Assembly: GCF_014202275.1 (NCBI RefSeq)
Contig: NZ_JACHGF010000002.1
Location: forward strand, 682,001-746,000
Source: Rhabdobacter roseus
GTDB taxonomy: Bacteria > Bacteroidota > Bacteroidia > Cytophagales > Spirosomataceae
Length of the DNA stretch: 64,000 nucleotides
Reading direction: 5' to 3'
In this document: positions 1 through 64,000 of the stretch, piece after piece
Numbering within the stretch: the stretch's first letter is position 1
How the letters are laid out: every line of letters begins with the position of its first letter
Position numbers and translations under genes: made by a program
Notes under the pieces: model-generated
The model's input: only the letters and a program-made list of their open reading frames with translations
Told to the model about the DNA's origin: nothing
The model's database searches: none

Positions 1-752
1 GCCACAAAGAGCAAAATGGTGAGGCCTATAAATCGTAAAGTACCTTTCCATTGATTAGCAGGCAGCAACAAAAATACTCCTACTAGTATGGCGGGGGCCA
101 AAAACAAGAAAATAAGTCGCTGGGCCAGAATGAGTCCGAAGAGGATAGCCCACAGGCGGATTTGGCCCGTCGTAGCTTGTTCGGTAAAGAGCATCTGCAC
201 TACCAGGTACAGAAATAAAGTACCTGCCAGCGCCTCCGGCCGCAGGACGGGGGCATTGAACCACACAACGTAGGAGGTCACGATCAGGAAAGCCAGGGCG
301 GGCCGGGAGGCCGGTGTGAGAAGCGGATGCTTATGCCGAAACAGAAAACGAACGGTGAGCACCAGCAAAGTACCTACCATCAGAAGCTGGATGGTTCGGC
401 CCGTCAGGATCAGGTCTTGCCGGTCGGTCAGGTACTGGTAAGCATTGCGGTCGAACTGCTCAAAAATATCCAGCAGTCCTTCGTAAGTACCTCTATGGCT
501 GATGATCGATGCCAAGGTACTGATGCCGAAGAGCAAGCAAAAAATCAGCAAGCTAGGGGTGGCGGGCCAGTCGAGGCAGCGTGGGGTGTTGCCGTACCAG
601 AGAAATACGCCGGAGTCGGCAATAAAGTTTTCATCGACCGTGAAGTAGGCCATGAAGGGAGGGTTAAGAACGCTTACGTACATTGTATAACACCAGAGCA
701 TCCCCAGCAAAAAATAGGCGGATAGTTGGAGGTAGTTGGTCTTGATGCGCAT
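1..752 (-). CDS. ArnT/GT39-like membrane glycosyltransferase, partial
   Basis: The frame opens at the ATG at 750-752 and stays open to base 1, giving the first 250 residues; the C-terminal part lies outside the window. Residue 40 starts a Asp-Glu pair (TVDEN) in the first periplasmic loop, followed by DWPATPS at 61-67, the pattern of polyprenol-phosphate-sugar-dependent glycosyltransferases (PMT/ArnT, GT39/GT83). Several long hydrophobic stretches follow, fitting a multi-pass inner-membrane protein. Such enzymes move a sugar from a lipid carrier onto lipid A, protein or glycan; the substrate cannot be told. It is divergent from the polysaccharide genes starting at 833, which suggests a shared role in surface glycans. 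Confidence 0.75.
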   Translation of the reverse strand, partial: MRIKTNYLQLSAYFLLGMLWCYTMYVSVLNPPFMAYFTVDENFIADSGVFLWYGNTPRCLDWPATPSLLIFCLLFGISTLASIISHRGTYEGLLDIFEQFDRNAYQYLTDRQDLILTGRTIQLLMVGTLLVLTVRFLFRHKHPLLTPASRPALAFLIVTSYVVWFNAPVLRPEALAGTLFLYLVVQMLFTEQATTGQIRLWAILFGLILAQRLIFLFLAPAILVGVFLLLPANQWKGTLRFIGLTILLFV

Positions 753-832
753 GAATGTTGTGTACAAAGCAGTCTTAAATGAAAAGTAATTTTAATTTTG
801 TGCCCTAGGACGCACAAAATTAGGAAAGCTTG

Positions 833-1786
833 ATGCTGAAAATTCTTTTAAAGACCATTATTTTTCTGGTTGTGGTATTTATTGTAGGTGAAGTAGTACT
901 TCGCTACCAGTTTGGTTTCTGCCAGGCTCCTCTTTACATTGCCGATCCTGACTACGAGTACATCTACGCCCCAAATCAGGAAGTAGTGCGGTTTGGGAAT
1001 ACCATTCGTACCAACGAACTGTCGATGCGAAGCGAGCCCGTTCTGCCTACGGATACCACCGTTATTCTACTCACGGGTGATTCCGTGGTACTGGGTGGCA
1101 GCCTTACCGACCAGGACAGTCTGGCCTCCACCATGTTGGAAAAACGGTTGACCCGTACCCTAAGACGACGCGTACGGGTACTTAATATAGCGGCGGGCTC
1201 CTGGGGCCCCGACAACGTGGCTGCGTACCTGAAAAAGCACGGCCTGTTCAACGCCGATTTGATTTGCCTGGTAGCCAGTAGCCACGATGCCCACGACAAC
1301 ATGACGCACGAGAACATGGTAGGGGTGGATACCAATCTACCCGATAAGCAGTATACCCTGGCTTGGGAAGAGCTCTGGAAAAGGTACCTTTTTCCTCGGT
1401 ACGTTCAAGAACACGTGGTTGGCACCAACTACTTTGCCCCTCGCGTAGACACGACCCTGCTCAGCGGCATTCGTAAAGAGGGTGATGGTTTTAATCCGGG
1501 TTTTGCCCAACTCGCTGCCATGGCTCGTCAGCAGGGCATTCCCTTTTTCATCTATTTGCATCCCGAAATCTCCGAGATTGAATTTGGCAACTACAACGGT
1601 CAGGGTCGGGAGATCATCCGGTACGCCGAGCAGGATAGTGTTCGGCTTATTAAAGAGCTGGACCTGGGCATTACGGTGAATTACTTCCGTAAAAATGATG
1701 TAGTACACTACAATAGCGGCGGGCAAATATTCATGGCCAATAAGCTTTATCCTCTGTTTTTAGAATACTTACAACCGGCCAATTAA
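833..1786 (+). CDS. SGNH/GDSL-like hydrolase family protein
   Basis: A 317-residue protein with an N-terminal membrane anchor (about residues 3-22). Block I is seen as LTGDSVVLGG with the candidate nucleophile Ser, and a block V-like DVVH occurs near the C-terminus, as in SGNH hydrolases that deacetylate or de-esterify glycans. I chose the ATG at 833, just after a purine-rich AGGAAAG, rather than the TTG one codon upstream. Its stop overlaps the start of the next glycosyltransferase by one base, so it is probably translated as part of the cluster, perhaps trimming acyl or acetyl groups on the exported polysaccharide. The exact substrate is unknown. Confidence 0.7.
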   Translation: MLKILLKTIIFLVVVFIVGEVVLRYQFGFCQAPLYIADPDYEYIYAPNQEVVRFGNTIRTNELSMRSEPVLPTDTTVILLTGDSVVLGGSLTDQDSLASTMLEKRLTRTLRRRVRVLNIAAGSWGPDNVAAYLKKHGLFNADLICLVASSHDAHDNMTHENMVGVDTNLPDKQYTLAWEELWKRYLFPRYVQEHVVGTNYFAPRVDTTLLSGIRKEGDGFNPGFAQLAAMARQQGIPFFIYLHPEISEIEFGNYNGQGREIIRYAEQDSVRLIKELDLGITVNYFRKNDVVHYNSGGQIFMANKLYPLFLEYLQPAN

Positions 1787-2940
1787 TGCGCGTACTCCTT
1801 ATTCATAATCAATTATGGGCACACTATAAGTCTAAGCTTTTCAGTGAAATACACCGCGCCCTGCGGGAAAAGTACCCTGACAGTCAGTTTCAGGTAGCCC
1901 ATATTGCGCTGTACGAAGCCAGTCGGAAGGCGATGATGAAAAGCCAGGAAGAACCCATCTATAAGTACCCCTATACCGTACTTTTTGAAACGAGCCTGGA
2001 TGAAGTACCTTTCGCGAAGCGGCTCAAGGCGTTGTTTCGCACCTATCGCTCCTTCCGGCCCACGGTGTTGAACATCACGGGGTATTACGACTGGGCGCAG
2101 GTACTTTTAATGCTTTATGCCCGCAGCCAAGGGGTTAGGGTTATTTTAACCGTGGAATCTTCCAGTCTGGACCATAAACGCTCCTGGCTTAAAGAAAAAT
2201 TGAAAAGCTGGATCGTTAATAACGCCAACGCCTACTTTTGCTTTGGCCAAACTTCGGTCGCTTATTTAAAGTCTCTAGGAGTCCCTGAAGCCAAGATTGC
2301 TGTCAGCCATGCGGCGGTTATTGATGAGACCATCATACGCGAAAACTACCAGCGAGCGCTGGCCGAAAAGGCCTCAACGCCCTTAGCCCGGCGCCACTTT
2401 ATTTACGTAGGCCGCCTGGCACCCGAAAAAAATCTGGTGGCCTTGCTGGATGCTTTTCGGAAAACGCAGCAGCAGAACCCTCCCAGCGCGGAATGGGGAC
2501 TACTGCTGGTGGGGGATGGCGCTTCCCGCGCTGAGCTTGAAAAATACGTTCAGGAAAAGAAAATACCGCGGGTGCGCTTTACGGGGGGCTGTGCCTGGTA
2601 CGAAGTACCTGGCTGGCTGGCCCAGGCTAGTGTTTTAGTTCTTCCTAGCTTGTCGGAGCCCTGGGGGCTGGTGGTCAACGAAGCAATGGTGTGTGGCTTG
2701 CCGGTGATTGTGTCAGACCGCTGTGGCTGCGCCCCTGACCTCGTAGAGGAAGGTCTCAATGGGTTTTTATTCAGTCCGGACCACCCCGCTGACTTAGCTA
2801 CTTCCATGCAGTATTTTATCCAAAATCCTGAAAAAATATCCGCTATGGGCGTTGAATCACGACGCCTGGTAGCTTCTTTTTCGTCCGAACGCGTAGCACA
2901 GCAAATGGTAGCATGCTACCATTCTTTAGCGAACCACTAA
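1786..2940 (+). CDS. Glycosyltransferase family 4 (GT-B fold)
   Basis: A 384-residue retaining glycosyltransferase of the GT4 type. The C-terminal nucleotide-sugar domain shows VGRLAPEKNL and the E-x7-E motif in SEPWGLVVNEAM, followed by the usual GLPVIVSD loop. It would transfer a sugar from a nucleotide donor to a lipid-linked oligosaccharide on the cytoplasmic face. The ATG overlaps the previous stop by one base and the next gene starts 12 bases after its stop, so the three genes are likely co-transcribed. The donor and acceptor cannot be inferred. The sequence holds several AAGTACC/GGTACTT motifs in different frames. Confidence 0.9.
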   Translation: MRVLLIHNQLWAHYKSKLFSEIHRALREKYPDSQFQVAHIALYEASRKAMMKSQEEPIYKYPYTVLFETSLDEVPFAKRLKALFRTYRSFRPTVLNITGYYDWAQVLLMLYARSQGVRVILTVESSSLDHKRSWLKEKLKSWIVNNANAYFCFGQTSVAYLKSLGVPEAKIAVSHAAVIDETIIRENYQRALAEKASTPLARRHFIYVGRLAPEKNLVALLDAFRKTQQQNPPSAEWGLLLVGDGASRAELEKYVQEKKIPRVRFTGGCAWYEVPGWLAQASVLVLPSLSEPWGLVVNEAMVCGLPVIVSDRCGCAPDLVEEGLNGFLFSPDHPADLATSMQYFIQNPEKISAMGVESRRLVASFSSERVAQQMVACYHSLANH

Positions 2941-2952
2941 CAGCGACTTTTC

Positions 2953-4098
2953 ATGCGAATACTCAATATCTGCGCCTATACCTGGGCCATCGGCGGACCG
3001 GCCCGCATCATTTATGATCATACCTCAGAGGTACTTAGGCAAGGCCATCAGGTAGATATTCTGAGCCCCATGACTCCAGGCGAAAAATTATACCCAACGC
3101 CCGAAGGAGCCCGCCTCATTCCCTGCCGCCGCACGACCCCGCTGAGTACGATCTACCGGGAGTTTTCCGTGGATTTGTATCGTTATCTCAAAAAACACAT
3201 CCACGAGTACGACCTCATCCACGTGCACGGGATCTGGCACTTTGGTAGCCTGGCCCCTTTTCTAATTCCCAACCAGGTACCTAAGGTGATCACCATCCAC
3301 GGTTTGCTAGACCGCTGGGCCGTTGAACACAGCAAGTGGAAGAAGCAGCTCGTAACCCTACTCTATCAAAAAAAACTGCTCGGTAAGGCGGATTTGATTC
3401 AGATAAACAATACCGACGAAGAGCAGGACGTGATCAGGTACTTGGGGTATCGCCCTCCCAATATGGCCATTATCCCCAACGGCATGAAGATTGCCGACTA
3501 TAGCTCGCTGCCCGAAAAAGGTATTTTTAGGAAGCATTTTGCTATTCCCAGCGACCGAAAAATGGTACTTTTCATGGGAAGACTCAACACCAAGAAAGGT
3601 CTTGACCTGCTGCTGCCTGCCTTTATGAAGTACCTCCATCAACACAACGACGCCCTGCTGGTACTGGCCGGGCCTGATGACGGGTACCTGGCCCAGGCTG
3701 AGGAGTTTATTCAGCTCAACGCCCTGCAGGATTCCATCAGGCTCGTAGGGATGCTTACCGATTCGGTGAAGAAAGCCGCCCTGGCCGACGCCGATCTTTT
3801 TGTGCTCCCCTCCTACTCAGAGGGGTTTTCAATCGCCGTACTCGAAGCCATGACGGCCCAGGTACCGGCTCTGGTCTCGGACCGCGTCGGGTTTGGCGAC
3901 TACATCCAGGCGCACCAAGCAGCCTACCTTACTCCTCTTACCGTAGAAGGAGTGGCCGAAGGGCTCGAAAAAACGCTGCAAGACGCCACCTACCGGGAAA
4001 ATATCCGCCAGAACGCCTACCAAATGGTACTTCAAGAGTTCGATATTCAGGTAGTTGCAAATCGGTTGCTGGAAGAATATAAGAAAATACAACGATAG
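2953..4098 (+). CDS. Glycosyltransferase family 4 (GT-B fold)
   Basis: A 381-residue GT4 enzyme. The N-terminus has the Gly-rich start typical of the group (AIGGPARI, acceptor side), and the donor domain shows FMGRLNTKKGLDLLL and the E-x7-E element SEGFSIAVLEAM with the VPALVSD loop. It belongs to the same run of surface-polysaccharide genes as its neighbours but is clearly distinct in sequence from the GT4 upstream, so the two should add different sugars. The final codons lie close to a -7-like box at 4103-4110 that may drive the next gene. Confidence 0.9.
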   Translation: MRILNICAYTWAIGGPARIIYDHTSEVLRQGHQVDILSPMTPGEKLYPTPEGARLIPCRRTTPLSTIYREFSVDLYRYLKKHIHEYDLIHVHGIWHFGSLAPFLIPNQVPKVITIHGLLDRWAVEHSKWKKQLVTLLYQKKLLGKADLIQINNTDEEQDVIRYLGYRPPNMAIIPNGMKIADYSSLPEKGIFRKHFAIPSDRKMVLFMGRLNTKKGLDLLLPAFMKYLHQHNDALLVLAGPDDGYLAQAEEFIQLNALQDSIRLVGMLTDSVKKAALADADLFVLPSYSEGFSIAVLEAMTAQVPALVSDRVGFGDYIQAHQAAYLTPLTVEGVAEGLEKTLQDATYRENIRQNAYQMVLQEFDIQVVANRLLEEYKKIQR

Positions 4099-4102
4099 TA
4101 AT

Positions 4103-4110
4103 TATCTTTG
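4103..4110 (+). promoter_or_regulatory. Candidate -7 box (TATCTTTG)
   Basis: A perfect match to the Bacteroidota -7 element TAnnTTTG lies 54 bases before the GT2 start at 4164. No clear TTG is found at the expected -33 distance, so it is only a candidate for an internal promoter. Confidence 0.35.
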
Positions 4111-4163
4111 TCGAAATCGTAATCCACATTTGTATTTTTCTTAGCGGGCTACTACCACTTTCT

Positions 4164-5090
4164 ATGGTTGACGTATCGGTCATACTCCTTACTCATAACG
4201 AGTCGAAGCATATCGAACGCTGCCTTCGTAGCATCCAGCTTCTGACGGATAAAATTTTTATCGTCGACTCCTTTTCCACGGATGATACCGTTGAGCTAGC
4301 CACCGCCCTGGGAGCCGTGGTGGTACAAAATCCCTGGGTATCCTACGCTTTTCAATTCAACTACGGTATTGAAAATACTCCTTTCCGAACGACCTGGCTG
4401 ATGCGTATGGACGCCGACGAGTACCTAACTCCCGAACTGGCCGCGGAACTCCGGGAGCAACTTCCCGCACAACCGGTCGATGTCAGTGGGCTCTACGTGA
4501 AGCGGAGAGTATTTTTCATGAATCAATGGATTCGCCACGGAGGATACTATCCGATCTGGTTGCTACGGATATGGCGGCGCGAGCAAGGTACCTGTGAGGA
4601 GCTTTGGATGGATGAGCATATTAAGCTTGAAGGTGGCCGGACGCTCCAACTCAGGCACGACATCGTGGACCACAACCTAAATAACCTGAGCTGGTGGACC
4701 CAAAAACATAACAATTACGCCATTCGGGAAGTGATTGATTTGCTGAATATTATTCATAATTTTGAAAATAAGGATACCGTCCAGCCCGCTTTTTGGGGCA
4801 CCCAGGAACAGAAAAAACGTTTTTTGAAAATACGATACGCCAACTTGCCCCTTTTTACTCGTCCGTTCTTGTACTTTGTGTACAGGTACCTATTCAAACT
4901 TGGTTTTCTGGACGGAACCAAAGGGCTAATCTGGCATTTTTTGCAGGGCTTTTGGTACCGCTTCCTGGTCGATGCCAAGGTATATGAAGTATACCAGCAA
5001 GCCGGTAAAGAAAAAGATAAAATTATTAATCATTTTCTGACAGAATATGGAAAAGACCTTCGGAATCCAAACCGATCTGTCAAAGTATGA
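4164..5090 (+). CDS. Glycosyltransferase family 2 (WaaE-like)
   Basis: A 308-residue GT-A-fold enzyme. It begins with VSVILLTHNESKHIERCL, a GT2 start, and carries the metal-binding acidic motif in MDADEY around residue 87. The Asn-Glu-Ser signature and the C-terminal region with a YRYLFKLGFLDG element match the family that includes the LPS beta-1,4-glucosyltransferase WaaE. It probably extends a lipid-linked or core oligosaccharide at the inner membrane. Its last 44 bases overlap the next gene in another frame, which indicates tight translational coupling. Confidence 0.88.
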   Translation: MVDVSVILLTHNESKHIERCLRSIQLLTDKIFIVDSFSTDDTVELATALGAVVVQNPWVSYAFQFNYGIENTPFRTTWLMRMDADEYLTPELAAELREQLPAQPVDVSGLYVKRRVFFMNQWIRHGGYYPIWLLRIWRREQGTCEELWMDEHIKLEGGRTLQLRHDIVDHNLNNLSWWTQKHNNYAIREVIDLLNIIHNFENKDTVQPAFWGTQEQKKRFLKIRYANLPLFTRPFLYFVYRYLFKLGFLDGTKGLIWHFLQGFWYRFLVDAKVYEVYQQAGKEKDKIINHFLTEYGKDLRNPNRSVKV

Positions 5091-5613
5091 TAATCGCTGG
5101 TACCAACCGGGCAGTGCTCCTAAGCGATTTTTGTGGTTCATTATTGGGAGGCTTTTTGTCAATACCTATCTGCCCATTCCAGTTTCCTGGAAAGTAACCA
5201 TTCTGCGCCTTTTCGGGGCTAAAATCGGGCCAAACGTGATGCTAAAACCACGCGTCAACATCAAGTACCCCTGGTTTCTGCGTGTAGAAGAAAATACCTG
5301 GATCGGCGAAAATGTGTGGATTGATAACCTCACATTCGTCACTTTGGGTAAAAATGTGTGTTTGTCGCAGGGAGCCATGCTGCTCACGGGCAACCATGAT
5401 TATACCCGTTCTACTTTCGATCTCGTTGTGAAACCCATTGTGTTACATGATGGCGTTTGGATCGGCGCTCAGGCTACGATATGTCCGGGAATAACGGCCT
5501 ATTCACACGCCGTACTCACCGTAAAATCGGTAGCAACCAGTGACTTAGAAGAATATAGTATCTATCGTGGGAACCCGGCTCGGCTTATCAAAAAAAGAGA
5601 ACTTACGCAGTGA
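5047..5613 (+). CDS. WcaF-like hexapeptide-repeat acetyltransferase
   Basis: A 188-residue left-handed beta-helix acetyltransferase. An N-terminal helical part (to about residue 55) is followed by hexapeptide repeats such as IGPNVMLKP, WIGENVWID and WIGAQATICPG, with the catalytic-type His in LLTGNHDY. This layout matches the colanic-acid acetyltransferase WcaF. It would O-acetylate a sugar in the repeat unit from acetyl-CoA. The start at 5047 overlaps the GT2 gene by 44 bases but is supported by the conserved DLSKYDNRWYQPG start. Its TGA overlaps the GTG of the next gene. Confidence 0.88.
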   Translation: MEKTFGIQTDLSKYDNRWYQPGSAPKRFLWFIIGRLFVNTYLPIPVSWKVTILRLFGAKIGPNVMLKPRVNIKYPWFLRVEENTWIGENVWIDNLTFVTLGKNVCLSQGAMLLTGNHDYTRSTFDLVVKPIVLHDGVWIGAQATICPGITAYSHAVLTVKSVATSDLEEYSIYRGNPARLIKKRELTQ

Positions 5614-6401
5614 AAGTATCCATTATTACCGTCGTATACAACGGAGCGTCTTCCATCCGCCAATGTATAGAATCCGTGGTGCGGCAAGATTATAATAATA
5701 TTGAGTACATCATTATTGATGGGCAGTCGACGGACGAAACGCTTGCCACTGTTTATGAGTACCAGGAATCTATACACACAATTATTTCGGAGCCCGACCG
5801 GGGAATTTACGACGCTATGAATAAAGGTATCCAGCGAGCTACGGGAGATGTGATAGGTATGCTCAATGCCGACGATCGTTACACGGACACTTCCGTAATA
5901 TCAGACATAGTAGCCGCCCTGCGTTCAAGTCAGGCAGAGGCTGTGTATGGAGACTTGGTCTATGTACACCCGAGCGATCCTTCCCAGGCTACACGAACCT
6001 GGATCTCGGGCGCTTATCGCTCCGCAAGCTTTCTTTGGGGTTGGATGCCTCCCCATCCCGCTTTTTTCCTCAAAAAAAAATGGTATGACCAGTACGGTAC
6101 TTTTCGGCTTGACCTGGGTAGTTCCGCCGACTACGAGCTCATGCTCAGAATGCTCTATAAACACAAGCTTAGTCCCGTTTATCTACCCCGCGTGTTGGTC
6201 CAGATGAGCACCGGCGGAGTAAGCAATAGTACTCTAAGCAATCGAATCCAGGCGAACAAAAATGATCGAAAAGCCTGGCGAGTTAATAGCTTAAAACCCT
6301 ATTTTTTCACGCTCTGGCTCAAGCCTATTCGAAAGATAGTTCAATTCTTTCCCCTAGCTAAAAAACTTACTAACGACTCATTCCAACCTTTTACTAATTA
6401 G
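5610..6401 (+). CDS. Glycosyltransferase family 2 (WcaA/WbbD-type)
   Basis: A 263-residue GT2 enzyme starting at a GTG that overlaps the stop of the acetyltransferase gene (GTGA). The N-terminal VSIITVVYNGASSI, the DGQSTDET donor loop, the MLNADDRY acidic motif and a later SADYEL element are typical of small inverting GT2 enzymes of O-antigen and capsule clusters. It would add one sugar of the repeat unit. The end is followed by about 80 bases without a clear terminator before the WecA-type gene. Confidence 0.88.
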   Translation: MKVSIITVVYNGASSIRQCIESVVRQDYNNIEYIIIDGQSTDETLATVYEYQESIHTIISEPDRGIYDAMNKGIQRATGDVIGMLNADDRYTDTSVISDIVAALRSSQAEAVYGDLVYVHPSDPSQATRTWISGAYRSASFLWGWMPPHPAFFLKKKWYDQYGTFRLDLGSSADYELMLRMLYKHKLSPVYLPRVLVQMSTGGVSNSTLSNRIQANKNDRKAWRVNSLKPYFFTLWLKPIRKIVQFFPLAKKLTNDSFQPFTN

Positions 6402-6483
6402 TAGACTCCTTTTGCGAAGTAATTGCCAGAGAACGCCTAAAAATGTACGATCTTTACTTCACTATAATACTTGAATACACAGA

Positions 6484-7740
6484 ATGAACATTTCTTGTAT
6501 CCTTTATTATCTAGATATTACAAACATAGCTATGAAAAATACATTACTATCTGATATACTGTTTGGGGGATTTTTCGGAAGCATCCTCGACCATGAAGTT
6601 TACCAATGCATTCTATCCTTTTTGGTTGCTTGCTTCCTGTCCATTATTTCCATCCCCATTATCATCAACCTTTCTAATTTGCTCAATCTCACGGCGAAGC
6701 CTGGTTTCAGAAGCTCCCATAGCACTGACACCCCTACCTTGGGTGGTATTGCCTTGTTTGCCTGTACGCTTATCGCTTTTTTTCTTTGGCCTCACGCCGA
6801 AGAAACCCAAGACTCCAATCTTACGAGTTTGTCGATGGTAGGTTTGACCATTCTGTTTTTTCTGGGATTGAAAGATGATATTTTAGCCCTGGATTCAGCC
6901 AAGAAGCTGATCGTACAGATAGGAGCCACTCTGACGCTCGTAGTCATGGGAAATTTCAAGGTAGATTATCTTTACGGAATTTTTGGCTGGCATTACATTC
7001 CTGACTTCGTCAGTATTCCCTTAACGATATTCATTTTTATTGCTCTGATCAACGCCATTAATCTCATTGATGGCATCGACGGGCTAGCTGCGGGCATCAG
7101 TCTTATTACGGGCTTAGGCTTGGGTACCTGGTTTATTATCAACCGTCACTTTACGTTTGGCTGCCTGGCTTTTTCCATGTCAGGAGCGCTACTAGGTTTC
7201 CTACGCTTTAATTTTTCCAAAACCAGCAAGATTTTCATGGGGGATACCGGTTCTCTCGTCATAGGCTTTTTACTCTCTTTTTTTACCATTGAATTTCTAC
7301 GCCTCAACGTGGGTTACCGCAACGACCCCACCGTGTTTTTCAATGCCCCGATCATTGTTATGGTTATGCTCATCGTCCCGATTTTTGATACGCTGCGGGT
7401 CTTCATTGTTCGCTTGATTCAGGGTGGTTCCCCTTTTATAGCGGACCGCAATCACCTGCATCACATTCTGGTTGATAATGGCCTCAACCATTTCCAAGCT
7501 TCATTTACTTTGTGGATGGTCACCATTGTTAACATGATCCTCTTCTTCTCATTCCACGGGGACGTGTCCAACACCGATTCCCTCTACATATACATTGGCT
7601 TGTTTGTGCTGTATATGTTTGCGGCTTACTTACTAAAAAGACGCGCTACTTTTGTTAAAGAAAAAAAAGGGATGGTTAAAAGCCCTAGCTATTCAGGATC
7701 CAGCCTCTCTCCAACCAAAAAAATACTAAGAAATCTTTAA
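6484..7740 (+). CDS. WecA/MraY-type undecaprenyl-phosphate sugar-1-phosphate transferase
   Basis: A 418-residue polytopic membrane protein of the glycosyltransferase-4/MraY superfamily. Diagnostic motifs in order are a TPTLGG loop, the DDILALD acidic pair, NLIDGIDGLAAG, FMGDTGSL, and the late DRNHLHH histidine cluster. It loads a HexNAc-1-phosphate from UDP-sugar onto undecaprenyl phosphate, the first step of the glycan made by the genes upstream. The ATG at 6484 gives the longest form; an ATG at 6532 is also possible. The C-terminal 30 residues are basic and probably cytoplasmic. It closes the polysaccharide cluster. Confidence 0.9.
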   Translation: MNISCILYYLDITNIAMKNTLLSDILFGGFFGSILDHEVYQCILSFLVACFLSIISIPIIINLSNLLNLTAKPGFRSSHSTDTPTLGGIALFACTLIAFFLWPHAEETQDSNLTSLSMVGLTILFFLGLKDDILALDSAKKLIVQIGATLTLVVMGNFKVDYLYGIFGWHYIPDFVSIPLTIFIFIALINAINLIDGIDGLAAGISLITGLGLGTWFIINRHFTFGCLAFSMSGALLGFLRFNFSKTSKIFMGDTGSLVIGFLLSFFTIEFLRLNVGYRNDPTVFFNAPIIVMVMLIVPIFDTLRVFIVRLIQGGSPFIADRNHLHHILVDNGLNHFQASFTLWMVTIVNMILFFSFHGDVSNTDSLYIYIGLFVLYMFAAYLLKRRATFVKEKKGMVKSPSYSGSSLSPTKKILRNL

Positions 7741-7793
7741 AGCATTTCTTCATAAAGCACAATATCTTCGCAATAAAATAAAAGTTTGGTTTC

Positions 7794-7822
7794 TTGTGTT
7801 CCTACTAATGTTTGTACCTTAG
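7794..7822 (+). promoter_or_regulatory. Candidate maeB promoter
   Basis: TTG at 7794-7796 and TACCTTAG at 7815-7822 (7 of 8 matches to TAnnTTTG) are 18 bases apart. The box ends 23 bases before the ATG at 7846, so it favours that start over any codon further upstream. Confidence 0.55.
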
Positions 7823-7845
7823 CGGCAAAACAGTCCCTAATACGT

Positions 7846-10116
7846 ATGAACAAGAATATTCGCAAAGAAGACGCACTTCATTATCACTCAAAGGGAAGGC
7901 CTGGTAAAATTCAGGTCATTCCTACCAAAGAGACCAACACGCAGCGAGATCTTTCTCTGGCTTACTCGCCGGGCGTAGCCGAACCCTGCCTGGAAATTGC
8001 CGAAAATCCTGAAGATGTGTATCGATATACCGCCAAGGGAAATCTGGTGGCGGTGATCAGTAACGGTACCGCCGTACTGGGCCTTGGCGACATAGGTCCG
8101 GAGGCCTCCAAGCCCGTCATGGAAGGAAAAGGCCTTCTCTTTAAAATATACTCCGACATTGACGTCTTCGACATCGAGCTAAACACGAAGGATGTGGACG
8201 AATTTGTCCGTACGGTCAAAATCCTGGAGCCTACCTTCGGAGGAATTAACCTGGAAGATATCAAAGCGCCCGAGTGCTTTGAAATTGAAGCCCGGCTCAA
8301 AAAAGAGCTCAATATCCCCGTCATGCACGACGATCAGCACGGGACGGCTATCATCAGTGCGGCCGCCTTGCTCAACGCCCTGGAAATAGTAAAAAAGGAT
8401 ATTGGTTCCGTACGTGTGGTAGTATCGGGGGCAGGTGCTTCGGCCGTTTCCTGCACCAAGCTCTATCTTTCGCTGGGCGTGAAGCCCGAAAACGTAGCCA
8501 TGTTCGACCGGAAAGGGCACATCCATACGGGCCGCACCGACCTGGACGAGCTCAAAAGTGGATTTGCTACCAACCACGCCTATGACTCCCTGGAACAAGC
8601 GCTGGAAGGCGCCGACGTATTCCTGGGGCTTTCGGTAGCGAACGTAGTATCACAGGATATGGTACGTTCTATGGCCAATGATCCAATCGTTTTTGCCATG
8701 GCCAATCCAGATCCCGAAATCGCTTATCCGGATGCCGTAGAAGCCCGCGCTGACATCATCATGGCGACGGGACGCTCCGACTATCCCAACCAGGTCAATA
8801 ACGTACTTGGTTTTCCCTATATATTTCGCGGAGCCCTGGACGTACGCGCTACGGAAATCAACGAAGAAATGAAGCTGGCGGCTGTGCATGCCTTGGCAGA
8901 CCTGGCCAAAAAACCAGTACCGGACATCGTTAACCTGGCGTACAACGAGCCTAACCTGGCCTTTGGTAAAAACTATATCATTCCCAAGCCCGTTGATCCA
9001 CGCTTGCTTACCAGTGTGGCACCTGCCGTAGCCAAGGCCGCTATGGATACGGGCGTAGCGCGTACCATGATTACCGATTGGGATGCGTACGAGCAGGAAC
9101 TGCACCGGAGGCTGGGCCGACACGAACAGCTCACGCGGGTACTCCTCAACAAAGCCAAAACAGATCCCAAAAGAGTGGTATTTGCCGACGCCGAAAATAT
9201 CCAGGTACTTAAAGCAGCTCAGCAGGTTAGGGACGAAGGGATTGCCACACCAATTCTTCTTGGTGATAAAAAGGCCATACATGGGCTTATTTCTGAAAAT
9301 AACCTGGACTTGAGCGAAGTCGTTATTCTTGACCCACGGGCCGACGAGAGCGAGGCCGCCATTGAGCGTTACACGCAGGTACTTTACGATAAAAGAAAGC
9401 GTAAAGGCGTTACGCCTAGTGAAGCCCGGCGGATGATGTATTACCGCAACTACTTCGGATCCATGATGGTAGAGACCGGAGAAGCCGATGCTTTTATTTC
9501 CGGCTTAACCCGCACCTATCCGGATACCATTCGTCCGGCCCTGCACGTCATAGGAAAAGAAGAAGGAGTGAGCCGGGTGGCCGGTATGTACATACTTCTC
9601 ACGCCCCGAGGGCCACTTTTCTTCTCTGATACCACCGTCAACCTCGACCCATCGGTAGAAGACCTGGTCGAAATCACGGAGCTCACGGCTCAGGCTATCG
9701 AGCGTTTCAACATCAAGCCCCGCATTGCCATGGTAACGTACTCAAACTTTGGCAGCGCCCGCGGAAAAGATGCCGAGAAGATGAGCGAAGCAGTGGCAAT
9801 TCTAAAGAAAAAGTACCCATCCATGATTATCGACGGGGAAATGCAAGCCCATTTGGCCTTCGATACGGATTTGTTAAAAAACAATCATCCGTTTAGTGAC
9901 CTGATCGAGGAAGGTGCCAACACCCTAATTTTTCCAAACCTTTCGGCTAGTAACATTGCCTATAACTTATTAAAAGAAGCTGCTCAGCTCGAAACCATTG
10001 GGCCCATCCTCCTGGGTCTCAAAAAGCCGGTGCACGTACTACAGCTAGGTAGTTCCGTACGTGAGATCGTAAACATGGTAGCAATTGCCGTAGTGGAGGC
10101 TCAGATGAAAAACTAG
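7846..10116 (+). CDS. maeB: NADP-dependent malic enzyme fused to phosphotransacetylase domain
   Basis: A 756-residue MaeB-type protein. The first ~430 residues are the malic enzyme, with SLAYSPGVAEPC, the MHDDQHGT metal-binding stretch and a Rossmann motif VVVSGAGASAV. The last ~320 residues are a PTA_PTB domain, which in this family usually acts in regulation by acetyl-CoA rather than catalysis. It decarboxylates malate to pyruvate and makes NADPH. The start at 7846 (MNKNIRKED) is favoured by the promoter just upstream and by the family's usual start. A 29-bp perfect hairpin follows the stop. There are no operon partners. Confidence 0.95.
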   Translation: MNKNIRKEDALHYHSKGRPGKIQVIPTKETNTQRDLSLAYSPGVAEPCLEIAENPEDVYRYTAKGNLVAVISNGTAVLGLGDIGPEASKPVMEGKGLLFKIYSDIDVFDIELNTKDVDEFVRTVKILEPTFGGINLEDIKAPECFEIEARLKKELNIPVMHDDQHGTAIISAAALLNALEIVKKDIGSVRVVVSGAGASAVSCTKLYLSLGVKPENVAMFDRKGHIHTGRTDLDELKSGFATNHAYDSLEQALEGADVFLGLSVANVVSQDMVRSMANDPIVFAMANPDPEIAYPDAVEARADIIMATGRSDYPNQVNNVLGFPYIFRGALDVRATEINEEMKLAAVHALADLAKKPVPDIVNLAYNEPNLAFGKNYIIPKPVDPRLLTSVAPAVAKAAMDTGVARTMITDWDAYEQELHRRLGRHEQLTRVLLNKAKTDPKRVVFADAENIQVLKAAQQVRDEGIATPILLGDKKAIHGLISENNLDLSEVVILDPRADESEAAIERYTQVLYDKRKRKGVTPSEARRMMYYRNYFGSMMVETGEADAFISGLTRTYPDTIRPALHVIGKEEGVSRVAGMYILLTPRGPLFFSDTTVNLDPSVEDLVEITELTAQAIERFNIKPRIAMVTYSNFGSARGKDAEKMSEAVAILKKKYPSMIIDGEMQAHLAFDTDLLKNNHPFSDLIEEGANTLIFPNLSASNIAYNLLKEAAQLETIGPILLGLKKPVHVLQLGSSVREIVNMVAIAVVEAQMKN

Positions 10117-10134
10117 CCGTGCTCTTTTATTGAC

Positions 10135-10193
10135 TTTCAAGCGCTACAAAAACGGTCAGGAAAATTTCCTGACCGTTTTTGTAGCGCTTGAAA
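10135..10193. terminator. Bidirectional terminator with 29-bp perfect stem
   Basis: Perfect inverted repeat, arms 10135-10163 and 10165-10193 with a single loop base at the symmetry centre. It sits between maeB (+) and the hydrolase gene (-), which converge. Runs of A at one end and T at the other allow it to work for both strands. It lacks the GGTACY motif. Confidence 0.85.
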
Positions 10194-10199
10194 AAATAG

Positions 10200-11114
10200 T
10201 CATTTCCCCCCGGCTACTTCTACTTCCGAAAGGTCGATGGTAATCGATTTCTCGTTATAGCTGTTGATACGAAGAATCATTTCCTTGAGCAAGTCAGCGT
10301 GGGAAAAGGTAATCATGTGGCCCGCGTTGGGGAGCAGAATGAATTGCGTTTGAGTGCTGGCAATATGCTTCTTGGCAAAATCAATATTTTCCGGATCGGC
10401 AATCCAATCATTTCCCCCCTGAAGGACGGTGGTTGGTACCGTCACGTTTTTCCAGATGGGTAGCATCTGCCGTAGCTCTTCCGAGTGCGCGTATTTTTCG
10501 GCCGTAGCCGCGTTAAATTCACGGGGAAGGAATAACTGAACCAACCGATTTCGGCCCCACTTCGAAAACCAATAAAACTTTTCTTTTTCGGGATCAATGA
10601 CCGGTGATACCAAAATAAGCTCCTTTACCTTGTCGGGTTGCATGGCAGCAATGGAAGCAGCAATGGGTGCTCCGTAGGATCTTCCCAAAATAATCGCTTT
10701 TTCGTTGGATTTATTTAAGCTCAATACCGCGCTTAGGCACTGTGCTTGCGTTTGGATGGACGTAATGAACTTCTTGTTCTTGAAGCGCGACTTACCGTAT
10801 CCCAAACGATCCACGGATACAATATGAAATTTTTTCTGCAAGTCGGGATCATCCAGGATATTCATATATCCCCACCAAGCGCCCGGCGCACCGTGAATTA
10901 GCAAAAGTAAGGGAAGCGTATCGGCACCTGTGCTGGCTACCTGAATGTACAGGCTGTCATTCTGAATGCAACTGACAGTAGGTTTCACATCTACAGTAGC
11001 GTAGTGCCTCCTCACGTCGCGAGCCGTAGTTCGGTATTTTGAAAAACAGGAAGAAAGGGCCGTTGATAACAGTAGGATGATTAACCAATGACTGACAAAA
11101 CTGAATGATCTCAT
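10200..11114 (-). CDS. Alpha/beta hydrolase lipoprotein
   Basis: A 304-residue alpha/beta hydrolase. I start it at the ATG at 11114 because this gives a clean lipoprotein signal (hydrophobic stretch ending LSSC) which a longer form would bury. The catalytic set is visible: oxyanion loop LLIHGAPGAWWG, nucleophile in GRSYG, acid in GGNDWIADPEN and His in NAGHM. It is anchored in the envelope and probably cleaves an ester or amide; the substrate cannot be told. It converges on maeB across a strong terminator and has its own upstream region shared with cysE, which is divergent. Confidence 0.82.
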   Translation of the reverse strand: MRSFSFVSHWLIILLLSTALSSCFSKYRTTARDVRRHYATVDVKPTVSCIQNDSLYIQVASTGADTLPLLLLIHGAPGAWWGYMNILDDPDLQKKFHIVSVDRLGYGKSRFKNKKFITSIQTQAQCLSAVLSLNKSNEKAIILGRSYGAPIAASIAAMQPDKVKELILVSPVIDPEKEKFYWFSKWGRNRLVQLFLPREFNAATAEKYAHSEELRQMLPIWKNVTVPTTVLQGGNDWIADPENIDFAKKHIASTQTQFILLPNAGHMITFSHADLLKEMILRINSYNEKSITIDLSEVEVAGGK

Positions 11115-11367
11115 AGATGAAAATTTTTCCCTTGACCGTCGGCGTTTTTCGTCCGAAAACTTTAAAATAATGGTTTTAATCATTAAAAGCAACGGAACTT
11201 GCACATTATTAGACTAATAACCGTGCCAGCATTTTTGAATTCCCTAGAAGCAGGGGAAAGCGGTAGGACAAAAAAATATTTCAAAAAAAGCACAAACTAC
11301 AATTTTTTACACCATTACTTTGTTTCGGAATAGGTTAGCCTACTCGAGCACTCCAAATTAGCCACCA

Positions 11368-12192
11368 ATGACCGCAGAACAGCAGGAGCTATTTTTTCAA
11401 CGCTTATCCAAACAAAACGAAAAGTACCGGTACCGGCTTCCGTCGCGACAGGAAGGGGGTCGTTTTTTACAGCGTCTGATCAATTTTTTGTTCCCAATCA
11501 GTCAGGATTGTGGAAAAAGTACCCAGGCTGGTAGTCTGCCCGAGGTGTATCAGGAGTTACAACAACAATTGGATTGCCTGCTTAGCCCGCTTGGTCCTCA
11601 GCTTACTCGGGACCGTTCGGAAATAAGCAGCCATTTTTTTGAAGAGCTTCCCACCATTTATAATTTAATCCTGCTGGACGCCCAGGCAATTACAGAAAAC
11701 GATCCTGCTTCGGTCGGGATCGAGGAGGTGATTGCGGTGTATCCGGGATTTATGGCCATTGCAACCTACCGAATCGCCCACCTACTGGCTCAGTGCGGGG
11801 TACCTTTACTTCCTCGTATGCTCACTGAGTTTGCCCACAGTCAAACCGGAATCGACATTCACCCTAACGCCGTGATCGGTCATTCTTTTTTTATTGACCA
11901 CGGTACGGGGGTAGTTATCGGTGAAACGACGCACATTGGTAATAACGTAAAATTGTATCAGGGTGTTACCTTAGGGGCTACGCACGTGGCCAAATCCCTG
12001 GCCGCCAGCAAGCGCCATCCTACCATTGAAGACAATGTAGTAGTATATGCCAACGCCACCATTCTGGGCGGAAAAACGGTCATCGGCCATGACTCCGTGA
12101 TCGGAGGCAATGCCTGGCTTACCTATAGCGTACTTCCCTACTCCCACGTATATCACCAAAGCGAGGTGGAAGTAAAAAGACAGATAGCCTAA
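11368..12192 (+). CDS. cysE: Serine O-acetyltransferase
   Basis: A 274-residue serine acetyltransferase, making O-acetylserine from serine and acetyl-CoA as the first step of cysteine synthesis. The helical N-terminal part ends near residue 135; then come hexapeptide repeats with the catalytic His-containing [18 protein letters not shown] and the acetyl-CoA-binding LYQGVTLGA. The N-terminus is longer than in E. coli CysE, as is usual for this phylum. It stands alone, with a terminator at 12218-12262, and cysteine synthase is not adjacent. Confidence 0.92.
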
Positions 12193-12217
12193 ATCATTGG
12201 CTAAATAAAGATTGCAA

Positions 12218-12262
12218 AAAAGGCCTGAGACGGTGTTGAGCAAACACCGTCTCAGGCCTTTT
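12218..12262 (+). terminator. Terminator after cysE
   Basis: Perfect 20-bp arms (12218-12237 and 12243-12262) with a 5-base loop and T-rich end. The A-run on the left side also makes it usable for the converging TetR gene. Confidence 0.85.
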
Positions 12263-12365
12263 AACTTAATGTGCGTAAAGACATATTCTACAGAAAGCCG
12301 GGTACTTGCTAGGCTATCGTTGTTAAAGAACTAGCGTAAATGTTTATTCACTTAGAGAATATTTA

Positions 12366-12959
12366 TTATTTAATACTGCGAATAAAACGTCTCACTCCTT
12401 CCATGTATACCGGCTCAGCATGTCTGAGGGCATAATGAGGCTGCGTGGTGATGGTAATGCTGATAAAGCCAAAAGTAAGGCACCACCATTCGTAGTAGGT
12501 CTTGGTCACCATCTCGCCGGCCTTTGGCCGTAAAAAGGCAATCATCTCCCATACCGGATTTCCTAAGATATTCATTTCCTGTACGTACACCTGCTTGGAT
12601 TGGCAGTAGGCTCCTTCCAGGTTAAACATCACTTGAAATACCTCCGGCTGGCTCATGGCAAAATTCCAGATCGACTGCGCCACTTCGGCCAGCTGTTTCT
12701 CGGCATTTCGATACAGGTTTTTTATTCGTTCAAATTCTTCCCGCAGAAAAGTAAACCCCTCGGCCCGTATGGTCTCCAGGAGCTTGTCTTTGCTTTCAAA
12801 GTACTCGTAAAGGATGGGAGGGCTATACTCAATCACGTCGGCGATTTTGCGGATGGAAACGGCCTGCCAGCCATCTTCGCGGGCAATTTCCCTGGCCGTT
12901 TTGATAATGTCCGAACGTACCTGTTTCTTAAGCCGTTCGCGGCGTTCTACAATTCCCAT
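12366..12959 (-). CDS. TetR/AcrR family transcriptional regulator
   Basis: A 197-residue one-component repressor. The N-terminal helix-turn-helix is seen as ARE-DGWQAVSIRKIADVIEYSPPILYEYFESKD (residues ~25-60, hyphen added), the TetR signature. The C-terminal ligand domain resembles the TetR_C_33/WHG-type regulators found in Bacteroidota. The ligand and targets are unknown; the nearest candidate target is its own promoter, since the ROK kinase gene lies 334 bases away in the opposite direction. A textbook Bacteroidota promoter precedes it. Confidence 0.88.
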   Translation of the reverse strand: MGIVERRERLKKQVRSDIIKTAREIAREDGWQAVSIRKIADVIEYSPPILYEYFESKDKLLETIRAEGFTFLREEFERIKNLYRNAEKQLAEVAQSIWNFAMSQPEVFQVMFNLEGAYCQSKQVYVQEMNILGNPVWEMIAFLRPKAGEMVTKTYYEWWCLTFGFISITITTQPHYALRHAEPVYMEGVRRFIRSIK

Positions 12960-13293
12960 TGAGCATGTATTGGTTAACGTTGGATTAGAGTAACAGCTTC
13001 CAAAATTAAAACTTTAGCCATGCTTTCCAAACGGTGTTAGGTATTAATTCACCCTTAAGCCCGTGCTGTTCCGAAAAGAAAACCCGCTTTAGGGACGGCT
13101 TTTTTCACCAACCTCCTCCCTATCAACCTCGTACAGGAACGCGCTATTTTTTTTCTTTTGCCCGTAATTTTTAGTAAGCGTAGTGTGCTTTTCAGTTCTG
13201 ATCAGGTATTTGTAAGTTTAGGAGCCGAAAGAGGGTCCTACTACATTAAAAAACAGTACAATAGTAAACTTACAACTCATTTAACTAACTGAT
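12960..13293. other. Divergent intergenic region, TetR / ROK kinase
   Basis: 334 bases without a supported gene. The left part holds the TetR promoter (13001-13030). The right part is AT-rich and presumably holds the ROK kinase promoter, but I found no convincing TAnnTTTG box there. No GGTACY-family heptamer is present. Confidence 0.6.
13001..13030 (-). promoter_or_regulatory. Bacteroidota-type promoter of the TetR gene
   Basis: On the minus strand TTG (13028-13030), a 19-base spacer and TAATTTTG (13001-13008) match the TTG-N19-TAnnTTTG consensus exactly. It lies about 42 bases before the TetR start. Confidence 0.75.
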
Positions 13294-14220
13294 ATGCAAA
13301 CTTATTGGGGAATTGATCTGGGAGGTACCAAGGTGGAGGGAGTTATTCTTTCGGGTTCTTCGCCAGACTCGGTCGTGTTCCGCCATCGTATCGACACCGA
13401 AGCCGACCGGGGTTACCACCACATTATACAGCGCATAGCTACCCTCGTGGATACCATGAAAGCCGAAACGGGGTACTTGCCCGAAGCGCTGGGCATCGGG
13501 ACACCCGGCACGCTGGATCCAACCCGCCAAACCATGAAAGGCTGCAACACTACCTGCCTGAACGGGATGCCTCTCCACCGCGACCTCGAAAGTACCTTAG
13601 GTACTTCGGTTATGATTGCCAACGATGCCAACTGTTTTGCATTGGCCGAAGCCCAAATGGGTGCCGTACAGGACATTGCTCCTAACTTCCGATCGGTATT
13701 TGGGGTCATTATGGGTACGGGCGTGGGCGGCGGCGTAGTGCTGCGCGGAAACGACGGCCAGGCCTTTGTATTAAACGGGATGCAGGGAATTGGAGGCGAA
13801 TGGGGCCACAACGAGCTCGAAAAGGACGGGTACCCCTGCTACTGTGGCAAGTATGGCTGCGTGGAGCAGGTATTTTCCGGCCCCGCCCTACAGCGCTACT
13901 ACCAGGAAATCAGTGGTACTTCTTTGAAACTACCCCAGATCGTGGAGCGCCACCAACAGGGCCATGACCCGCACGCCACGGCAACCGTGGAACGTCTGCT
14001 GGAAAACTTCGGGAAAGCCATTACCGTAATCGTCAACATCCTGGACCCCAACGCCATCGTGCTGGGCGGTGGCGTTGGGAATATAGACCTGCTGTATACC
14101 GAAGGCCCCAAACGGGCCGCCAAGTACGTATTTAACGATCGGTTCGATACGCCCATCGTGCGTCCAAAGCTGGGCGATTCCGCGGGTGTTTTTGGGGCGG
14201 CTATGCTCACCTTCAAATAA
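13294..14220 (+). CDS. ROK family sugar kinase
   Basis: A 308-residue ROK protein. The ATP phosphate loop WGIDLGGTKVEG opens the protein, NDANCFALAEA holds the catalytic-type Asp, MGTGVGGGVVL follows, and the ROK zinc site is complete: GHNELE with the CYCGKYGC cysteine cluster. It phosphorylates a hexose or N-acetylhexosamine; glucose, fructose, mannose or GlcNAc are all possible. It converges on the PPK1-like gene. Some ROK kinases use polyphosphate, but nothing in the sequence shows that here. Confidence 0.9.
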   Translation: MQTYWGIDLGGTKVEGVILSGSSPDSVVFRHRIDTEADRGYHHIIQRIATLVDTMKAETGYLPEALGIGTPGTLDPTRQTMKGCNTTCLNGMPLHRDLESTLGTSVMIANDANCFALAEAQMGAVQDIAPNFRSVFGVIMGTGVGGGVVLRGNDGQAFVLNGMQGIGGEWGHNELEKDGYPCYCGKYGCVEQVFSGPALQRYYQEISGTSLKLPQIVERHQQGHDPHATATVERLLENFGKAITVIVNILDPNAIVLGGGVGNIDLLYTEGPKRAAKYVFNDRFDTPIVRPKLGDSAGVFGAAMLTFK

Positions 14221-14242
14221 AATGCAGGTACTTTTCTTATCC

Positions 14243-14284
14243 AGTACCCTGAGCAAAAGCTACCTGCTTTCGGTTCAGGGTACT
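14243..14284. terminator. Inverted repeat between ROK kinase and PPK1-like genes
   Basis: AGTACCCTGA at 14243-14252 pairs with TCAGGGTACT at 14275-14284. The stem is built around the GTAC motif, and two further GGTACTT copies flank it (near 14227 and 14292). It lies at a convergent junction, so a termination role is likely; the loop is long and the T-run poor. Confidence 0.5.
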
Positions 14285-14287
14285 TCT

Positions 14288-16450
14288 TCAAGGTACTTTC
14301 ACCGGATCGGGTAGGGCTTCTTCGGAAGCTGCGGGCTGAAATAAACTGGGCGTACGGTGCTCGAGCCGTTCGGCAAGCCGGTAGTTGGCTTCCTGAGCCC
14401 GTACTTTAGGCGCTGGTTGCTCCGAGTGAAGCTGTACGTTGTGTTGGTAGGTATCCAGCCGAACGGCTTTCTGATTGTCATTGAGGTAGTTTTTAAGTAC
14501 CTGCTTCATCTGCGATTTGAGGTAGTCGTCCAGGATGGGGTACCCCACATCGATCCGTCGGTGGAAGTTCCGGTACGTCCAATCGCCCGACGACAGGTAG
14601 ATTTCTTCTTTGCCCCGGTTGGAAAAGTAAAAAATACGGGTGTTCTCAAGGTACCTGTCTACCAGGCGCGTTACGGTAATATTGTCACTGATCGTGGGTA
14701 GTTCGGGGATTAAACAGCAGCAGTCGCTCACGATGATGTTGACCTCCACGCCCGCCCTACCAGCCTGGTACAGCTTGCTGATAAGTACCTGGTCCTGAAG
14801 CTGATTGATCTTGATGGAAATGGTGGCTTTGAGGCCGGCTTTGCTATTTTTGATTTCCCGGTCAATAAGCTCGATGATCTTCCTGGTGCCATTAAATTGC
14901 GATACGTGCAGGTAGTTAAAAGGCAGGTACCGGTACTTCTTGGGGTCTTCACGGGTACACAGGTACCCAAAGAGTAGCTCGAGCTCGTTGGTAAGCTCGC
15001 GGTGGCTAGTCAGCAGGGCGTGGTCCACAAACTCCCGGGACGTCAGGCGGTGGAAGCCCCCCGTACCCAGGTAGGCGTAGCGCTCCCACCCTTTTTTTAC
15101 TTTGCGTTTCACCAGCGCTATTTTGGCGTGAACCTTCAGCCCCGGAATGCTGAAGATAATTTTCACCCCCGCTTCCTTCATCTTTTTAGCCCATTGCAGG
15201 TTTTCTTGGATGTCGTACTTCGGATTCAGATCCACGAAGGTAACGACCCGCTTCCCGTTGCGGGCGGCGCTTATCAGTGAATTGACTATGAATGAATTAG
15301 CACTTATTTTGTACAAAGAAACAAAAATTTCCCGTACGAAGGGGTCAACCGCCGCTTCGTTGAAAAACCGCACCACCGGATCGAACGAATGGTAGGGCAG
15401 GTGCAGAAGCTGGTCGCTCTTTTGCAGGGCATCAAAAATCGATTCCCCTTCCCGCAGCTCCACGTGGCCGATGGCTTTTTGGACGGGGTAGTCGAGCTTC
15501 CGGTGCAACGAAGGAAAATCGGCTAAGTCCTGGCAGTAGAGGTACCTACCCCGCTCGTGAAATTCATTCATGAGTATCCCCACCCGGCCCGAGAGGTACT
15601 CCCGCATTTCGAGGGGCATGCCCATCTCGCAAAAGAACTGGTGCGGCTGCACAAAATTGCGTTTTTCGAGCTGTTTATTGATTCTTTGGGCCATGGTGGC
15701 CGGGTAATCATCCTCAATGGAAAGCTCCGTGTCGCGCTCGGCCCGTACGGCAAAGCAGTCGATGGTTTCGTAGCCCGGGAAGAGGATCGACAGATTGTAG
15801 CGCACGATGTCGTCCAGAAAAGCGACTTGTTTCTGACCGCCGTGCTCTGGCAGCTCCACAAAACGACTCAGCTGCGCCGATGGTATGTTAACGTAGGCGT
15901 ACCAAACCTCCCGGGGGTCGTTGCGGCGGAGTAGCCTGACCACAAAGTAAAGCCGGTTGGGCTCAAAAAAAGTCACTTTGGTACTTTTGCGGCCGTTCAG
16001 AAATACGGGCTGAAGGTACCTGAACACTTTGTCGACAAAGTACTTGCGCACAAAATCCTGGTGCTCAGGAATGAAGTTCTCTTTGAAGTACAGATGTACC
16101 CCAGACGCCGCCAGGTCGGGTAGCACGCGGTTCGAAAGGATGTCTCCAAATTCGGACAGCTGATTATCCACCGTTTCTTGAATGTGCTCCAGCAGCGGCT
16201 CCGGGTACAGGTTCAATTTTTCCAGAATATCCGGACCTACTTCTTTCATGGCCATCAGCGTAGGAATCCGCACCCGGTAAAACTCGTCGATGTGGTACGA
16301 GTACAGCGCTAGGAAACGGAGTCTTTCGCGGGGGGGCACGGACTCGTCCTTGGCTTCCAGTAATAACCGGTAGTTATACGAAAGCCAGCTCAGGTTGGTG
16401 TCGAAGTACGGATGCGATACGTCAATCATACGGGAATAGGTGAAAGGCAA
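14288..16450 (-). CDS. ppk1: Polyphosphate kinase 1-like protein with altered active site
   Basis: A 720-residue protein with the full PPK1 layout: N-terminal FDTNLSWLSYN domain, head domain, and two phospholipase-D-like C-terminal domains. His441 in LKVHAK matches the phospho-accepting histidine of E. coli PPK (His435). Other catalytic positions differ: the second histidine of the YAH motif is Tyr460 (YAYLGTGGF), the YLEH histidine is Asn603 (YLENTRIFYF), the LYR arginine is Lys381 and the VRG arginine is replaced (VSDCCCL). Family membership is clear; polyphosphate synthesis is uncertain. It is a single gene with its own promoter-like site at 16463-16493. Confidence 0.8.
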   Translation of the reverse strand: MPFTYSRMIDVSHPYFDTNLSWLSYNYRLLLEAKDESVPPRERLRFLALYSYHIDEFYRVRIPTLMAMKEVGPDILEKLNLYPEPLLEHIQETVDNQLSEFGDILSNRVLPDLAASGVHLYFKENFIPEHQDFVRKYFVDKVFRYLQPVFLNGRKSTKVTFFEPNRLYFVVRLLRRNDPREVWYAYVNIPSAQLSRFVELPEHGGQKQVAFLDDIVRYNLSILFPGYETIDCFAVRAERDTELSIEDDYPATMAQRINKQLEKRNFVQPHQFFCEMGMPLEMREYLSGRVGILMNEFHERGRYLYCQDLADFPSLHRKLDYPVQKAIGHVELREGESIFDALQKSDQLLHLPYHSFDPVVRFFNEAAVDPFVREIFVSLYKISANSFIVNSLISAARNGKRVVTFVDLNPKYDIQENLQWAKKMKEAGVKIIFSIPGLKVHAKIALVKRKVKKGWERYAYLGTGGFHRLTSREFVDHALLTSHRELTNELELLFGYLCTREDPKKYRYLPFNYLHVSQFNGTRKIIELIDREIKNSKAGLKATISIKINQLQDQVLISKLYQAGRAGVEVNIIVSDCCCLIPELPTISDNITVTRLVDRYLENTRIFYFSNRGKEEIYLSSGDWTYRNFHRRIDVGYPILDDYLKSQMKQVLKNYLNDNQKAVRLDTYQHNVQLHSEQPAPKVRAQEANYRLAERLEHRTPSLFQPAASEEALPDPVKVP

Positions 16451-16462
16451 TCAAAATTTTAT

Positions 16463-16493
16463 CCAAGGTAGCCACAAATGCCGGGGCAGGCAA
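16463..16493 (-). promoter_or_regulatory. Candidate promoter of the PPK1-like gene
   Basis: On the minus strand, TTG (16491-16493), a 20-base spacer and TACCTTGG (16463-16470, 7 of 8 matches to TAnnTTTG) precede the start at 16450. Confidence 0.5.
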
Positions 16494-16607
16494 TATAACT
16501 TTATTTTTGAAAAAAGTACGCGCCGCCGAACCACTCCCCAAAGTACCTCGTTCTAGGACTAATGCAGTATCCAAGTACTTCTAACTACTTTCACGCTACT
16601 TATTATC

Positions 16608-17630
16608 ATGCACTATCGACTATTGGGGCGCTCAGGCCTAAGGGTTTCAGAGCTTTGCCTGGGTACCATGACCTTCGGAACAGAATGGGGCTGGGGAGCC
16701 GATAAGCAGGAAAGTTACCGCCTCTTCGAGACCTTCGGAAAAGCCGGAGGGAATTTTCTGGACACCGCTAACCGCTACACCGAAGGTACTTCCGAACGCT
16801 TCCTGGGCGAATTTATTGAGGCCGACCGCGACCACTGGGTACTGGCCACCAAGTATACGCTCAAAGACCGCAACGGCGACCTGAACTTTGCCGGAAACCA
16901 TCGGAAAAATCTTTTCAGGTCGGTTCAGGAAAGTTTAAAAAGACTCAAAACGGATTACATCGACCTCCTGTGGGTACATATGTGGGACGCTACCACGCCC
17001 GTAGAAGAAGTAATGCGCGGCCTGGACGACCTCGTGAGCCGGGGTATGGTCCATTACGTAGGTATTTCGGATACCCCCGCCTGGATCGTCTCGCAGGCTA
17101 ATACCATCGCGGATTTTCGCGGCTGGTCGCCCTTTGTTGCACTGCAAATTGAATATTCGCTGATCCAGCGTACGCCCGAGCGGGATTTGCTCCCAATGGC
17201 CCGCGCGCTGGATCTGGCCGTGACGCCCTGGGGGGCCATTGCGGGCGGGGCGCTCACCGGTAAGTACCTGCGCGGCGAAAACGGCCGGGTACCTACGCAC
17301 AGCATCCGCCGCAACGATAAAAGCATGACGATCGCGCAAGAGGTGGTCAATGTAGCCCAGGAGTTGGGCGTTACCCCTGCCCAGGTGGCCATCAACTGGA
17401 CCCGCCAGCGCGATCAGGTGATGGTACCCATCGTAGGAGCTCGTACCACGCAGCAACTGCTGGACTCGCTGGGTTGCCTGGAATTCAGCATTCCGCCCGA
17501 GTACCTGGGGCGCCTCCAGGAGGTCAGCAAGATAGAACTCGGCTTCCCGCATGACTTCCTACGCTCCGACGGTGTCAAGGACGTTACTTTTGGCGGACTG
17601 TACAATCAGCTGCACAACCACCGCTCCTGA
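16608..17630 (+). CDS. Aldo/keto reductase
   Basis: A 340-residue NADPH-dependent oxidoreductase of the AKR superfamily. The catalytic tetrad is visible: Asp and Tyr in FLDTANRY, Lys in LATKYTL and His in LLWVHMWD; the cofactor end has VGARTTQQLLDSL. It reduces an aldehyde or ketone, substrate unknown. It resembles the YajO/Tas-like group (GLRVSELCLGTMTFG start). The gene stands alone and is closed by a perfect hairpin that contains the AAGTACC/GGTACTT motif. Confidence 0.9.
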   Translation: MHYRLLGRSGLRVSELCLGTMTFGTEWGWGADKQESYRLFETFGKAGGNFLDTANRYTEGTSERFLGEFIEADRDHWVLATKYTLKDRNGDLNFAGNHRKNLFRSVQESLKRLKTDYIDLLWVHMWDATTPVEEVMRGLDDLVSRGMVHYVGISDTPAWIVSQANTIADFRGWSPFVALQIEYSLIQRTPERDLLPMARALDLAVTPWGAIAGGALTGKYLRGENGRVPTHSIRRNDKSMTIAQEVVNVAQELGVTPAQVAINWTRQRDQVMVPIVGARTTQQLLDSLGCLEFSIPPEYLGRLQEVSKIELGFPHDFLRSDGVKDVTFGGLYNQLHNHRS

Positions 17631-17666
17631 AGCGAGTCAGGTATTACCCAAGCTAGGTACTTCTAA

Positions 17667-17718
17667 AAGCAAAAAGTCGGGAAGGGTACTTTGAAGTACC
17701 CTTCCCGACTTTTTGCTT
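17667..17718. terminator. Bidirectional terminator carrying the GGTACTT/AAGTACC pair
   Basis: Perfect 25-bp arms (17667-17691 and 17694-17718) around a 2-base loop. The loop-proximal end of the stem is GGTACTT on the left and AAGTACC on the right. A- and T-runs at the two ends serve both the aldo/keto reductase (+) and pyrE (-), whose stop codon it touches. Confidence 0.9.
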
Positions 17719-18370
17719 AACCTACCCTACCCCAGGTATCGGGTGCCTGCCGCCATTCGGTTAGCTTTTGGAGCTGGTCTTCCGAAACGTACCCCTGCTC
17801 CAGGGCCGCTTTTAGTAGTTCATTGTAGTGGCTAAGTACCTCCAGCTTGACGTTCTTTTCCTGAAAGTTGGTACGGGCTAGTTCAAAACCGTAACTAAAG
17901 ATGGCAATCATACCCACTACCTCGATGCCCGCCGCCCGCAGCGCTTCCACTACTTTGAGTGAACTGCCCCCGGTCGAAATCAGATCCTCCACCACCACTA
18001 CTTTTTGGCCCGGCTCCAGCCGACCTTCGATCTGGTTGCCCATGCCGTGTTTTTTGGGCTCGGGCCGTACGTAGGCAAAGGGTAGTTCGAGGGCGTCAGC
18101 CACCAGCGCACCCTGCGCGATGCCCGCCGTAGCTACTCCCACCACCGCTTCGGCTTCTGGAAAATCCGTTTGTACCAAATCCGCGAGGGCATGTTTGATG
18201 TAGGTGCGGGTACCTGGAAACGACAGCGCTACTCGGTTGTCACAATAAATGGGCGACAACCAGCCCGAGCTCCACTGAAAGGGGTCTTCGGGCCGGAGCT
18301 TAATGGCCTGCGCTTCTAACAACAATTCGGCTACTCTTTTGGCTACTGCCTCTTTTAATTCCGTACTCAT
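17717..18370 (-). CDS. pyrE: Orotate phosphoribosyltransferase
   Basis: A 217-residue OPRTase of pyrimidine synthesis, joining orotate to PRPP to give OMP. The PRPP-binding motif VVVVEDLISTGGSS is intact, and YVRPEPKKHGMGNQIEG matches the catalytic loop. Its start overlaps the end of the upstream CorC/HlyC gene by four bases (ATGA), so the two are translated together. The hairpin at 17667-17718 begins at its stop. Confidence 0.95.
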   Translation of the reverse strand: MSTELKEAVAKRVAELLLEAQAIKLRPEDPFQWSSGWLSPIYCDNRVALSFPGTRTYIKHALADLVQTDFPEAEAVVGVATAGIAQGALVADALELPFAYVRPEPKKHGMGNQIEGRLEPGQKVVVVEDLISTGGSSLKVVEALRAAGIEVVGMIAIFSYGFELARTNFQEKNVKLEVLSHYNELLKAALEQGYVSEDQLQKLTEWRQAPDTWGRVG

Positions 18371-19674
18371 TCGTTAGGGTTCTTTGCTTTATTAATGGTT
18401 ACCAGTAATTTATCAATGCGGCTTTTATCCATATCAACCACTTCGAAATCAAAGTGTTTCCAGCTAAACGTCTCGCCCGTTTCGGGAATATCTTCCAGAA
18501 CGTGCAGAACAAACCCGCCCAGCGTATTGAAACCAACCAGCTCCTTGCGCTCAGACTCGGGCAGGCTGACGTTAAAAACCTGAATGAAATCGTCGAAGGG
18601 TAGTTGAGCGTCGATCAGGAAGCTGCCGTCTTCGCGCTCGGTAATCTCCGTCTCAAACTCGTCGGCCTCGGAAATATCCCCCACCAGCGCGTCCATGATG
18701 TCGTACATGGTCACCACGCCAAGTACCCCGCCGTATTCATCCACGATGATCCCGAAGTACACGCGCTGTTCCTTGAATTTTTCCAGGGCCTGGTAGGCGC
18801 GGTTGCTCTCGGGCAGGTACACCGGCTCGCGCTTGATGGCGTTCAGGTTGGAAAGCTGCTGGTCGATGTCGTCACCGATGAGGTCTTTGATGTAAATCAG
18901 CCCCATGACGTTGTCGATGGTATCGCGGCAGAGCGGATAAATGGCGTGCTTGGAGGCGTACACCTTGGCTTTGTTGACCTCCACGGAATCCTCCACATCC
19001 AGCCACAGGATTTCCTGCCGGTTGGTCATGAGGGAAGTCACGCGGCGGTCGCCCAGCTGAAAAACGTTGTGTACTATTTCCTGCTCGATTTCCTCAAATA
19101 CCCCGCCCGTGGTACCTTCCTGAATCAGACTTTTGATCTCTTCCTCGGTAACGGAGCTTTCGCTTTGCTTGATGTTCAGCAGCCGGATGATCAGATCACT
19201 GGAAAAGCTGAGCAGAACGATGAAGGGTGAGGTGAGGCGCGAAAGGAAGTTCATGGGCGTAGCCATGAACTTCGAAATGGCTTCGGGATTGGCCATGCCG
19301 ATGCGCTTGGGTACGAGCTCGCCCAGTACCAGGGAAAGGTAGGTGATCAAAAGTACCACCAGCCCCACCGCCAGCGGATGGCTGTAAGGCTGAATAAAAG
19401 GTACCGGAACTGCCGCCAGGGTACTTTCCAGGTCGGCGGTGAGTTTATCGCCGCTGTATACCCCGGTTAAGATGCCGATCAGGGTAATGCCGATCTGGAC
19501 GGTAGACAAAAAGCGGTTGGGTGAGTTAGCCAGGTCCAGGGCAGCCTGAGCTTGCTTGTCGCCGTTGCGGGCGGAGGATTCCAGGCGGGACTTTCGCGAA
19601 GAAACCAGCGCTATTTCGGACATAGAAAATATGCCATTCAATAGCACCAGTAGCAATATAATGAGCAGTTCCAA
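18367..19674 (-). CDS. CNNM/CorC/HlyC family transporter-like protein
   Basis: A 435-residue membrane protein of the hemolysin C/CorC group. It has a DUF21 (CNNM) transmembrane domain in the first ~190 residues, a pair of CBS domains (about 205-325, with VDEYGGVLGVVTMYDIMDALVG) and a C-terminal CorC_HlyC domain (about 345-425). Relatives act in magnesium or cobalt export and are gated by adenine nucleotides at the CBS pair. It overlaps pyrE by four bases; the functional reason is not evident. Confidence 0.9.
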   Translation of the reverse strand: MELLIILLLVLLNGIFSMSEIALVSSRKSRLESSARNGDKQAQAALDLANSPNRFLSTVQIGITLIGILTGVYSGDKLTADLESTLAAVPVPFIQPYSHPLAVGLVVLLITYLSLVLGELVPKRIGMANPEAISKFMATPMNFLSRLTSPFIVLLSFSSDLIIRLLNIKQSESSVTEEEIKSLIQEGTTGGVFEEIEQEIVHNVFQLGDRRVTSLMTNRQEILWLDVEDSVEVNKAKVYASKHAIYPLCRDTIDNVMGLIYIKDLIGDDIDQQLSNLNAIKREPVYLPESNRAYQALEKFKEQRVYFGIIVDEYGGVLGVVTMYDIMDALVGDISEADEFETEITEREDGSFLIDAQLPFDDFIQVFNVSLPESERKELVGFNTLGGFVLHVLEDIPETGETFSWKHFDFEVVDMDKSRIDKLLVTINKAKNPNE

Positions 19675-19740
19675 GTAACAGGTAATTGATGCGTCACAAA
19701 TTTATCAATAATACCTACCCGCTAAAACAAAGTCTTTACT

Positions 19741-19748
19741 TAATTTTG
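19741..19748 (+). promoter_or_regulatory. Candidate -7 box (TAATTTTG) of the Nudix gene
   Basis: A perfect TAnnTTTG lies 25 bases before the ATG at 19773 and inside any longer reading frame. It therefore supports 19773 as the start. No TTG lies at the usual -33 distance. Confidence 0.5.
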
Positions 19749-19772
19749 CCCATTGACATTCTAACCAACTAC

Positions 19773-20465
19773 ATGATCATTTTCTTCGACGATCGACCGG
19801 TCACGGTTGTACGCACCAATGAGCTTTCTCAGTCGGACACCGCCCATTTCGATCACATCGTGGATCTGCGTCTCACCAAGCTTCGTACCATCCACCTGTC
19901 GGGGCACGTACTCCTCCTGAATGTCAACACCAGCACCGCCGAGTACGTCATTGGGATGCTCCAAAGCCAGCCGCCCGAAGAGCTTCTTTCCATTACCCTG
20001 GCCACGCGCGATAAGTCAGCCATCGTGGACAAAATCAAGGGGATGTTCAAAGTGATTAAGGCCGCGGGAGGGGTAGTTACCAAGAATCATAAATGGCTGC
20101 TGATGTACCGCCGCAAAAAATGGGACCTACCCAAGGGAAAGCTCGACAAGGGTGAGCGCTCCAAAACCGCCGCCCTGCGGGAAATTGAGGAAGAAACGGG
20201 CGTGAAAGCGGTACTGAGGGAGAAAATATGCACTACCTGGCATACCTATACTTTTAATAATAGCCGCATTCTGAAACGCACCAAATGGTACCTGCTGGAC
20301 TGCGTCGACGACAGCCGGATGGCCCCCCAGGCCGAAGAGGAAATTGAGAAACTGGAGTGGCTCGACCCGCGCCAGGCGCAGGCGATCCTCGTCAACTCGT
20401 TCAGTTCCATCCGTTACGTGGTGGAATGCCTCCAGAATATGCAGAACCTGACCGAACGTTTGTGA
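19773..20465 (+). CDS. Nudix hydrolase with N-terminal extension
   Basis: A 230-residue protein. The C-terminal half is a Nudix domain with a complete box (GKLDKGE, seven residues, REIEEETGV) and LMYRRKKWDLPKGK before it. The first ~100 residues form a separate domain not recognised by me. The frame is open further upstream, but a -7 box at 19741 and the usual MIIFFDDRP start favour 19773. Relatives hydrolyse nucleoside diphosphate derivatives; the substrate is unknown. The stop is followed within 90 bases by trxA. Confidence 0.85.
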   Translation: MIIFFDDRPVTVVRTNELSQSDTAHFDHIVDLRLTKLRTIHLSGHVLLLNVNTSTAEYVIGMLQSQPPEELLSITLATRDKSAIVDKIKGMFKVIKAAGGVVTKNHKWLLMYRRKKWDLPKGKLDKGERSKTAALREIEEETGVKAVLREKICTTWHTYTFNNSRILKRTKWYLLDCVDDSRMAPQAEEEIEKLEWLDPRQAQAILVNSFSSIRYVVECLQNMQNLTERL

Positions 20466-20555
20466 CATTCGTCACTGTGCGGAGGTACTTTCCTTTGCAA
20501 CTTTGCGGAATAGTTTTTGTTACACCAGTAGGTACCACCAACTTGCGATCATGCT

Positions 20556-20864
20556 ATGGGAAATTTCAAAGAGATTATTCAGTCGGAAGAGCCCGTGCTC
20601 GTGGATTTTTTTGCCGAGTGGTGCGGGCCTTGTAAAATGATGAAGCCCGTGCTGCAAGACCTGGCGCGTCAGTGGGGCGATAAGGTACGTATCCTGAAAG
20701 TCGATGTTGACAAAAATCCCAAAGCCGCCGCGCAATACCGCATCCAGGGGGTACCTACGCTCATAATTTTTCAGAAGGGCCAGATCAAATGGCGGCAGTC
20801 GGGCTTCGTCAATGCGCAGCAGCTTTCCAAGGTACTTCAGCAATACACCCAACAGCAAGCCTAG
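20556..20864 (+). CDS. trxA: Thioredoxin
   Basis: A 102-residue thioredoxin with the redox-active WCGPCKMMKP site and the cis-proline loop VPTLIIF. It is cytoplasmic (no signal peptide) and reduces protein disulfides, with electrons from thioredoxin reductase, which is not in the window. Length and motifs are standard. It lies between the Nudix gene and the DUF983 gene on the same strand and may be co-transcribed with the latter. Confidence 0.95.
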   Translation: MGNFKEIIQSEEPVLVDFFAEWCGPCKMMKPVLQDLARQWGDKVRILKVDVDKNPKAAAQYRIQGVPTLIIFQKGQIKWRQSGFVNAQQLSKVLQQYTQQQA

Positions 20865-20911
20865 GTCAGCGAGGTACCTTATTTTGCTTTCATTAACCCG
20901 CGCACTTCCCT

Positions 20912-21322
20912 ATGTTCAAAGGAACCAAGCTATACAGTATTTTTACGGGAAAATGCCCCAAGTGCCACGAAGGGAAATTTTTCAAAACCAGCAATCCGTA
21001 CGATCTTAAGCGATTTGACAAGATCAACGACCGCTGTGAGCACTGTGGCGAGCCTTTTATGAAGGAACCAGGCTTTTACATTGGCTCCATGTACATCAGC
21101 TACGCCCTTTCGGTGGCTTTTATCGTGGTCACCTTTATGCTATTTGTGGTGTACCTGGGCCTGGATATTTACCCGGTACTTTACGCGCTCATTCCGGTTT
21201 TGCTGCTGCTGTTGCCGGTATTTTTCCGTCTGGCGCGCATTATTTGGCTGAATATCTTCGTCTCTTACGATCCCCAAAGGGCGAAGGTGGCGCAGCGCTC
21301 CGTGGAGGAAAAAAAAGGGTAA
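20912..21322 (+). CDS. DUF983 family membrane protein
   Basis: A 136-residue protein with two cysteine pairs (CPKCHEGKFF and CEHCGEPF, a likely zinc ribbon) in the N-terminal third, then two hydrophobic segments near residues 60-110. This is the DUF983 layout. Function is unknown; the zinc ribbon plus membrane hairpin suggests a small cytoplasm-facing membrane adaptor. It converges on coaD across a stretch rich in the GGTACY motif. Confidence 0.88.
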   Translation: MFKGTKLYSIFTGKCPKCHEGKFFKTSNPYDLKRFDKINDRCEHCGEPFMKEPGFYIGSMYISYALSVAFIVVTFMLFVVYLGLDIYPVLYALIPVLLLLLPVFFRLARIIWLNIFVSYDPQRAKVAQRSVEEKKG

Positions 21323-21463
21323 AGGCTCCCGGGGTACTTGGGGTAGTTGTTCTGCCTCTCCGTTTGCTTCCTTAGGTACCTCTTTAAGTACGTAAAGTAC
21401 CTTCCCCAATTTCCCGATACCAAGCCAAACCTAATACCCCTGGCCCAAAGTACCCCCATAGGG
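21323..21463. repeat. Motif-rich convergent junction, DUF983 / coaD
   Basis: In 141 bases there are GGTACTT at 21333, AGGTACCT at 21374, AAGTACC at 21395 and AAGTACC at 21448. Around 21381-21397 the sequence is close to palindromic. No simple rho-independent terminator was recognised, so these motif copies may form the terminating structure. Confidence 0.6.
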
Positions 21464-21931
21464 CTACACCACGCTGTTGCTAAGGGAGTACGGGAGGAAC
21501 TCGTCGACGTTCTGCCCGTAGCGGTGCAGGTCGCGGATGATGCTGGAGCTAATGGGCGCCAGGTGAGGGGACGTGATCAAAAACACGGTTTCGATCTCTT
21601 CGTACACAAAGCGGTTGACCTGCGAAATCCCGTTTTCGTACTCGAAGTCGGTGGTGTTACGCAGGCCCCGGAGCAGAAAAGTAGCGCCTACCTCGCGCGC
21701 AATGCGGGCCGTGAGGTCGTCGTAGGTGATTACTTTGACGTTATCTTCGGGCGAGAAACTACTCTGGATGTGCGCCTTAATGACCTCAATGGGAAAGTAC
21801 CGCTTCTTGTTGGCGTTATTCCCGATCCCGATCACGATTTCGTCAAACAGCTTCAGCCCTCGCTGTACGATGTCCTGATGGCCCTTGGTGAAGGGATCGA
21901 AAGAGCCGGGAAATAAGGCGATGCGTTTCAT
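21464..21931 (-). CDS. coaD: Phosphopantetheine adenylyltransferase
   Basis: A 155-residue CoaD of coenzyme A synthesis, converting 4'-phosphopantetheine and ATP to dephospho-CoA. The nucleotidyltransferase signature ALFPGSFDPFTKGHQD is at the start, LLRGLRNTTDFEYE follows, and the late ISSS-I-R motif is present in HLAPISSSIIRDL. Length is normal. It lies 22 bases after the DUF3822 gene, a common pairing in Bacteroidota. Confidence 0.95.
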   Translation of the reverse strand: MKRIALFPGSFDPFTKGHQDIVQRGLKLFDEIVIGIGNNANKKRYFPIEVIKAHIQSSFSPEDNVKVITYDDLTARIAREVGATFLLRGLRNTTDFEYENGISQVNRFVYEEIETVFLITSPHLAPISSSIIRDLHRYGQNVDEFLPYSLSNSVV

Positions 21932-21953
21932 ACCAAATAGCGTAAATGACGAG

Positions 21954-22859
21954 TTAAGAGCGTACCAGGTAGGTATTCAAGAGTCCGAAGTACCGGTGCT
22001 CCGGAATATCCTCAAATTGATCAAAATAGTGAAGCCGACCGGGTACTTTACCAAAAAGTAGCTGGGGCAGAAACCGGGCGAGCTCGGTGTAGGTTTCGGC
22101 GTAGGGGGTAATTTCGCCGTAGAGGTACACTTTCACTTCCTCCGGGAGGTAGTTCAGGGCGTTGAGGGTGAAAAGGATCAGGTAGGTCAGCTCGCCCGGG
22201 TTTTTGTACTTGAAGCGGTTGCAGAAGACCAGCTGTTGGTCTTTGGAAAATACCAGCGTGAGGTAGTCTTCTTCGATGTACACGGACAGAATCCGGGAAT
22301 CGCCGTACTCCTGATGGCTGGCCAAACCACCCGTAATAAGGGCACTGGTGAGGTGATAAAACGCGACATTTTGCAGCGGGTACTGCTCTTGTAGCCACTC
22401 CGACCAGGCCGTAGGGATGGTAAAAACATTGTAAGCCTCAACCGCCGGTAGGTAATGGTAAAGTACCCGGTCTTCGGGTAGCACACTCCGGCCCAAAGCA
22501 AGCCGCAGGTACTCGGCGGTGTACTCCTTCCGAAACATCGCCGCCGGAATCAGCGTGAAGGTGTTGGTATTGACGGCCACCCGGATGTTTTTCCAGCCGT
22601 CGGTACTCAGGAAGGGATGCTCGGCAGCGATTTGCTTCATTTTTTCAAGTACCTCACCGTCGTCCATGAACGTATCCGAGGCGTAGTCTTCCAGCCAGTG
22701 GCAGTGCGCGGTACCTTCTTCCACGACGCAAAACCGAAAACGAAGATCGTCAATTTCTATACAGAGCGTACACCGGGAGGTATCCTGAATACCAAACGAT
22801 TCGTCCGCCACCTTTACGGTGGGTTGTAATTCCATAGTCATTGTTTCGTTCGCGGCCAC
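21954..22859 (-). CDS. DUF3822 family protein
   Basis: A 301-residue protein matching the Bacteroidota DUF3822 family in length, in its position beside coaD, and in features such as VYIEEDYLTLVFSKD and the ALNYLPEEVKVYLYGE stretch. The fold recalls actin-like/type IV pilus PilM-type ATPase domains, but no catalytic motif is clear to me. Function is unknown. It is the first gene of a two-gene unit with coaD. Confidence 0.8.
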   Translation of the reverse strand: MAANETMTMELQPTVKVADESFGIQDTSRCTLCIEIDDLRFRFCVVEEGTAHCHWLEDYASDTFMDDGEVLEKMKQIAAEHPFLSTDGWKNIRVAVNTNTFTLIPAAMFRKEYTAEYLRLALGRSVLPEDRVLYHYLPAVEAYNVFTIPTAWSEWLQEQYPLQNVAFYHLTSALITGGLASHQEYGDSRILSVYIEEDYLTLVFSKDQQLVFCNRFKYKNPGELTYLILFTLNALNYLPEEVKVYLYGEITPYAETYTELARFLPQLLFGKVPGRLHYFDQFEDIPEHRYFGLLNTYLVRS

Positions 22860-22899
22860 GTGTGCTTTTTTAATATAACGGCTAAGGTACCTACTCCTG

Positions 22900-23418
22900 C
22901 TACCCTTGCGGCACTATTTCCATTTTATTGTCGTGCTGTAAGTACCCTTTGAGCCCGTAAATGTCTTCGATGGTGGAGCAGTACCGAAATAGCTGGTGTA
23001 CTTCGTGCTCGGGAAACGACTTGATTTCCTCCATGGTCATGAGGCGCACTTCGTAAATAATCTGGTTGCCGTCGGTCATTTCCGGATCTATCCCCAGCAG
23101 TACCTCGCCACCAAGTACCTGCGTAGAGAAGAACAGCTCCATGGCGTGTAGCGGCGACTGCATGAATTCATTGACAAAGAGCATCTCCCTCGGCTCGATC
23201 ACCAGGCCGGTTTCTTCCACAAACTCACGCCGGAGCGCGTCATGAGCGTTCTCACCAAACTGAATACCACCTCCCGGCGGGCACCAAAAGGTATCGGTAG
23301 GGCCGATGCCCTTGTGACGTACCATGACCAGCCGGTTGTCGATAACACAAATGCCACAGACCCGCACCCGCAGCCGATTGCCGTAGAGCTTTCGAACTTC
23401 TTCTCTTGCCTTTTCCAA
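22900..23418 (-). CDS. Nudix hydrolase
   Basis: A 172-residue protein with one Nudix domain. The box reads GGIQFGE, then seven residues, then REFVEETGL, which is complete. VCGICVIDNRLVMVRHKG before it is the usual first strand. Substrate unknown. It lies between DUF3822 and the CBS protein on the same strand with 40 and 71 base gaps and could be in a loose operon with either. Confidence 0.88.
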   Translation of the reverse strand: MEKAREEVRKLYGNRLRVRVCGICVIDNRLVMVRHKGIGPTDTFWCPPGGGIQFGENAHDALRREFVEETGLVIEPREMLFVNEFMQSPLHAMELFFSTQVLGGEVLLGIDPEMTDGNQIIYEVRLMTMEEIKSFPEHEVHQLFRYCSTIEDIYGLKGYLQHDNKMEIVPQG

Positions 23419-23489
23419 TGAATAACCAGGTTATTGATCCCGCAAATATAACCAAGGAAAAGGTTCAGGCGTTACGATTAGCCGGTATA

Positions 23490-23930
23490 TTACGAATAAG
23501 GATTACCTGAAATGTAGCTTTCCAGGGATTGGATGTGGGCCTTTTGCTCCCAAATGATGGCCGACACAATGTCGTTGATGGAGATAATTCCTACCAGCGT
23601 TTGGTCGTTAACTACGGGCAAGTGCCGGATGTGCTTCTCGGACATGATTCCCATGCACTCCTCAATTTTGTGCTCCGTCGAGACGGTAATCACGCGGCTG
23701 GTCATCACGTCCTTAATCAGCGTATCTTTGGAAGCCCTTCCCTTCAAAATTCCCTTGCGGGCGTAGTCGCGTTCCGAAAATATCCCCACCAGTTCCTGGT
23801 TTTCCAGCACCAGGAGCGCCCCGATGTTGTGCTCAGCCATGATTTCCAGGGCTTCATACATGGAGGTGCCGGGTGAAACGTGCCAGATCGTGTCGATGGG
23901 TTTGTTGGCAAGGATTTGATGAACTCGCAT
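23490..23930 (-). CDS. CBS-domain protein
   Basis: A 146-residue protein made of two CBS domains (about 8-65 and 72-130), with GIFSERDYARKGI and GIISINDIVSAII as the ends of each. It has no other domain. Stand-alone CBS pairs bind adenosine nucleotides and regulate partners; the partner is unknown here. It diverges from the helicase gene at 24071. Confidence 0.88.
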   Translation of the reverse strand: MRVHQILANKPIDTIWHVSPGTSMYEALEIMAEHNIGALLVLENQELVGIFSERDYARKGILKGRASKDTLIKDVMTSRVITVSTEHKIEECMGIMSEKHIRHLPVVNDQTLVGIISINDIVSAIIWEQKAHIQSLESYISGNPYS

Positions 23931-24070
23931 AGGGTTAGGCGTTTAGAAGGGATTGCGTTTAGGAAATTAAATATAGAAGATTGCTTTCAAAAAAGCTATT
24001 GCCCGCTCTCCTCTACTCGAATGCCAGCCGGTACTTTTTTTTTCTGATCCATTGAAGTAGCTTCGTTGCC

Positions 24071-25498
24071 ATGAAAACAGATGACACCCAACCGTCGCAG
24101 GGGTTAATAAAAAAGTTTCCTTTTAAGCCCACCCCCAGCCAGCTGCGGTTTTTCAACCAGATGGACGCCTTCCTGCTGGAAGAAGACGGACTGGAGCGCT
24201 ACCGTGACTGTTTTTTGCTGCGGGGCTACGCCGGAACGGGCAAAACCACCATCATAAGTACCCTGATCAAGGTCATCAGGAAGTACGGCTACAAGTCGGT
24301 GCTGCTGGCCCCGACGGGCCGGGCCGCTAAGGTGATGTCCAACTACTCCAAGAAAGTAGCGCTCACCATTCATAAAAAAATCTACAAGCAAACGGCCGAT
24401 TCCTACTCGGGGAATTTTGTTTTTGAACGCCAAAAAAACTACCACGAAGATACGCTCTTCATCGTGGACGAAGCCTCCATGATCAGCGACGAGTCCGACT
24501 TCGGCAACCGCAGCCTCCTGGCCGACCTCATTGAGTACATCTACGAAAATCCCGGCAATAAGCTCATGCTCGTGGGCGACGTAGCCCAGCTGCCCCCCGT
24601 GGGCCGCGAGCTCAGCCCCGCCCTGGAAAAAGCCTACCTCGAGAAAAACTACCTCATGTCGGTCTTTGAAGAAGAACTGACGGAGGTGATGCGGCAGGAC
24701 GAGCAGTCGGGAATACTCTTTAACGCTACTGAGCTGCGCGAGCAGCTACGGGCCGAAGTACCTACCATCCGGCTGGTGACCAAGGCCTACCCGGACATCT
24801 ACCGCATGACGGGTGAAAAGCTGGAAGACGGCCTCCGCTACGCCTACGACAAACACGGCACCGAGAACACCATCATCCTGACGCGCTCCAACAAGTCGGC
24901 CGTGCAGTACAACCAGTACATCCGCCGCACAATCCATTTTTGTGAAGAAGAGCTCGACGCCGGGGACCGGCTCATGGTGGTACGCAACAACTACTCCGTT
25001 CTGGACGAAGACTCTCCCGCGGGCTTCATCGCCAACGGCGACTTCGTGGAGCTTCTCAAAATTCGCCGGACCGAGGAAATCCACGGGTTTCGCTTTGCGG
25101 ACGTAACCCTGCGCCTCACCGACTACGACGAGCAGCCGCACTTCGACGCCAAGATCATCCTGGACACGCTGCATTCGTCTACGCCTTCCCTACCCAACGA
25201 CGACAACCGGATGCTCTACGAGAGTGTGCAGGAGGAGTATTTTTACATCAAATCCAAAAAGGAGCGGCTGGAAGCGCTTCGCAAAGACCCCTACCTCAAC
25301 GCCCTGCAGGTGAAGTTTGCCTACGCGCTTACCTGCCATAAGTCGCAGGGTGGGCAGTGGAGCGCGGTCTTCATCGACCAGGGGTACTTGCCCGAAGAGC
25401 AGATCAACCCGGAGTTTATCCGCTGGCTCTACACGGCCATCACCCGCGCCACCGACGAGGTTTTTCTCATGAATTTTCACGCGCATTTTTACAAGTAG
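24071..25498 (+). CDS. RecD/Dda-like SF1 DNA helicase
   Basis: A 475-residue helicase of superfamily 1B. Motif I is GYAGTGKTT (about residue 54), motif Ia APTGRAAKV, motif II FIVDEASM, motif III GDVAQLPPVG, and the C-terminal UvrD_C_2 part carries TCHKSQGGQWSAVFID and LYTAITRATDEV. It is shorter than RecD2 and lacks its N-terminal extension, so it looks more like phage Dda. It would unwind DNA 5'-3' in repair or recombination. No recB/recC neighbour is seen. Confidence 0.9.
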   Translation: MKTDDTQPSQGLIKKFPFKPTPSQLRFFNQMDAFLLEEDGLERYRDCFLLRGYAGTGKTTIISTLIKVIRKYGYKSVLLAPTGRAAKVMSNYSKKVALTIHKKIYKQTADSYSGNFVFERQKNYHEDTLFIVDEASMISDESDFGNRSLLADLIEYIYENPGNKLMLVGDVAQLPPVGRELSPALEKAYLEKNYLMSVFEEELTEVMRQDEQSGILFNATELREQLRAEVPTIRLVTKAYPDIYRMTGEKLEDGLRYAYDKHGTENTIILTRSNKSAVQYNQYIRRTIHFCEEELDAGDRLMVVRNNYSVLDEDSPAGFIANGDFVELLKIRRTEEIHGFRFADVTLRLTDYDEQPHFDAKIILDTLHSSTPSLPNDDNRMLYESVQEEYFYIKSKKERLEALRKDPYLNALQVKFAYALTCHKSQGGQWSAVFIDQGYLPEEQINPEFIRWLYTAITRATDEVFLMNFHAHFYK

Positions 25499-25565
25499 AA
25501 AGGTACTTTGTGTCAACAAAGGGGATGTAAGTACCCGTTGGTTTAAAGTACCGCTGCAAGGTACT
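25499..25565. repeat. Motif cluster at convergent junction, helicase / Sua5-type gene
   Basis: Four copies in 67 bases: GGTACTT at 25502, AAGTACC at 25529 and 25546, and GGTACTT at 25560, so two pairs in opposite orientation. There is no other recognisable terminator. The last copy runs into the stop region of the Sua5-type gene. Confidence 0.65.
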
Positions 25566-26513
25566 TTACCGGGCCGCCGCGCGCCGGAGGCGGTCGTTGA
25601 TGGCGCGGCCCAGGCCTGCGTCGGGTACAGGCTCGGCCCAGATGCGGCTCACGGGCAGGGCGTCCAGCTCGCGCAGGTAGGCAAAAAGGTGGTGAGCGGC
25701 CTCGCTGGGGTTTCCGCCTGGTGCAAGTACCCGCTGGTACTTGGCAGGTACTTCATCCAGGTAGGTATCAAAGAGCAAGTACCCGTCTTCAGGTACCTTT
25801 TCCATCGTTTCTTTCGCTACGAGAAAAAAGGGCTTGCGCGGCGCGTAGTGGCTCTTGAGCATACCCGGTGCCTGCGGATTGGAGGAAGAATGCGGCATGA
25901 GCTGCACCGGGCCCACTACCCGCTCGATGGCCTCGACCGACAAGCCGCCCAGTCGGTATATGGTAGGTTGTCCCTCTGGAAAGCCCACAATGGTGGACTC
26001 GATGCCCACGCCGCACTCGCCGCCGTCGAGGATGTAAGGTACCTGGGCACCAAGCTGCTCGGCTACGTGCCGGGCGGTGGTGGGGCTAATGTACCCAAAA
26101 GGATTGGCGCTCGGAGCCGCCAACGGAAACGCCAGCGAGCGCAGCAGCTCCAGCGTGAGCGGGTGAGCCGGTACGCGCAGAGCCACGGTGTCCAGCCCAG
26201 CCGTAACCAGGTCAGGAATAATAGCCCGCTTGGGAAGCAGCAACGTGAGGGGGCCGGGCCAGAAAGCCTCCGCCAGTTGCAAGGCCAGCGGGGGTACTTG
26301 GGCGGCCAACACAGGTACCTTCGCTACCGAGTCAATATGCACAATCAGCGGATCAAACGAGGGCCGGTTCTTGGTCTCAAAAATGGAGAGCACCGCTTTG
26401 GGGTCCAAGGCGTTGGCGGCCAGCCCGTAGACGGTCTCGGTGGGGATGCCCACTAACTCCCCATTTTCCAAAAATGCTTTTGCTTCCCTGAGGGAAGTAC
26501 CTATACGCGCCAC
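25566..26513 (-). CDS. L-threonylcarbamoyladenylate synthase (Sua5-type)
   Basis: A protein of about 316 residues with the YrdC domain (GIPTETVYGLAANA, KNRPSFDPLIVH, SANPFGYISPT) and a C-terminal Sua5 domain. It makes threonylcarbamoyl-AMP for the t6A37 modification of ANN-decoding tRNAs. The frame is open from 26615, but a minus-strand -7 box (TACCTTTG, 26542-26549) and the terminator of the previous gene (26562-26595) lie inside that extension, so I favour the GTG at 26513. An ATG at 26561 is the alternative. The family is certain; the start is not. Confidence 0.9.
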   Translation of the reverse strand: MARIGTSLREAKAFLENGELVGIPTETVYGLAANALDPKAVLSIFETKNRPSFDPLIVHIDSVAKVPVLAAQVPPLALQLAEAFWPGPLTLLLPKRAIIPDLVTAGLDTVALRVPAHPLTLELLRSLAFPLAAPSANPFGYISPTTARHVAEQLGAQVPYILDGGECGVGIESTIVGFPEGQPTIYRLGGLSVEAIERVVGPVQLMPHSSSNPQAPGMLKSHYAPRKPFFLVAKETMEKVPEDGYLLFDTYLDEVPAKYQRVLAPGGNPSEAAHHLFAYLRELDALPVSRIWAEPVPDAGLGRAINDRLRRAAAR

Positions 26514-26541
26514 GACGGTTTGACTAGCTAGTTTTCGGCCG

Positions 26542-26549
26542 CAAAGGTA
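26542..26549 (-). promoter_or_regulatory. Candidate -7 box (TACCTTTG) of the Sua5-type gene
   Basis: Perfect TAnnTTTG on the minus strand, about 30 bases before the GTG at 26513. No -33 TTG is seen at the standard distance. Confidence 0.5.
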
Positions 26550-26561
26550 AGCAGAGTGCAT

Positions 26562-26595
26562 AAAAAAAGGATAGAAAGCCTGTGGCTTTCTATCC
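26562..26595 (-). terminator. Terminator after the Q/G-rich gene
   Basis: Perfect 12-bp arms (26569-26580 and 26584-26595) followed on the minus strand by a run of seven T (26562-26568). The orientation shows that a minus-strand transcript ends here, coming from the small gene at 26663-26917. Confidence 0.82.
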
Positions 26596-26662
26596 CTTCG
26601 TTCAGAAATAATCAACTATTGCATTTTGTGTTCAAAATAAAGTAGTCGATTCTTTTCTCAAC

Positions 26663-26917
26663 TTAACGACGCGACTCATCATCCTGATCGGGTTGGCGGC
26701 GTTGTTCATCCTGCTCTCTGAGCATATCTTCTTGTTGTCCTCTATTTTGGTCACCTTGGTCGCCCTGGTTCCGGTTGCCTTGCTGTCCGCCACCACGTTG
26801 CGATTGCTCCTCCTGGTGTCCCTGACGCTGGCTTCCTCCTTGTTGGCTACCACCTTGTTGTCCTTGTTGACGGCCGGCGTTTCCGCTCTGATCGCCTTTG
26901 TTCTGATCTTGTGACAT
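26663..26917 (-). CDS. Small Gln/Gly-rich disordered protein
   Basis: An 84-residue protein in which 25 residues are Gln and 16 Gly; most of the rest are Asp, Glu, Arg, Ser and Asn. It has no signal peptide, membrane segment or known domain and should be intrinsically disordered. A minus-strand terminator lies 67 bases past its stop, which supports real expression in this direction. Function unknown. The opposite strand has a hydrophobic frame in the same place, which I take as a mirror effect of Gln codons reading as Leu. Confidence 0.6.
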   Translation of the reverse strand: MSQDQNKGDQSGNAGRQQGQQGGSQQGGSQRQGHQEEQSQRGGGQQGNRNQGDQGDQNRGQQEDMLREQDEQRRQPDQDDESRR

Positions 26918-27332
26918 GACGGTTAAAGTTTAGTTAATGGTTATTTGTTCGAAGTAGACAGCTTCGTGTCGTCTTCTGATACAGTTTGATAAAACATTTG
27001 TTCCAACACATTGGCACGAGCAGCCAAGCCATTTTTTGTTTTTTTTGCCCACATTGTCCGCATAGTCTGTCTACATCTCATGGTATTTTCTCACCAATGC
27101 TGAGTCAGGCATACTATTTATATGCCAATTTTTTATTAAAATTATTCAATAATTATTGTCTAGTGGCTTTCCATAGGTGAGGTACTTAGCTCCGTATTTT
27201 ATTTAGACGGAGCGCTATCTGAAAATCTTTTCTGTTTTTTTACTTTAAATTGCTGCCAGCAGTAGTAACTTTTATAGGTTTAGGACTTATTATAGCTGGG
27301 TAGAAGGTCCCTCACTAACATTAACCCGTACT
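26918..27332. other. Intergenic region before the GMC oxidoreductase
   Basis: 415 bases, AT-rich in the middle, with no supported gene. It should hold the divergent promoters of the Q/G-rich gene and of the GMC operon. One GGTACTT copy is at about 27181. A TAACTTTT box near 27267 is a weak -7 candidate. I see no tRNA or repeat. Confidence 0.5.
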
Positions 27333-29075
27333 ATGAGTTTTCAGATTAAAGAACAACCCGCTGTTTTTGACGTGTGCATCATTGGCTCAGGAGCAGGGGG
27401 GGGCATGGCCGCTTATCAACTTTCCAAAGCCGGAGCCAAGGTAGCTCTATTAGAAGCAGGCGGGTACTTTGATCCCGCTGATCCTAAATACATCACGCAG
27501 CTTAAGTGGCCTTGGGAGTCGCCCCGTCGGGGAGCCAGCACCACCCGCGCCTTTGGTGATTTTGACGCCGCCTGGGGTGGCTGGGAAATTGAAGGCGAGC
27601 CTTACACCCGTAAAAGTGGTACGCAGTTTGACTGGTTCCGGTCCCGGATGCTGGGTGGGCGTACCAACCACTGGGGACGAATTTCGCTCCGGTTTGGGCC
27701 CAATGATTTTCGCCGGAAAAGCATCGACGGCCTGGGTGAAGACTGGCCTATCACTTACGATGATGTAAAACCCTACTACGATCAGGTAGATAAGCTCATC
27801 GGCGTCTTTGGCTCGGTGGAAAACCTACCAAATGATCCCGACAGCATCTACCTGGCTCCTCCCAAGCCACGTCTGCACGAGCTGTTTATTAAAAAGGCCG
27901 GAAAAAGCGTCAACATTCCGGTGATTCCCTCGCGCTTATCGATCCTGACGCAGGCCATCAATAAAGATCGGGGGCAGTGCTTTTATTGCAGCCAGTGTAA
28001 CCGTGCCTGCCAGGCCTACGCCGACTTCTCTTCCTCGTCGGTGCTGGTCATCCCGGCCATCAAAACCGGGAACGTTACCCTCATCACCGATGCCATGGCG
28101 CGGGAGGTACTTACAGACCCCGCCACCGGGCTGGCCACGGGCGTTTCTTACGTGGATAAAATTAAGCTCACGGAGCATACCATCAAGGCCAAGGTAGTGA
28201 TACTGGCGGCCAGCGCGGCCGAAAGCGCGCGCTTACTGCTGAATTCCAAGTCGGCCCGCCACCCCGGCGGACTCGCTAACTCCAGCGGGGTAGTTGGCAA
28301 GTACCTCCACGACTCCACGGGTGCCTCACGCAGTGCCTTTTTGCCGCACCTCATGGACCGCAAGCGCTACAACGAAGATGGCGTAGGTGGAGCCCACGTA
28401 TACACCCCCTGGTGGCTGGACAACAAAAAACTGGATTTCCCCCGCGGCTACCACATCGAATATGGCGGCGGTATGGGGATGCCGGGCTACGGATTTGGCT
28501 GGGGCATGGAAAATACCAACGGTAAGTACCCCGGCCCCGACGGCCAAATGAAACCCGCCGGGGGCTACGGCGCGTCCCTGAAAGACGACTACCGCCGCTT
28601 CTACGGAGCGTACATCGGCATGGCCGGGCGCGGTGAGGCCGTAGCTACCGCCGACAACTACTGCGAAATAGATCCTAACATGGTAGACCGTTACGGAATT
28701 CCGGTGTTGCGGTTCCATTACAAATGGTCGGATTACGAGCGGAAGCAAGCCAAACACATGCACGAAACCTTTGAGGAAATCATTCATGCCCTGGGTGGAG
28801 TGGCCAATGGCACCAAGCCAGGTCCTGAAAACGACTACGGCCTGGCCGCCCCCGGCCGGATCATCCACGAGGTAGGTACTTCACGCATGGGCAACGACCC
28901 CAAAACCTCTGCCTTAAACAAGTACTCGCAGGCTCACGACGCTAAGAATGTTTTCGTGGTAGACGGCGGAGCGTTCGTTTCGCAAGCCGACAAGAATCCT
29001 ACCTGGACCATCCTGGCGCTTTCGTGGCGGGCTTCTGACTACATCATTGACCAGGTGAAGCAAAAGAACCTTTAA
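27333..29075 (+). CDS. GMC family oxidoreductase
   Basis: A 580-residue flavoprotein. The FAD-binding Rossmann motif VCIIGSGAGGGMAAYQL is near the start with LLEAGG, then GGRTNHWGRISLR; the C-terminal GMC_oxred_C part has HEVGTSRMG and VVDGGAFVSQADKNPT. It also has a Cys-rich stretch CFYCSQCNRACQAY, as in gluconate/sorbitol-type dehydrogenases. It would oxidise an alcohol or sugar in the periplasm or at the membrane. The gene 37 bases downstream encodes its small-subunit-like partner. Confidence 0.9.
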   Translation: MSFQIKEQPAVFDVCIIGSGAGGGMAAYQLSKAGAKVALLEAGGYFDPADPKYITQLKWPWESPRRGASTTRAFGDFDAAWGGWEIEGEPYTRKSGTQFDWFRSRMLGGRTNHWGRISLRFGPNDFRRKSIDGLGEDWPITYDDVKPYYDQVDKLIGVFGSVENLPNDPDSIYLAPPKPRLHELFIKKAGKSVNIPVIPSRLSILTQAINKDRGQCFYCSQCNRACQAYADFSSSSVLVIPAIKTGNVTLITDAMAREVLTDPATGLATGVSYVDKIKLTEHTIKAKVVILAASAAESARLLLNSKSARHPGGLANSSGVVGKYLHDSTGASRSAFLPHLMDRKRYNEDGVGGAHVYTPWWLDNKKLDFPRGYHIEYGGGMGMPGYGFGWGMENTNGKYPGPDGQMKPAGGYGASLKDDYRRFYGAYIGMAGRGEAVATADNYCEIDPNMVDRYGIPVLRFHYKWSDYERKQAKHMHETFEEIIHALGGVANGTKPGPENDYGLAAPGRIIHEVGTSRMGNDPKTSALNKYSQAHDAKNVFVVDGGAFVSQADKNPTWTILALSWRASDYIIDQVKQKNL

Positions 29076-29112
29076 CTTGCCGACTAATTGATTCATTTTT
29101 TAGAGAGAAATC

Positions 29113-29766
29113 ATGAAACGCAGAGATACCCTTAAAGCCCTTACCCTTAGCTCCATGGGCATTGCGGCCATCAATCCGCAGGAGCTATTGGCCGAACGAA
29201 GAGCCCTTGAAACCGACTTGACCGATCCTGATGCTGCCCTGCTCGAGGATCCGATCAAGATTCCGGGCGGACGCCTGAAAGAGGAGGCCATCCGGGATGC
29301 ACGCCTTATGAAGGAGAAATTTTTCACCCCAACGGAGCTGGCTACCCTTACGGTACTTTCTGACATCATCATCCCGGCGGATGCCAAGTCAGAGAGCGCT
29401 TCCAAAGCGGGAGTACCGGCTTTCATTGAGTTTATGGTGAAAGATCAGCCCAACTGGCAAACGCCTTTTCGCGGCGGCCTGCAGTGGCTGAACACCGAGT
29501 CGCGCAAGCGCTTCAATAAGGTATTTACCCAGCTCACCAAAGCCCAGCAAATTGAAATCGTAGATGACATTGCGTATCCCGAAAAGGCCAAACCCGAAAT
29601 GAGCCAGGGGGTTGCTTTTTTTAATATCATGCGCAACTTCACCGCGACGGGCTTTTACACCAGCCAGATCGGCATCAAAGACTTGGGCTACATGGGCAAT
29701 ACGCCCAACCAGTGGAACGGCGTCCCCGACGAGGTACTTAAACAGTACAGCCTCAGCTACGAATAG
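29113..29766 (+). CDS. Gluconate 2-dehydrogenase subunit 3-like protein (Tat signal)
   Basis: A 217-residue protein. The N-terminus KRRDTLKAL followed by a hydrophobic stretch is a Tat signal of the type common in Bacteroidota. The body matches the gluconate 2-dehydrogenase subunit 3 family (FTPTELATLTVLSDIIIPAD). In this family it is the partner that carries the large GMC subunit out through the Tat system and helps its assembly. It is co-directional with the GMC gene. No cytochrome subunit is adjacent. Confidence 0.88.
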   Translation: MKRRDTLKALTLSSMGIAAINPQELLAERRALETDLTDPDAALLEDPIKIPGGRLKEEAIRDARLMKEKFFTPTELATLTVLSDIIIPADAKSESASKAGVPAFIEFMVKDQPNWQTPFRGGLQWLNTESRKRFNKVFTQLTKAQQIEIVDDIAYPEKAKPEMSQGVAFFNIMRNFTATGFYTSQIGIKDLGYMGNTPNQWNGVPDEVLKQYSLSYE

Positions 29767-29910
29767 GCAGGTACCCATTACGTATACGAAACAAATGGCG
29801 AGGGATGTACTTTCCTCGCTATTTTTGTTTTACCTTGCAGGTACTTACACGTACGATAGTCTATGATCGGTGACGTTTTTCCCAGGCGGAAAGAACCCCC
29901 ACTGCTCCGC

Positions 29911-31059
29911 ATGTTTGATCGGAGCTGGCTGCTTTTCTTTCTCCTGATTTTCCAAGTACCCTTTTTGCCTTCCTTCGGGCAATGTCCTCCCGGCAACGAT
30001 ACCCTGGCGCTGAAAGCGACCCTGCTAACGTGCAGCGACGGCAGCGCCAAGCTCATCTTCGACGCCCAACAGCCTACTGCCTACGACAAGCACTGGATCG
30101 ACTGGGGCGACGGCAGCCTCGTAGAGCTACCCAGTACCGCCCGCTTTGGCACCCACACGTATCAGAATCCGGTATCGCGTACCGTGACTTTTTGGGGTAT
30201 GCACACGGCGGGTTTCTGCCGAGGTGCCAAAGCCAGCCTGACGTACCAAACGGCCAAAATCACGGAGAAGCCCGTACTGCACCAGTTCAGCATGGAAAGT
30301 GCCGCTACCGCTGAGCTATCCTTTTCGAATCCGCTGAAATTAGAGGTGGAGCTGCTGCGCCTGACGGACGGGGGTACTTTCGAGTCCACCGGGCGCACCA
30401 GCAAGCAGGAAACGGAGCAAATTCGGGTACTGGTCGACAGCCTTAAAAGTACCTGCTTTAAAGTACAAGCGACCGAAAGTTGCCTGGCTCCCCTGTACCA
30501 GTCGGAGGTACTTTGCTCCGCGCCCCTGCAGCTCACGGCCCAGCCCACGGGCAACCAGCTGAGCTGGCGCATCGCTCAGCTTCCAGCCGGAGCCAAGGTG
30601 ACCCTTGAAAAAGACCGAACTGCCTGGCGGGATGTAACGAGCCTGGGTGCCCAGGCCACGGCCCTTGACGACAACCTCACTTGCGGCCGCGAGCACTGCT
30701 ACCGGATCAAAATCAGCACGGCGACGGGTACTTTCATGTCTCTGGAGCGCTGCCGACATACCCCCGCCGAGCTCTGCGGGGTACTTTCGCCGCTCTACAT
30801 TCCCGATGCGTTCAGCCCCAACGGCGACGGCATCAATGACGTATTACAGCTGAAAGGTGAGGTAGGGAGCGATTTCCAAATGACCATTTTCGATAAGTGG
30901 GGAACCGTAGTATTCCATACCACTACCCTATCTGCTACCTGGGACGGAACATTGAATAACGTCAGCCTGCCGCCGGGTCAGTACCCCTACGTCATCAAGC
31001 TTCAAGATAGCCGGGGAAAAGTATCCCGCCGGACCGGCGCGGTCTTACTAATGCGCTGA
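29911..31059 (+). CDS. Secreted protein with type B T9SS C-terminal domain
   Basis: About 382 residues. I start it at the ATG at 29911, which gives a signal peptide (hydrophobic core, then SFGQC); a longer form from 29863 is possible. A PKD-like segment (DWGDGSLVEL) is near residue 70, and the end is a gliding-motility-associated CTD (FSPNGDGINDV, FDKWGTVVF, LPPGQYPYVI). Such proteins are exported by the type IX system and held at the cell surface. The middle has many Cys and Thr and no domain I recognise. Confidence 0.85.
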   Translation: MFDRSWLLFFLLIFQVPFLPSFGQCPPGNDTLALKATLLTCSDGSAKLIFDAQQPTAYDKHWIDWGDGSLVELPSTARFGTHTYQNPVSRTVTFWGMHTAGFCRGAKASLTYQTAKITEKPVLHQFSMESAATAELSFSNPLKLEVELLRLTDGGTFESTGRTSKQETEQIRVLVDSLKSTCFKVQATESCLAPLYQSEVLCSAPLQLTAQPTGNQLSWRIAQLPAGAKVTLEKDRTAWRDVTSLGAQATALDDNLTCGREHCYRIKISTATGTFMSLERCRHTPAELCGVLSPLYIPDAFSPNGDGINDVLQLKGEVGSDFQMTIFDKWGTVVFHTTTLSATWDGTLNNVSLPPGQYPYVIKLQDSRGKVSRRTGAVLLMR

Positions 31060-31092
31060 AGGTACCTCCTGTTTGAAAGGCCATGTACTTCT

Positions 31093-31186
31093 GTTCGCGT
31101 TATAAACGCGTTTGCTCGGGCGTTCGCGTTACAAACGCGAACGAGCCTAACACGCGAACGAACTTAACACGCGAACGAACCTGAAC
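31093..31186. repeat. CGCGAACG repeat block with hairpin and 17-bp tandem copies
   Basis: A perfect hairpin (9-bp arms 31122-31130 and 31134-31142, 3-base loop) is preceded by a related half-copy at 31093-31110. It runs into three imperfect 17-bp tandem units at 31136-31152, 31153-31169 and 31170-31186, each starting CGCGAACGA. It lies between convergent genes and just before the ABC-F terminator. The origin is unknown; it resembles a short palindromic intergenic repeat. Confidence 0.75.
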
Positions 31187-31195
31187 CTAAAAAAA

Positions 31196-31227
31196 ATCGC
31201 CCCGCCAAACGTAGTGGCCGGGGCGAT
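31196..31227 (-). terminator. Terminator after the ABC-F gene
   Basis: ATCGCCCCG (31196-31204) pairs with CGGGGCGAT (31219-31227); on the minus strand a run of T follows the stem (31189-31195). Confidence 0.8.
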
Positions 31228-31258
31228 AAAAGGATTTCAAGAATGTACTTAAAGTACC

Positions 31259-32932
<1,674 letters not shown>

Positions 32933-33083
32933 TTAGGGCTAATAATAGCCTACTTCCACTCTAATCCAGGAAATAGATGCCGGATTATCACTACTCTACT
33001 GCCCGCATTGCCCACTCAGCTTGAAGTACCTAGAAAGGGGTACTTTGTGGGGAAGTATGCTTCAGGTACCTGTTTTAAAAACG

Positions 33084-33118
33084 CTAACGCCCGCAACCAA
33101 TGGGGCTGCGGGCGTTAG
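33084..33118 (-). terminator. Terminator after the beta-propeller gene
   Basis: CTAACGCCCGCA (33084-33095) pairs with TGCGGGCGTTAG (33107-33118), with a T-rich tract after it on the minus strand. Two copies of the GGTACY motif lie within 40 bases on its left. Confidence 0.78.
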
Positions 33119-33156
33119 GCATATGGTACTGTACCAGGAGGTACCTATATTTAAAA

Positions 33157-34434
33157 TCAAGGAATGACCCGGATGGTATGGCAGCCACGCTCCACACTGA
33201 TTCTTCCGGCTTGTTTTTTCAAACTAGGAGAATCGCCTTTGGCTACACTCCAGAATTCAATACCACCGGTGCGATTGCCGTAGTCGAGGTATTCGTATAC
33301 CGCCACGGCCAGGTTGGAGCCGTCTTTGTCAAAGGCTACACTTTGCGGCAGGATGCCCTCAAAGGGGTAGTCTTGTACTTTGCTTAGGACGCCGTCGCCA
33401 CCTACTTTAAGTAAGGTGAGGGTACTTCCGTTGCCACCCTCGGGTCCTTCCCAGGGCATGGCACTTTTGCCCGCACTGGCCGTCACGATGAGAGTACCGT
33501 CGGGGCTGATCGAAAACGCGCCGGGGTTGAGGCCCACGGGCGTCTGGCTGGCTAGCTTGTGCTCGCCCGAGCCTTCGAGGGCAAAATCAATTACCATTAG
33601 CTCCCCGTCACCCGTTGCTTTTCCTAACGCACCTTTGGTATCTACTACAAAGTAATGCTTGCCGTCGGCCGAGAACTTACCCGAAGCCGGAGACTCGCCC
33701 GCCAGCAACGGCTTGCCCACCATTTCAATATTTCTAAGCTTGCCGCCTTCACGAATAATTTTGTACAAAGCTACTTCTTTGGTTTGTTCCAGGGTAGCCG
33801 CCAGGTAGTTACCGGTGGGGTGCCAAGTCAAGTCGATGATGCGGTTGGTACTATCCAGCGTAGATGGCAGGTACAAGGCGCGCGTCGGCTTGCCCGCGTC
33901 GTCTACTTCGTAGAATACTAATTCTTTGCCGGGAGCGCTGGTAGCGATCATCAGCTCGTTTTTGTACACATCAACCGCCGTGGGGTTCTTCCCTACCGGA
34001 AACGAGAACTTCACTTTTGGAGCCGCCAGATTTACGATATCAACCACGTATAGCTTCTGACCGGCCGGAAATTCTTCCATTACGTTTTTGTACTCATTGA
34101 CGGCATCTTCCGGGCGCATCCGCGCTTCTAGTACGTAGGCCAGGCCACCCGTGGTGGGCACGGCCATGCCTTTGGTGTAGGTTAGGGCCGAGTTAGGAAC
34201 CGGGATTTCACCAAAGGTTTTTCCGCCCCGAACCAACGGAAATTTTATGGAGGTTAATTTGTCTTTTACGGCAGCATCACGGAGTAACTTGCCATCAGCA
34301 AATGCAGAAGCCGCCATGTCAGCGTCCGAAATAGCTACCAGGCCACGGGCATTAAAGGTAATGGGTGAAGTTTGAGCAGCCGCCGGAAGAGCTCCCATGG
34401 CTACCAAACCTGCAAACAATGCGATTTTTTTCAT
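33157..34434 (-). CDS. Secreted beta-propeller protein
   Basis: A 425-residue protein with a signal peptide (KKIALFAGLVAMGALPAAAQ). The body consists of repeated strands with elements such as DLTWHPTGNYLAATL, KFSADGKHYFVVDT and AFSISPDGTLIVTAS, typical of lactonase/YVTN-type seven-bladed propellers. No catalytic residues can be assigned, so it may be a binding or scaffold protein rather than an enzyme. It is a single gene with its own terminators on both sides. Confidence 0.78.
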   Translation of the reverse strand: MKKIALFAGLVAMGALPAAAQTSPITFNARGLVAISDADMAASAFADGKLLRDAAVKDKLTSIKFPLVRGGKTFGEIPVPNSALTYTKGMAVPTTGGLAYVLEARMRPEDAVNEYKNVMEEFPAGQKLYVVDIVNLAAPKVKFSFPVGKNPTAVDVYKNELMIATSAPGKELVFYEVDDAGKPTRALYLPSTLDSTNRIIDLTWHPTGNYLAATLEQTKEVALYKIIREGGKLRNIEMVGKPLLAGESPASGKFSADGKHYFVVDTKGALGKATGDGELMVIDFALEGSGEHKLASQTPVGLNPGAFSISPDGTLIVTASAGKSAMPWEGPEGGNGSTLTLLKVGGDGVLSKVQDYPFEGILPQSVAFDKDGSNLAVAVYEYLDYGNRTGGIEFWSVAKGDSPSLKKQAGRISVERGCHTIRVIP

Positions 34435-34492
34435 ACTAAGGTTAGGTTTGATTTTAGATGGTACTTGATTTATTTTTCTTAATTAGCTACCC

Positions 34493-34533
34493 AAAAGAAG
34501 CCTTGTGGCCCATCAGACCACAAGGCTTCTTTT
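34493..34533. terminator. Bidirectional terminator after the S9 peptidase gene
   Basis: Perfect 16-bp arms (34493-34508 and 34518-34533) with a 9-base loop and T-runs on both strands. Confidence 0.85.
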
Positions 34534-34569
34534 TTGCAATCTACTAAAAATATGGCTAAGGGCCAAAGA

Positions 34570-37392
34570 CTAATCGTATTTCATGTCCCAGCGGTCCTTG
34601 TCCAGGACGCTTCGGCCCTGGCTCATCCAGCTGGGTAGCGGAGCGTCTTTGAGGTAGTGATCAAAGAATTGGTACATCCGTACGCTCAGGTCTTTCATGT
34701 TGGGGCGCTTCGTCAGGTTGTGGTCTTCGTCGTTATAAACGAGCATCCAGGCGGGCTTGTTCAGGCGGCGCAGCGCCGTAAAAAACTCAATACCCTGGTA
34801 CCAGGGTACGGAGCCGTCGGCGTCGTTGTGCATCATCAGCAGGGGAGTCTGAACGCGGTCAGCGTAGAACAGCGGCGAGTTTTCGAGGTAGTACATGGGT
34901 TTTTCCCACAAAGTACCCCCAATGCGGCTTTGCGTTTTTTCGTATTGAAACATGCGGCTCATGCCCGTTCCCCAGCGAATGCCGCCATAGGCACTGGTCA
35001 TGTTGGAAACAATGGCCCCGGCCATCGCGGCCCGAAACAGGTTGGTCTGGGTTATGAGGTAGGCTGTTTGGTACCCACCCCAGCTTTGGCCCTGAATCCC
35101 GATGCGCGCTTGATCCACGTACCCTTTCCGGACCAGATCCAGCACGCCCGTCACGATGCAGTCGTAGGCATTTTTGCCGGGGGTACCTCCTCCGTACACA
35201 ATGTCGGGCACAAACACCAGGTACCCATTGGAAACGCAATACGGAATATTGATCGTAGAGCGGCTGGGCGCGGGCGTGCGGGGTAGATGCAGCGTTTCGG
35301 CATTGCGCTCGTAGTAATAGACCAGCATGGGGTACTTTTGCGTGGGATCGAAGCCTTCGGGCTTGAACAGCAAGCCTTCCAGGCGCACTCCCTGGGCGTT
35401 CATCCAGGAAACCAACTCCACGTTGCCCCAGCGGATGCTGTCCATTTGGGCACTCAGGTTCGTCAGCTTTTGGGGAGTCTTCCAGGCTTGGTCGGTACTG
35501 TAATAAAGCTCGTTGGCCTGCGTATAATTGCCTTTTTGAAAAATATAGGCTTCGGCTTTTTCGGCTTTCGAAAGTGCGCGCGCCGAGTAGTAGGCGGCTT
35601 CTTTTACCAGCACCACGGGTACTTTGCCGCGTGCCGCCCCGGTCAAGCGTAGCAGCCCCGACTCTTTGTCTCTCTCCCAATGCCCGGTGAGGAGCAGCTC
35701 TTTTTCAGGGTGAATAAACGGATCTTCCTCGTCGAGCTCCACGTAGCGGAGGGCTACTTTTTCCTGACGGCCGTAGCCTTGCGTCACTACCAGGGGTTTT
35801 TCTTTGCCGGTAGGGTCTAGCTGCCAAATGTCGTAGCGATCGTACACCCAGAAATACCGGTCGTCGGCCGTCCAGCCCGCGGAGCCGTAGGCATTGGCGT
35901 AGTCGGGTGTGTCGTGTTCTTCGTTGTGGAAAGCCACGGGCAGCCCCTTGGTCAGCTCCACAATCCGGGTACCTTTGATATCATACGCCCTCCAGGCGGT
36001 GTCTCGCTCGTCAAACCAGGTAACGTACTTGCCACCCGGCGACATTTCCGCCCGGCCCACGACGTCCCGTGCGATCGGTGTTTTAGCCCCGGTAGTAGCA
36101 TTGATGAGGTAAAAATCACTATGCCCCAGCTCCCACGAGCTCATGCGCTGGTAGTCCTGGTCGTTGGTACCCAGCAGCTGGGCGTGGTTGGCTTTGTAGT
36201 TGGGAGACACGTAAGGTACCTCCTCCCCGCCCAGCAGCACTTTCTTTTGGGTAGCAATGTCGTAGAGAGCCAGGTAGTTGCGTTCACGCTCGTTTTTCTT
36301 TTGCTTGTCCTGCATGGGTTGCAGCTTACGGTCGGTCCAGCTCCAGACGTCCAGCCGGGGTAGTTCGTCGTCCAGCCGGGTGGTGTCTTTGAGCGAAAGC
36401 GCTGCCAAAGGCGAGGTACCAAAGTACAGCCGTCGGCCGTCGTCCGAGAAGCGGGGCGTGCGGTACTCCGACACCGACCAGCCCTGCGGATACAGCGCTG
36501 TGGTGGTAGTGTCGGCCACCAGGCGGTTGTCTTTGTCTTTGATTTTTCGGTAGTAGAGCGCAAATTTCTTCACCTCCGCTTTGGTACTATCGGCCGAGGC
36601 CATCCACACCGCCTGCTCTCCTTTTTTGTCCAGCCCCAGGTTGAGGTACTGCTGGATGCGCGAGCTGGTGTCCAATTGCATGGTTTTCTGGCTGCTGGTC
36701 TCGAAGGCAAATACCCCCCGCACTTCCGACGAATCGTGCAGCGCCTCCCGCGACAGCAGCACCAAAGTACCTTCGTCGGCCATTTTGTAGTTATTCACGT
36801 AGCTGATCGTCACACTCGTGCCCTCTTTGAGGTTGAGTAAGGTCAGCCGATCGCCTTTGGGCTGTTTCTTGCCTTTAGGTACTTTGGGGGTAGTCCGGGT
36901 CGAGTCTTTCGCGGCCGGTGTAGAAGCCTTGGCATCCGTCAGAATGGCCAGCCAATCGCCTTTCTCTTTGGGAAGACCAAAGGATTTTACCTGCGCAAAG
37001 TACTTACGGGTATTGTTTTCGAGTTGAATCACCACCAGGCTGTCTTTTGGCATCTGTTCGGCCTTCAGCTTTTTCTTTTTAGCCGCGCGTACCGCTTCCA
37101 GCGGGGGTTTTATTTTGGCCACGACGTAGGCACCATCCGCCGAAAAAGTTGCTGCGTACCCTCGGTTCAGCGTAAGTTTTCGGTTTGTGGCAGGTGCTTC
37201 GATCACCAGCGTGCCATCTCCTTCCTGCGGATTTATTTCATAAAGTACCCACTTCCCATCCCGGGAAATATGGGTACTTTGTACCGTCTTCCAGCCGTCG
37301 TAATCATCGTGGGTGAGGGGCCTTTTGCCGGGGATCTGGGCGTTGGATAAAAAAGGGAATAATAAAAAAGGAAGTAGGTAAGCTATTCTCAT
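34570..37392 (-). CDS. S9 family peptidase (prolyl oligopeptidase type)
   Basis: A 940-residue exported serine peptidase. The start at 37392 gives a signal peptide (LLPFLLFPFLSNAQ); longer frames run into the rpsT terminator. A beta-propeller part spans the first two-thirds; the C-terminal alpha/beta hydrolase has nucleophile GQSWGGY, Asp in HNDADGSVPW and His in DEDHNL. It cleaves oligopeptides, probably after Pro or acylated residues, in the periplasm. Such large S9 peptidases are abundant in Bacteroidota. It is a single gene. Confidence 0.9.
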   Translation of the reverse strand: MRIAYLLPFLLFPFLSNAQIPGKRPLTHDDYDGWKTVQSTHISRDGKWVLYEINPQEGDGTLVIEAPATNRKLTLNRGYAATFSADGAYVVAKIKPPLEAVRAAKKKKLKAEQMPKDSLVVIQLENNTRKYFAQVKSFGLPKEKGDWLAILTDAKASTPAAKDSTRTTPKVPKGKKQPKGDRLTLLNLKEGTSVTISYVNNYKMADEGTLVLLSREALHDSSEVRGVFAFETSSQKTMQLDTSSRIQQYLNLGLDKKGEQAVWMASADSTKAEVKKFALYYRKIKDKDNRLVADTTTTALYPQGWSVSEYRTPRFSDDGRRLYFGTSPLAALSLKDTTRLDDELPRLDVWSWTDRKLQPMQDKQKKNERERNYLALYDIATQKKVLLGGEEVPYVSPNYKANHAQLLGTNDQDYQRMSSWELGHSDFYLINATTGAKTPIARDVVGRAEMSPGGKYVTWFDERDTAWRAYDIKGTRIVELTKGLPVAFHNEEHDTPDYANAYGSAGWTADDRYFWVYDRYDIWQLDPTGKEKPLVVTQGYGRQEKVALRYVELDEEDPFIHPEKELLLTGHWERDKESGLLRLTGAARGKVPVVLVKEAAYYSARALSKAEKAEAYIFQKGNYTQANELYYSTDQAWKTPQKLTNLSAQMDSIRWGNVELVSWMNAQGVRLEGLLFKPEGFDPTQKYPMLVYYYERNAETLHLPRTPAPSRSTINIPYCVSNGYLVFVPDIVYGGGTPGKNAYDCIVTGVLDLVRKGYVDQARIGIQGQSWGGYQTAYLITQTNLFRAAMAGAIVSNMTSAYGGIRWGTGMSRMFQYEKTQSRIGGTLWEKPMYYLENSPLFYADRVQTPLLMMHNDADGSVPWYQGIEFFTALRRLNKPAWMLVYNDEDHNLTKRPNMKDLSVRMYQFFDHYLKDAPLPSWMSQGRSVLDKDRWDMKYD

Positions 37393-37420
37393 CGGTTTGT
37401 ATTTAGTGGGTACTGACGAT

Positions 37421-37457
37421 AAAAATAAAAAAACCTCGGCAGCTTTCGCTACCGAGG
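37421..37457 (-). terminator. Terminator after rpsT
   Basis: CCTCGG (37434-37439) pairs with CCGAGG (37452-37457); on the minus strand a T-rich tract follows (37421-37433). Confidence 0.8.
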
Positions 37458-37483
37458 CATTGATTTCTTTGGTAAAGCTGTAA

Positions 37484-37741
37484 CTAAGCAGCCAGTGCGC
37501 CAACAAATTTGGCCAGTTTGGATTTCTGATTAGCCGCCTTATTCTTATGAATAACGTTTTTCTTAGCTAAACGATCCAACATGGACGATACCGTTTTGTA
37601 CAATACCGTAGCTTCCGCTTTATCGTGCGATCCACGCAATTTCTTGATATACGAACGGGTCGTTTTGTGTTGGTAACGATTACGCAAACGCTTCGTTTCG
37701 TTGGCACGGATTCTTTTTAATGCAGACTTATGATTTGCCAT
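37484..37741 (-). CDS. rpsT: 30S ribosomal protein S20
   Basis: An 85-residue basic protein beginning [12 protein letters not shown], the standard S20 start, with [17 protein letters not shown] and a [17 protein letters not shown]-terminus. It binds 16S rRNA in the small subunit. I reject a longer frame from 37783, because the promoter -7 box overlaps it. It is monocistronic, with promoter and terminator both visible. Confidence 0.96.
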
Positions 37742-37780
37742 TTTTATAAAATAATGTTTTTCTTTTCCTGAAAAGGTCTG

Positions 37781-37811
37781 CAAAGCTATAAAAAGCCCGT
37801 CAATATGCCAA
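37781..37811 (-). promoter_or_regulatory. rpsT promoter
   Basis: On the minus strand TTG (37809-37811), a 20-base spacer and TAGCTTTG (37781-37788) match the Bacteroidota consensus. The -7 box is 40 bases before the start codon. Confidence 0.7.
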
Positions 37812-37842
37812 ATATTGCTATAAATTAATTAACTAGAAAGGC

Positions 37843-38652
37843 CTAACTTTTGGCCGGAGGGCGCTGAATATCGGCCGAAAGGTACTCCCGCAACCGCAAC
37901 TCCAGCTCCGACGGCGGAATATTGCTGTAGAGCTCGCCCTCAACGGACAACGAAATCCGACCCGTTTGCTCGGAGATTACGATCACGGCGGCGTCGGTGG
38001 CTTCGCTCATGCCAATGGCGGCCCGGTGCCGAAAGCCCAGATCGGACGGAACGTCGATGCCGTCGGCCACGGGAAGTACGCAACGCGCGGCCTGTACCCG
38101 CCCATCCATCACAATCACCGCTCCATCGTGGAGCGCACTGTATTGGTTGAAGAGGGAGGTGATCAGGGGTTTCGAGACCTTGGCGTCCAGAATTTCACCC
38201 GTCTGTACGTACTTTTCCAGGTTATCTTTTTTTTCCAGCACAATGAGCGCCCCGTTGAAGTCAGAAGCGATTCCCCGGCAGGCATCCACCACAATCCGAA
38301 GCGTTTCTTCTTTTATTTTGGCCGAAGGCTGCCCAAACCACTTATCCAGAAAACGGTTGTTGGTGAAGACAGTGGACTTACCAATAATAAGCAGGAAGCG
38401 GCGGATCTCCTGCTGAAAAATGACGATGAGCGCTACGGCCCCGACCCCCATAAAGTACTGCAAAATGGACGTCACGAGCTCCAGACCCAGCCCTTTTACC
38501 AGCAGATAGAATATGTACACCAGCAAGTACCCCAGAAAAACCCGGCTGGCAATGCTGCCCCGAACCAGGTAGTAGATTTGATAAAGTAGAATGGATACGA
38601 GCAGTGCATCCAGGATGTCTGTCCAATGGACCGTCAAGAAACCAATGCGCAT
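37843..38652 (-). CDS. cdaA: Diadenylate cyclase
   Basis: A 269-residue CdaA-type protein. Three hydrophobic segments in the first ~85 residues anchor it in the membrane; the cytoplasmic DisA_N domain has the catalytic DGA (SALHDGAVIV) and RHR (GFRHRAA) motifs. It joins two ATP molecules into c-di-AMP, which controls osmolyte transport and wall balance. It is 40 bases downstream of folP, a conserved arrangement. The usual regulator CdaR is not next to it. Confidence 0.93.
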   Translation of the reverse strand: MRIGFLTVHWTDILDALLVSILLYQIYYLVRGSIASRVFLGYLLVYIFYLLVKGLGLELVTSILQYFMGVGAVALIVIFQQEIRRFLLIIGKSTVFTNNRFLDKWFGQPSAKIKEETLRIVVDACRGIASDFNGALIVLEKKDNLEKYVQTGEILDAKVSKPLITSLFNQYSALHDGAVIVMDGRVQAARCVLPVADGIDVPSDLGFRHRAAIGMSEATDAAVIVISEQTGRISLSVEGELYSNIPPSELELRLREYLSADIQRPPAKS

Positions 38653-38692
38653 AAAAAGCCAGGGTGAAATTCGGGGCTAAATTACCAATTTT

Positions 38693-39556
38693 CTAATCCA
38701 CTCCCATCGTAGCCCGCCATAGTTTAATCGCCTCCACGGCCGGACGCACATCGTGTACCCGCAAAATGGAAGCGCCCGCCTGTAGCGCGAGGGTATTCAG
38801 GACGGTGGTACCATTCAGCGCTTCGTCGGGCGTGATGCCCAGCGTCCGCCAGATGGTGGTCTTCCGCGAGATCCCCACCAGCAAAGGACAGCCCAGCGAC
38901 TGAAAAGCCGCGAGGTTTCGGACTAGCTCAAAATTTTGAGGGATGGTTTTGGCAAAGCCGAAGCCGGGGTCAATCAGGACGTCGGCCACGCCACGCTGGC
39001 GCAGCTGGATTAGCTTCTGCCGTAGCTCCCGCATCACGTCAGGTACCAGGTGGTCGTAGTGCGTAAGTTGAGCCATGGTTTGGGGGGTACCTCGCATGTG
39101 CATGAGGACGTAGGGTACCTTCAGGCGGGCCACGGTGTCGAGCATGGCTTCGTCCAAAGTACCTCCCGACACGTCGTTGATCAGGTGCGCGCCCCGCTCC
39201 ACCGCCCACCGGGCCACCTCCGCCCGAAAAGTATCGACCGAAATCAGCGCTTCGGGAAAGTACCTACGAATGGCCTCGACTACCGGCTCCACGCGCTCCC
39301 ACTCTTCTTCCAAGCCAACGGGTACTGCCCCCGGCCGCGTAGAGTACCCGCCCACATCCAGCATCGTGGCTCCTTCGGCCAGCATCTGACCTACTTTCTG
39401 AATGACTTCGTCGGTACGGGCGGCTACCCGGCTCCCGGCGTAAAAGGAATCAGGCGTGACGTTGACGATCCCCATCACCCGGGGTATCGAAAGGTCCAGG
39501 AGTTGTCCCCCCAGGTTGAGTGTTTTTTTACTATCTTGCGGCACTTTTAATTGCAT
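38693..39556 (-). CDS. folP: Dihydropteroate synthase
   Basis: A 287-residue TIM-barrel enzyme joining p-aminobenzoate to hydroxymethyl-dihydropterin diphosphate in folate synthesis; it is the sulfonamide target. Motifs are GIVNVTPDSFYAGS, DVGGYSTRPGA, ISVDTFRAEVA and DPGFGFAKT. Length is typical. It is followed by cdaA on the same strand and is divergent from the DUF1599 gene. Confidence 0.95.
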   Translation of the reverse strand: MQLKVPQDSKKTLNLGGQLLDLSIPRVMGIVNVTPDSFYAGSRVAARTDEVIQKVGQMLAEGATMLDVGGYSTRPGAVPVGLEEEWERVEPVVEAIRRYFPEALISVDTFRAEVARWAVERGAHLINDVSGGTLDEAMLDTVARLKVPYVLMHMRGTPQTMAQLTHYDHLVPDVMRELRQKLIQLRQRGVADVLIDPGFGFAKTIPQNFELVRNLAAFQSLGCPLLVGISRKTTIWRTLGITPDEALNGTTVLNTLALQAGASILRVHDVRPAVEAIKLWRATMGVD

Positions 39557-39638
39557 GGCAGCTCGCTGAGCTTTTATTTAGAAGGTGAAAAGAAAAGGTC
39601 TTGCCGAATGGACCACAACCCGTACCACATTGACTACC

Positions 39639-40184
39639 GTGAAACCAACCGAAGCGGAATATCAGGAGATCATCCGACATTGCCAAGCGCTCTTTGAAAA
39701 GAAAAACCAGGACTACGGTACTTCGTGGCGTATCCTGCGCCTGCCGTCCATCACGGACCAGGTCTTTATTAAAGCGCAGCGCATCCGGACTATCCAGGAA
39801 AAAGGCGTCCAAAAAGTAAGCGACGAGGTGTCTACGGAGTTTGTGGGCATCATCAACTACTGCGTGATGGCGCTCATCCAAATTTCGCTCGAAGGCCAGT
39901 CTGACGCGTCGTCGGCCTCGCTAAGTGCCCTTTACGAGCAGCAGATCCAGGACGTGATGCAGCTGCTCTTTGCCAAAAACCACGATTACGGCGAAGCCTG
40001 GCGCGATATGCGCGTGAGCTCCATGACGGACATCATCCTGATGAAACTCCTGCGTATCAAGCAAATTGAAGACAATCAGGGCCAGACCTTGGTTTCTGAA
40101 GGGGTGAAGGCGGGCTACCAGGACATCATCAACTACGCCGTTTTTTGTCTTATAAAATCCAATGCCCTCGCTACCAACGATTGA
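39639..40184 (+). CDS. DUF1599 domain protein
   Basis: About 181 residues made of two similar halves, each with a FxKKNxDYGTSWR or FAKNHDYGEAWRDMR element and a following R/K-I-K/R-Q-I helix. This is the duplicated DUF1599 layout, distantly like MazG-type all-alpha NTP pyrophosphatases. Function unknown. No ATG is available; GTG codons lie at 39585 and 39639, and I prefer 39639 because it gives the usual family start and leaves room for a promoter opposite folP. Confidence 0.82.
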   Translation: MKPTEAEYQEIIRHCQALFEKKNQDYGTSWRILRLPSITDQVFIKAQRIRTIQEKGVQKVSDEVSTEFVGIINYCVMALIQISLEGQSDASSASLSALYEQQIQDVMQLLFAKNHDYGEAWRDMRVSSMTDIILMKLLRIKQIEDNQGQTLVSEGVKAGYQDIINYAVFCLIKSNALATND

Positions 40185-40241
40185 TAAAACACCGGGCCGT
40201 TTTAAAGGCGCTCGTGTTTCAGCAACCTATCCTCATACACT

Positions 40242-41336
40242 ATGAAAATTTTCGCTCAATTCGCCCGATTCATCGTGGGTGTGCTCTTCATCTTTTCGGG
40301 CCTCATTAAGCTTAACGACCCCGTAGGTACCCAGATCAAGCTGGAAGAGTACTTTGAAGTCTTTGCCACGGATCTTCCCGCCTTGCACGATTTGTTCGTG
40401 GCGCTTATTCCCTACGCGCTGTACCTATCGGTGTTTTTATGTACCGCTGAGGTAGTTCTGGGCGTAGCGCTCCTGGTGCGCTACAAGCCCAAAGCTACTT
40501 CCTGGCTTCTGCTGGCCATTATTCTTTTCTTTACCTTCCTTACTTTCTACTCCGCTTACTTTAATAAAGTAACCGACTGTGGCTGTTTTGGCGATGCCAT
40601 CAAGCTCAAGCCCTGGACCTCGTTTGGAAAAGATGTTTTCCTGCTGGTACTTATTATATTCATTATTTACCGCCGCCGCGATTTCCGCTCGCTACCCACC
40701 GGCATGGTGGTGGCCGTGGCTACCGTGCTGTCGCTGGGCATTGCTTTTTACGCCATCCGTCACCTCCCCATCCTGGACCTGCTGCCTTACCGGGTAGGTG
40801 CGAACATTCCGCAGCAAATGCAGCCCTCGGAGCCGATCCGGTACCAGTATGTGTTTGAGAAAGACGGCAAAACCCAAAAGTACGAGCAGTACCCCTCCGA
40901 CACCACCCTGGTTTTTAAGGAAATGGTGGTACTCAATGAAGACGCCAAACCCAAGATCACCGACTACCGCGCCTGGAACGACGAGGGCGATTTTACGCAG
41001 GAAAGCTTTCAGGGAAAAAAATTGATTTTGATTATTAAGAACCTCAAAGACCTAAATACCGCCGCTTTTCCGGCTATTCGGAAGCTGGTGGATGAGCTCA
41101 AAACCCAGGGCGTGGAGCCGCTGATCTTTACCTCGGTATCCAGTACCCAGATCGAACAGTTACGTCGGGAGCAGCAGCTCAATATTCCCTACTACTACGC
41201 CGACGCTACCGTCCTCAAAACCATTTCGCGCTCCAATCCTGGGCTGTGGCTTTTGCAGGAAGGTAGCGTGCGGGGTAAGTGGCACTACAACGACACCCCC
41301 ACCGCCGAAGAGGTACTTACACTCCTCCAAAGGTAG
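40242..41336 (+). CDS. BT_3928-like membrane protein (DoxX/MauE-like)
   Basis: A 364-residue protein. The first ~150 residues contain four hydrophobic segments in a DoxX/MauE-like arrangement, with SGLIKLNDP and a DCGCFGD motif between segments. Two-thirds of the C-terminal half looks thioredoxin-like without an active CxxC. The family is common in Bacteroidota next to DUF1599 and may act in quinone- or thiol-linked redox steps, but this is inference. It is 6-12 bases upstream of aroK, so the two are one unit. Confidence 0.82.
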   Translation: MKIFAQFARFIVGVLFIFSGLIKLNDPVGTQIKLEEYFEVFATDLPALHDLFVALIPYALYLSVFLCTAEVVLGVALLVRYKPKATSWLLLAIILFFTFLTFYSAYFNKVTDCGCFGDAIKLKPWTSFGKDVFLLVLIIFIIYRRRDFRSLPTGMVVAVATVLSLGIAFYAIRHLPILDLLPYRVGANIPQQMQPSEPIRYQYVFEKDGKTQKYEQYPSDTTLVFKEMVVLNEDAKPKITDYRAWNDEGDFTQESFQGKKLILIIKNLKDLNTAAFPAIRKLVDELKTQGVEPLIFTSVSSTQIEQLRREQQLNIPYYYADATVLKTISRSNPGLWLLQEGSVRGKWHYNDTPTAEEVLTLLQR

Positions 41337-41348
41337 TTTACCGTGGCT

Positions 41349-41852
41349 ATGAAGAATATCTTTCTGGTAGGAATGCCTTCTTCGGGGAAATCGACGCTGG
41401 GAAAAAAGCTCGCCCGAAGACTGGGGTACCGCTTCGTGGACCTGGATGAGTACATCGTGCGCGACCAAAAACGCAGCATTACGGATATCTTCAGCCAGGA
41501 TGGAGAAGGGTACTTTCGCGAAGTAGAGAGCCGGGTACTTAAGACCATCGTGCCCAACCGCGCCCTGGTCGTAGCGACGGGCGGCGGTGCGCCCTGTTTC
41601 TTCGACAACATGGATTATATCAAGGCTTCCGGATTGAGCGTTTTTTTGGATGTGCCTCCGGCGGCCCTGGCCCGGCGTATTCAAAGCCACGGCCAGGACG
41701 ACCGCCCGCTGCTGTCGGGAGCCACGGCGCTGGAAAAAGAACTGACCCGCAAGTACCTACTCCGGCGTCCTTACTACTCCAGGGCTGACCTCATTCTGAG
41801 CGGCGAAATGAACGTAGAGCAGTTGGTAGAGCAACTCAAACCGCTGCTTTAA
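41349..41852 (+). CDS. aroK: Shikimate kinase
   Basis: A 167-residue P-loop kinase converting shikimate to shikimate 3-phosphate. The Walker A motif GMPSSGKST is at residue 7, the shikimate-binding DLDEYI and R-EV-ESRVL are present, and ATGGGAPC is the conserved Gly-rich loop; DDRPLL is the lid arginine. The ATG at 41349 is preferred to a GTG two codons upstream. It is followed by a hairpin made of KpnI-type palindromes. Confidence 0.94.
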   Translation: MKNIFLVGMPSSGKSTLGKKLARRLGYRFVDLDEYIVRDQKRSITDIFSQDGEGYFREVESRVLKTIVPNRALVVATGGGAPCFFDNMDYIKASGLSVFLDVPPAALARRIQSHGQDDRPLLSGATALEKELTRKYLLRRPYYSRADLILSGEMNVEQLVEQLKPLL

Positions 41853-41856
41853 AGTG

Positions 41857-41889
41857 CGAAGGAGCAGGTACCTGGTACCTGCTCCTTCG
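41857..41889. terminator. Terminator with GGTACC-based stem after aroK
   Basis: Perfect 16-bp arms (41857-41872 and 41874-41889) around one base. Each arm carries a GGTACC and both read AGGTACC/GGTACCT. It lies between aroK (+) and the porin gene (-). There is no strong T-run. Confidence 0.75.
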
Positions 41890-41914
41890 TGGATAACCTC
41901 CATTTTTTCTTTCC

Positions 41915-43459
41915 TTAAAAGAAAGTACCCACCGTAATCATGGCATTCACCATCCGGTTCTGGATCGAGGCCGAGGCGTAGTCGCCTGGGTTGTTGAGCA
42001 CGTAGGGCGTAAAAGCGGATTTGAAGGTATTGTAGGTACCCGTTAAATCGGCAAAAAAGCGCTCACCCCGGACTCCTACCCCCGCCGAATACAGTAATTT
42101 GCTCCGGTTGATGCCATCCAGCCGCTCCTGGTACGGATCGCCCAGAAAGGCTAGCCCGGCCCGCGCCCGAAACAAGCCCGAGCGGAATTCGCCCCCTAGC
42201 CGCAGGTTGACGGTATTTTTAAAGGTATTCTGGATTTCGCGCCGGGTGTCGTTCCGGAAGGAGGTGTTATCCGACGCACTCAGCATTGTAGTCCGCACAT
42301 TCATGCCCTGGTACCCTACGTACTCCACCGAGCCGGTAAGAAAACCGTTGGTACCCAGAAAGTAGGTAGCCCCACCCGAAGCCCGAAGCGGGCTGGTAAT
42401 GCGGTAGTCAAAATCATTGGGTATCATCAGGATGCGCGTTACGTCCGGCACAAACACCTGGTTATTGCCCGTTGGAATTCCGATCACGTCCGCACTAACT
42501 TCTTCGTAGAAAGTCTCGCGGATGGAAGAAAACGTAGGCGAGGTAATGGAGGCCCCCAACTGCAAATCCGGCGATGCTTTGTAGATCAGACCCAAAGTAC
42601 CATTGAAGCCGTTACCCCGGACATTCAAATCCTCAATGTGGGTAGATCCCCGGAATACAGTACCGTTAACAAACCGATCTTCCAAAGTATTGGTGTAATT
42701 GTAATTAATGCGGTTGAATCCAAGCGACAAGCCTACGTAGAGCCGATCGTCGTAATTGCCCGCGTAGGCAAAGGTCCACTGGGTATTTGCGCCCGTCGAT
42801 TCAAAAGTACCCATTTGGTCCGTAGGTCTATCGCGATCGTACCGGAAATAGGGTGGCCCTAGTGCCGTCGAAGGGTTGATCATGTACAACTGGTAGTAGG
42901 CTCCCTCGGTGGTAAAGGCTTCCTGGGTATTGGGATCATAGTCCAGATCCAGTTGCTCAGCGGAAATGTTTCGGTTATTGGCCCGTTCCACGGCATAATC
43001 GGCATAGGCACTTCGGTTGTTTCTCCCCGAATAAGAAAACACATTCTGAAACGATTGCTGGCGGGAGAACGAAATACCAATGGAGGTACGTTTCCACTTA
43101 CGGTATTGGCTCTGAGCGCTACCAGCAATGACCAGCGAAGCATGGGCCAGGTTGGGGGTCGTCTTGCCGTCGGTCGTGAGGCGATCGATGTAGGTACTTT
43201 GGGTATTGATGTTGGTGAAGGCCGGGCTTAGGCTCAGCTCGGAGCGGTTATAAAATCCCAGCCCGGCCGGGTTGCCGTTGATCGAGCTGGCGTCGCCGCC
43301 CAGGGCGGTATGGTTTCCTCCTACGGCTTGAAAACGAGCGGTCCCCGTTTGATTAATCTCCGAAAAGCGTAAGGCGTCGTAGGCATATTGTCCGCTGGCG
43401 GGCAGGGATAGCAAGGCCACGGACGCCACGCCTATCCATTGGGTTATATTATTTTTCAT
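41915..43459 (-). CDS. OmpP1/FadL family outer-membrane protein
   Basis: A 514-residue protein with a signal peptide ending PASGQ. The N-terminal segment after it (ALRFSEINQTGTARFQAVGG, NGNPAGLG) is typical of Bacteroidota FadL-like porins, and the rest is alternating beta-strand sequence of a 14-stranded barrel. FadL carries fatty acids or other hydrophobic molecules across the outer membrane; the ligand here is unknown. The C-terminus ends in Phe as in many barrels. It is a single gene. Confidence 0.85.
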   Translation of the reverse strand: MKNNITQWIGVASVALLSLPASGQYAYDALRFSEINQTGTARFQAVGGNHTALGGDASSINGNPAGLGFYNRSELSLSPAFTNINTQSTYIDRLTTDGKTTPNLAHASLVIAGSAQSQYRKWKRTSIGISFSRQQSFQNVFSYSGRNNRSAYADYAVERANNRNISAEQLDLDYDPNTQEAFTTEGAYYQLYMINPSTALGPPYFRYDRDRPTDQMGTFESTGANTQWTFAYAGNYDDRLYVGLSLGFNRINYNYTNTLEDRFVNGTVFRGSTHIEDLNVRGNGFNGTLGLIYKASPDLQLGASITSPTFSSIRETFYEEVSADVIGIPTGNNQVFVPDVTRILMIPNDFDYRITSPLRASGGATYFLGTNGFLTGSVEYVGYQGMNVRTTMLSASDNTSFRNDTRREIQNTFKNTVNLRLGGEFRSGLFRARAGLAFLGDPYQERLDGINRSKLLYSAGVGVRGERFFADLTGTYNTFKSAFTPYVLNNPGDYASASIQNRMVNAMITVGTFF

Positions 43460-43510
43460 GGATGTTTATAAGGTAGGCTAGTTGTAAATGAATGTGTCTA
43501 TTAAACGAAA

Positions 43511-43540
43511 GGCCCCGCAAAATAGACATTTTACGGGGCC
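43511..43540 (-). terminator. Terminator after the Gly/Met-rich lipoprotein gene
   Basis: GGCCCCG (43511-43517) pairs with CGGGGCC (43534-43540), with additional A-T pairing in the loop. It lies between two genes on the minus strand. Confidence 0.75.
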
Positions 43541-43582
43541 AATTGTTTTATGGAATACACTCAAATTTTCAAAAATCTAGGA

Positions 43583-44929
43583 TCAACGAGGTCCGCGTGA
43601 GCTAGGAGCACTTGGCCGACTCGCCGGAGCGGGGCTGCTGCTACCACGGCTAGGCGCGCTGTAGGATGGCGTGCTCGTCCGCCCGCTGTTGCTATTGTTG
43701 TTATTGTACGATGGGGTGCTGTTGTTGCTATTGCCCCACGATGACCGCGACTGCGAAGGTGCCTGGTAGGTTTGGTTGCTACGGCTGCCCGAGTTAGTCG
43801 AGTTGGTCTCGCTGTACGTACGCGTGGCCCGGTTGGAACTACCCGTTGAGTAGCTGGAACTGCTGTTAGCCCGAGGACGAGCGTAGTAGTAGTTGCCCTG
43901 CGAGGAAGTACCCTGTACAGATTCAGCGCTCGTCCGGCCCGAGCTGCTGCGGTCACTGCTGTAGTAAGTTCCGCTGCTGTTGGCTCTTGGGCGGGCGTAG
44001 TAGGCGTCATTGCTGGTAGTACCTCGGCCTGCCGACTCATAGTTGGCTCTACCCGGCGAGTTGCTAGCTGTACCACGGGCATTGTTCACGAAGCCGTTGT
44101 TGTAGGTCTGGTTGCTACGAACAGCCGAGCCCCGGCTGGTACCCGCGTTAGTGCCCCGGGGGCCGTAGGTGCGGTTGTGGAGGTTACTTCCCTCGTAGTT
44201 GTTCACTACTAAGATCGGACGGTTGAAGCCCCAGGGGCTGTAGCCGTACATGCCGCCCCAGCCGCCCATTCCCATACCATACATTCCACCCATGCCGTAC
44301 ATGCCTCCCATTCCTCCAAAGCCAAAGGGACTGAAAAAAGGATCGTAGAAGCCCATTCCCATACCGCCGAAGCCCATACCACCCATGAAGGGGTCGTAGA
44401 AGCCATTGAAGCCCCAGGGAGAATACGCGAAGGAGTTAAAACCCCAGCCCATCCCCATGAACGGGCTAAAGCCCATGCGCATGGAACGGTTAATTCCCAT
44501 TTGGAAGCCCATGTTGAATGCACCGGTAGTAGCTCCGGGCCAAAATGAACCCATTCGCATGGAGTTCATGAAGAAAGGATCAAAGGCCGCATTACGGCCG
44601 GCAAAGTACCCTTCCTGAAAACCGGCGTTGTAGCCGGGTTGGTCAGAAATGTTCCGACGAACATTGCGGGCCGATAGATATGTTTCGTCGTAGTAGTCCG
44701 CGTTGGAGCCTTCCATTTCCATCCCGTCGATCGGGGCATAATCAGGATTGCTATACCGGTTTATTTCCTGGGTGGACCTTGTCCTCGCGGCTACTTCAAC
44801 GCTAGTAGGATTTCCGTAAAGATCATCGTATACCACCCCAGAGCGCGATGCGAATTGATTGGAGGAACATCCCCAAATTCCGGCAAGAGCAACCACCGAC
44901 AAGTATTTCACTGTTTTTAAGGTAGTCAT
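43583..44929 (-). CDS. Gly/Met-rich lipoprotein with Ser/Asn-rich tail
   Basis: A 448-residue lipoprotein: the signal ends LAGIWGC, so Cys21 would be acylated. Residues ~115-245 are a low-complexity Gly, Met and Phe tract with repeats such as GMGGMYGMG and SPWGFN; residues ~270-448 are rich in Ser, Asn, Arg and Thr, with two near-identical YYARPRANSS elements. No domain is recognised. It diverges from proS, a neighbour it also has in other Bacteroidota as I recall. It may be a surface or matrix protein; this is inference. Confidence 0.8.
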   Translation of the reverse strand: MTTLKTVKYLSVVALAGIWGCSSNQFASRSGVVYDDLYGNPTSVEVAARTRSTQEINRYSNPDYAPIDGMEMEGSNADYYDETYLSARNVRRNISDQPGYNAGFQEGYFAGRNAAFDPFFMNSMRMGSFWPGATTGAFNMGFQMGINRSMRMGFSPFMGMGWGFNSFAYSPWGFNGFYDPFMGGMGFGGMGMGFYDPFFSPFGFGGMGGMYGMGGMYGMGMGGWGGMYGYSPWGFNRPILVVNNYEGSNLHNRTYGPRGTNAGTSRGSAVRSNQTYNNGFVNNARGTASNSPGRANYESAGRGTTSNDAYYARPRANSSGTYYSSDRSSSGRTSAESVQGTSSQGNYYYARPRANSSSSYSTGSSNRATRTYSETNSTNSGSRSNQTYQAPSQSRSSWGNSNNSTPSYNNNNSNSGRTSTPSYSAPSRGSSSPAPASRPSAPSSRGPR

Positions 44930-45053
44930 GGCACAAAAGGGTTAGATGCTATAAATTGTATTTTTTCTTTGTAAATGAAGTTAAAAACTCTGTTCCACTA
45001 TGTACTAAAAACGTCAAAAGGACTTCATTAAGTACAAATATAACATAAAAAAC

Positions 45054-45061
45054 TATCTTTG
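45054..45061 (+). promoter_or_regulatory. Candidate -7 box (TATCTTTG) of proS
   Basis: Perfect TAnnTTTG 66 bases before the proS start. No -33 TTG is found at the expected distance. Confidence 0.45.
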
Positions 45062-45126
45062 CAACCTTACTTTACCTAAGAATACTGACAATACGTCATT
45101 CGTCTTCATTATCAATACAATACGTC

Positions 45127-46602
45127 ATGAGTAAAGCATTACCTTCTCGCAGTGAGAACTATTCCGAATGGTACAATGAGCTAGTGAAGAGGGCCGACCT
45201 GGCCGAAAACTCCGCGGTGCGTGGCTGCATGGTGATCAAGCCCTACGGCTATTCTATTTGGGAAAAAATGCAGCGGGCCCTGGACGATATGTTTAAGGAA
45301 ACCGGCCATTCCAACGCCTACTTCCCGCTTTTCATCCCCAAGTCATACCTGAGCAAGGAGGCCGCCCACGTGGAAGGTTTCGCCAAGGAATGCGCCGTCG
45401 TGACCCACTACCGCCTCAAGCAGGACGAAAACGGAAAAGGAATAGTGGTAGACCCGGCGGCCAAGCTGGAAGAGGAGCTCATTGTACGGCCTACTTCCGA
45501 AACCGTGATTTGGAGTACCTACAAAAACTGGATTCAGTCGTACCGGGATCTGCCGCTACTCATCAACCAATGGGCTAACGTGGTGCGGTGGGAAATGCGC
45601 ACCCGGCTTTTTCTGCGTACCGCCGAGTTTCTGTGGCAGGAAGGCCACACCGCCCACGCTACGGCCGGGGAAGCCATTGCCGAAACCAAACAAATGCTGG
45701 AGGTCTACGCTACCTTCGCCGAAGAGTGGATGGCTCTGCCGGTACTTCGGGGCGTCAAAACGCCCAACGAGCGCTTTGCCGGCGCGATCGACACCTACTG
45801 CATCGAGGCTCTGATGCAGGATGGCAAAGCCCTGCAAGCGGGTACTTCGCACTTCCTGGGGCAAAATTTTGCCAAAGCTTTTGACGTCAAATTCCAGGAT
45901 CGGGACGGCAAGCTCGAACACGTGTGGGGTACTTCGTGGGGCGTAAGTACCCGTCTGATGGGCGCCCTAATCATGGCCCATTCCGACGACAGCGGCCTGG
46001 TGCTTCCTCCCAAGCTCGCACCGATTCAGGTGGTCATTGTGCCTATTTTCAAGAATGAAGAGCAACTTGAGCAGCTGAGAGCACGCGTCAGTGATATCGT
46101 AAAAGAGCTAAAAAAGCGGGGCATCAGCGTAAAATTTGACGACAGCGACGCCAACAAGCCCGGCTGGAAATTTGCCGAATACGAACTCCGTGGGGTACCC
46201 GTGCGGCTGGCCCTGGGGATGCGCGACCTCGAAAACGGTACCGTGGAAGTGGCCCGTCGGGATACCAAAACCAAGGAAACCGTACCACTGGAGGGAATCG
46301 TGGAGCACCTAAGTACCTTGCTGGACGACATCCAGCAGGCCATTTACGACAAAGCCTTCGCCTTTCGGGAAGCCAATACGACGCCCGTAAATAGTTACGA
46401 GGAATTCAAAGAAGTGCTGGACGGAAAAGGAGGCTTTGTGCTGGCCCACTGGGATGGTACTTCCGAAACCGAAGACAAAATCAAGGAAGAAACCAAAGCT
46501 ACCATTCGCTGTGTGCCGCTGAACGCTCCGGAAGAACCAGGTACCTGCGTGTACTCGGGGGCACCTTCGGCACGGCGGGTCGTTTTTGCCCGCTCCTACT
46601 AG
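45127..46602 (+). CDS. proS: Prolyl-tRNA synthetase (archaeal/eukaryal type)
   Basis: A 491-residue class II synthetase. Its length and layout match the ProS type without the YbaK editing insert, with motif 1 near [16 protein letters not shown], motif 2 around [17 protein letters not shown] and motif 3 around [15 protein letters not shown]; a C-terminal zinc-type domain ends in the protein's terminal Tyr (RSY). It charges tRNA-Pro. It is followed at 86 bases by an FKBP isomerase on the same strand. Confidence 0.96.
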
Positions 46603-46687
46603 CGGTTATTGCCCCCTGCCTGAACGATTCCGACGGCCAATGACGTTATGGTATCTTTACATTTCTAAAAAAAGCATTTTTGATCGT

Positions 46688-47119
46688 ATGAAAAAAGCAC
46701 AATCCGGAGACACTGTACAAGTACACTACAAAGGTACGCTGCCCGATGGCCAACTGTTCGATTCGTCCGCTGGCCGTGAGCCATTGTCTTTTCAGCTAGG
46801 TAGCGGCCAGGTGATCCCAGGCTTCGACGAAGGCGTAACCGGCATGGAAGTGGGTGATAAAAAAACCATCCAGATTCCCTCGGAGAACGCCTACGGGGCG
46901 GTTAATGAAGACCTGGTCATTCATTTTGACCGCAGCCAGATCCCGTCCGATATCCCTTTGGAGATCGGTACTACGCTCAACATGCACCAGGAAGGCAACG
47001 GCCAGGTGATTCAGGTGGTCGTGAAGGAAGTTCAGGAAGCGCACGTCATTCTGGACGCCAATCACCCCTTGGCCGGTCAGGATTTGATTTTCGAACTCGA
47101 ATTGGTGGGCATTGAGTAG
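46688..47119 (+). CDS. FKBP-type peptidyl-prolyl isomerase (SlyD-like)
   Basis: A 143-residue FKBP with the SlyD-type insert-in-flap domain (residues ~65-125): VHYKGTLPDGQLFDSS and VIPGFDEGVTGMEVGDKK form the isomerase, and ANHPLAGQDLIFELELV closes it. The His/Cys-rich metal tail of E. coli SlyD is absent. The ATG at 46688 gives the family start; upstream frame extends into proS. Cytoplasmic folding role. A proline-related neighbour (proS) is probably coincidental. Confidence 0.92.
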   Translation: MKKAQSGDTVQVHYKGTLPDGQLFDSSAGREPLSFQLGSGQVIPGFDEGVTGMEVGDKKTIQIPSENAYGAVNEDLVIHFDRSQIPSDIPLEIGTTLNMHQEGNGQVIQVVVKEVQEAHVILDANHPLAGQDLIFELELVGIE

Positions 47120-47149
47120 CCAGCCAGTGCTATAAGCCACTAAGTACCC

Positions 47150-47192
47150 CATGGCCCCGGTAAGATTTTTACTTACCGGGGCCATGTTTTTT
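47150..47192 (+). terminator. Terminator after the FKBP gene
   Basis: Perfect 15-bp arms (47150-47164 and 47172-47186) followed by six T. AAGTACC at 47142 and AGGTACC just after the T-run flank it on both sides. Confidence 0.88.
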
Positions 47193-47223
47193 AAGGTACC
47201 CAACAGCAACGCTTCCGGCGGTT

Positions 47224-47862
47224 TTACTGCACCAACTTCAGGCTGTACGCAATGGGCTTTCCGCGTTCAATTTTTAAAAGTACCTGCTTATCACTAAGGT
47301 CATTGAGTAATCTGGTGGCTCTTTTTTCGGAGATGTTGATCATGTGAGAAAGTACCTTGGCCGTGATCATGTCGTGCTGTTTCAGGTACTGGATCAGGAT
47401 TTTGACGGGCTTCAACGCCAGGAGTTTTTCCGTTTCGGCGTCCCGCTCGCCGGCTAGCATCAGCCGGTTGGTAGGAATGGTTTTGTCCTTGGTTCTGACG
47501 TAGATGATTCGCTCCCCTTTTTCGTTGAGGGCGTAGTGCGGTTTATCCTCGCTCTCATCTACCTCAATGTGAAGGATTTTCTTACTACCCAATAAAATAG
47601 CCTGGTAGCGAATCAACAACGGCTTCTCGACCAAAAAGCTACTCGCCTTTTCAATTTTCTGCATTTCGCGCAGCTCCGAAAGTACCCCGATCACGTCCCG
47701 GTTGTCGGCCACGCCCACCAGCAGCACCCCCCCGGAGGTATTGGCAAACGAAGAAAGGGTACGGGCTATTTTGTAGGGACTGTCGATGGTACGCTTAAAC
47801 TCCACGGTGAGCCCCTCTCCTTTCAGAATCAAATCAAGTGTATTGGTCAGGGATGAGGTCAT
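47224..47862 (-). CDS. AlbA_2/Schlafen-type domain protein with winged helix
   Basis: A 212-residue protein. The first ~125 residues are the AlbA_2 (Schlafen AAA_4) domain with VEFKRTIDSP and FANTSGGVLLVGVAD; the C-terminal ~65 residues look like a winged helix (ITAKVLSHMINISEKRATRLLNDLS, hyphen-free but broken here by line of sense). Such proteins are putative nucleic-acid-binding regulators. It starts 3 bases after dprA, so the two form a unit. Function unknown. Confidence 0.82.
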   Translation of the reverse strand: MTSSLTNTLDLILKGEGLTVEFKRTIDSPYKIARTLSSFANTSGGVLLVGVADNRDVIGVLSELREMQKIEKASSFLVEKPLLIRYQAILLGSKKILHIEVDESEDKPHYALNEKGERIIYVRTKDKTIPTNRLMLAGERDAETEKLLALKPVKILIQYLKQHDMITAKVLSHMINISEKRATRLLNDLSDKQVLLKIERGKPIAYSLKLVQ

Positions 47863-47865
47863 AGG

Positions 47866-48987
47866 CTACACCAACGCATATTTTTTGCCCGGCAAGGAGC
47901 GCACCATGCCCTGAAACTCCAGGTTGAGTAGCAGCGTGGCCAGTTTGCTCAAATGAATCCCGCTTTGCCAGCTCAGCTCGTCCACCTGCATATCTCCCTG
48001 GCGCTTCAACAAAGCAAGTACCTGGCCTTCGTCCTGCGTAAATCCATCGAAGGAAATCTCGGCGGGGGTACTTCCGGGCTTCGTACTTTGCTGCTTATCG
48101 TGCCAGCCAATGGCCTCAGCCAGGTCGGCCACGCTGGTAAAAATAGACGCTTTATGGTCCCGGATGAGCGCGTGACAGCCTTCCGACTGCGGGCTATGAA
48201 GGCTACCCGGCACGGCAAATACTTCCCGGTGGTAGTTTTGGGCGTACTCAACGGTGATCAAACTACCTCCCCGTTTGGCCGATTCCACCACGATAGTCAC
48301 GTCACTAAGCCCGGCAATGATCCGGTTGCGGGCCGGGAACCGGCGAAAATCGGGCTTGGCACCCAGCGGATTTTCGGTGATGATGCCACCGAGCTGCTGC
48401 ATTTCCTGCGAGCTCCGTAAGTGTACCGCCGGGTAAATCACGTCCAGCCCGCTGGCCATCACGCCTACCGTCGGGAGTTGGGTTTTCAGGCAGGCCCGGT
48501 GTGCCGTAATGTCCACCCCGTAAGCCAGGCCACTGACTACTACGGGCGCGTAAGGTACCAGCTCCCGGATGATGGCTTCGGTAATACTCTTGCCGTAGTC
48601 GGTTACCTGGCGGGTACCCACAATCCCCACCGTGCGGCTGGCGTTGTAGTCCACCTGGCCCCGCGCGTAAAGTACCAAGGGCGAGTCGTAGAGGGGTTTG
48701 AGGCGCTGGGGGTAGTGCGGGTCCGAGAAAAAGAGAAGCTGATGCCCCGCTTGCTGGCACACGCGCCACTCCTTTTCGGCGTACGCCAGCCCTTCTTTTT
48801 TCAGGATAATGCGTGCTACTTTTTCGCCTATTCCAGGAATTTTAGTAAGCTTTTTTAGATCGGCCTTGAATACCCCCACGGCTCCGCCGCAGTAGCTCAT
48901 GAGCTGGCGTGTGGTCACCGAGCCAATACCGGGGGTATGAACCAACGCTAAAATATGTATTTTTTCTTCCTCCGTCGGAGCCTGCAT
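47866..48987 (-). CDS. dprA: DNA-processing protein DprA
   Basis: A 373-residue DprA. An N-terminal SAM-like helix-hairpin part (GIGSVTTRQLM, IPGIGEKVARI), a central Rossmann-like DNA_processg_A domain (VGIVGTRQVTDYG, VSGLAYGVDITAH, FPARNRIIAGLS, SLITVEYA) and a C-terminal winged helix (DML1-like) are all present. It loads RecA on incoming single-stranded DNA during natural transformation. Its presence shows at least this step of competence is encoded; the rest of the machinery is not in the window. It is followed by the AlbA_2 gene. Confidence 0.95.
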   Translation of the reverse strand: MQAPTEEEKIHILALVHTPGIGSVTTRQLMSYCGGAVGVFKADLKKLTKIPGIGEKVARIILKKEGLAYAEKEWRVCQQAGHQLLFFSDPHYPQRLKPLYDSPLVLYARGQVDYNASRTVGIVGTRQVTDYGKSITEAIIRELVPYAPVVVSGLAYGVDITAHRACLKTQLPTVGVMASGLDVIYPAVHLRSSQEMQQLGGIITENPLGAKPDFRRFPARNRIIAGLSDVTIVVESAKRGGSLITVEYAQNYHREVFAVPGSLHSPQSEGCHALIRDHKASIFTSVADLAEAIGWHDKQQSTKPGSTPAEISFDGFTQDEGQVLALLKRQGDMQVDELSWQSGIHLSKLATLLLNLEFQGMVRSLPGKKYALV

Positions 48988-49088
48988 ACCGATTCGCTGC
49001 TACAAATTAAGGCGGCAAATTAGGAAAAAAACCGTAAAATGTAGTGGATTATCCGTAGCAATTGATGAGTCCCGCTTTCCAAAGTAGC

Positions 49089-50270
49089 CTATTGGATCAC
49101 CCTGAATAGGCGGTTCCAGCGGATTTTGTTCAGGAAATTGGTGGGGGCCGGGTCGATGGACATCCACACCAATACGGCCTTGCCCACAATGTGGTCTTTG
49201 GGCACAAAGCCCCAGTAGCGCGAGTCGGCGGAGTTATGGCGGTTGTCTCCCATCATGAAGTAATAATCCTGCTTGAAGGTATACTGCTCCACGGCTTTGC
49301 CATCAATCGTTATGTTATCCTGTTGGATAAGTACCCCTGGCAGGCCTTCGTGGCTCTGGATTATATCTCCGTAGAGCGCTATATTTTCGGGTGTGAGCGC
49401 AACAGTCTTTCCTTGGGAAGGTACCACCAGGGGGCCGTAGCTGTCGCGGTTCCAGCCCAGCAGGGGCGAATTGGGGTACAGGCCGGGCTCGGAGGTACCT
49501 TGCTCTTGACGCACGACCCGCACTTCCTTTATAAAGTCGTACTCGCGCAGGCGGGCGGCCGTGGGTTCGGTGGTATGGACCAAGTACCCCCGCTCGTTTT
49601 GGCTTGTGCTCGAATCGGTGAGGAATTCGGTGTAGCTACTAAAGGCCGAAATGCCATTTTCACGAAATACCCGGTTCTCATTGACGGGAGCAGCCGTAAC
49701 CACCAAGTACCCATGCTGCAACCGGGGCTGGTTAGGTACTTGTACGCCGTTGATGTACAGCTGGCTATCCCGGAGCTGCAGGGTATCGCCCGGCTGCCCT
49801 ACGCAGCGTTTGACGTAGTTGGTGCGGAGGTCCAGGGGGTGGGGCGTTAGGTTGGGCAAGACGGCGGCGTAGGTACCTACCAGCTGGGGATGCTCCACGG
49901 GCAGATTGAACACCACCACATCGCCCCGCTTTACCTCCGAAAAACCCGGCAACCGAAACTGCGGCATCCTGATCCAGTCCAGGTAGGCCGGCAGCGAAGT
50001 ACCCCAGATGTTCTGGTGCGTGAGGGGTACCTGAAGCGGCGTGGTGGGCGTGCGGGAGCCGTAGTGCATCTTGCTCACAAAGAGGTAGTCGCCCACCAGC
50101 AGGCTGTTCTCCATGGAAGGCGTGGGAATCATGAAGGGTTCAAAAAATAGAAAGCGGATGAGCGTAGCTGCTACCACGGCAAAGACAACCGAATCGAGCC
50201 AATCACGCGTGGCTGACTTCTTTTTCTTTTTTACAGAAACGGGCGGAGGTACTTTCTCTTGAACGTGCAT
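49089..50270 (-). CDS. lepB: Signal peptidase I, copy 1
   Basis: A 393-residue inner-membrane signal peptidase. One N-terminal transmembrane segment is followed by the catalytic serine in IPTPSMENSLLVGD and the lysine in NYVKRCVGQPGD; the C-terminal GDNRHNSADSRYWG box is complete. It is longer than E. coli LepB through a ~100-residue insert in the middle. The ATG at 50270 gives a lysine-rich cytoplasmic start; 50300 is possible. It lies just downstream of a very similar copy. Confidence 0.93.
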   Translation of the reverse strand: MHVQEKVPPPVSVKKKKKSATRDWLDSVVFAVVAATLIRFLFFEPFMIPTPSMENSLLVGDYLFVSKMHYGSRTPTTPLQVPLTHQNIWGTSLPAYLDWIRMPQFRLPGFSEVKRGDVVVFNLPVEHPQLVGTYAAVLPNLTPHPLDLRTNYVKRCVGQPGDTLQLRDSQLYINGVQVPNQPRLQHGYLVVTAAPVNENRVFRENGISAFSSYTEFLTDSSTSQNERGYLVHTTEPTAARLREYDFIKEVRVVRQEQGTSEPGLYPNSPLLGWNRDSYGPLVVPSQGKTVALTPENIALYGDIIQSHEGLPGVLIQQDNITIDGKAVEQYTFKQDYYFMMGDNRHNSADSRYWGFVPKDHIVGKAVLVWMSIDPAPTNFLNKIRWNRLFRVIQ

Positions 50271-50364
50271 GGCTTCAGGCGCTTTAGGTTGAAGCCCCAA
50301 TATTAAAGGTATTTTTAATAAATCTAAATATTTAATATATAATTTTATTAAATATAATACAAAG

Positions 50365-50389
50365 AAAAAGCTGCGCGAGGCAGCTTTTT
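50365..50389 (-). terminator. Terminator between the two lepB copies
   Basis: AAAAAGCTGC (50365-50374) pairs with GCAGCTTTTT (50380-50389), with A and T runs at the ends. The 60-base AT-rich stretch to its left is probably the promoter region of copy 1. Confidence 0.8.
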
Positions 50390-50435
50390 AGAAATGAAGT
50401 ATCTGGCTAGGGGTACTCTGATCGCCGAGGGTACT

Positions 50436-51572
50436 TTATTCGATAATGCGGAATAAGCGGTTCCAGCGGATTTTGTTCAGAGCACTCGTCGGATTCGGGT
50501 CAATGGACATCCACACAAACACGGCCTTGCCCACGATGTGGTCTTTGGGTACAAAGCCCCAGTAGCGCGAGTCGGCGGAGTTATGACGGTTGTCGCCCAT
50601 CATGAAGTAATAATCCTGCTTAAAGGTATATTGCTCCACGGCTTTGCCGTCTATGGTCACTTTATTTCCCTCAATCACTACATTCTCGTTATTTTCGTAA
50701 CGCTTGATTACCTCACCGTACATGGCTACGTTTTCGGGTGTCAGCTGCACGGTTTTTCCCTCGGCCGGGATAGTCACCGGCCCGTAGTTATCCCGATTCC
50801 ATCGAAACAGGGGCGAATTGGGATAGAGCGAAGGCTCACTGATTTCCTTGGTAGCCTTCACCGTGCGCACGTCTTTCACAAAATCGTACTCTTTCAGCCG
50901 GGCGGCAATGGCCTCGGTGGTGTACACCAGGTACCCCGACTCGTCGTTGGACGGGATGGTGTCGTTGTACGTTTCGGTGTAGCCACTAAACTCCGATACA
51001 CCATTTTCCCTAAAGACCTTCTCTTCGTTGACGGCCGTAGTGGTAGAAACAAAGTACTCGTTTTCCATCCGGACGGGGTTCTCAAGGGCCTGGCCGTTGG
51101 CAAACACCTGCATGTCGCGTACTTCGAGCTGGTCGCCGGGGAGCCCCACGCAGCGCTTGATGTAGTTGGTTCGGAGGTCTACGGGGTGCTGGAGCTCCGG
51201 GGGGTAGTTAAAGACCACCACGTCGCCCCGCTTCACGTCCGAGAAGCCCGGCAGGCGGTACTGGGGTAGTTGGATCCAGTCCAGGTAAGACGGAATGGAA
51301 GTACCCCAGATGGTTTGGTGCGTCAGAGGTACCTGCAGGGGTGTTTTGGGCGTGCGGGTACCGTAGTGTAGCTTACTCACAAAGAGAAAATCTCCCACCA
51401 GCAGGCTATTTTCCATGGAGGGAGTAGGAATGGTGAAGGCTTCAAAAAATAGCCAACGGATGAGCGTAGCGGCCACAACCGCAAAAACGATCGAATCCAG
51501 CCACTCACGCGCAGCTGACTTGGGTTTGGAAGACTTGGCAGTGCTTCGGTTTATTTCTTTTTCGAGGGCCAT
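50436..51572 (-). CDS. lepB: Signal peptidase I, copy 2
   Basis: A 378-residue signal peptidase I, closely similar to the copy at 49089-50270 in most blocks (IPTPSMENSLLVGD, NYIKRCVGLPGD, GDNRHNSADSRYWG). It differs in the ~90-residue insert, which is shorter and more acidic. Both active-site residues are present, so both copies should work. They may divide substrates or timing. It lies upstream of copy 1 with a terminator between, and downstream of dapB. Confidence 0.93.
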   Translation of the reverse strand: MALEKEINRSTAKSSKPKSAAREWLDSIVFAVVAATLIRWLFFEAFTIPTPSMENSLLVGDFLFVSKLHYGTRTPKTPLQVPLTHQTIWGTSIPSYLDWIQLPQYRLPGFSDVKRGDVVVFNYPPELQHPVDLRTNYIKRCVGLPGDQLEVRDMQVFANGQALENPVRMENEYFVSTTTAVNEEKVFRENGVSEFSGYTETYNDTIPSNDESGYLVYTTEAIAARLKEYDFVKDVRTVKATKEISEPSLYPNSPLFRWNRDNYGPVTIPAEGKTVQLTPENVAMYGEVIKRYENNENVVIEGNKVTIDGKAVEQYTFKQDYYFMMGDNRHNSADSRYWGFVPKDHIVGKAVFVWMSIDPNPTSALNKIRWNRLFRIIE

Positions 51573-51641
51573 ATGGGATGATAATCAGATTTTGGTGCAA
51601 AGTAAGCGGTAAAAAGTACTTGTTGGGTACGGGTCGTACCG

Positions 51642-52370
51642 TTATTTCAAACTCAATGGGTCTTCGAGCAGGTCATCCATTCCGTAAACGCCCTGCTTTC
51701 CCACTAGCCATTCGGCCGACACCACCGCGCCCAGCGCAAAGCCCTGGCGGCTGTGAGCCATATGACTTATCTCGATGGTATCCACCTCGGACTCGTAGCG
51801 GACGATGTGCGTGCCGGGCACTTCCCCTTCCCGCTCAGACGTAATGGGCAGGTACCCTTCCCGCCGGTCGGGAGCCAGGGTCCAGCCTTGAACGGCGGCG
51901 TTTTCGGCCTGAATGCCCTCGGCCAGGGTAATAGCCGTACCGCTGGGGGCATCCAGCTTGTGTATGTGGTGGATTTCTGTGAGGGCGAGCTCGTACGGCT
52001 GCCCCTGCATGAGGCGCGCCAGCTGTCGGTTCAGCCGGAAGAAAAGATTAACCCCAATGCTGTAATTGGACGCGTAAAAAAAGGCTCCTTGTTTTTGCTG
52101 ACAAAGCAGCTCAATCTCGGCACGGTGCGCCAGCCAGCCCGTGGTACCACTCACTACGGGCCACCCTTTTTGCAGGCAAGTGGTAATATTGGCATAAGCC
52201 GCCTCGGGAGCACTGAACTCGATGGCCACGTCTACGTGCGAGCGGTGGAAATTTTCAAGATCGGCACGGTTCTGAACGTCGATTTTCCCCACAATGGTGT
52301 GGCCTCTGTCCACGGCGATCTGTTCGATGGCGCGTCCCATTTTACCGTAGCCTACCAACAAAATATTCAT
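51642..52370 (-). CDS. dapB: 4-hydroxy-tetrahydrodipicolinate reductase
   Basis: A 242-residue DapB of lysine and diaminopimelate synthesis. The NAD(P)-binding LLVGYGKMGRAIEQIA starts the protein; ATTNYSIG-like YASNYSIGVNLFF and the DIHHIHKLDAPSGTA element (here EIHHIHKLDAPSGTA) hold the catalytic His and Lys. Length is typical. It is 58 bases downstream of DUF5683 on the same strand and 69 bases upstream of lepB copy 2. Confidence 0.94.
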   Translation of the reverse strand: MNILLVGYGKMGRAIEQIAVDRGHTIVGKIDVQNRADLENFHRSHVDVAIEFSAPEAAYANITTCLQKGWPVVSGTTGWLAHRAEIELLCQQKQGAFFYASNYSIGVNLFFRLNRQLARLMQGQPYELALTEIHHIHKLDAPSGTAITLAEGIQAENAAVQGWTLAPDRREGYLPITSEREGEVPGTHIVRYESEVDTIEISHMAHSRQGFALGAVVSAEWLVGKQGVYGMDDLLEDPLSLK

Positions 52371-52428
52371 AGTATGTACTTTGTGATCAAATCCGTATAA
52401 ATCTATTTTTTCATTTAAAAGCCAGCCG

Positions 52429-53115
52429 TCAGCGAAAAGTCAGTACCAGGCGCAGGCCCGTCATGGGTGCAGGAAGCCCTGGTTGAAAAAGGGCGGGCTC
52501 GGCCCGGAGCGTCAGGTCTTCGGAAATATCGAACGTCTTCATGTGGGCAGCTACGTTGGCCTCAATGATGGAGAGTGCGTAGGTAAGGCCCGCCACCACG
52601 TACGCGTAGTCGCGCCAGCGGCGGTACTGGTCTTTGCCGCGCCGGGCTATGTCTACGGTAATTTCGGGCGTAGTAAATTTTCCGTTGAGGTCATAAAAAA
52701 AATCCAGGTACTTTACTGGCACTCGATCTACTCCTGGTTTTAGCGCCCCGGTTTCTAAATTATAGAAAGAGTAGTAGGCATCCAGGAAGTTGTTGTAACG
52801 GACAATGTTCCAGTATACCGAGTAGCCCGCCCCGGCCAGAGCGGCGTACACAAAGGGTAGTTTCCAGTAATCGCGGTTGTAGATCTGCCCGCCGCCCGGA
52901 ATCATGATGGCCCGCATGGCCGCCTTACGGGGAATGGGTTTAAACGTAGCGTCAGCGACCGATCCCAGCGAATCCAGAGACAGGGTACGGTTGAGGGTAT
53001 CCATTCGGATGCCCGGCCCTACTACCTTCCCCACACTATCAATTCTGATTTGCTGGGCCTGCGCCCATTCCAAAGATCCCAGCGCTAGGATTCCTATTAA
53101 AAACCATTTTTTCAA
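52429..53115 (-). CDS. DUF5683 family protein
   Basis: A 228-residue exported protein. It has a signal peptide (LIGILALGSLEWAQAQ), then a MIPGGGQIYNRDYWKLP element and a transmembrane-type hydrophobic helix, as in the DUF5683 family that neighbours parB in Bacteroidota. Function unknown. The start overlaps the end of parB by four bases (ATGA), so it is translated with the chromosome-partition genes. Confidence 0.85.
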   Translation of the reverse strand: MKKWFLIGILALGSLEWAQAQQIRIDSVGKVVGPGIRMDTLNRTLSLDSLGSVADATFKPIPRKAAMRAIMIPGGGQIYNRDYWKLPFVYAALAGAGYSVYWNIVRYNNFLDAYYSFYNLETGALKPGVDRVPVKYLDFFYDLNGKFTTPEITVDIARRGKDQYRRWRDYAYVVAGLTYALSIIEANVAAHMKTFDISEDLTLRAEPALFQPGLPAPMTGLRLVLTFR

Positions 53116-54035
53116 GCCTTCCCTTCAAATTTCAGCGTTTCCAATATCCGGTCGAGCTCCTCCTGCGTCGTAAAAGGTATCTTAATTTCTCCTTTGTGAT
53201 TTTCATCACTCTTGATGGATACCTTGGCTCCAAAAAAGGAAGACAACCGGAACTGTAACGATCTGATTTCCTGCTTAATTGTTTGAGTCCGGCGTTCTTT
53301 CGCGCCCGGCTCGGGGATGAGCGTCAGCTTGCGTACTTCTTCTTCAACCTTCCGCACCGACCAGCCCTCCTCGATAATTTTTTTGAAAATCTTCAGCTGT
53401 ACCTCGCTGCTGTCGATGGTGATGATGGCCCGGGCGTGGCCCATGCTGATCTGGTTGTCGCGCAGGGCGGCCTGGATCACCGGGGGTAGCTTCAGGAGCC
53501 GAATGTAATTGTTAACCGTGGTCCGGTTTTTCCCTACCCTTTCGCCGAGTTCTTCCTGCTTGAGGCTACACTCGTGCATCAGCCGCTGGTAGCTCAGGGC
53601 AATTTCGATGGCGTTGAGGTTCTCGCGCTGGATGTTTTCGATGAGCGCCATTTCCAGCATCTGCTGGTCGTTGGCAGTCCGGATGTAGGCGGGGATATTC
53701 GCCATCCCAATCGACTTGGAAGCCTGTAAACGGCGCTCGCCCGATATAAGCTGGTACTTGTCTTTACTGATTTGCCGTACCGTAATGGGCTGGATGATCC
53801 CCTGCACCCGGATCGAGTCGGCGAGCTCCTGCAGGGCTTCCTGGTCAAACCGGGAGCGGGGCTGGAAAGGGTTGGCTTCAATGAGATTGACATCGATCTC
53901 ATTCATGGAGCTGATCGCCTCGTAGGGCGAGGTACGCTGATTGCTTTGCCGACTGGCATTTACGGAATCAGAATCTTGTAAAAGCGCTCCCAAGCCACGC
54001 CCCAAACCCACCATTTTTTTATTTTTATTTTCCAT
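53112..54035 (-). CDS. parB: Chromosome-partitioning protein ParB
   Basis: A 307-residue ParB. The N-terminal nuclease-like CTP-binding domain has NPFQPRSRF, ISGERRL and ENIQRENL; a helix-turn-helix follows (KNRTTVNNYIRLLKLP) and a C-terminal dimer region ends the protein. It binds parS and spreads as a CTP clamp. Normally parA is directly adjacent; here 179 bases separate them. No complete parS was seen in the window. Confidence 0.95.
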   Translation of the reverse strand: MENKNKKMVGLGRGLGALLQDSDSVNASRQSNQRTSPYEAISSMNEIDVNLIEANPFQPRSRFDQEALQELADSIRVQGIIQPITVRQISKDKYQLISGERRLQASKSIGMANIPAYIRTANDQQMLEMALIENIQRENLNAIEIALSYQRLMHECSLKQEELGERVGKNRTTVNNYIRLLKLPPVIQAALRDNQISMGHARAIITIDSSEVQLKIFKKIIEEGWSVRKVEEEVRKLTLIPEPGAKERRTQTIKQEIRSLQFRLSSFFGAKVSIKSDENHKGEIKIPFTTQEELDRILETLKFEGKA

Positions 54036-54214
54036 ACTGCACCGTAGTAATTCTTCTCAGAGTAAAGTAGATTAACAGAAAGGCTGACGTAACTTTTTCT
54101 TACCCAATCCGGGACCTAACCGGAATCCCCCGACCTTTCCGCTATGATGATCTCATCGAGCTGCTGCCAGGGCAGCTCAACGACCAAGTTGATGAAGACT
54201 TGTAGTCGCTTTTT

Positions 54215-55012
54215 CTAGCTTACCCCTACTGAATGATCCTGCGAAAGCAGGCCGTTTTTGGTTAGGATTTCACGGGCTAGATTCAGGTAGCTGATGGCCC
54301 CTTTGCTGTCGGCATCCTGGGCCAGAACCGGTACGCCGTAGCTAGGCGACTCACTAAGCCTGACGTTACGCGGGATGATCGTATCAAAGACCAGCGACTG
54401 GAAGTGGGTAGTTACTTCGTTGACGACCTGGTTGGATAAACGCAGCCTTAGATCGTACATCGTCAGGAGAATACCCTCAATGGCCAAGTTGGTATTGAGC
54501 CGCGACTGGATGATGGTGATCGTATTCAGTAATTTGCCCAGTCCTTCCAGGGCAAAATACTCGCACTGCACGGGAATGATGACCGAGTCGGCCGCCGTGA
54601 GGCTGTTGATGGTGATTAACCCCAGGGAAGGCGAACAATCGATGATGACAAAATCGTAGTCGTCCCGGATGGTATCCATCGAGTCTTTCATCCGATCTTC
54701 CCGGTTCTTGAGATTAATCATCTCGATCTCCGCCCCTACCAGGTCGATGTGCGACGGCAGCAGGTCCAGGTTAGGGAAATCCGTCTGGATGATGATGTCC
54801 CGGGTCCGGATGCCCTCTACCATACACTCGTAGATGCTGTACTCGATTTCTTTCGGATTAAAACCCAGACCGGAGGTTGAATTGGCCTGAGGATCAGCGT
54901 CGATAATAAGGGTGCGGAATTCAAGAGCCGCCAGACTCGCGGCCAGGTTTATGGCCGTGGTAGTTTTCCCGACTCCTCCTTTTTGATTTGCAATCGCAAT
55001 GACTTTGCCCAT
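54215..55012 (-). CDS. parA: Chromosome-partitioning ATPase ParA
   Basis: A 265-residue Walker-type ATPase. The deviant Walker [14 protein letters not shown] is at residue 10, Walker A' is [10 protein letters not shown], and Walker B-like features follow. I start it at the ATG at 55012 ([10 protein letters not shown]), the normal ParA start; a start 8 codons upstream at 55036 is possible. It moves ParB-parS complexes apart. It is upstream of parB on the same strand. Confidence 0.95.
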
Positions 55013-55174
55013 TTGTTTTTGAGTTACCGGATTCAAATTTCAGGTATTCGGGGCAAATAGCCAAAAAATGTTCCACGGACTTTTAGTACTTATCTGTTAA
55101 GCTTTATCTATCAAGCCGTTGTAATGCATTATTTTTTGTGCAAAGAAAACAAAATGCTTGTTTTGGCAGGTGTT

Positions 55175-56197
55175 TCACGCCCAAACCTTCGTTCCCTCAG
55201 TGCAATTCTTGCACATCTCGATTTCGGAACGGGACCGAATGAGGGTTTCGCGGAAAGTACCGTACTCCGGGCTGCGCCATAATTCACGGAAGGTCTGCCG
55301 CTTCATATCGCCCAGCCGGTGGTGCGCATCTTTGTCAAAGCAGCAGGGTACCACCAGGCCGTCCCAGGTGATTACGCAGGAGTGCCACATTTTCCAGCAG
55401 TGGTCCACCAGCGCGTTTTTGATGGAATAGGTACCATCGGCTTCGGGCCGGTAGCGCGAGTACTCATCCAAGGTAGGAATGAGCGCGGAGCCTTGCTCGT
55501 ACTCGTAAATTTGGGCCGTTTTAAGCCCTACCTCATCCACGCCCAGCTCCCGGGCCAGCTGCCGTACCTCCCCGATCTGGTGCTCGTTGGGCCGCACTAC
55601 CAAAAACTGAAAGATCACGTGCGGGGTACTTGATTTGAGGGCTTTTTTCCACTTAATGATATTCCGGGTACCTTCCAGTACCTTCTCCAGCTTGCCCCCC
55701 ACCCGGTACTGCTCGTAGACCTCCTGCGATGTACCATCAATGGAAATGATCAGCCGGTCCAGTCCTGACTCCACCGTCAGGCGGGCTTTCTCGTCGGTGA
55801 GGTAATGGGCGTTCGTTGAGGTAGCAGTATAAATCCCTTTTTGGTGCGCGTAGCCCACGAGCTCCAGGAATTTGGGGTGTAGGTAGGGCTCTCCCTGGAA
55901 GTAAAAAATCAGGTAGAGCAGCGTGTCGGCCAGCTCGTCGATGGTTTTTCGGAACAGGTCCGCTTCCATCATGCCCGTGGGCCGCGTAAACGACCGAAGG
56001 CCGCTGGGGCACTCCGGGCAACGCAGGTTACAGGAGGTAGTCGGCTCAAACGATATGGCGATGGGCATTCCCCGGTGGGTATTCCGGCCCGTGTACTTTG
56101 AATAAAAATAGCTCCCAACTACCTGTAGCGCGTTCCAGGCCCGCCGGGGAGTCACTTTCGACAGTAGGTTGAGGCCATCTTTCCAGTTTCGATTCAT
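55175..56197 (-). CDS. Radical SAM/SPASM domain protein
   Basis: A 340-residue radical-SAM enzyme. The [4Fe-4S] motif CNLRCPEC (CxxxCxxC) is near residue 57; the C-terminal SPASM domain has CVITWDGLVVPCCFD and CKNCTEG, enough cysteines for an auxiliary cluster. SPASM enzymes modify peptides or carbohydrates; no peptide precursor gene is visible nearby, so the substrate is unknown. It is a single gene divergent from the flavin oxidoreductase. Confidence 0.88.
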   Translation of the reverse strand: MNRNWKDGLNLLSKVTPRRAWNALQVVGSYFYSKYTGRNTHRGMPIAISFEPTTSCNLRCPECPSGLRSFTRPTGMMEADLFRKTIDELADTLLYLIFYFQGEPYLHPKFLELVGYAHQKGIYTATSTNAHYLTDEKARLTVESGLDRLIISIDGTSQEVYEQYRVGGKLEKVLEGTRNIIKWKKALKSSTPHVIFQFLVVRPNEHQIGEVRQLARELGVDEVGLKTAQIYEYEQGSALIPTLDEYSRYRPEADGTYSIKNALVDHCWKMWHSCVITWDGLVVPCCFDKDAHHRLGDMKRQTFRELWRSPEYGTFRETLIRSRSEIEMCKNCTEGTKVWA

Positions 56198-56349
56198 GGG
56201 TGCAAATTACACGATTCTTCGCAAAATACACCGGTTGGGTAAATAGTATGCCGGAGAATCTAACCATTAGGGCTCGAATCCGTTTAAATCAGATCAGCCA
56301 AGCAATATTGTTTCCCAACCCTCCTATGCAAACCTAATTCTACCTGTGT

Positions 56350-57462
56350 ATGAAGTACCCTATCCTCATCGCGGGCGGCGGCCTGGCCGGATTGGTCTGT
56401 AGCATCGAGTTGGCGCAGGCTGGTCTGAGGGTGATCCTGATCGAGCGTAAGAAGTACCCCCACCACAAGGTCTGTGGCGAATACGTTTCTAACGAAGTGA
56501 GGCCTTACCTGGAAAAACTCCGCCTGGACCTGAAGGCACTGGGGGCCGTTGAGATCCAACGCTTCCGGCTCACTTCTCCCCGTGGCAACGTGCTGGATAC
56601 CCGCCTGGACCTGGGCGGCTTTGGCATTAGCCGGTACCGGCTCGACGCCGCGCTTTATGAGCTGGCGCTGCAAGCGGGCGTGGAGGTAGTACTCAATACC
56701 ACCATCACGGATATTCAGTGGAAGGCGGACGGCTTTGAGGTGCAAACGCCCGAAGCGTGTTATCAAGCCGAAATCGTGGTGGGAGCCTACGGAAAGCGCG
56801 CCCGGCTTGACCGGCAGCTGGAACGGCCCTTCATGCAGCAGCCTTCGCCCTACTTGGGTGTAAAGTACCATGTGCGCTACGATTTCCCCGACGACCTCAT
56901 TGCGCTGCACAACTTCAAGGGTGGGTACTGTGGTATTTCAGCCGTTGAGGAGGGTAAATTCTGTTTTTGCTACCTCATCGAGCGCGCCGCCCTCAAGGCC
57001 TTTGGAAGTATTCCGGTGATGGAGAAAAAAGTACTGGCCCGCAATCCACACCTGTATTCCATTTTGCACGAGGCGGAGTTTCTGTACGATAAGCCGGAGG
57101 TCATCAATGAAATATCCTTTGCTCCCAAAAAAGCCATCGAAAATCACATCCTGATGGCGGGCGACGCCGCCGGGCTCATTACGCCCCTCTGCGGCAACGG
57201 CATGGCCATGGCGATCCGGGCCGGAAGTATGGCCGCTCACGAAATCACGGGGTACTTTAACCACCACCACAACCGGGCCCAACTGGAAGAGAAGTACGCC
57301 CAGCGCTGGCAAAATGAGTTTTCTACCCGCCTCTGGGTAGGCAGAAAAATACAGCGCCTCTTCGGCAGTGAAGCCCTGTCCGAAATGGCGCTGCATTTTT
57401 TTGGAATGGTACCACCCGCCATGCGGCTCGTGATCCGGCGTACGCACGGCAGTCCGTTCTAA
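56350..57462 (+). CDS. FAD-dependent oxidoreductase (geranylgeranyl-reductase-like)
   Basis: A 370-residue flavoprotein of the p-hydroxybenzoate hydroxylase/geranylgeranyl reductase group. The FAD motif ILIAGGGLAGLVCSIELAQAG starts it (broken across the 20-residue limit here), KVCGEYVSNEV follows, and the GD motif LMAGDAAGLITPLCGNGM is at about residue 280. It may reduce a polyprenyl or hydroxylate an aromatic or polyketide substrate. It is a single gene ended by a motif-rich hairpin. Confidence 0.85.
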   Translation: MKYPILIAGGGLAGLVCSIELAQAGLRVILIERKKYPHHKVCGEYVSNEVRPYLEKLRLDLKALGAVEIQRFRLTSPRGNVLDTRLDLGGFGISRYRLDAALYELALQAGVEVVLNTTITDIQWKADGFEVQTPEACYQAEIVVGAYGKRARLDRQLERPFMQQPSPYLGVKYHVRYDFPDDLIALHNFKGGYCGISAVEEGKFCFCYLIERAALKAFGSIPVMEKKVLARNPHLYSILHEAEFLYDKPEVINEISFAPKKAIENHILMAGDAAGLITPLCGNGMAMAIRAGSMAAHEITGYFNHHHNRAQLEEKYAQRWQNEFSTRLWVGRKIQRLFGSEALSEMALHFFGMVPPAMRLVIRRTHGSPF

Positions 57463-57579
57463 AGAAGAAGAGGTACCTACCCTACTACTAAGGCTAAGTA
57501 CCTCTACTGAAACAAGCCGAAGGTACCTTGTAGGGGGTACTTTGTAAGTACCCCCTACAAGGTACCTGTGCCGGCCTGA
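57463..57579. repeat. Densest cluster of the GGTACY motif
   Basis: About seven copies in 117-130 bases, including GGTACCT near 57472, AAGTACC at 57496, a hairpin carrying four copies (57521-57567) and GGTACCT just past it. It lies between the flavin oxidoreductase (+) and the small gene (-), which converge. Confidence 0.8.
57521..57567. terminator. Hairpin made of four GGTACY motifs
   Basis: Perfect 22-bp arms (57521-57542 and 57546-57567) with a 3-base loop. Each arm starts with an AGGTACCT-type copy and ends with a GGTACTT-type copy. It is in the right place to stop both converging transcripts, though it lacks a long T-run. Confidence 0.8.
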
Positions 57580-57816
57580 TCAGGTACCTCCGTAGGCGGG
57601 TTTATTTATATCGGGTTTATCCGTATTTCTGTTTTGGTGTAGTACGTGTACTACGCTCGGGTCAGGCTCCCCGTTTTCGTCGGCGTAGGTGTCCTCGATG
57701 TCGTTTAGCCGCTCCCGCTCGTCGCTGTTGAGCTCTTTCACTTCCGATTTATCTTTTTCCGTCTGGGTAGGTCCTGCTTTGGTCGCCCCGCCCGGTTGTT
57801 TGCTTTTATAAGGCAT
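57580..57816 (-). CDS. Small hydrophilic hypothetical protein
   Basis: A 78-residue protein rich in Asp, Glu, Lys, Asn and Pro, with DERERLNDIEDTYADENG in the middle. It has no signal, membrane segment or known domain. I prefer the ATG at 57816 (MPYKSK); the frame is open up to 57909, but that start would overlap the AsnC gene. Function unknown. It lies downstream of the AsnC gene on the same strand. Confidence 0.55.
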   Translation of the reverse strand: MPYKSKQPGGATKAGPTQTEKDKSEVKELNSDERERLNDIEDTYADENGEPDPSVVHVLHQNRNTDKPDINKPAYGGT

Positions 57817-57901
57817 GTCCGTGGTCGTTTGGTTGATGAATACGTTTAGATTCGATTTTCCAAAAAGGCTAAAAAAGCATACCACTTTGCCGAAGCCTTG
57901 C

Positions 57902-58366
57902 CTACTCAAGGGGTAGTTCGGTGGTACTTTTGACCTGGGACATCACAAAAAAACTACTGATGTGCAGCACACTTTTAAGGACCGAAAGATTTTGCTGGTA
58001 AAACTGATTATAGGCCTCGACGTCGTCTACCACGATTTTCAATAGGTAGTCGAAACTACCCGACACCACGCAGCACTCCAGTACTTCGGGCATTTGACCT
58101 ACCGCCTCGTTGAACTCCTCAAAGCTTTCTTTGCGTTGCTTGTCGAGCGTTATGTTACAATATACCAATAGATTCTTCCCCAGCTTACGGCGGTTCAGCA
58201 GGCACACATACCGCTCAATGTACCCTTCTTTCTCGAGCTTGCGAATGCGGTCGTGGACGGGCGTGACGGAGAGATTGACCCGCGCGGCCATTTCTTTGAT
58301 GGTAAGCTGGGCGTTTTGCTGGAGCAGCTTCATTAGCTGGCGGTCCGTGGCGTCTGGGTTCATCAA
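57902..58366 (-). CDS. Lrp/AsnC family transcriptional regulator
   Basis: A 154-residue Lrp-type regulator with an N-terminal helix-turn-helix (IKEMAARVNLSVTPVHDRIR) and a C-terminal RAM/AsnC ligand domain (CCVVSGSFDYLLKIVVDD). It is divergent from ald, the standard arrangement for alanine-responsive regulators (AldR type), so it probably controls ald in response to alanine or another amino acid. A palindrome at 58462-58478 is a possible operator. Confidence 0.88.
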   Translation of the reverse strand: MMNPDATDRQLMKLLQQNAQLTIKEMAARVNLSVTPVHDRIRKLEKEGYIERYVCLLNRRKLGKNLLVYCNITLDKQRKESFEEFNEAVGQMPEVLECCVVSGSFDYLLKIVVDDVEAYNQFYQQNLSVLKSVLHISSFFVMSQVKSTTELPLE

Positions 58367-58461
58367 CAGAAATATTTTTGGGTGACAGCTTTTATATTTG
58401 TCCTGGCAAAGAAAAATAGTAACTATTCTGCCTGAATAATAGAAATTTTTTCTGTAATTAT

Positions 58462-58478
58462 TGGTACATAAAGTACCA
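58462..58478. promoter_or_regulatory. Possible operator for the AsnC regulator
   Basis: TGGTAC and GTACCA (58462-58467 and 58473-58478) form a perfect palindrome with a 5-base AT spacer, placed just upstream of the ald -7 box. It also contains one AAGTACC copy, so it may instead belong to the dispersed family. Confidence 0.4.
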
Positions 58479-58492
58479 TTTCCTATTATTAG

Positions 58493-58500
58493 TACTTTTG
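58493..58500 (+). promoter_or_regulatory. Candidate -7 box (TACTTTTG) of ald
   Basis: Perfect TAnnTTTG 47 bases before the ald start; no -33 TTG at the standard distance. Confidence 0.45.
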
Positions 58501-58546
58501 CAAAAGAAATAGCGAAGGTATTCTCGCTTTAACTTTTCTTCTATAT

Positions 58547-59677
58547 ATGATCATTGGTGTTCCGCAAGAAATAAAGAACAACGAAAACCGGGTGGCTTTA
58601 ACACCCGCCGGAGTCACTGAATTTGTGAAGCAGGGACATTCCGTATACGTACAGCAGGGTGCGGGTGCCAGCAGCGGCTTCACCGACCAAGAGTACCGCG
58701 AAGCCGGGGCTACACTCCTGGCTACCATTGAGGAAGTATACGGGATCGCCGAAATGATCATTAAAGTAAAGGAGCCCATTGCGTCGGAGTACCCGCTCAT
58801 TAAAGAAAATCAACTCCTGTTTACCTACTTTCATTTCGCCTCGTCACAGCCTCTCACCCAGGCCATGATCGAGCGTAAAGCCGTGTGTCTGGCTTACGAA
58901 ACGGTGGAAAAAACCGATCGAAGCCTGCCGTTGCTGGTGCCGATGAGCGAGGTAGCCGGCCGCATGGCGGTGCAGGAAGGCGCCAAGTACCTCGAAAAAC
59001 CTATGGGCGGACGGGGTATTTTGCTGGGCGGCGTAGCGGGAGTAAAACCCGCTAACGTACTGGTGCTGGGCGGCGGTATTGTAGGTACCCAGTCGGCCAA
59101 GATGGCTGCGGGGCTCGGTGCCAACGTCACGATCGTGGACATCAGCTTGCCGCGCTTGCGGTATTTGGAAGACATCATGCCTGCCAACGTAGATACCGTG
59201 ATGTCCAATGAATACACGATTCGCCAGCTGGTACAACAGGCCGACCTCATCATTGGCGGGGTACTTATCCCCGGTGCCAAGGCCCCTTCGCTCATCACCC
59301 GGGACATGCTTAAGCTCATGCGTCCCGGTACGGTGATGGTCGACGTAGCCATCGATCAGGGCGGTTGTTTTGAAACATCTCACGCTACCACGCATCAGGA
59401 TCCAATCTATGTCGTGGATGACATTATACATTATTGCGTAGCGAACATGCCCGGAGCCGTACCGTATACGTCTACGCTGGCGCTAACCAACGCAACCCTC
59501 CCCTACGCTTTGCAACTGGCTGGCCAGGGCTGGCAAAAAGCCTGCTCGCAAAACGAAGAGCTGCGGAAGGGACTCAACATTGTACACGGAAAAGTGGTAT
59601 ACCGGGGCGTGTCTGATGCCTTTGACTTGCCCTTTACCGAGGTGAGCGAAGTACTGGGCCACGTAGCCCACGTGTAG
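58547..59677 (+). CDS. ald: Alanine dehydrogenase
   Basis: A 376-residue NAD-dependent enzyme interconverting alanine and pyruvate plus ammonia. The substrate-binding GVPQEIKNNENRVAL, the RGILLGGVAGVKPAN and nucleotide-binding VLVLGGGIVG motifs, and HATTHQDP all match Ald. The ATG at 58547 gives the standard start. It is controlled probably by the divergent AsnC-type regulator, and a clear terminator follows. Confidence 0.95.
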   Translation: MIIGVPQEIKNNENRVALTPAGVTEFVKQGHSVYVQQGAGASSGFTDQEYREAGATLLATIEEVYGIAEMIIKVKEPIASEYPLIKENQLLFTYFHFASSQPLTQAMIERKAVCLAYETVEKTDRSLPLLVPMSEVAGRMAVQEGAKYLEKPMGGRGILLGGVAGVKPANVLVLGGGIVGTQSAKMAAGLGANVTIVDISLPRLRYLEDIMPANVDTVMSNEYTIRQLVQQADLIIGGVLIPGAKAPSLITRDMLKLMRPGTVMVDVAIDQGGCFETSHATTHQDPIYVVDDIIHYCVANMPGAVPYTSTLALTNATLPYALQLAGQGWQKACSQNEELRKGLNIVHGKVVYRGVSDAFDLPFTEVSEVLGHVAHV

Positions 59678-59713
59678 GATTGAGTAAAAAGTAATTAAGG
59701 TGGAGTAGTATGG

Positions 59714-59746
59714 AAAGCGACCCGGAATTTGATGGGTCGCTTTTTT
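59714..59746 (+). terminator. Terminator after ald
   Basis: AAAGCGACCC (59714-59723) pairs with GGGTCGCTTT (59734-59743) and is followed by a T-run. Good rho-independent terminator. Confidence 0.88.
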
Positions 59747-59806
59747 ATTTTCTAAAAATATTACAATTATTTAGACCGAGTACGCACAGTATTCAAATAT
59801 TATTCT

Positions 59807-59814
59807 TACTTTTG
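59807..59814 (+). promoter_or_regulatory. Candidate -7 box (TACTTTTG) of the helicase gene
   Basis: Perfect TAnnTTTG about 290 bases before the start codon, which would give a long leader. No -33 TTG at the standard distance. Confidence 0.5.
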
Positions 59815-59920
59815 CAAAAAATAAAACGAACATCCGTTCGCACTTCTGCTTCTACTCCGGTTTGGGTGATTTGAACTACCATTAACTTTTCCGTTCAGAT
59901 CTTAATGCCGTAATTATCTT

Positions 59921-60034
59921 GCAGAGCCACACGGATGACTCGTGGTGGGCTTTGCGTTATCCCCTGTTAGTACACATACCAGTACCCTTTTAGCGTTGAT
60001 CAGATCGATCGAGGCAAAGCACGTTTCCGTGTGG
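59921..60034 (+). promoter_or_regulatory. Structured 5' leader of the DEAD-box helicase gene
   Basis: Two alternative foldings are possible. Local: GCAGAGCC (59921-59928) pairs with GGGCTTTGC (59947-59955). Long-range: CCACACGGA (59927-59935) pairs with TCCGTGTGG (60026-60034), with GCTTTGC (59949-59955) pairing with GCAAAGC (60014-60020) inside it. These exclude each other. Long structured leaders are known for cold-shock DEAD-box helicase genes elsewhere. Confidence 0.55.
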
Positions 60035-60102
60035 GCACTAACCTGTTTATACTCTCTCCCACCTATCTCATCCTAGTTTTATAATCTACAATTTACAAGA
60101 AA

Positions 60103-61833
60103 ATGACAATTGAAACTTTTGCCGACCTGGGGTTATCCGAAAACATCCTTAAGGCCGTCAACGAAATGGGCTTCGAGAAGCCTTCCCCCATTCAGGAGCA
60201 AGGTATACCGCCCGTGATGCAGGGCTACGACGTAATCGGCCAGGCCCAAACGGGTACCGGAAAAACGGCGGCCTTTGGCATTCCCGTGCTGGAAAAGATA
60301 GATCCTACCAATAATGCCGTACAAGCCCTGATTCTGTGCCCCACGCGGGAATTAGCCGTGCAGGTGTCCGAAGAAATTAGCCGCCTGGGCAAGTACATGC
60401 GCGGCATTCGGATTGAGACCATCTACGGTGGTGACTCGATCGAACGCCAGATCCGTTCCCTAAAAAAAGGGGTTCATATCGTGGTAGGTACCCCCGGCCG
60501 CGTCATGGATCACATGCAGCGCCGGACGCTTCACTTCAACGAAGTACAAATGATGGTACTTGACGAAGCCGATGAAATGCTCGACATGGGCTTTCGCGAG
60601 GATATCGAGAGCATTTTGAAAGAAATGCCCGAAGAGCGCCAAACGATCTTGTTTTCGGCTACCATGTCCAAGCCGATCATGTCCATCACCAAGCGCTTTC
60701 AGAACGACCCCGTTCTGATCAAGGTAGTTCGGAACGAGCTGACCAACCAGAACATTGAGCAGGTTTACTTCGAAGTAAAGCCGCAGGCCAAAGTAGAGGT
60801 GATGACCCGCCTTATCGACATGTACCACCTGCAGTCGCTGCTGGTATTTTGTAATACCAAACGCAAAGTAGACGAGATCGTGGAAGAGCTGCAGCTTCGC
60901 GGCTACGCTTCGGAAGGCCTGCACGGTGACCTGCGCCAGCAGCAGCGTACCAACGTCATGAGCAAGTTCAAAGCGGGCGTAACGACCATCCTGGTGGCTA
61001 CCGACGTGGCCGCTCGTGGTATTGACGTAAGCGGTCTGGACGCGGTCATCAACTACGATGTACCCCTGGACGAAGAGTACTACGTACACCGGATTGGCCG
61101 GACGGGCCGGGCAGGTATGTCGGGCCGGGCGTTCTCGCTGGTTGCCCGCGACGAAAAGTACCGTTTGCGCCAAATCGAAGGCTATACTAAAGTGAAAATC
61201 GAGAAGGGCGTTATTCCTTCCTTTGAAGATATTGTGGGAATCCGGAAAGCCCGCTTTGTGGATAGCATCGCGGCCGCCATCCAGGAAGGCGATACGGATC
61301 TTTACGAAGACGTGCTGGAGATGCTTCGGCATAGCGGCTACTCCACCGAGCAAATCGTGGGAGCCATGGCCAAGCAAATCATGGGAGTCCAAAAAGACAA
61401 CTACGCCAATGGCAACCTGGCTTGGGAAGAAAAACGCAACGACCGGATGGGAAGCGACCGTCGGGAACGTGGCGGCGACCGCTTTGACGCCGGAGACCGC
61501 CGCGGCCGCTTTGACCGCGACGACCGCCGGGGCGACCGTGCCCCCAGCAGAAGCGATCGTCCGGCCAGTCGCAACAGCAGCCCTACGACCGCCGAACCCG
61601 GCATGACGCGTCTTTTCCTAAGTGTAGGCCGTAAGGATAACATCCAACCGCGCGACATCGTAGGAGCCATTGCCGGTGAAGCCAAAATTCCTGGCAAAGC
61701 CATTGGAGCCATCGACATCTTCGATAAGTTTACCTTTGTGGACGTACCCGAGCGCGACGCTCGTTCCGTGGTTCGGGCCATGGATGGCAACACCATCAAA
61801 GGCAAGCAGGTACAAATTGACATCGCCAAGTAA
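60103..61833 (+). CDS. deaD: DEAD-box RNA helicase with DbpA-like RNA-binding domain
   Basis: A 576-residue RNA helicase. All core motifs are present: Q motif GFEKPSPIQEQ, AQTGTGKT, PTRELA, TPGR, VLDEADEM, SAT, VATDVAARGID and HRIGRTGR. After the two RecA domains comes an Arg/Asp/Gly-rich linker (about 440-490), then a C-terminal DbpA/CsdA-type RNA-binding domain (LFLSVGRKDNI to the end). It acts in ribosome assembly and RNA decay, often at low temperature. It has a long leader and its own terminator. The symbol is by family resemblance. Confidence 0.92.
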   Translation: MTIETFADLGLSENILKAVNEMGFEKPSPIQEQGIPPVMQGYDVIGQAQTGTGKTAAFGIPVLEKIDPTNNAVQALILCPTRELAVQVSEEISRLGKYMRGIRIETIYGGDSIERQIRSLKKGVHIVVGTPGRVMDHMQRRTLHFNEVQMMVLDEADEMLDMGFREDIESILKEMPEERQTILFSATMSKPIMSITKRFQNDPVLIKVVRNELTNQNIEQVYFEVKPQAKVEVMTRLIDMYHLQSLLVFCNTKRKVDEIVEELQLRGYASEGLHGDLRQQQRTNVMSKFKAGVTTILVATDVAARGIDVSGLDAVINYDVPLDEEYYVHRIGRTGRAGMSGRAFSLVARDEKYRLRQIEGYTKVKIEKGVIPSFEDIVGIRKARFVDSIAAAIQEGDTDLYEDVLEMLRHSGYSTEQIVGAMAKQIMGVQKDNYANGNLAWEEKRNDRMGSDRRERGGDRFDAGDRRGRFDRDDRRGDRAPSRSDRPASRNSSPTTAEPGMTRLFLSVGRKDNIQPRDIVGAIAGEAKIPGKAIGAIDIFDKFTFVDVPERDARSVVRAMDGNTIKGKQVQIDIAK

Positions 61834-61853
61834 TTCCTTTTTCTGGCAAAAAT

Positions 61854-61890
61854 AAAAGGGGCCTATCTCACACGAGATAGCGCCCCTTTT
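61854..61890 (+). terminator. Terminator after the helicase gene
   Basis: AAAAGGGGC and CTATCTC pair with GAGATAG and GCCCCTTTT (61854-61869 with 61874-61890, one bulged C), with a 4-base loop. It could serve both strands. Confidence 0.83.
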
Positions 61891-61911
61891 ACTTGATTAA
61901 CCACTTGACTT

Positions 61912-62475
61912 TTATTTTACAGCATCCCGAACCGACTGTGCTTTTTCGAGGTGTTGCTTCAAGGTAGGTACTTTGTTAGCCGCCCACGATTTCAGATCAG
62001 GATCATTACCGTTGTCGGCTTGTTTCTGAAATTTATCGATATCATCCTTGTGGTCATCCACCATGTGGCTCATGTAGTCTTTGTCAAAGTCTTTGCCCGT
62101 TTTTTTGGACAAATCGTCGTACATTTTCTGGCTCTTATCACTTAGCGTCGTAGGCAGCGTGATGTTCTTCTGCTGAGCCAGCGCTTTTAGCTCGGTGTTG
62201 GCTTTGCCGTGGTCATCGGCCATCATTTTTCCAAAATCTTTGACCGCCTGCGAAGAACCTTTAGACTGAGCCAGCTCACCGAGCTGTACTTCCATCATTC
62301 CGCCGTCGGCTGCTGCTACCGCAAACTCGGCGTCATCTTCCATATTCGAATCGTCAAAAGTAGCTTCATTTTGTTCTTCGGCCGCGTCTTTGCTATCGTT
62401 GTCGCTCGAAGTATTACAGCTTACCGCGGCAAACATACACGCCAACAATAGGGCATTCCAAGTCATCTTTTTCAT
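61912..62475 (-). CDS. DUF4142 family lipoprotein
   Basis: A 187-residue lipoprotein: the ATG at 62475 gives a signal ending FAAVSC with Cys20 acylated. An acidic disordered stretch (about 21-50) is followed by a DUF4142 ferritin-like four-helix domain (KDFGKMMADDHGKANTEL, SHMVDDHKDDIDKFQKQ). The frame is open upstream to 62547 but would bury the signal. Function unknown; the family is common in envelope stress settings. It converges on the helicase gene. Confidence 0.87.
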   Translation of the reverse strand: MKKMTWNALLLACMFAAVSCNTSSDNDSKDAAEEQNEATFDDSNMEDDAEFAVAAADGGMMEVQLGELAQSKGSSQAVKDFGKMMADDHGKANTELKALAQQKNITLPTTLSDKSQKMYDDLSKKTGKDFDKDYMSHMVDDHKDDIDKFQKQADNGNDPDLKSWAANKVPTLKQHLEKAQSVRDAVK

Positions 62476-62702
62476 AGTAGTTTCAAGTTTAGTGATGTTT
62501 GAACTACCTATAACTATATAAAAACACGTGCCAACTGCCAGAGCCACCGCAGGCGTTGAAGCCTATACTACGTATAGGGAAGAAGATCCTCGCTTGGTAG
62601 GGGTGCTTTTGGGGAGCGCTAATGGGTAAGAAGTGGGGAAAACAACCACTAAAGGTATTCCTGGGGTACTTACTTTGGAGAAAGAAAGTACTACCTCGCC
62701 TC

Positions 62703-63482
62703 CTAGAAACGCAGGGTAAAATCTTCCTTCGCTTGTTCCTTCCGGAAAAATACCAGTCCAATCCAGAATAAATCAACGGTAAGACGTACTTGCGGATGAT
62801 CCTTGATATACGCCCAGGCCCGCACCATTTCGTCGGACCAATAGATGTCGTCAAAGATAAACAGGGTGTCGTTGTGCACGTAGGGCAGGCAGGTCTCAAA
62901 GTACCTTACGGTGGGTTCGTACCGATGGTTGGCATCGAAAAACACCAAGTCCACTTTACCGTTCAGGCTTTGAAGGGTACCAGGTAGCGTCGTGTCGATA
63001 TTTCCCAGTATCACCTCGACGTTCTCTACGCCCAGTGCCGCAAAATTCTCCTGTGCAATGCGGGCCGTTTCCGGGCACCCTTCCAGGGTCAGGACGCGCC
63101 CTGACGGGTATCCTTTGGCAAAGTACATCGTCGTGACGCCCAGCGAAGTACCTAGCTCCAAGGTAGTGGTAGGTTGGTACCTGCGTACCAGTCGGTGAAA
63201 CAGTTTGCCGAATTTGGCGGGTTTCTCGGCATTCCGGGCTATGCGGCTTACTTGGCGCCGATCGGAGCCATCAACCCGGGAGCCCGCGCCCAGATCCAGT
63301 ACCCGGATCGTTTCCCTGGAGCGCAGCAGCTGCCGCCGGAGCCGCTGGATTGGCGTATAATCCGGGTGCTGGTCTTTTTGCCGGGGACGAATCACCTGGG
63401 TGTACAATTCAAAAAGAAAAGGAGAATGGATGGCGTGCTCGTTGCCCGAGCGCAGAAGGTACTTGAGGTAATGAAGAATCAA
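62703..63482 (-). CDS. SAM-dependent methyltransferase (Methyltransf_24 type)
   Basis: A 259-residue class I methyltransferase. HAIHSPFLFELY near the start is typical of the Bacteroidota group; the SAM site is TLELGTSLGVTT, with VLTLEGCPET and DLVFFDANHRYEPT following. It resembles O-methyltransferases, substrate unknown. It lies 82 bases downstream of apaG on the same strand. Confidence 0.85.
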   Translation of the reverse strand: MILHYLKYLLRSGNEHAIHSPFLFELYTQVIRPRQKDQHPDYTPIQRLRRQLLRSRETIRVLDLGAGSRVDGSDRRQVSRIARNAEKPAKFGKLFHRLVRRYQPTTTLELGTSLGVTTMYFAKGYPSGRVLTLEGCPETARIAQENFAALGVENVEVILGNIDTTLPGTLQSLNGKVDLVFFDANHRYEPTVRYFETCLPYVHNDTLFIFDDIYWSDEMVRAWAYIKDHPQVRLTVDLFWIGLVFFRKEQAKEDFTLRF

Positions 63483-63563
63483 TTCGGAAAGTTCTTTAAA
63501 GTAATCAATCTGATCACCCTCTTTTTTCTCCTTCTCCTAGCAAGAGAAGGGCTAGGGATGAGG

Positions 63564-63950
63564 TTAATTCAACCGGTAAGGTACAATCAGCGTAAACTCG
63601 GGGATGACCACCCGAAACTGCCGCCCGTCCAACACCCGCTCCATCAGGTAGGTACCAGCCATCTTACCCAGGTTGGTCCGCAAATTACAGCCCGATACGT
63701 ACTCGTGTACTTCACCCGGCTCCAGTACCGGCTGCTGCCCTACCACGCCTTCGCCTTCCACCTCACGCACGCTTCCGTTGGAGTCGTAGATATGCCAGTG
63801 CCGTCGCAGGAGTTTCACGGTATTCTCGCTGTGATTTTCGATCACAACCTTGTAGGTAAATACAAAATGCGCCTGCCTGGGATTGGAATAATCCGGCTGG
63901 TATTCCGTCAGGACGGTCACTTTTACACCTTCTGTCACTTCAGAAACCAT
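63564..63950 (-). CDS. apaG: ApaG family protein
   Basis: A 128-residue protein of the ApaG fold (DUF525), a small beta-sandwich, with the family's HFVFTYKVVIENHS, RRHWHIYDSNG and YVSGCNLRTNLGKMAGTY elements. It has been linked to cobalt and magnesium homeostasis in enterobacteria, though its biochemical role is unclear. No signal peptide. The start codon is the ATG at 63950, close to the right edge of the window. Confidence 0.92.
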   Translation of the reverse strand: MVSEVTEGVKVTVLTEYQPDYSNPRQAHFVFTYKVVIENHSENTVKLLRRHWHIYDSNGSVREVEGEGVVGQQPVLEPGEVHEYVSGCNLRTNLGKMAGTYLMERVLDGRQFRVVIPEFTLIVPYRLN

Positions 63951-64000
63951 ACAGGTATCAGGGGGTATGCCTTTTGTTGGTTAAACGAAATTAAGAAGGC

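Follow-up and report, generated by a model that had tools for sequence, protein, structure and literature searches.

Between two converging genes of Rhabdobacter roseus lies a perfect hairpin that carries four copies of a short word, and the question it raises is whether it represents a terminator made from a DNA uptake sequence, as a first-pass annotation had proposed, or the local outcome of a process acting on the whole genome. The window that we analysed is a stretch of 64,000 nucleotides, and positions refer to it unless a contig is named. R. roseus is a soil isolate described with 6,917,964 bp and 54.0% G+C (PMC11356934); the genome analysed here contained 6,917,964 bases, with a G+C content of 54.3% in a 464-kb sample.

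The hairpin and its convergent spacer

An inverted-repeat scan recovered the arms (57521-57542 and 57546-57567) exactly as first described, with 22 nt per arm, 100% complementarity and a 3-nt loop, and the placement between converging genes was confirmed as well, the plus-strand stop ending at 57462 and the minus-strand gene at 57580 (Table 1). By a crude estimate that assumes independence, such perfect repeats (loops 0-20) would be expected by chance about 8e-8 times per 64 kb. The arm layout was AGGTACCT, TGTAGGG and GGTACTT. The four motif copies are present as annotated, but the motif makes up 15 of the 22 bases of each arm, and the claim that the hairpin was built entirely from these copies was an overstatement. 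AGGTACCT is a palindrome by itself. Because the arms are perfect mirrors, the four copies amount to two acquisitions plus mirroring.

Table 1. Features of the hairpin locus, in window coordinates
Feature	Position	Strand	Evidence
FAD-dependent oxidoreductase-like gene, 370 aa, upstream neighbour	56350-57462	+	
Convergent spacer, 117 bp, six motif copies	57463-57579		
Second, imperfect predicted stem-loop; outer stem pairs 57471 (AGGTACCT) with 57496 (AAGTACC)	57469-57505	+	predicted fold
Hairpin, 47 nt, 22-bp perfect arms, 3-nt loop	57521-57567		inverted-repeat scan and predicted RNA folds
Motif copy AGGTACCT (palindromic form), left arm, outer	57521-57528		
Motif copy GGTACTT (AAGTACCC read on the minus strand), left arm, loop side	57536-57542	+	
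Motif copy AAGTACC (mirror of the left-arm GGTACTT), right arm, loop side	57546-57552	-	
Motif copy AGGTACCT, right arm, outer	57560-57567		
Small gene, 78 aa from ATG, convergent neighbour; no Pfam family; Telluribacter relative 48% identical	57580-57816	-	
Additional AGGTACCT that overlaps the final codons and the stop of the small minus-strand gene	57582-57589		
Lrp/AsnC-type regulator gene, next on the minus strand	57902-58366	-	

The hairpin had been called the densest motif structure in the window, a description that is correct for convergent spacers: of 137 in a 1.26-Mb sample, this 117-bp one shared the highest count, six copies, with a spacer of 286 bp. Four copies, at 57471, 57496, 57521 and 57546, lie on the same strand exactly 25 bp apart. 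A 25-bp period as a general feature was rejected, since same-strand spacings in the 1.26 Mb had no peak at 25 (nine intergenic pairs, with 4-10 at neighbouring spacings), and the spacing was taken as chance. Three other convergent spacers of the window were noted in passing. At 41853-41914, a perfect hairpin formed around CAGGTACC/GGTACCTG has no adjoining T-tract; at 17631-17716, the motif sits at the loop of a hairpin whose 25-bp arms are perfect and contain A/T runs; and at 31060-31258, the motif is accompanied by repeated ACACGCGAACGAAC-like units.

The 47-mer occurs once in the R. roseus genome. A genome-wide search for the double-motif layout, proposed as a check in the first-pass annotation, gave 12 matches at 10 places, three of which (L202, L195 and L198) were folded. 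Two places were symmetric four-copy hairpins, symmetric meaning that the place was matched on both strands, so that one further case was obtained, at C7:263541-263588. It has a long predicted fold and, as judged from the frames by eye, sits in the spacer of two co-directional genes, after the stop of the first and before the start of the second. Rfam gave four sub-threshold miRNA-model matches and nothing else for the region of the original hairpin (best E 0.012, 26.5 bits vs a gathering score of 70).

The hairpin was also thought to end the two converging genes. The convergent site and the predicted fold agree with this: a stable stem-loop after the gene, as expected of an intrinsic terminator, was predicted on both strands, and a 126-nt stretch with the hairpin folded far more stably than its shuffles in either direction (z -7.85 and -10.30). 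The T-rich tail of a canonical intrinsic terminator, however, is missing at 57521-57567, where the longest T-runs of the flanks are 1 and 2, no T-tract adjoins the hairpin on either side and an intrinsic-terminator scan gave no call. The hairpin may still have a Rho-dependent or RNA-stabilising role.

Perfect hairpins were common in convergent spacers, with 45 in 125 spacers in the 1.26 Mb, and 23 of the 45 had a T-run of 4 or more. The whole set, defined by arms of 11 bp or more, loops of 2-15 and spacers of 15 bp or more, comprised 109 perfect hairpins. With loops of 3-12 nt and AGGTACCT counted as motif, 43 convergent hairpins were obtained, 5 with the motif; with loops of 2-15 nt and AGGTACCT excluded, these numbers were 45 and 7. 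The word was found in an arm of 17 of the 109 hairpins, vs about 6.4 expected from motif density, which leaves room for selection of the word within stems. The excess lay in co-directional (8 vs 1.9, p 0.0008) and divergent spacers (2 vs 0.14, p 0.0095), while convergent motif-bearing hairpins were near expectation (7 vs 4.4, p 0.15). Chance pairing of neighbouring copies in short arms may account for part of this excess. T-runs of at least 4 accompanied 8 of the 17 motif-bearing hairpins vs 51 of the 92 others.

A genome-wide word enriched past gene ends

The word AAGTACC/GGTACTT was found 15,982 times in 6.92 Mb, or once per 433 bp, vs 1,323 copies of the reversed control. Strand counts were nearly equal (7,891 GGTACTT and 8,091 AAGTACC; 674 and 649 for the reversed word) and did not support a strand-polar signal genome-wide. 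The 64-kb window alone contained 161 copies of GGTACTT (7.4 expected) and 26 of AGGTACCT (0.65 expected). The motif proved to be an asymmetric 8-mer, chiefly AAGTACCY, AACTACCY and AGGTACCT. Relative to a second-order Markov expectation in 1.26 Mb, with similar values on 464 kb, AAGTACCT was enriched 14.3x, AAGTACCC 11.9x, AGGTACCT 11.3x, AACTACCC 8.9x and AACTACCT 6.7x. The scan pattern ARSTACCY is shorthand only, as it includes AGCTACCY, which was not enriched (1.0-1.2x), while the weaker variant AGGTACCC reached 3.9x. Among the eight palindromes of the form xyGTACy'x', AGGTACCT was the one with strong enrichment, and AAGTACTT and GGGTACCC reached just 2.6x and 1.4x. Outside the 8-mer, the preference was mainly for A one base upstream (464 kb).

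The copies were unevenly distributed between genes and spacers. In 1.26 Mb with 992 predicted genes, coding sequence held 2,294 copies in 1,077 kb (2.13 per kb), divergent spacers 171 in 55 kb (3.08 per kb), co-directional spacers 437 in 108 kb (4.03 per kb) and convergent spacers 175 in 18.6 kb (9.42 per kb, 4.4 times the coding density); the limits of the spacers are approximate, as the genes were predicted with a simple codon-score ORF script. For convergent spacers, the first 464 kb had given 16.8 per kb, and the later value was adopted. Forty-two of the 137 convergent spacers were free of any copy, with AGGTACCT counted too. In the first 464 kb, density was highest within 10 nt past the stops of convergently paired genes, where 851 bp contained 28 copies (32.9 per kb). 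Over the first 10 nt past the stops of 369 genes, the two orientations were similar (28 and 22), which speaks against an oriented RNA signal.

Copies were evenly spread along the length of genes of at least 600 bp. Codon usage was ruled out as the origin of the motif by within-gene synonymous-codon shuffling in the 464 kb, after which about 136 coding copies remained vs 874 observed; all three frames in both orientations exceeded the shuffles. One orientation was commoner in reading frames (510 vs 364, 464 kb). Codon-atypical genes gave no clear signal of motif depletion (1.93 per kb vs 1.70-2.64 in the other fifths). Whether the motif drives amino-acid change was examined against Persicitalea, where the conserved share was lower at Ser-Thr motif sites than at the remaining Ser-Thr sites (10/42 vs 46/98, p 0.014) and no different at Val-Leu and Gly-Thr motif sites (p 0.61 and 0.46).

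An inverted pair that doubles as a terminator had been regarded as a hallmark of uptake-sequence biology. Neighbouring uptake words are described as strongly biased to one inverted order, with same-orientation neighbours within 10 nt being rare, and uptake-sequence hairpins as flanked by A- and T-tails (PMC1852404, Kingsford and colleagues). In R. roseus, 218 GGTACTT..AAGTACC inverted pairs within 10 nt were counted genome-wide, against the 207 expected from 414 same-orientation pairs (p = 0.55); the reverse inverted order was counted in the 1.26-Mb sample only. Close pairs of both kinds were about twice as frequent as under a uniform expectation (101 inverted and 203 same-orientation), as uneven motif density would give. 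Within the convergent spacers of the 1.26 Mb, the two inverted orders accounted for 12 and 2 pairs within 10 nt and the two same-orientation arrangements for 9 and 4. These spacers thus have a local preference for the order seen in the hairpin, with no overall inverted excess (14 inverted vs 13 same-orientation). The hallmark was therefore not borne out, same-orientation pairs being common, and the uptake-terminator reading fails its main testable prediction genome-wide, although a terminator role at the single site may still apply. From the first interpretation as a whole, the converging genes, the genome-wide motif and the stable predicted fold survived, whereas the canonical terminator and the uptake hallmark did not.

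Distribution of the word and the hairpin among relatives

In a scan of 222 genomes of the family from 36 genera, R. roseus included, its 15,982 copies were the highest count, followed by Persicitalea (5,106), Telluribacter (3,781 and 3,554), a genome inferred to be Salmonirosea (3,024) and G050 (1,916). The motif density of Persicitalea is about a third of that of R. roseus. Among 296 genomes sampled across the phylum, which included R. roseus and only two other family members, reading the table by eye showed none besides R. roseus above about 0.2 per kb, vs 2.3 in R. roseus. The variant AACTACC exceeded its control in Persicitalea (3,897 vs 1,320) and R. roseus (3,604 vs 1,671), and slightly in the two Telluribacter genomes (1,786 vs 1,384 and 1,833 vs 1,366).

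At alignable R. roseus coding sites, Persicitalea had the same word at 22 of 217 (114 reciprocal-best gene pairs from a 500-kb Persicitalea sample, covering part of the shared genes), so most copies differ between the two genomes. In Persicitalea, neither GGTACTT/AAGTACC nor AACTACC was denser in spacers than in genes, which limits the spacer-filling account to R. roseus.

The FAD gene also faces an AsnC-type gene in Telluribacter, Persicitalea and Arundinibacter, with an AsnC match in 8 of 80 loci, and the small 78-aa gene had a match in the Telluribacter locus only (48% identity, 80 loci). Over the 250 nt that follow the FAD gene, these three relatives had no inverted repeat of at least 10 bp (loops 2-15) and at most one motif copy. 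The hairpin, absent from the three nearest relatives examined, is probably one local, recently arisen product of the genome-wide word.

Other word biases were noticed as well. In 100 kb (L107-L111) of G218, of the genus Telluribacter, another dispersed word was GTGGACTTTTGTCG-like, with GTGGACTTT found 16 times vs 0.7 expected. In 100 kb (L112-L116) of G173, the inferred Salmonirosea, the palindrome AACCGAGGTT was dispersed (10 vs 0.2 expected), with overlapping words such as CCTAAACCTC. Strong word avoidance was seen in G303, G357, G460 and G361 of the phylum sample, with 16-25 GGTACTT in 2.5-3.3 Mb in three members of family f28 and zero TTCATGG in the 3.5 Mb of G361. In seven genomes of genus g8 (G051, G055, G056, G060, G073, G086 and G090), GGTACTT and AACTACC both fell far below their controls; restriction avoidance was considered for these GGTACTT-poor genomes and set aside, because AACTACC was scarce too and composition is the likelier cause.

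The DNA methyltransferase families of R. roseus and three related genomes were also compared. PF00145 was matched in all four (R. roseus, Persicitalea, and Telluribacter G218 and G219), PF01555 twice in R. roseus, once in G219 and not in Persicitalea or G218, and PF02086 in R. roseus only. Judged by eye from neighbouring frames, the surroundings of the R. roseus enzymes resemble restriction, phage and type III settings. No shared orphan methyltransferase stood out among these three families in the four genomes, where specificities are not readable from sequence.

Explanations and comparison with known systems

On balance, we consider it moderately probable that the hairpin is a lineage-specific perfect stem-loop, located between convergent genes in a spacer of weak constraint, which a genome-wide word has filled under DNA-level pressure. 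Copies would arise across the genome, probably by point changes, through a pressure that presumably acts on DNA, and would survive best where little else is selected, past stop codons and above all between convergent genes, so that 3' spacers may fill through low constraint. Two copies would have come to share one arm and been mirrored in the other, either by selection for pairing or by arm-to-arm copying. The folded RNA, if it has a role, would most likely protect or mark the 3' ends of both transcripts rather than act as a canonical intrinsic terminator. We counted against this explanation the stem excess, the 12-to-2 order in convergent spacers, the codon-atypical genes that are not clearly motif-poor and the lack of spacer enrichment in Persicitalea.

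The main alternatives differ in what they take to be selected. Were the hairpin itself under selection as a bidirectional terminator, either Rho-assisted or Rho-independent though lacking a T-tract, with the motif recruited to build its arms, the convergent position, the very stable predicted fold on both strands, the frequency of perfect hairpins in convergent spacers (45 in 125) and the overall surplus of the motif in stems would follow; we regard this as unlikely, given the missing T-tract and the absence of the hairpin from three nearest relatives with the same convergent neighbours. If instead the word were a DNA uptake sequence or another recombination-linked mark of self-DNA, and the hairpin an uptake-sequence terminator as in Neisseria and Haemophilus, one would expect over-representation, often 1,000 copies or more, and R. 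roseus has thousands on both strands. The asymmetry of the word, its enrichment past stops and between convergent genes, the preference of convergent spacers for the hairpin's inverted order over the reverse, the commoner orientation in frames, as reported for uptake sequences (PMC2346458), and the enrichment of the one-base variant AACTACC in Persicitalea are consistent with this. Set against it are the pairs, with no genome-wide inverted excess and common same-orientation neighbours, unlike the uptake-sequence genomes described in PMC1852404, the even spread within genes, unlike the terminus bias reported for Pasteurellaceae (PMC2346458), and the lack of clear depletion in atypical genes, which make it rather unlikely.

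A methylation-linked iterated motif like cyanobacterial HIP1, arising as a by-product of methyl-directed repair, would agree with the word's similar density and spread across genes and spacers, with the GTAC centre of its main forms and with the matches to three methyltransferase families in R. roseus. This appears quite improbable, as the word is asymmetric where a palindromic one is expected, with AAGTACTT and GGGTACCC raised only 2.6x and 1.4x, the R. roseus enzymes seem by eye to lie in restriction-, phage- and type III-like settings, and Persicitalea has no PF01555 or PF02086 match. A term search of the main text of the HIP paper PMC4390886 found no mention of GTAC or of Bacteroidetes. 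An origin of the hairpin from a mobile or REP-like repeat element, as one of its copies, is very improbable: the second four-copy hairpin at C7:263541 would fit, but the 47-mer occurs once in the genome, and outside the 8-mer and one adjacent base the motif copies have little sequence in common.

On its own, the hairpin is of modest interest, and what deserves attention is the genome-wide word. Its density is extreme, it reaches its maximum in a small group of genera with graded counts (15,982; 5,106; 3,781 and 3,554; 3,024), and it fails one defining test of each of its two closest kinds, uptake sequences and HIP palindromes. How genomes come to accumulate such words, and why, can be tested directly in a soil bacterium whose sister genera carry the word at different levels. 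Should the word be a self-DNA watermark, an asymmetric 8-mer expanded in one lineage, with a dialect in Persicitalea and 3' spacers filled up to multi-copy hairpins, it would be the first uptake- or recombination-type signature in Bacteroidota, a reading that we hold to be rather unlikely. Among open-licence papers searched for the words, HIPs, uptake sequences and hairpins and the genus names, no report of the motif was evident from titles and the opening of abstracts.

Among known systems, REP/BIME elements are intergenic palindromes that form stem-loops in 3' spacers, where the R. roseus stem-loops also lie; R. roseus, however, has no shared repeat beyond the 8-mer and its neighbouring base, and the hairpin sequence is unique in the genome. 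HIP1 (GCGATCGC) is likewise an 8-base word dispersed at very high density, but is described as palindromic and methyltransferase-associated (PMC4390886), whereas the R. roseus word is asymmetric, with no matching methyltransferase identified among the three Pfam families searched. With the uptake terminators of Neisseria and Pasteurellaceae (PMC1852404), it shares a short abundant word and mirrored copies in stems of convergent genes; it differs in having no inverted-pair excess, common same-orientation pairs, no T-tract at the hairpin of 57521-57567 and another phylum as its host. In contrast to the DUS dialects of Neisseriaceae (PMC3630211), the words in Persicitalea have no higher density in spacers than in genes; as in those dialects, related genera are enriched for words one base apart, here AAGTACC and AACTACC.
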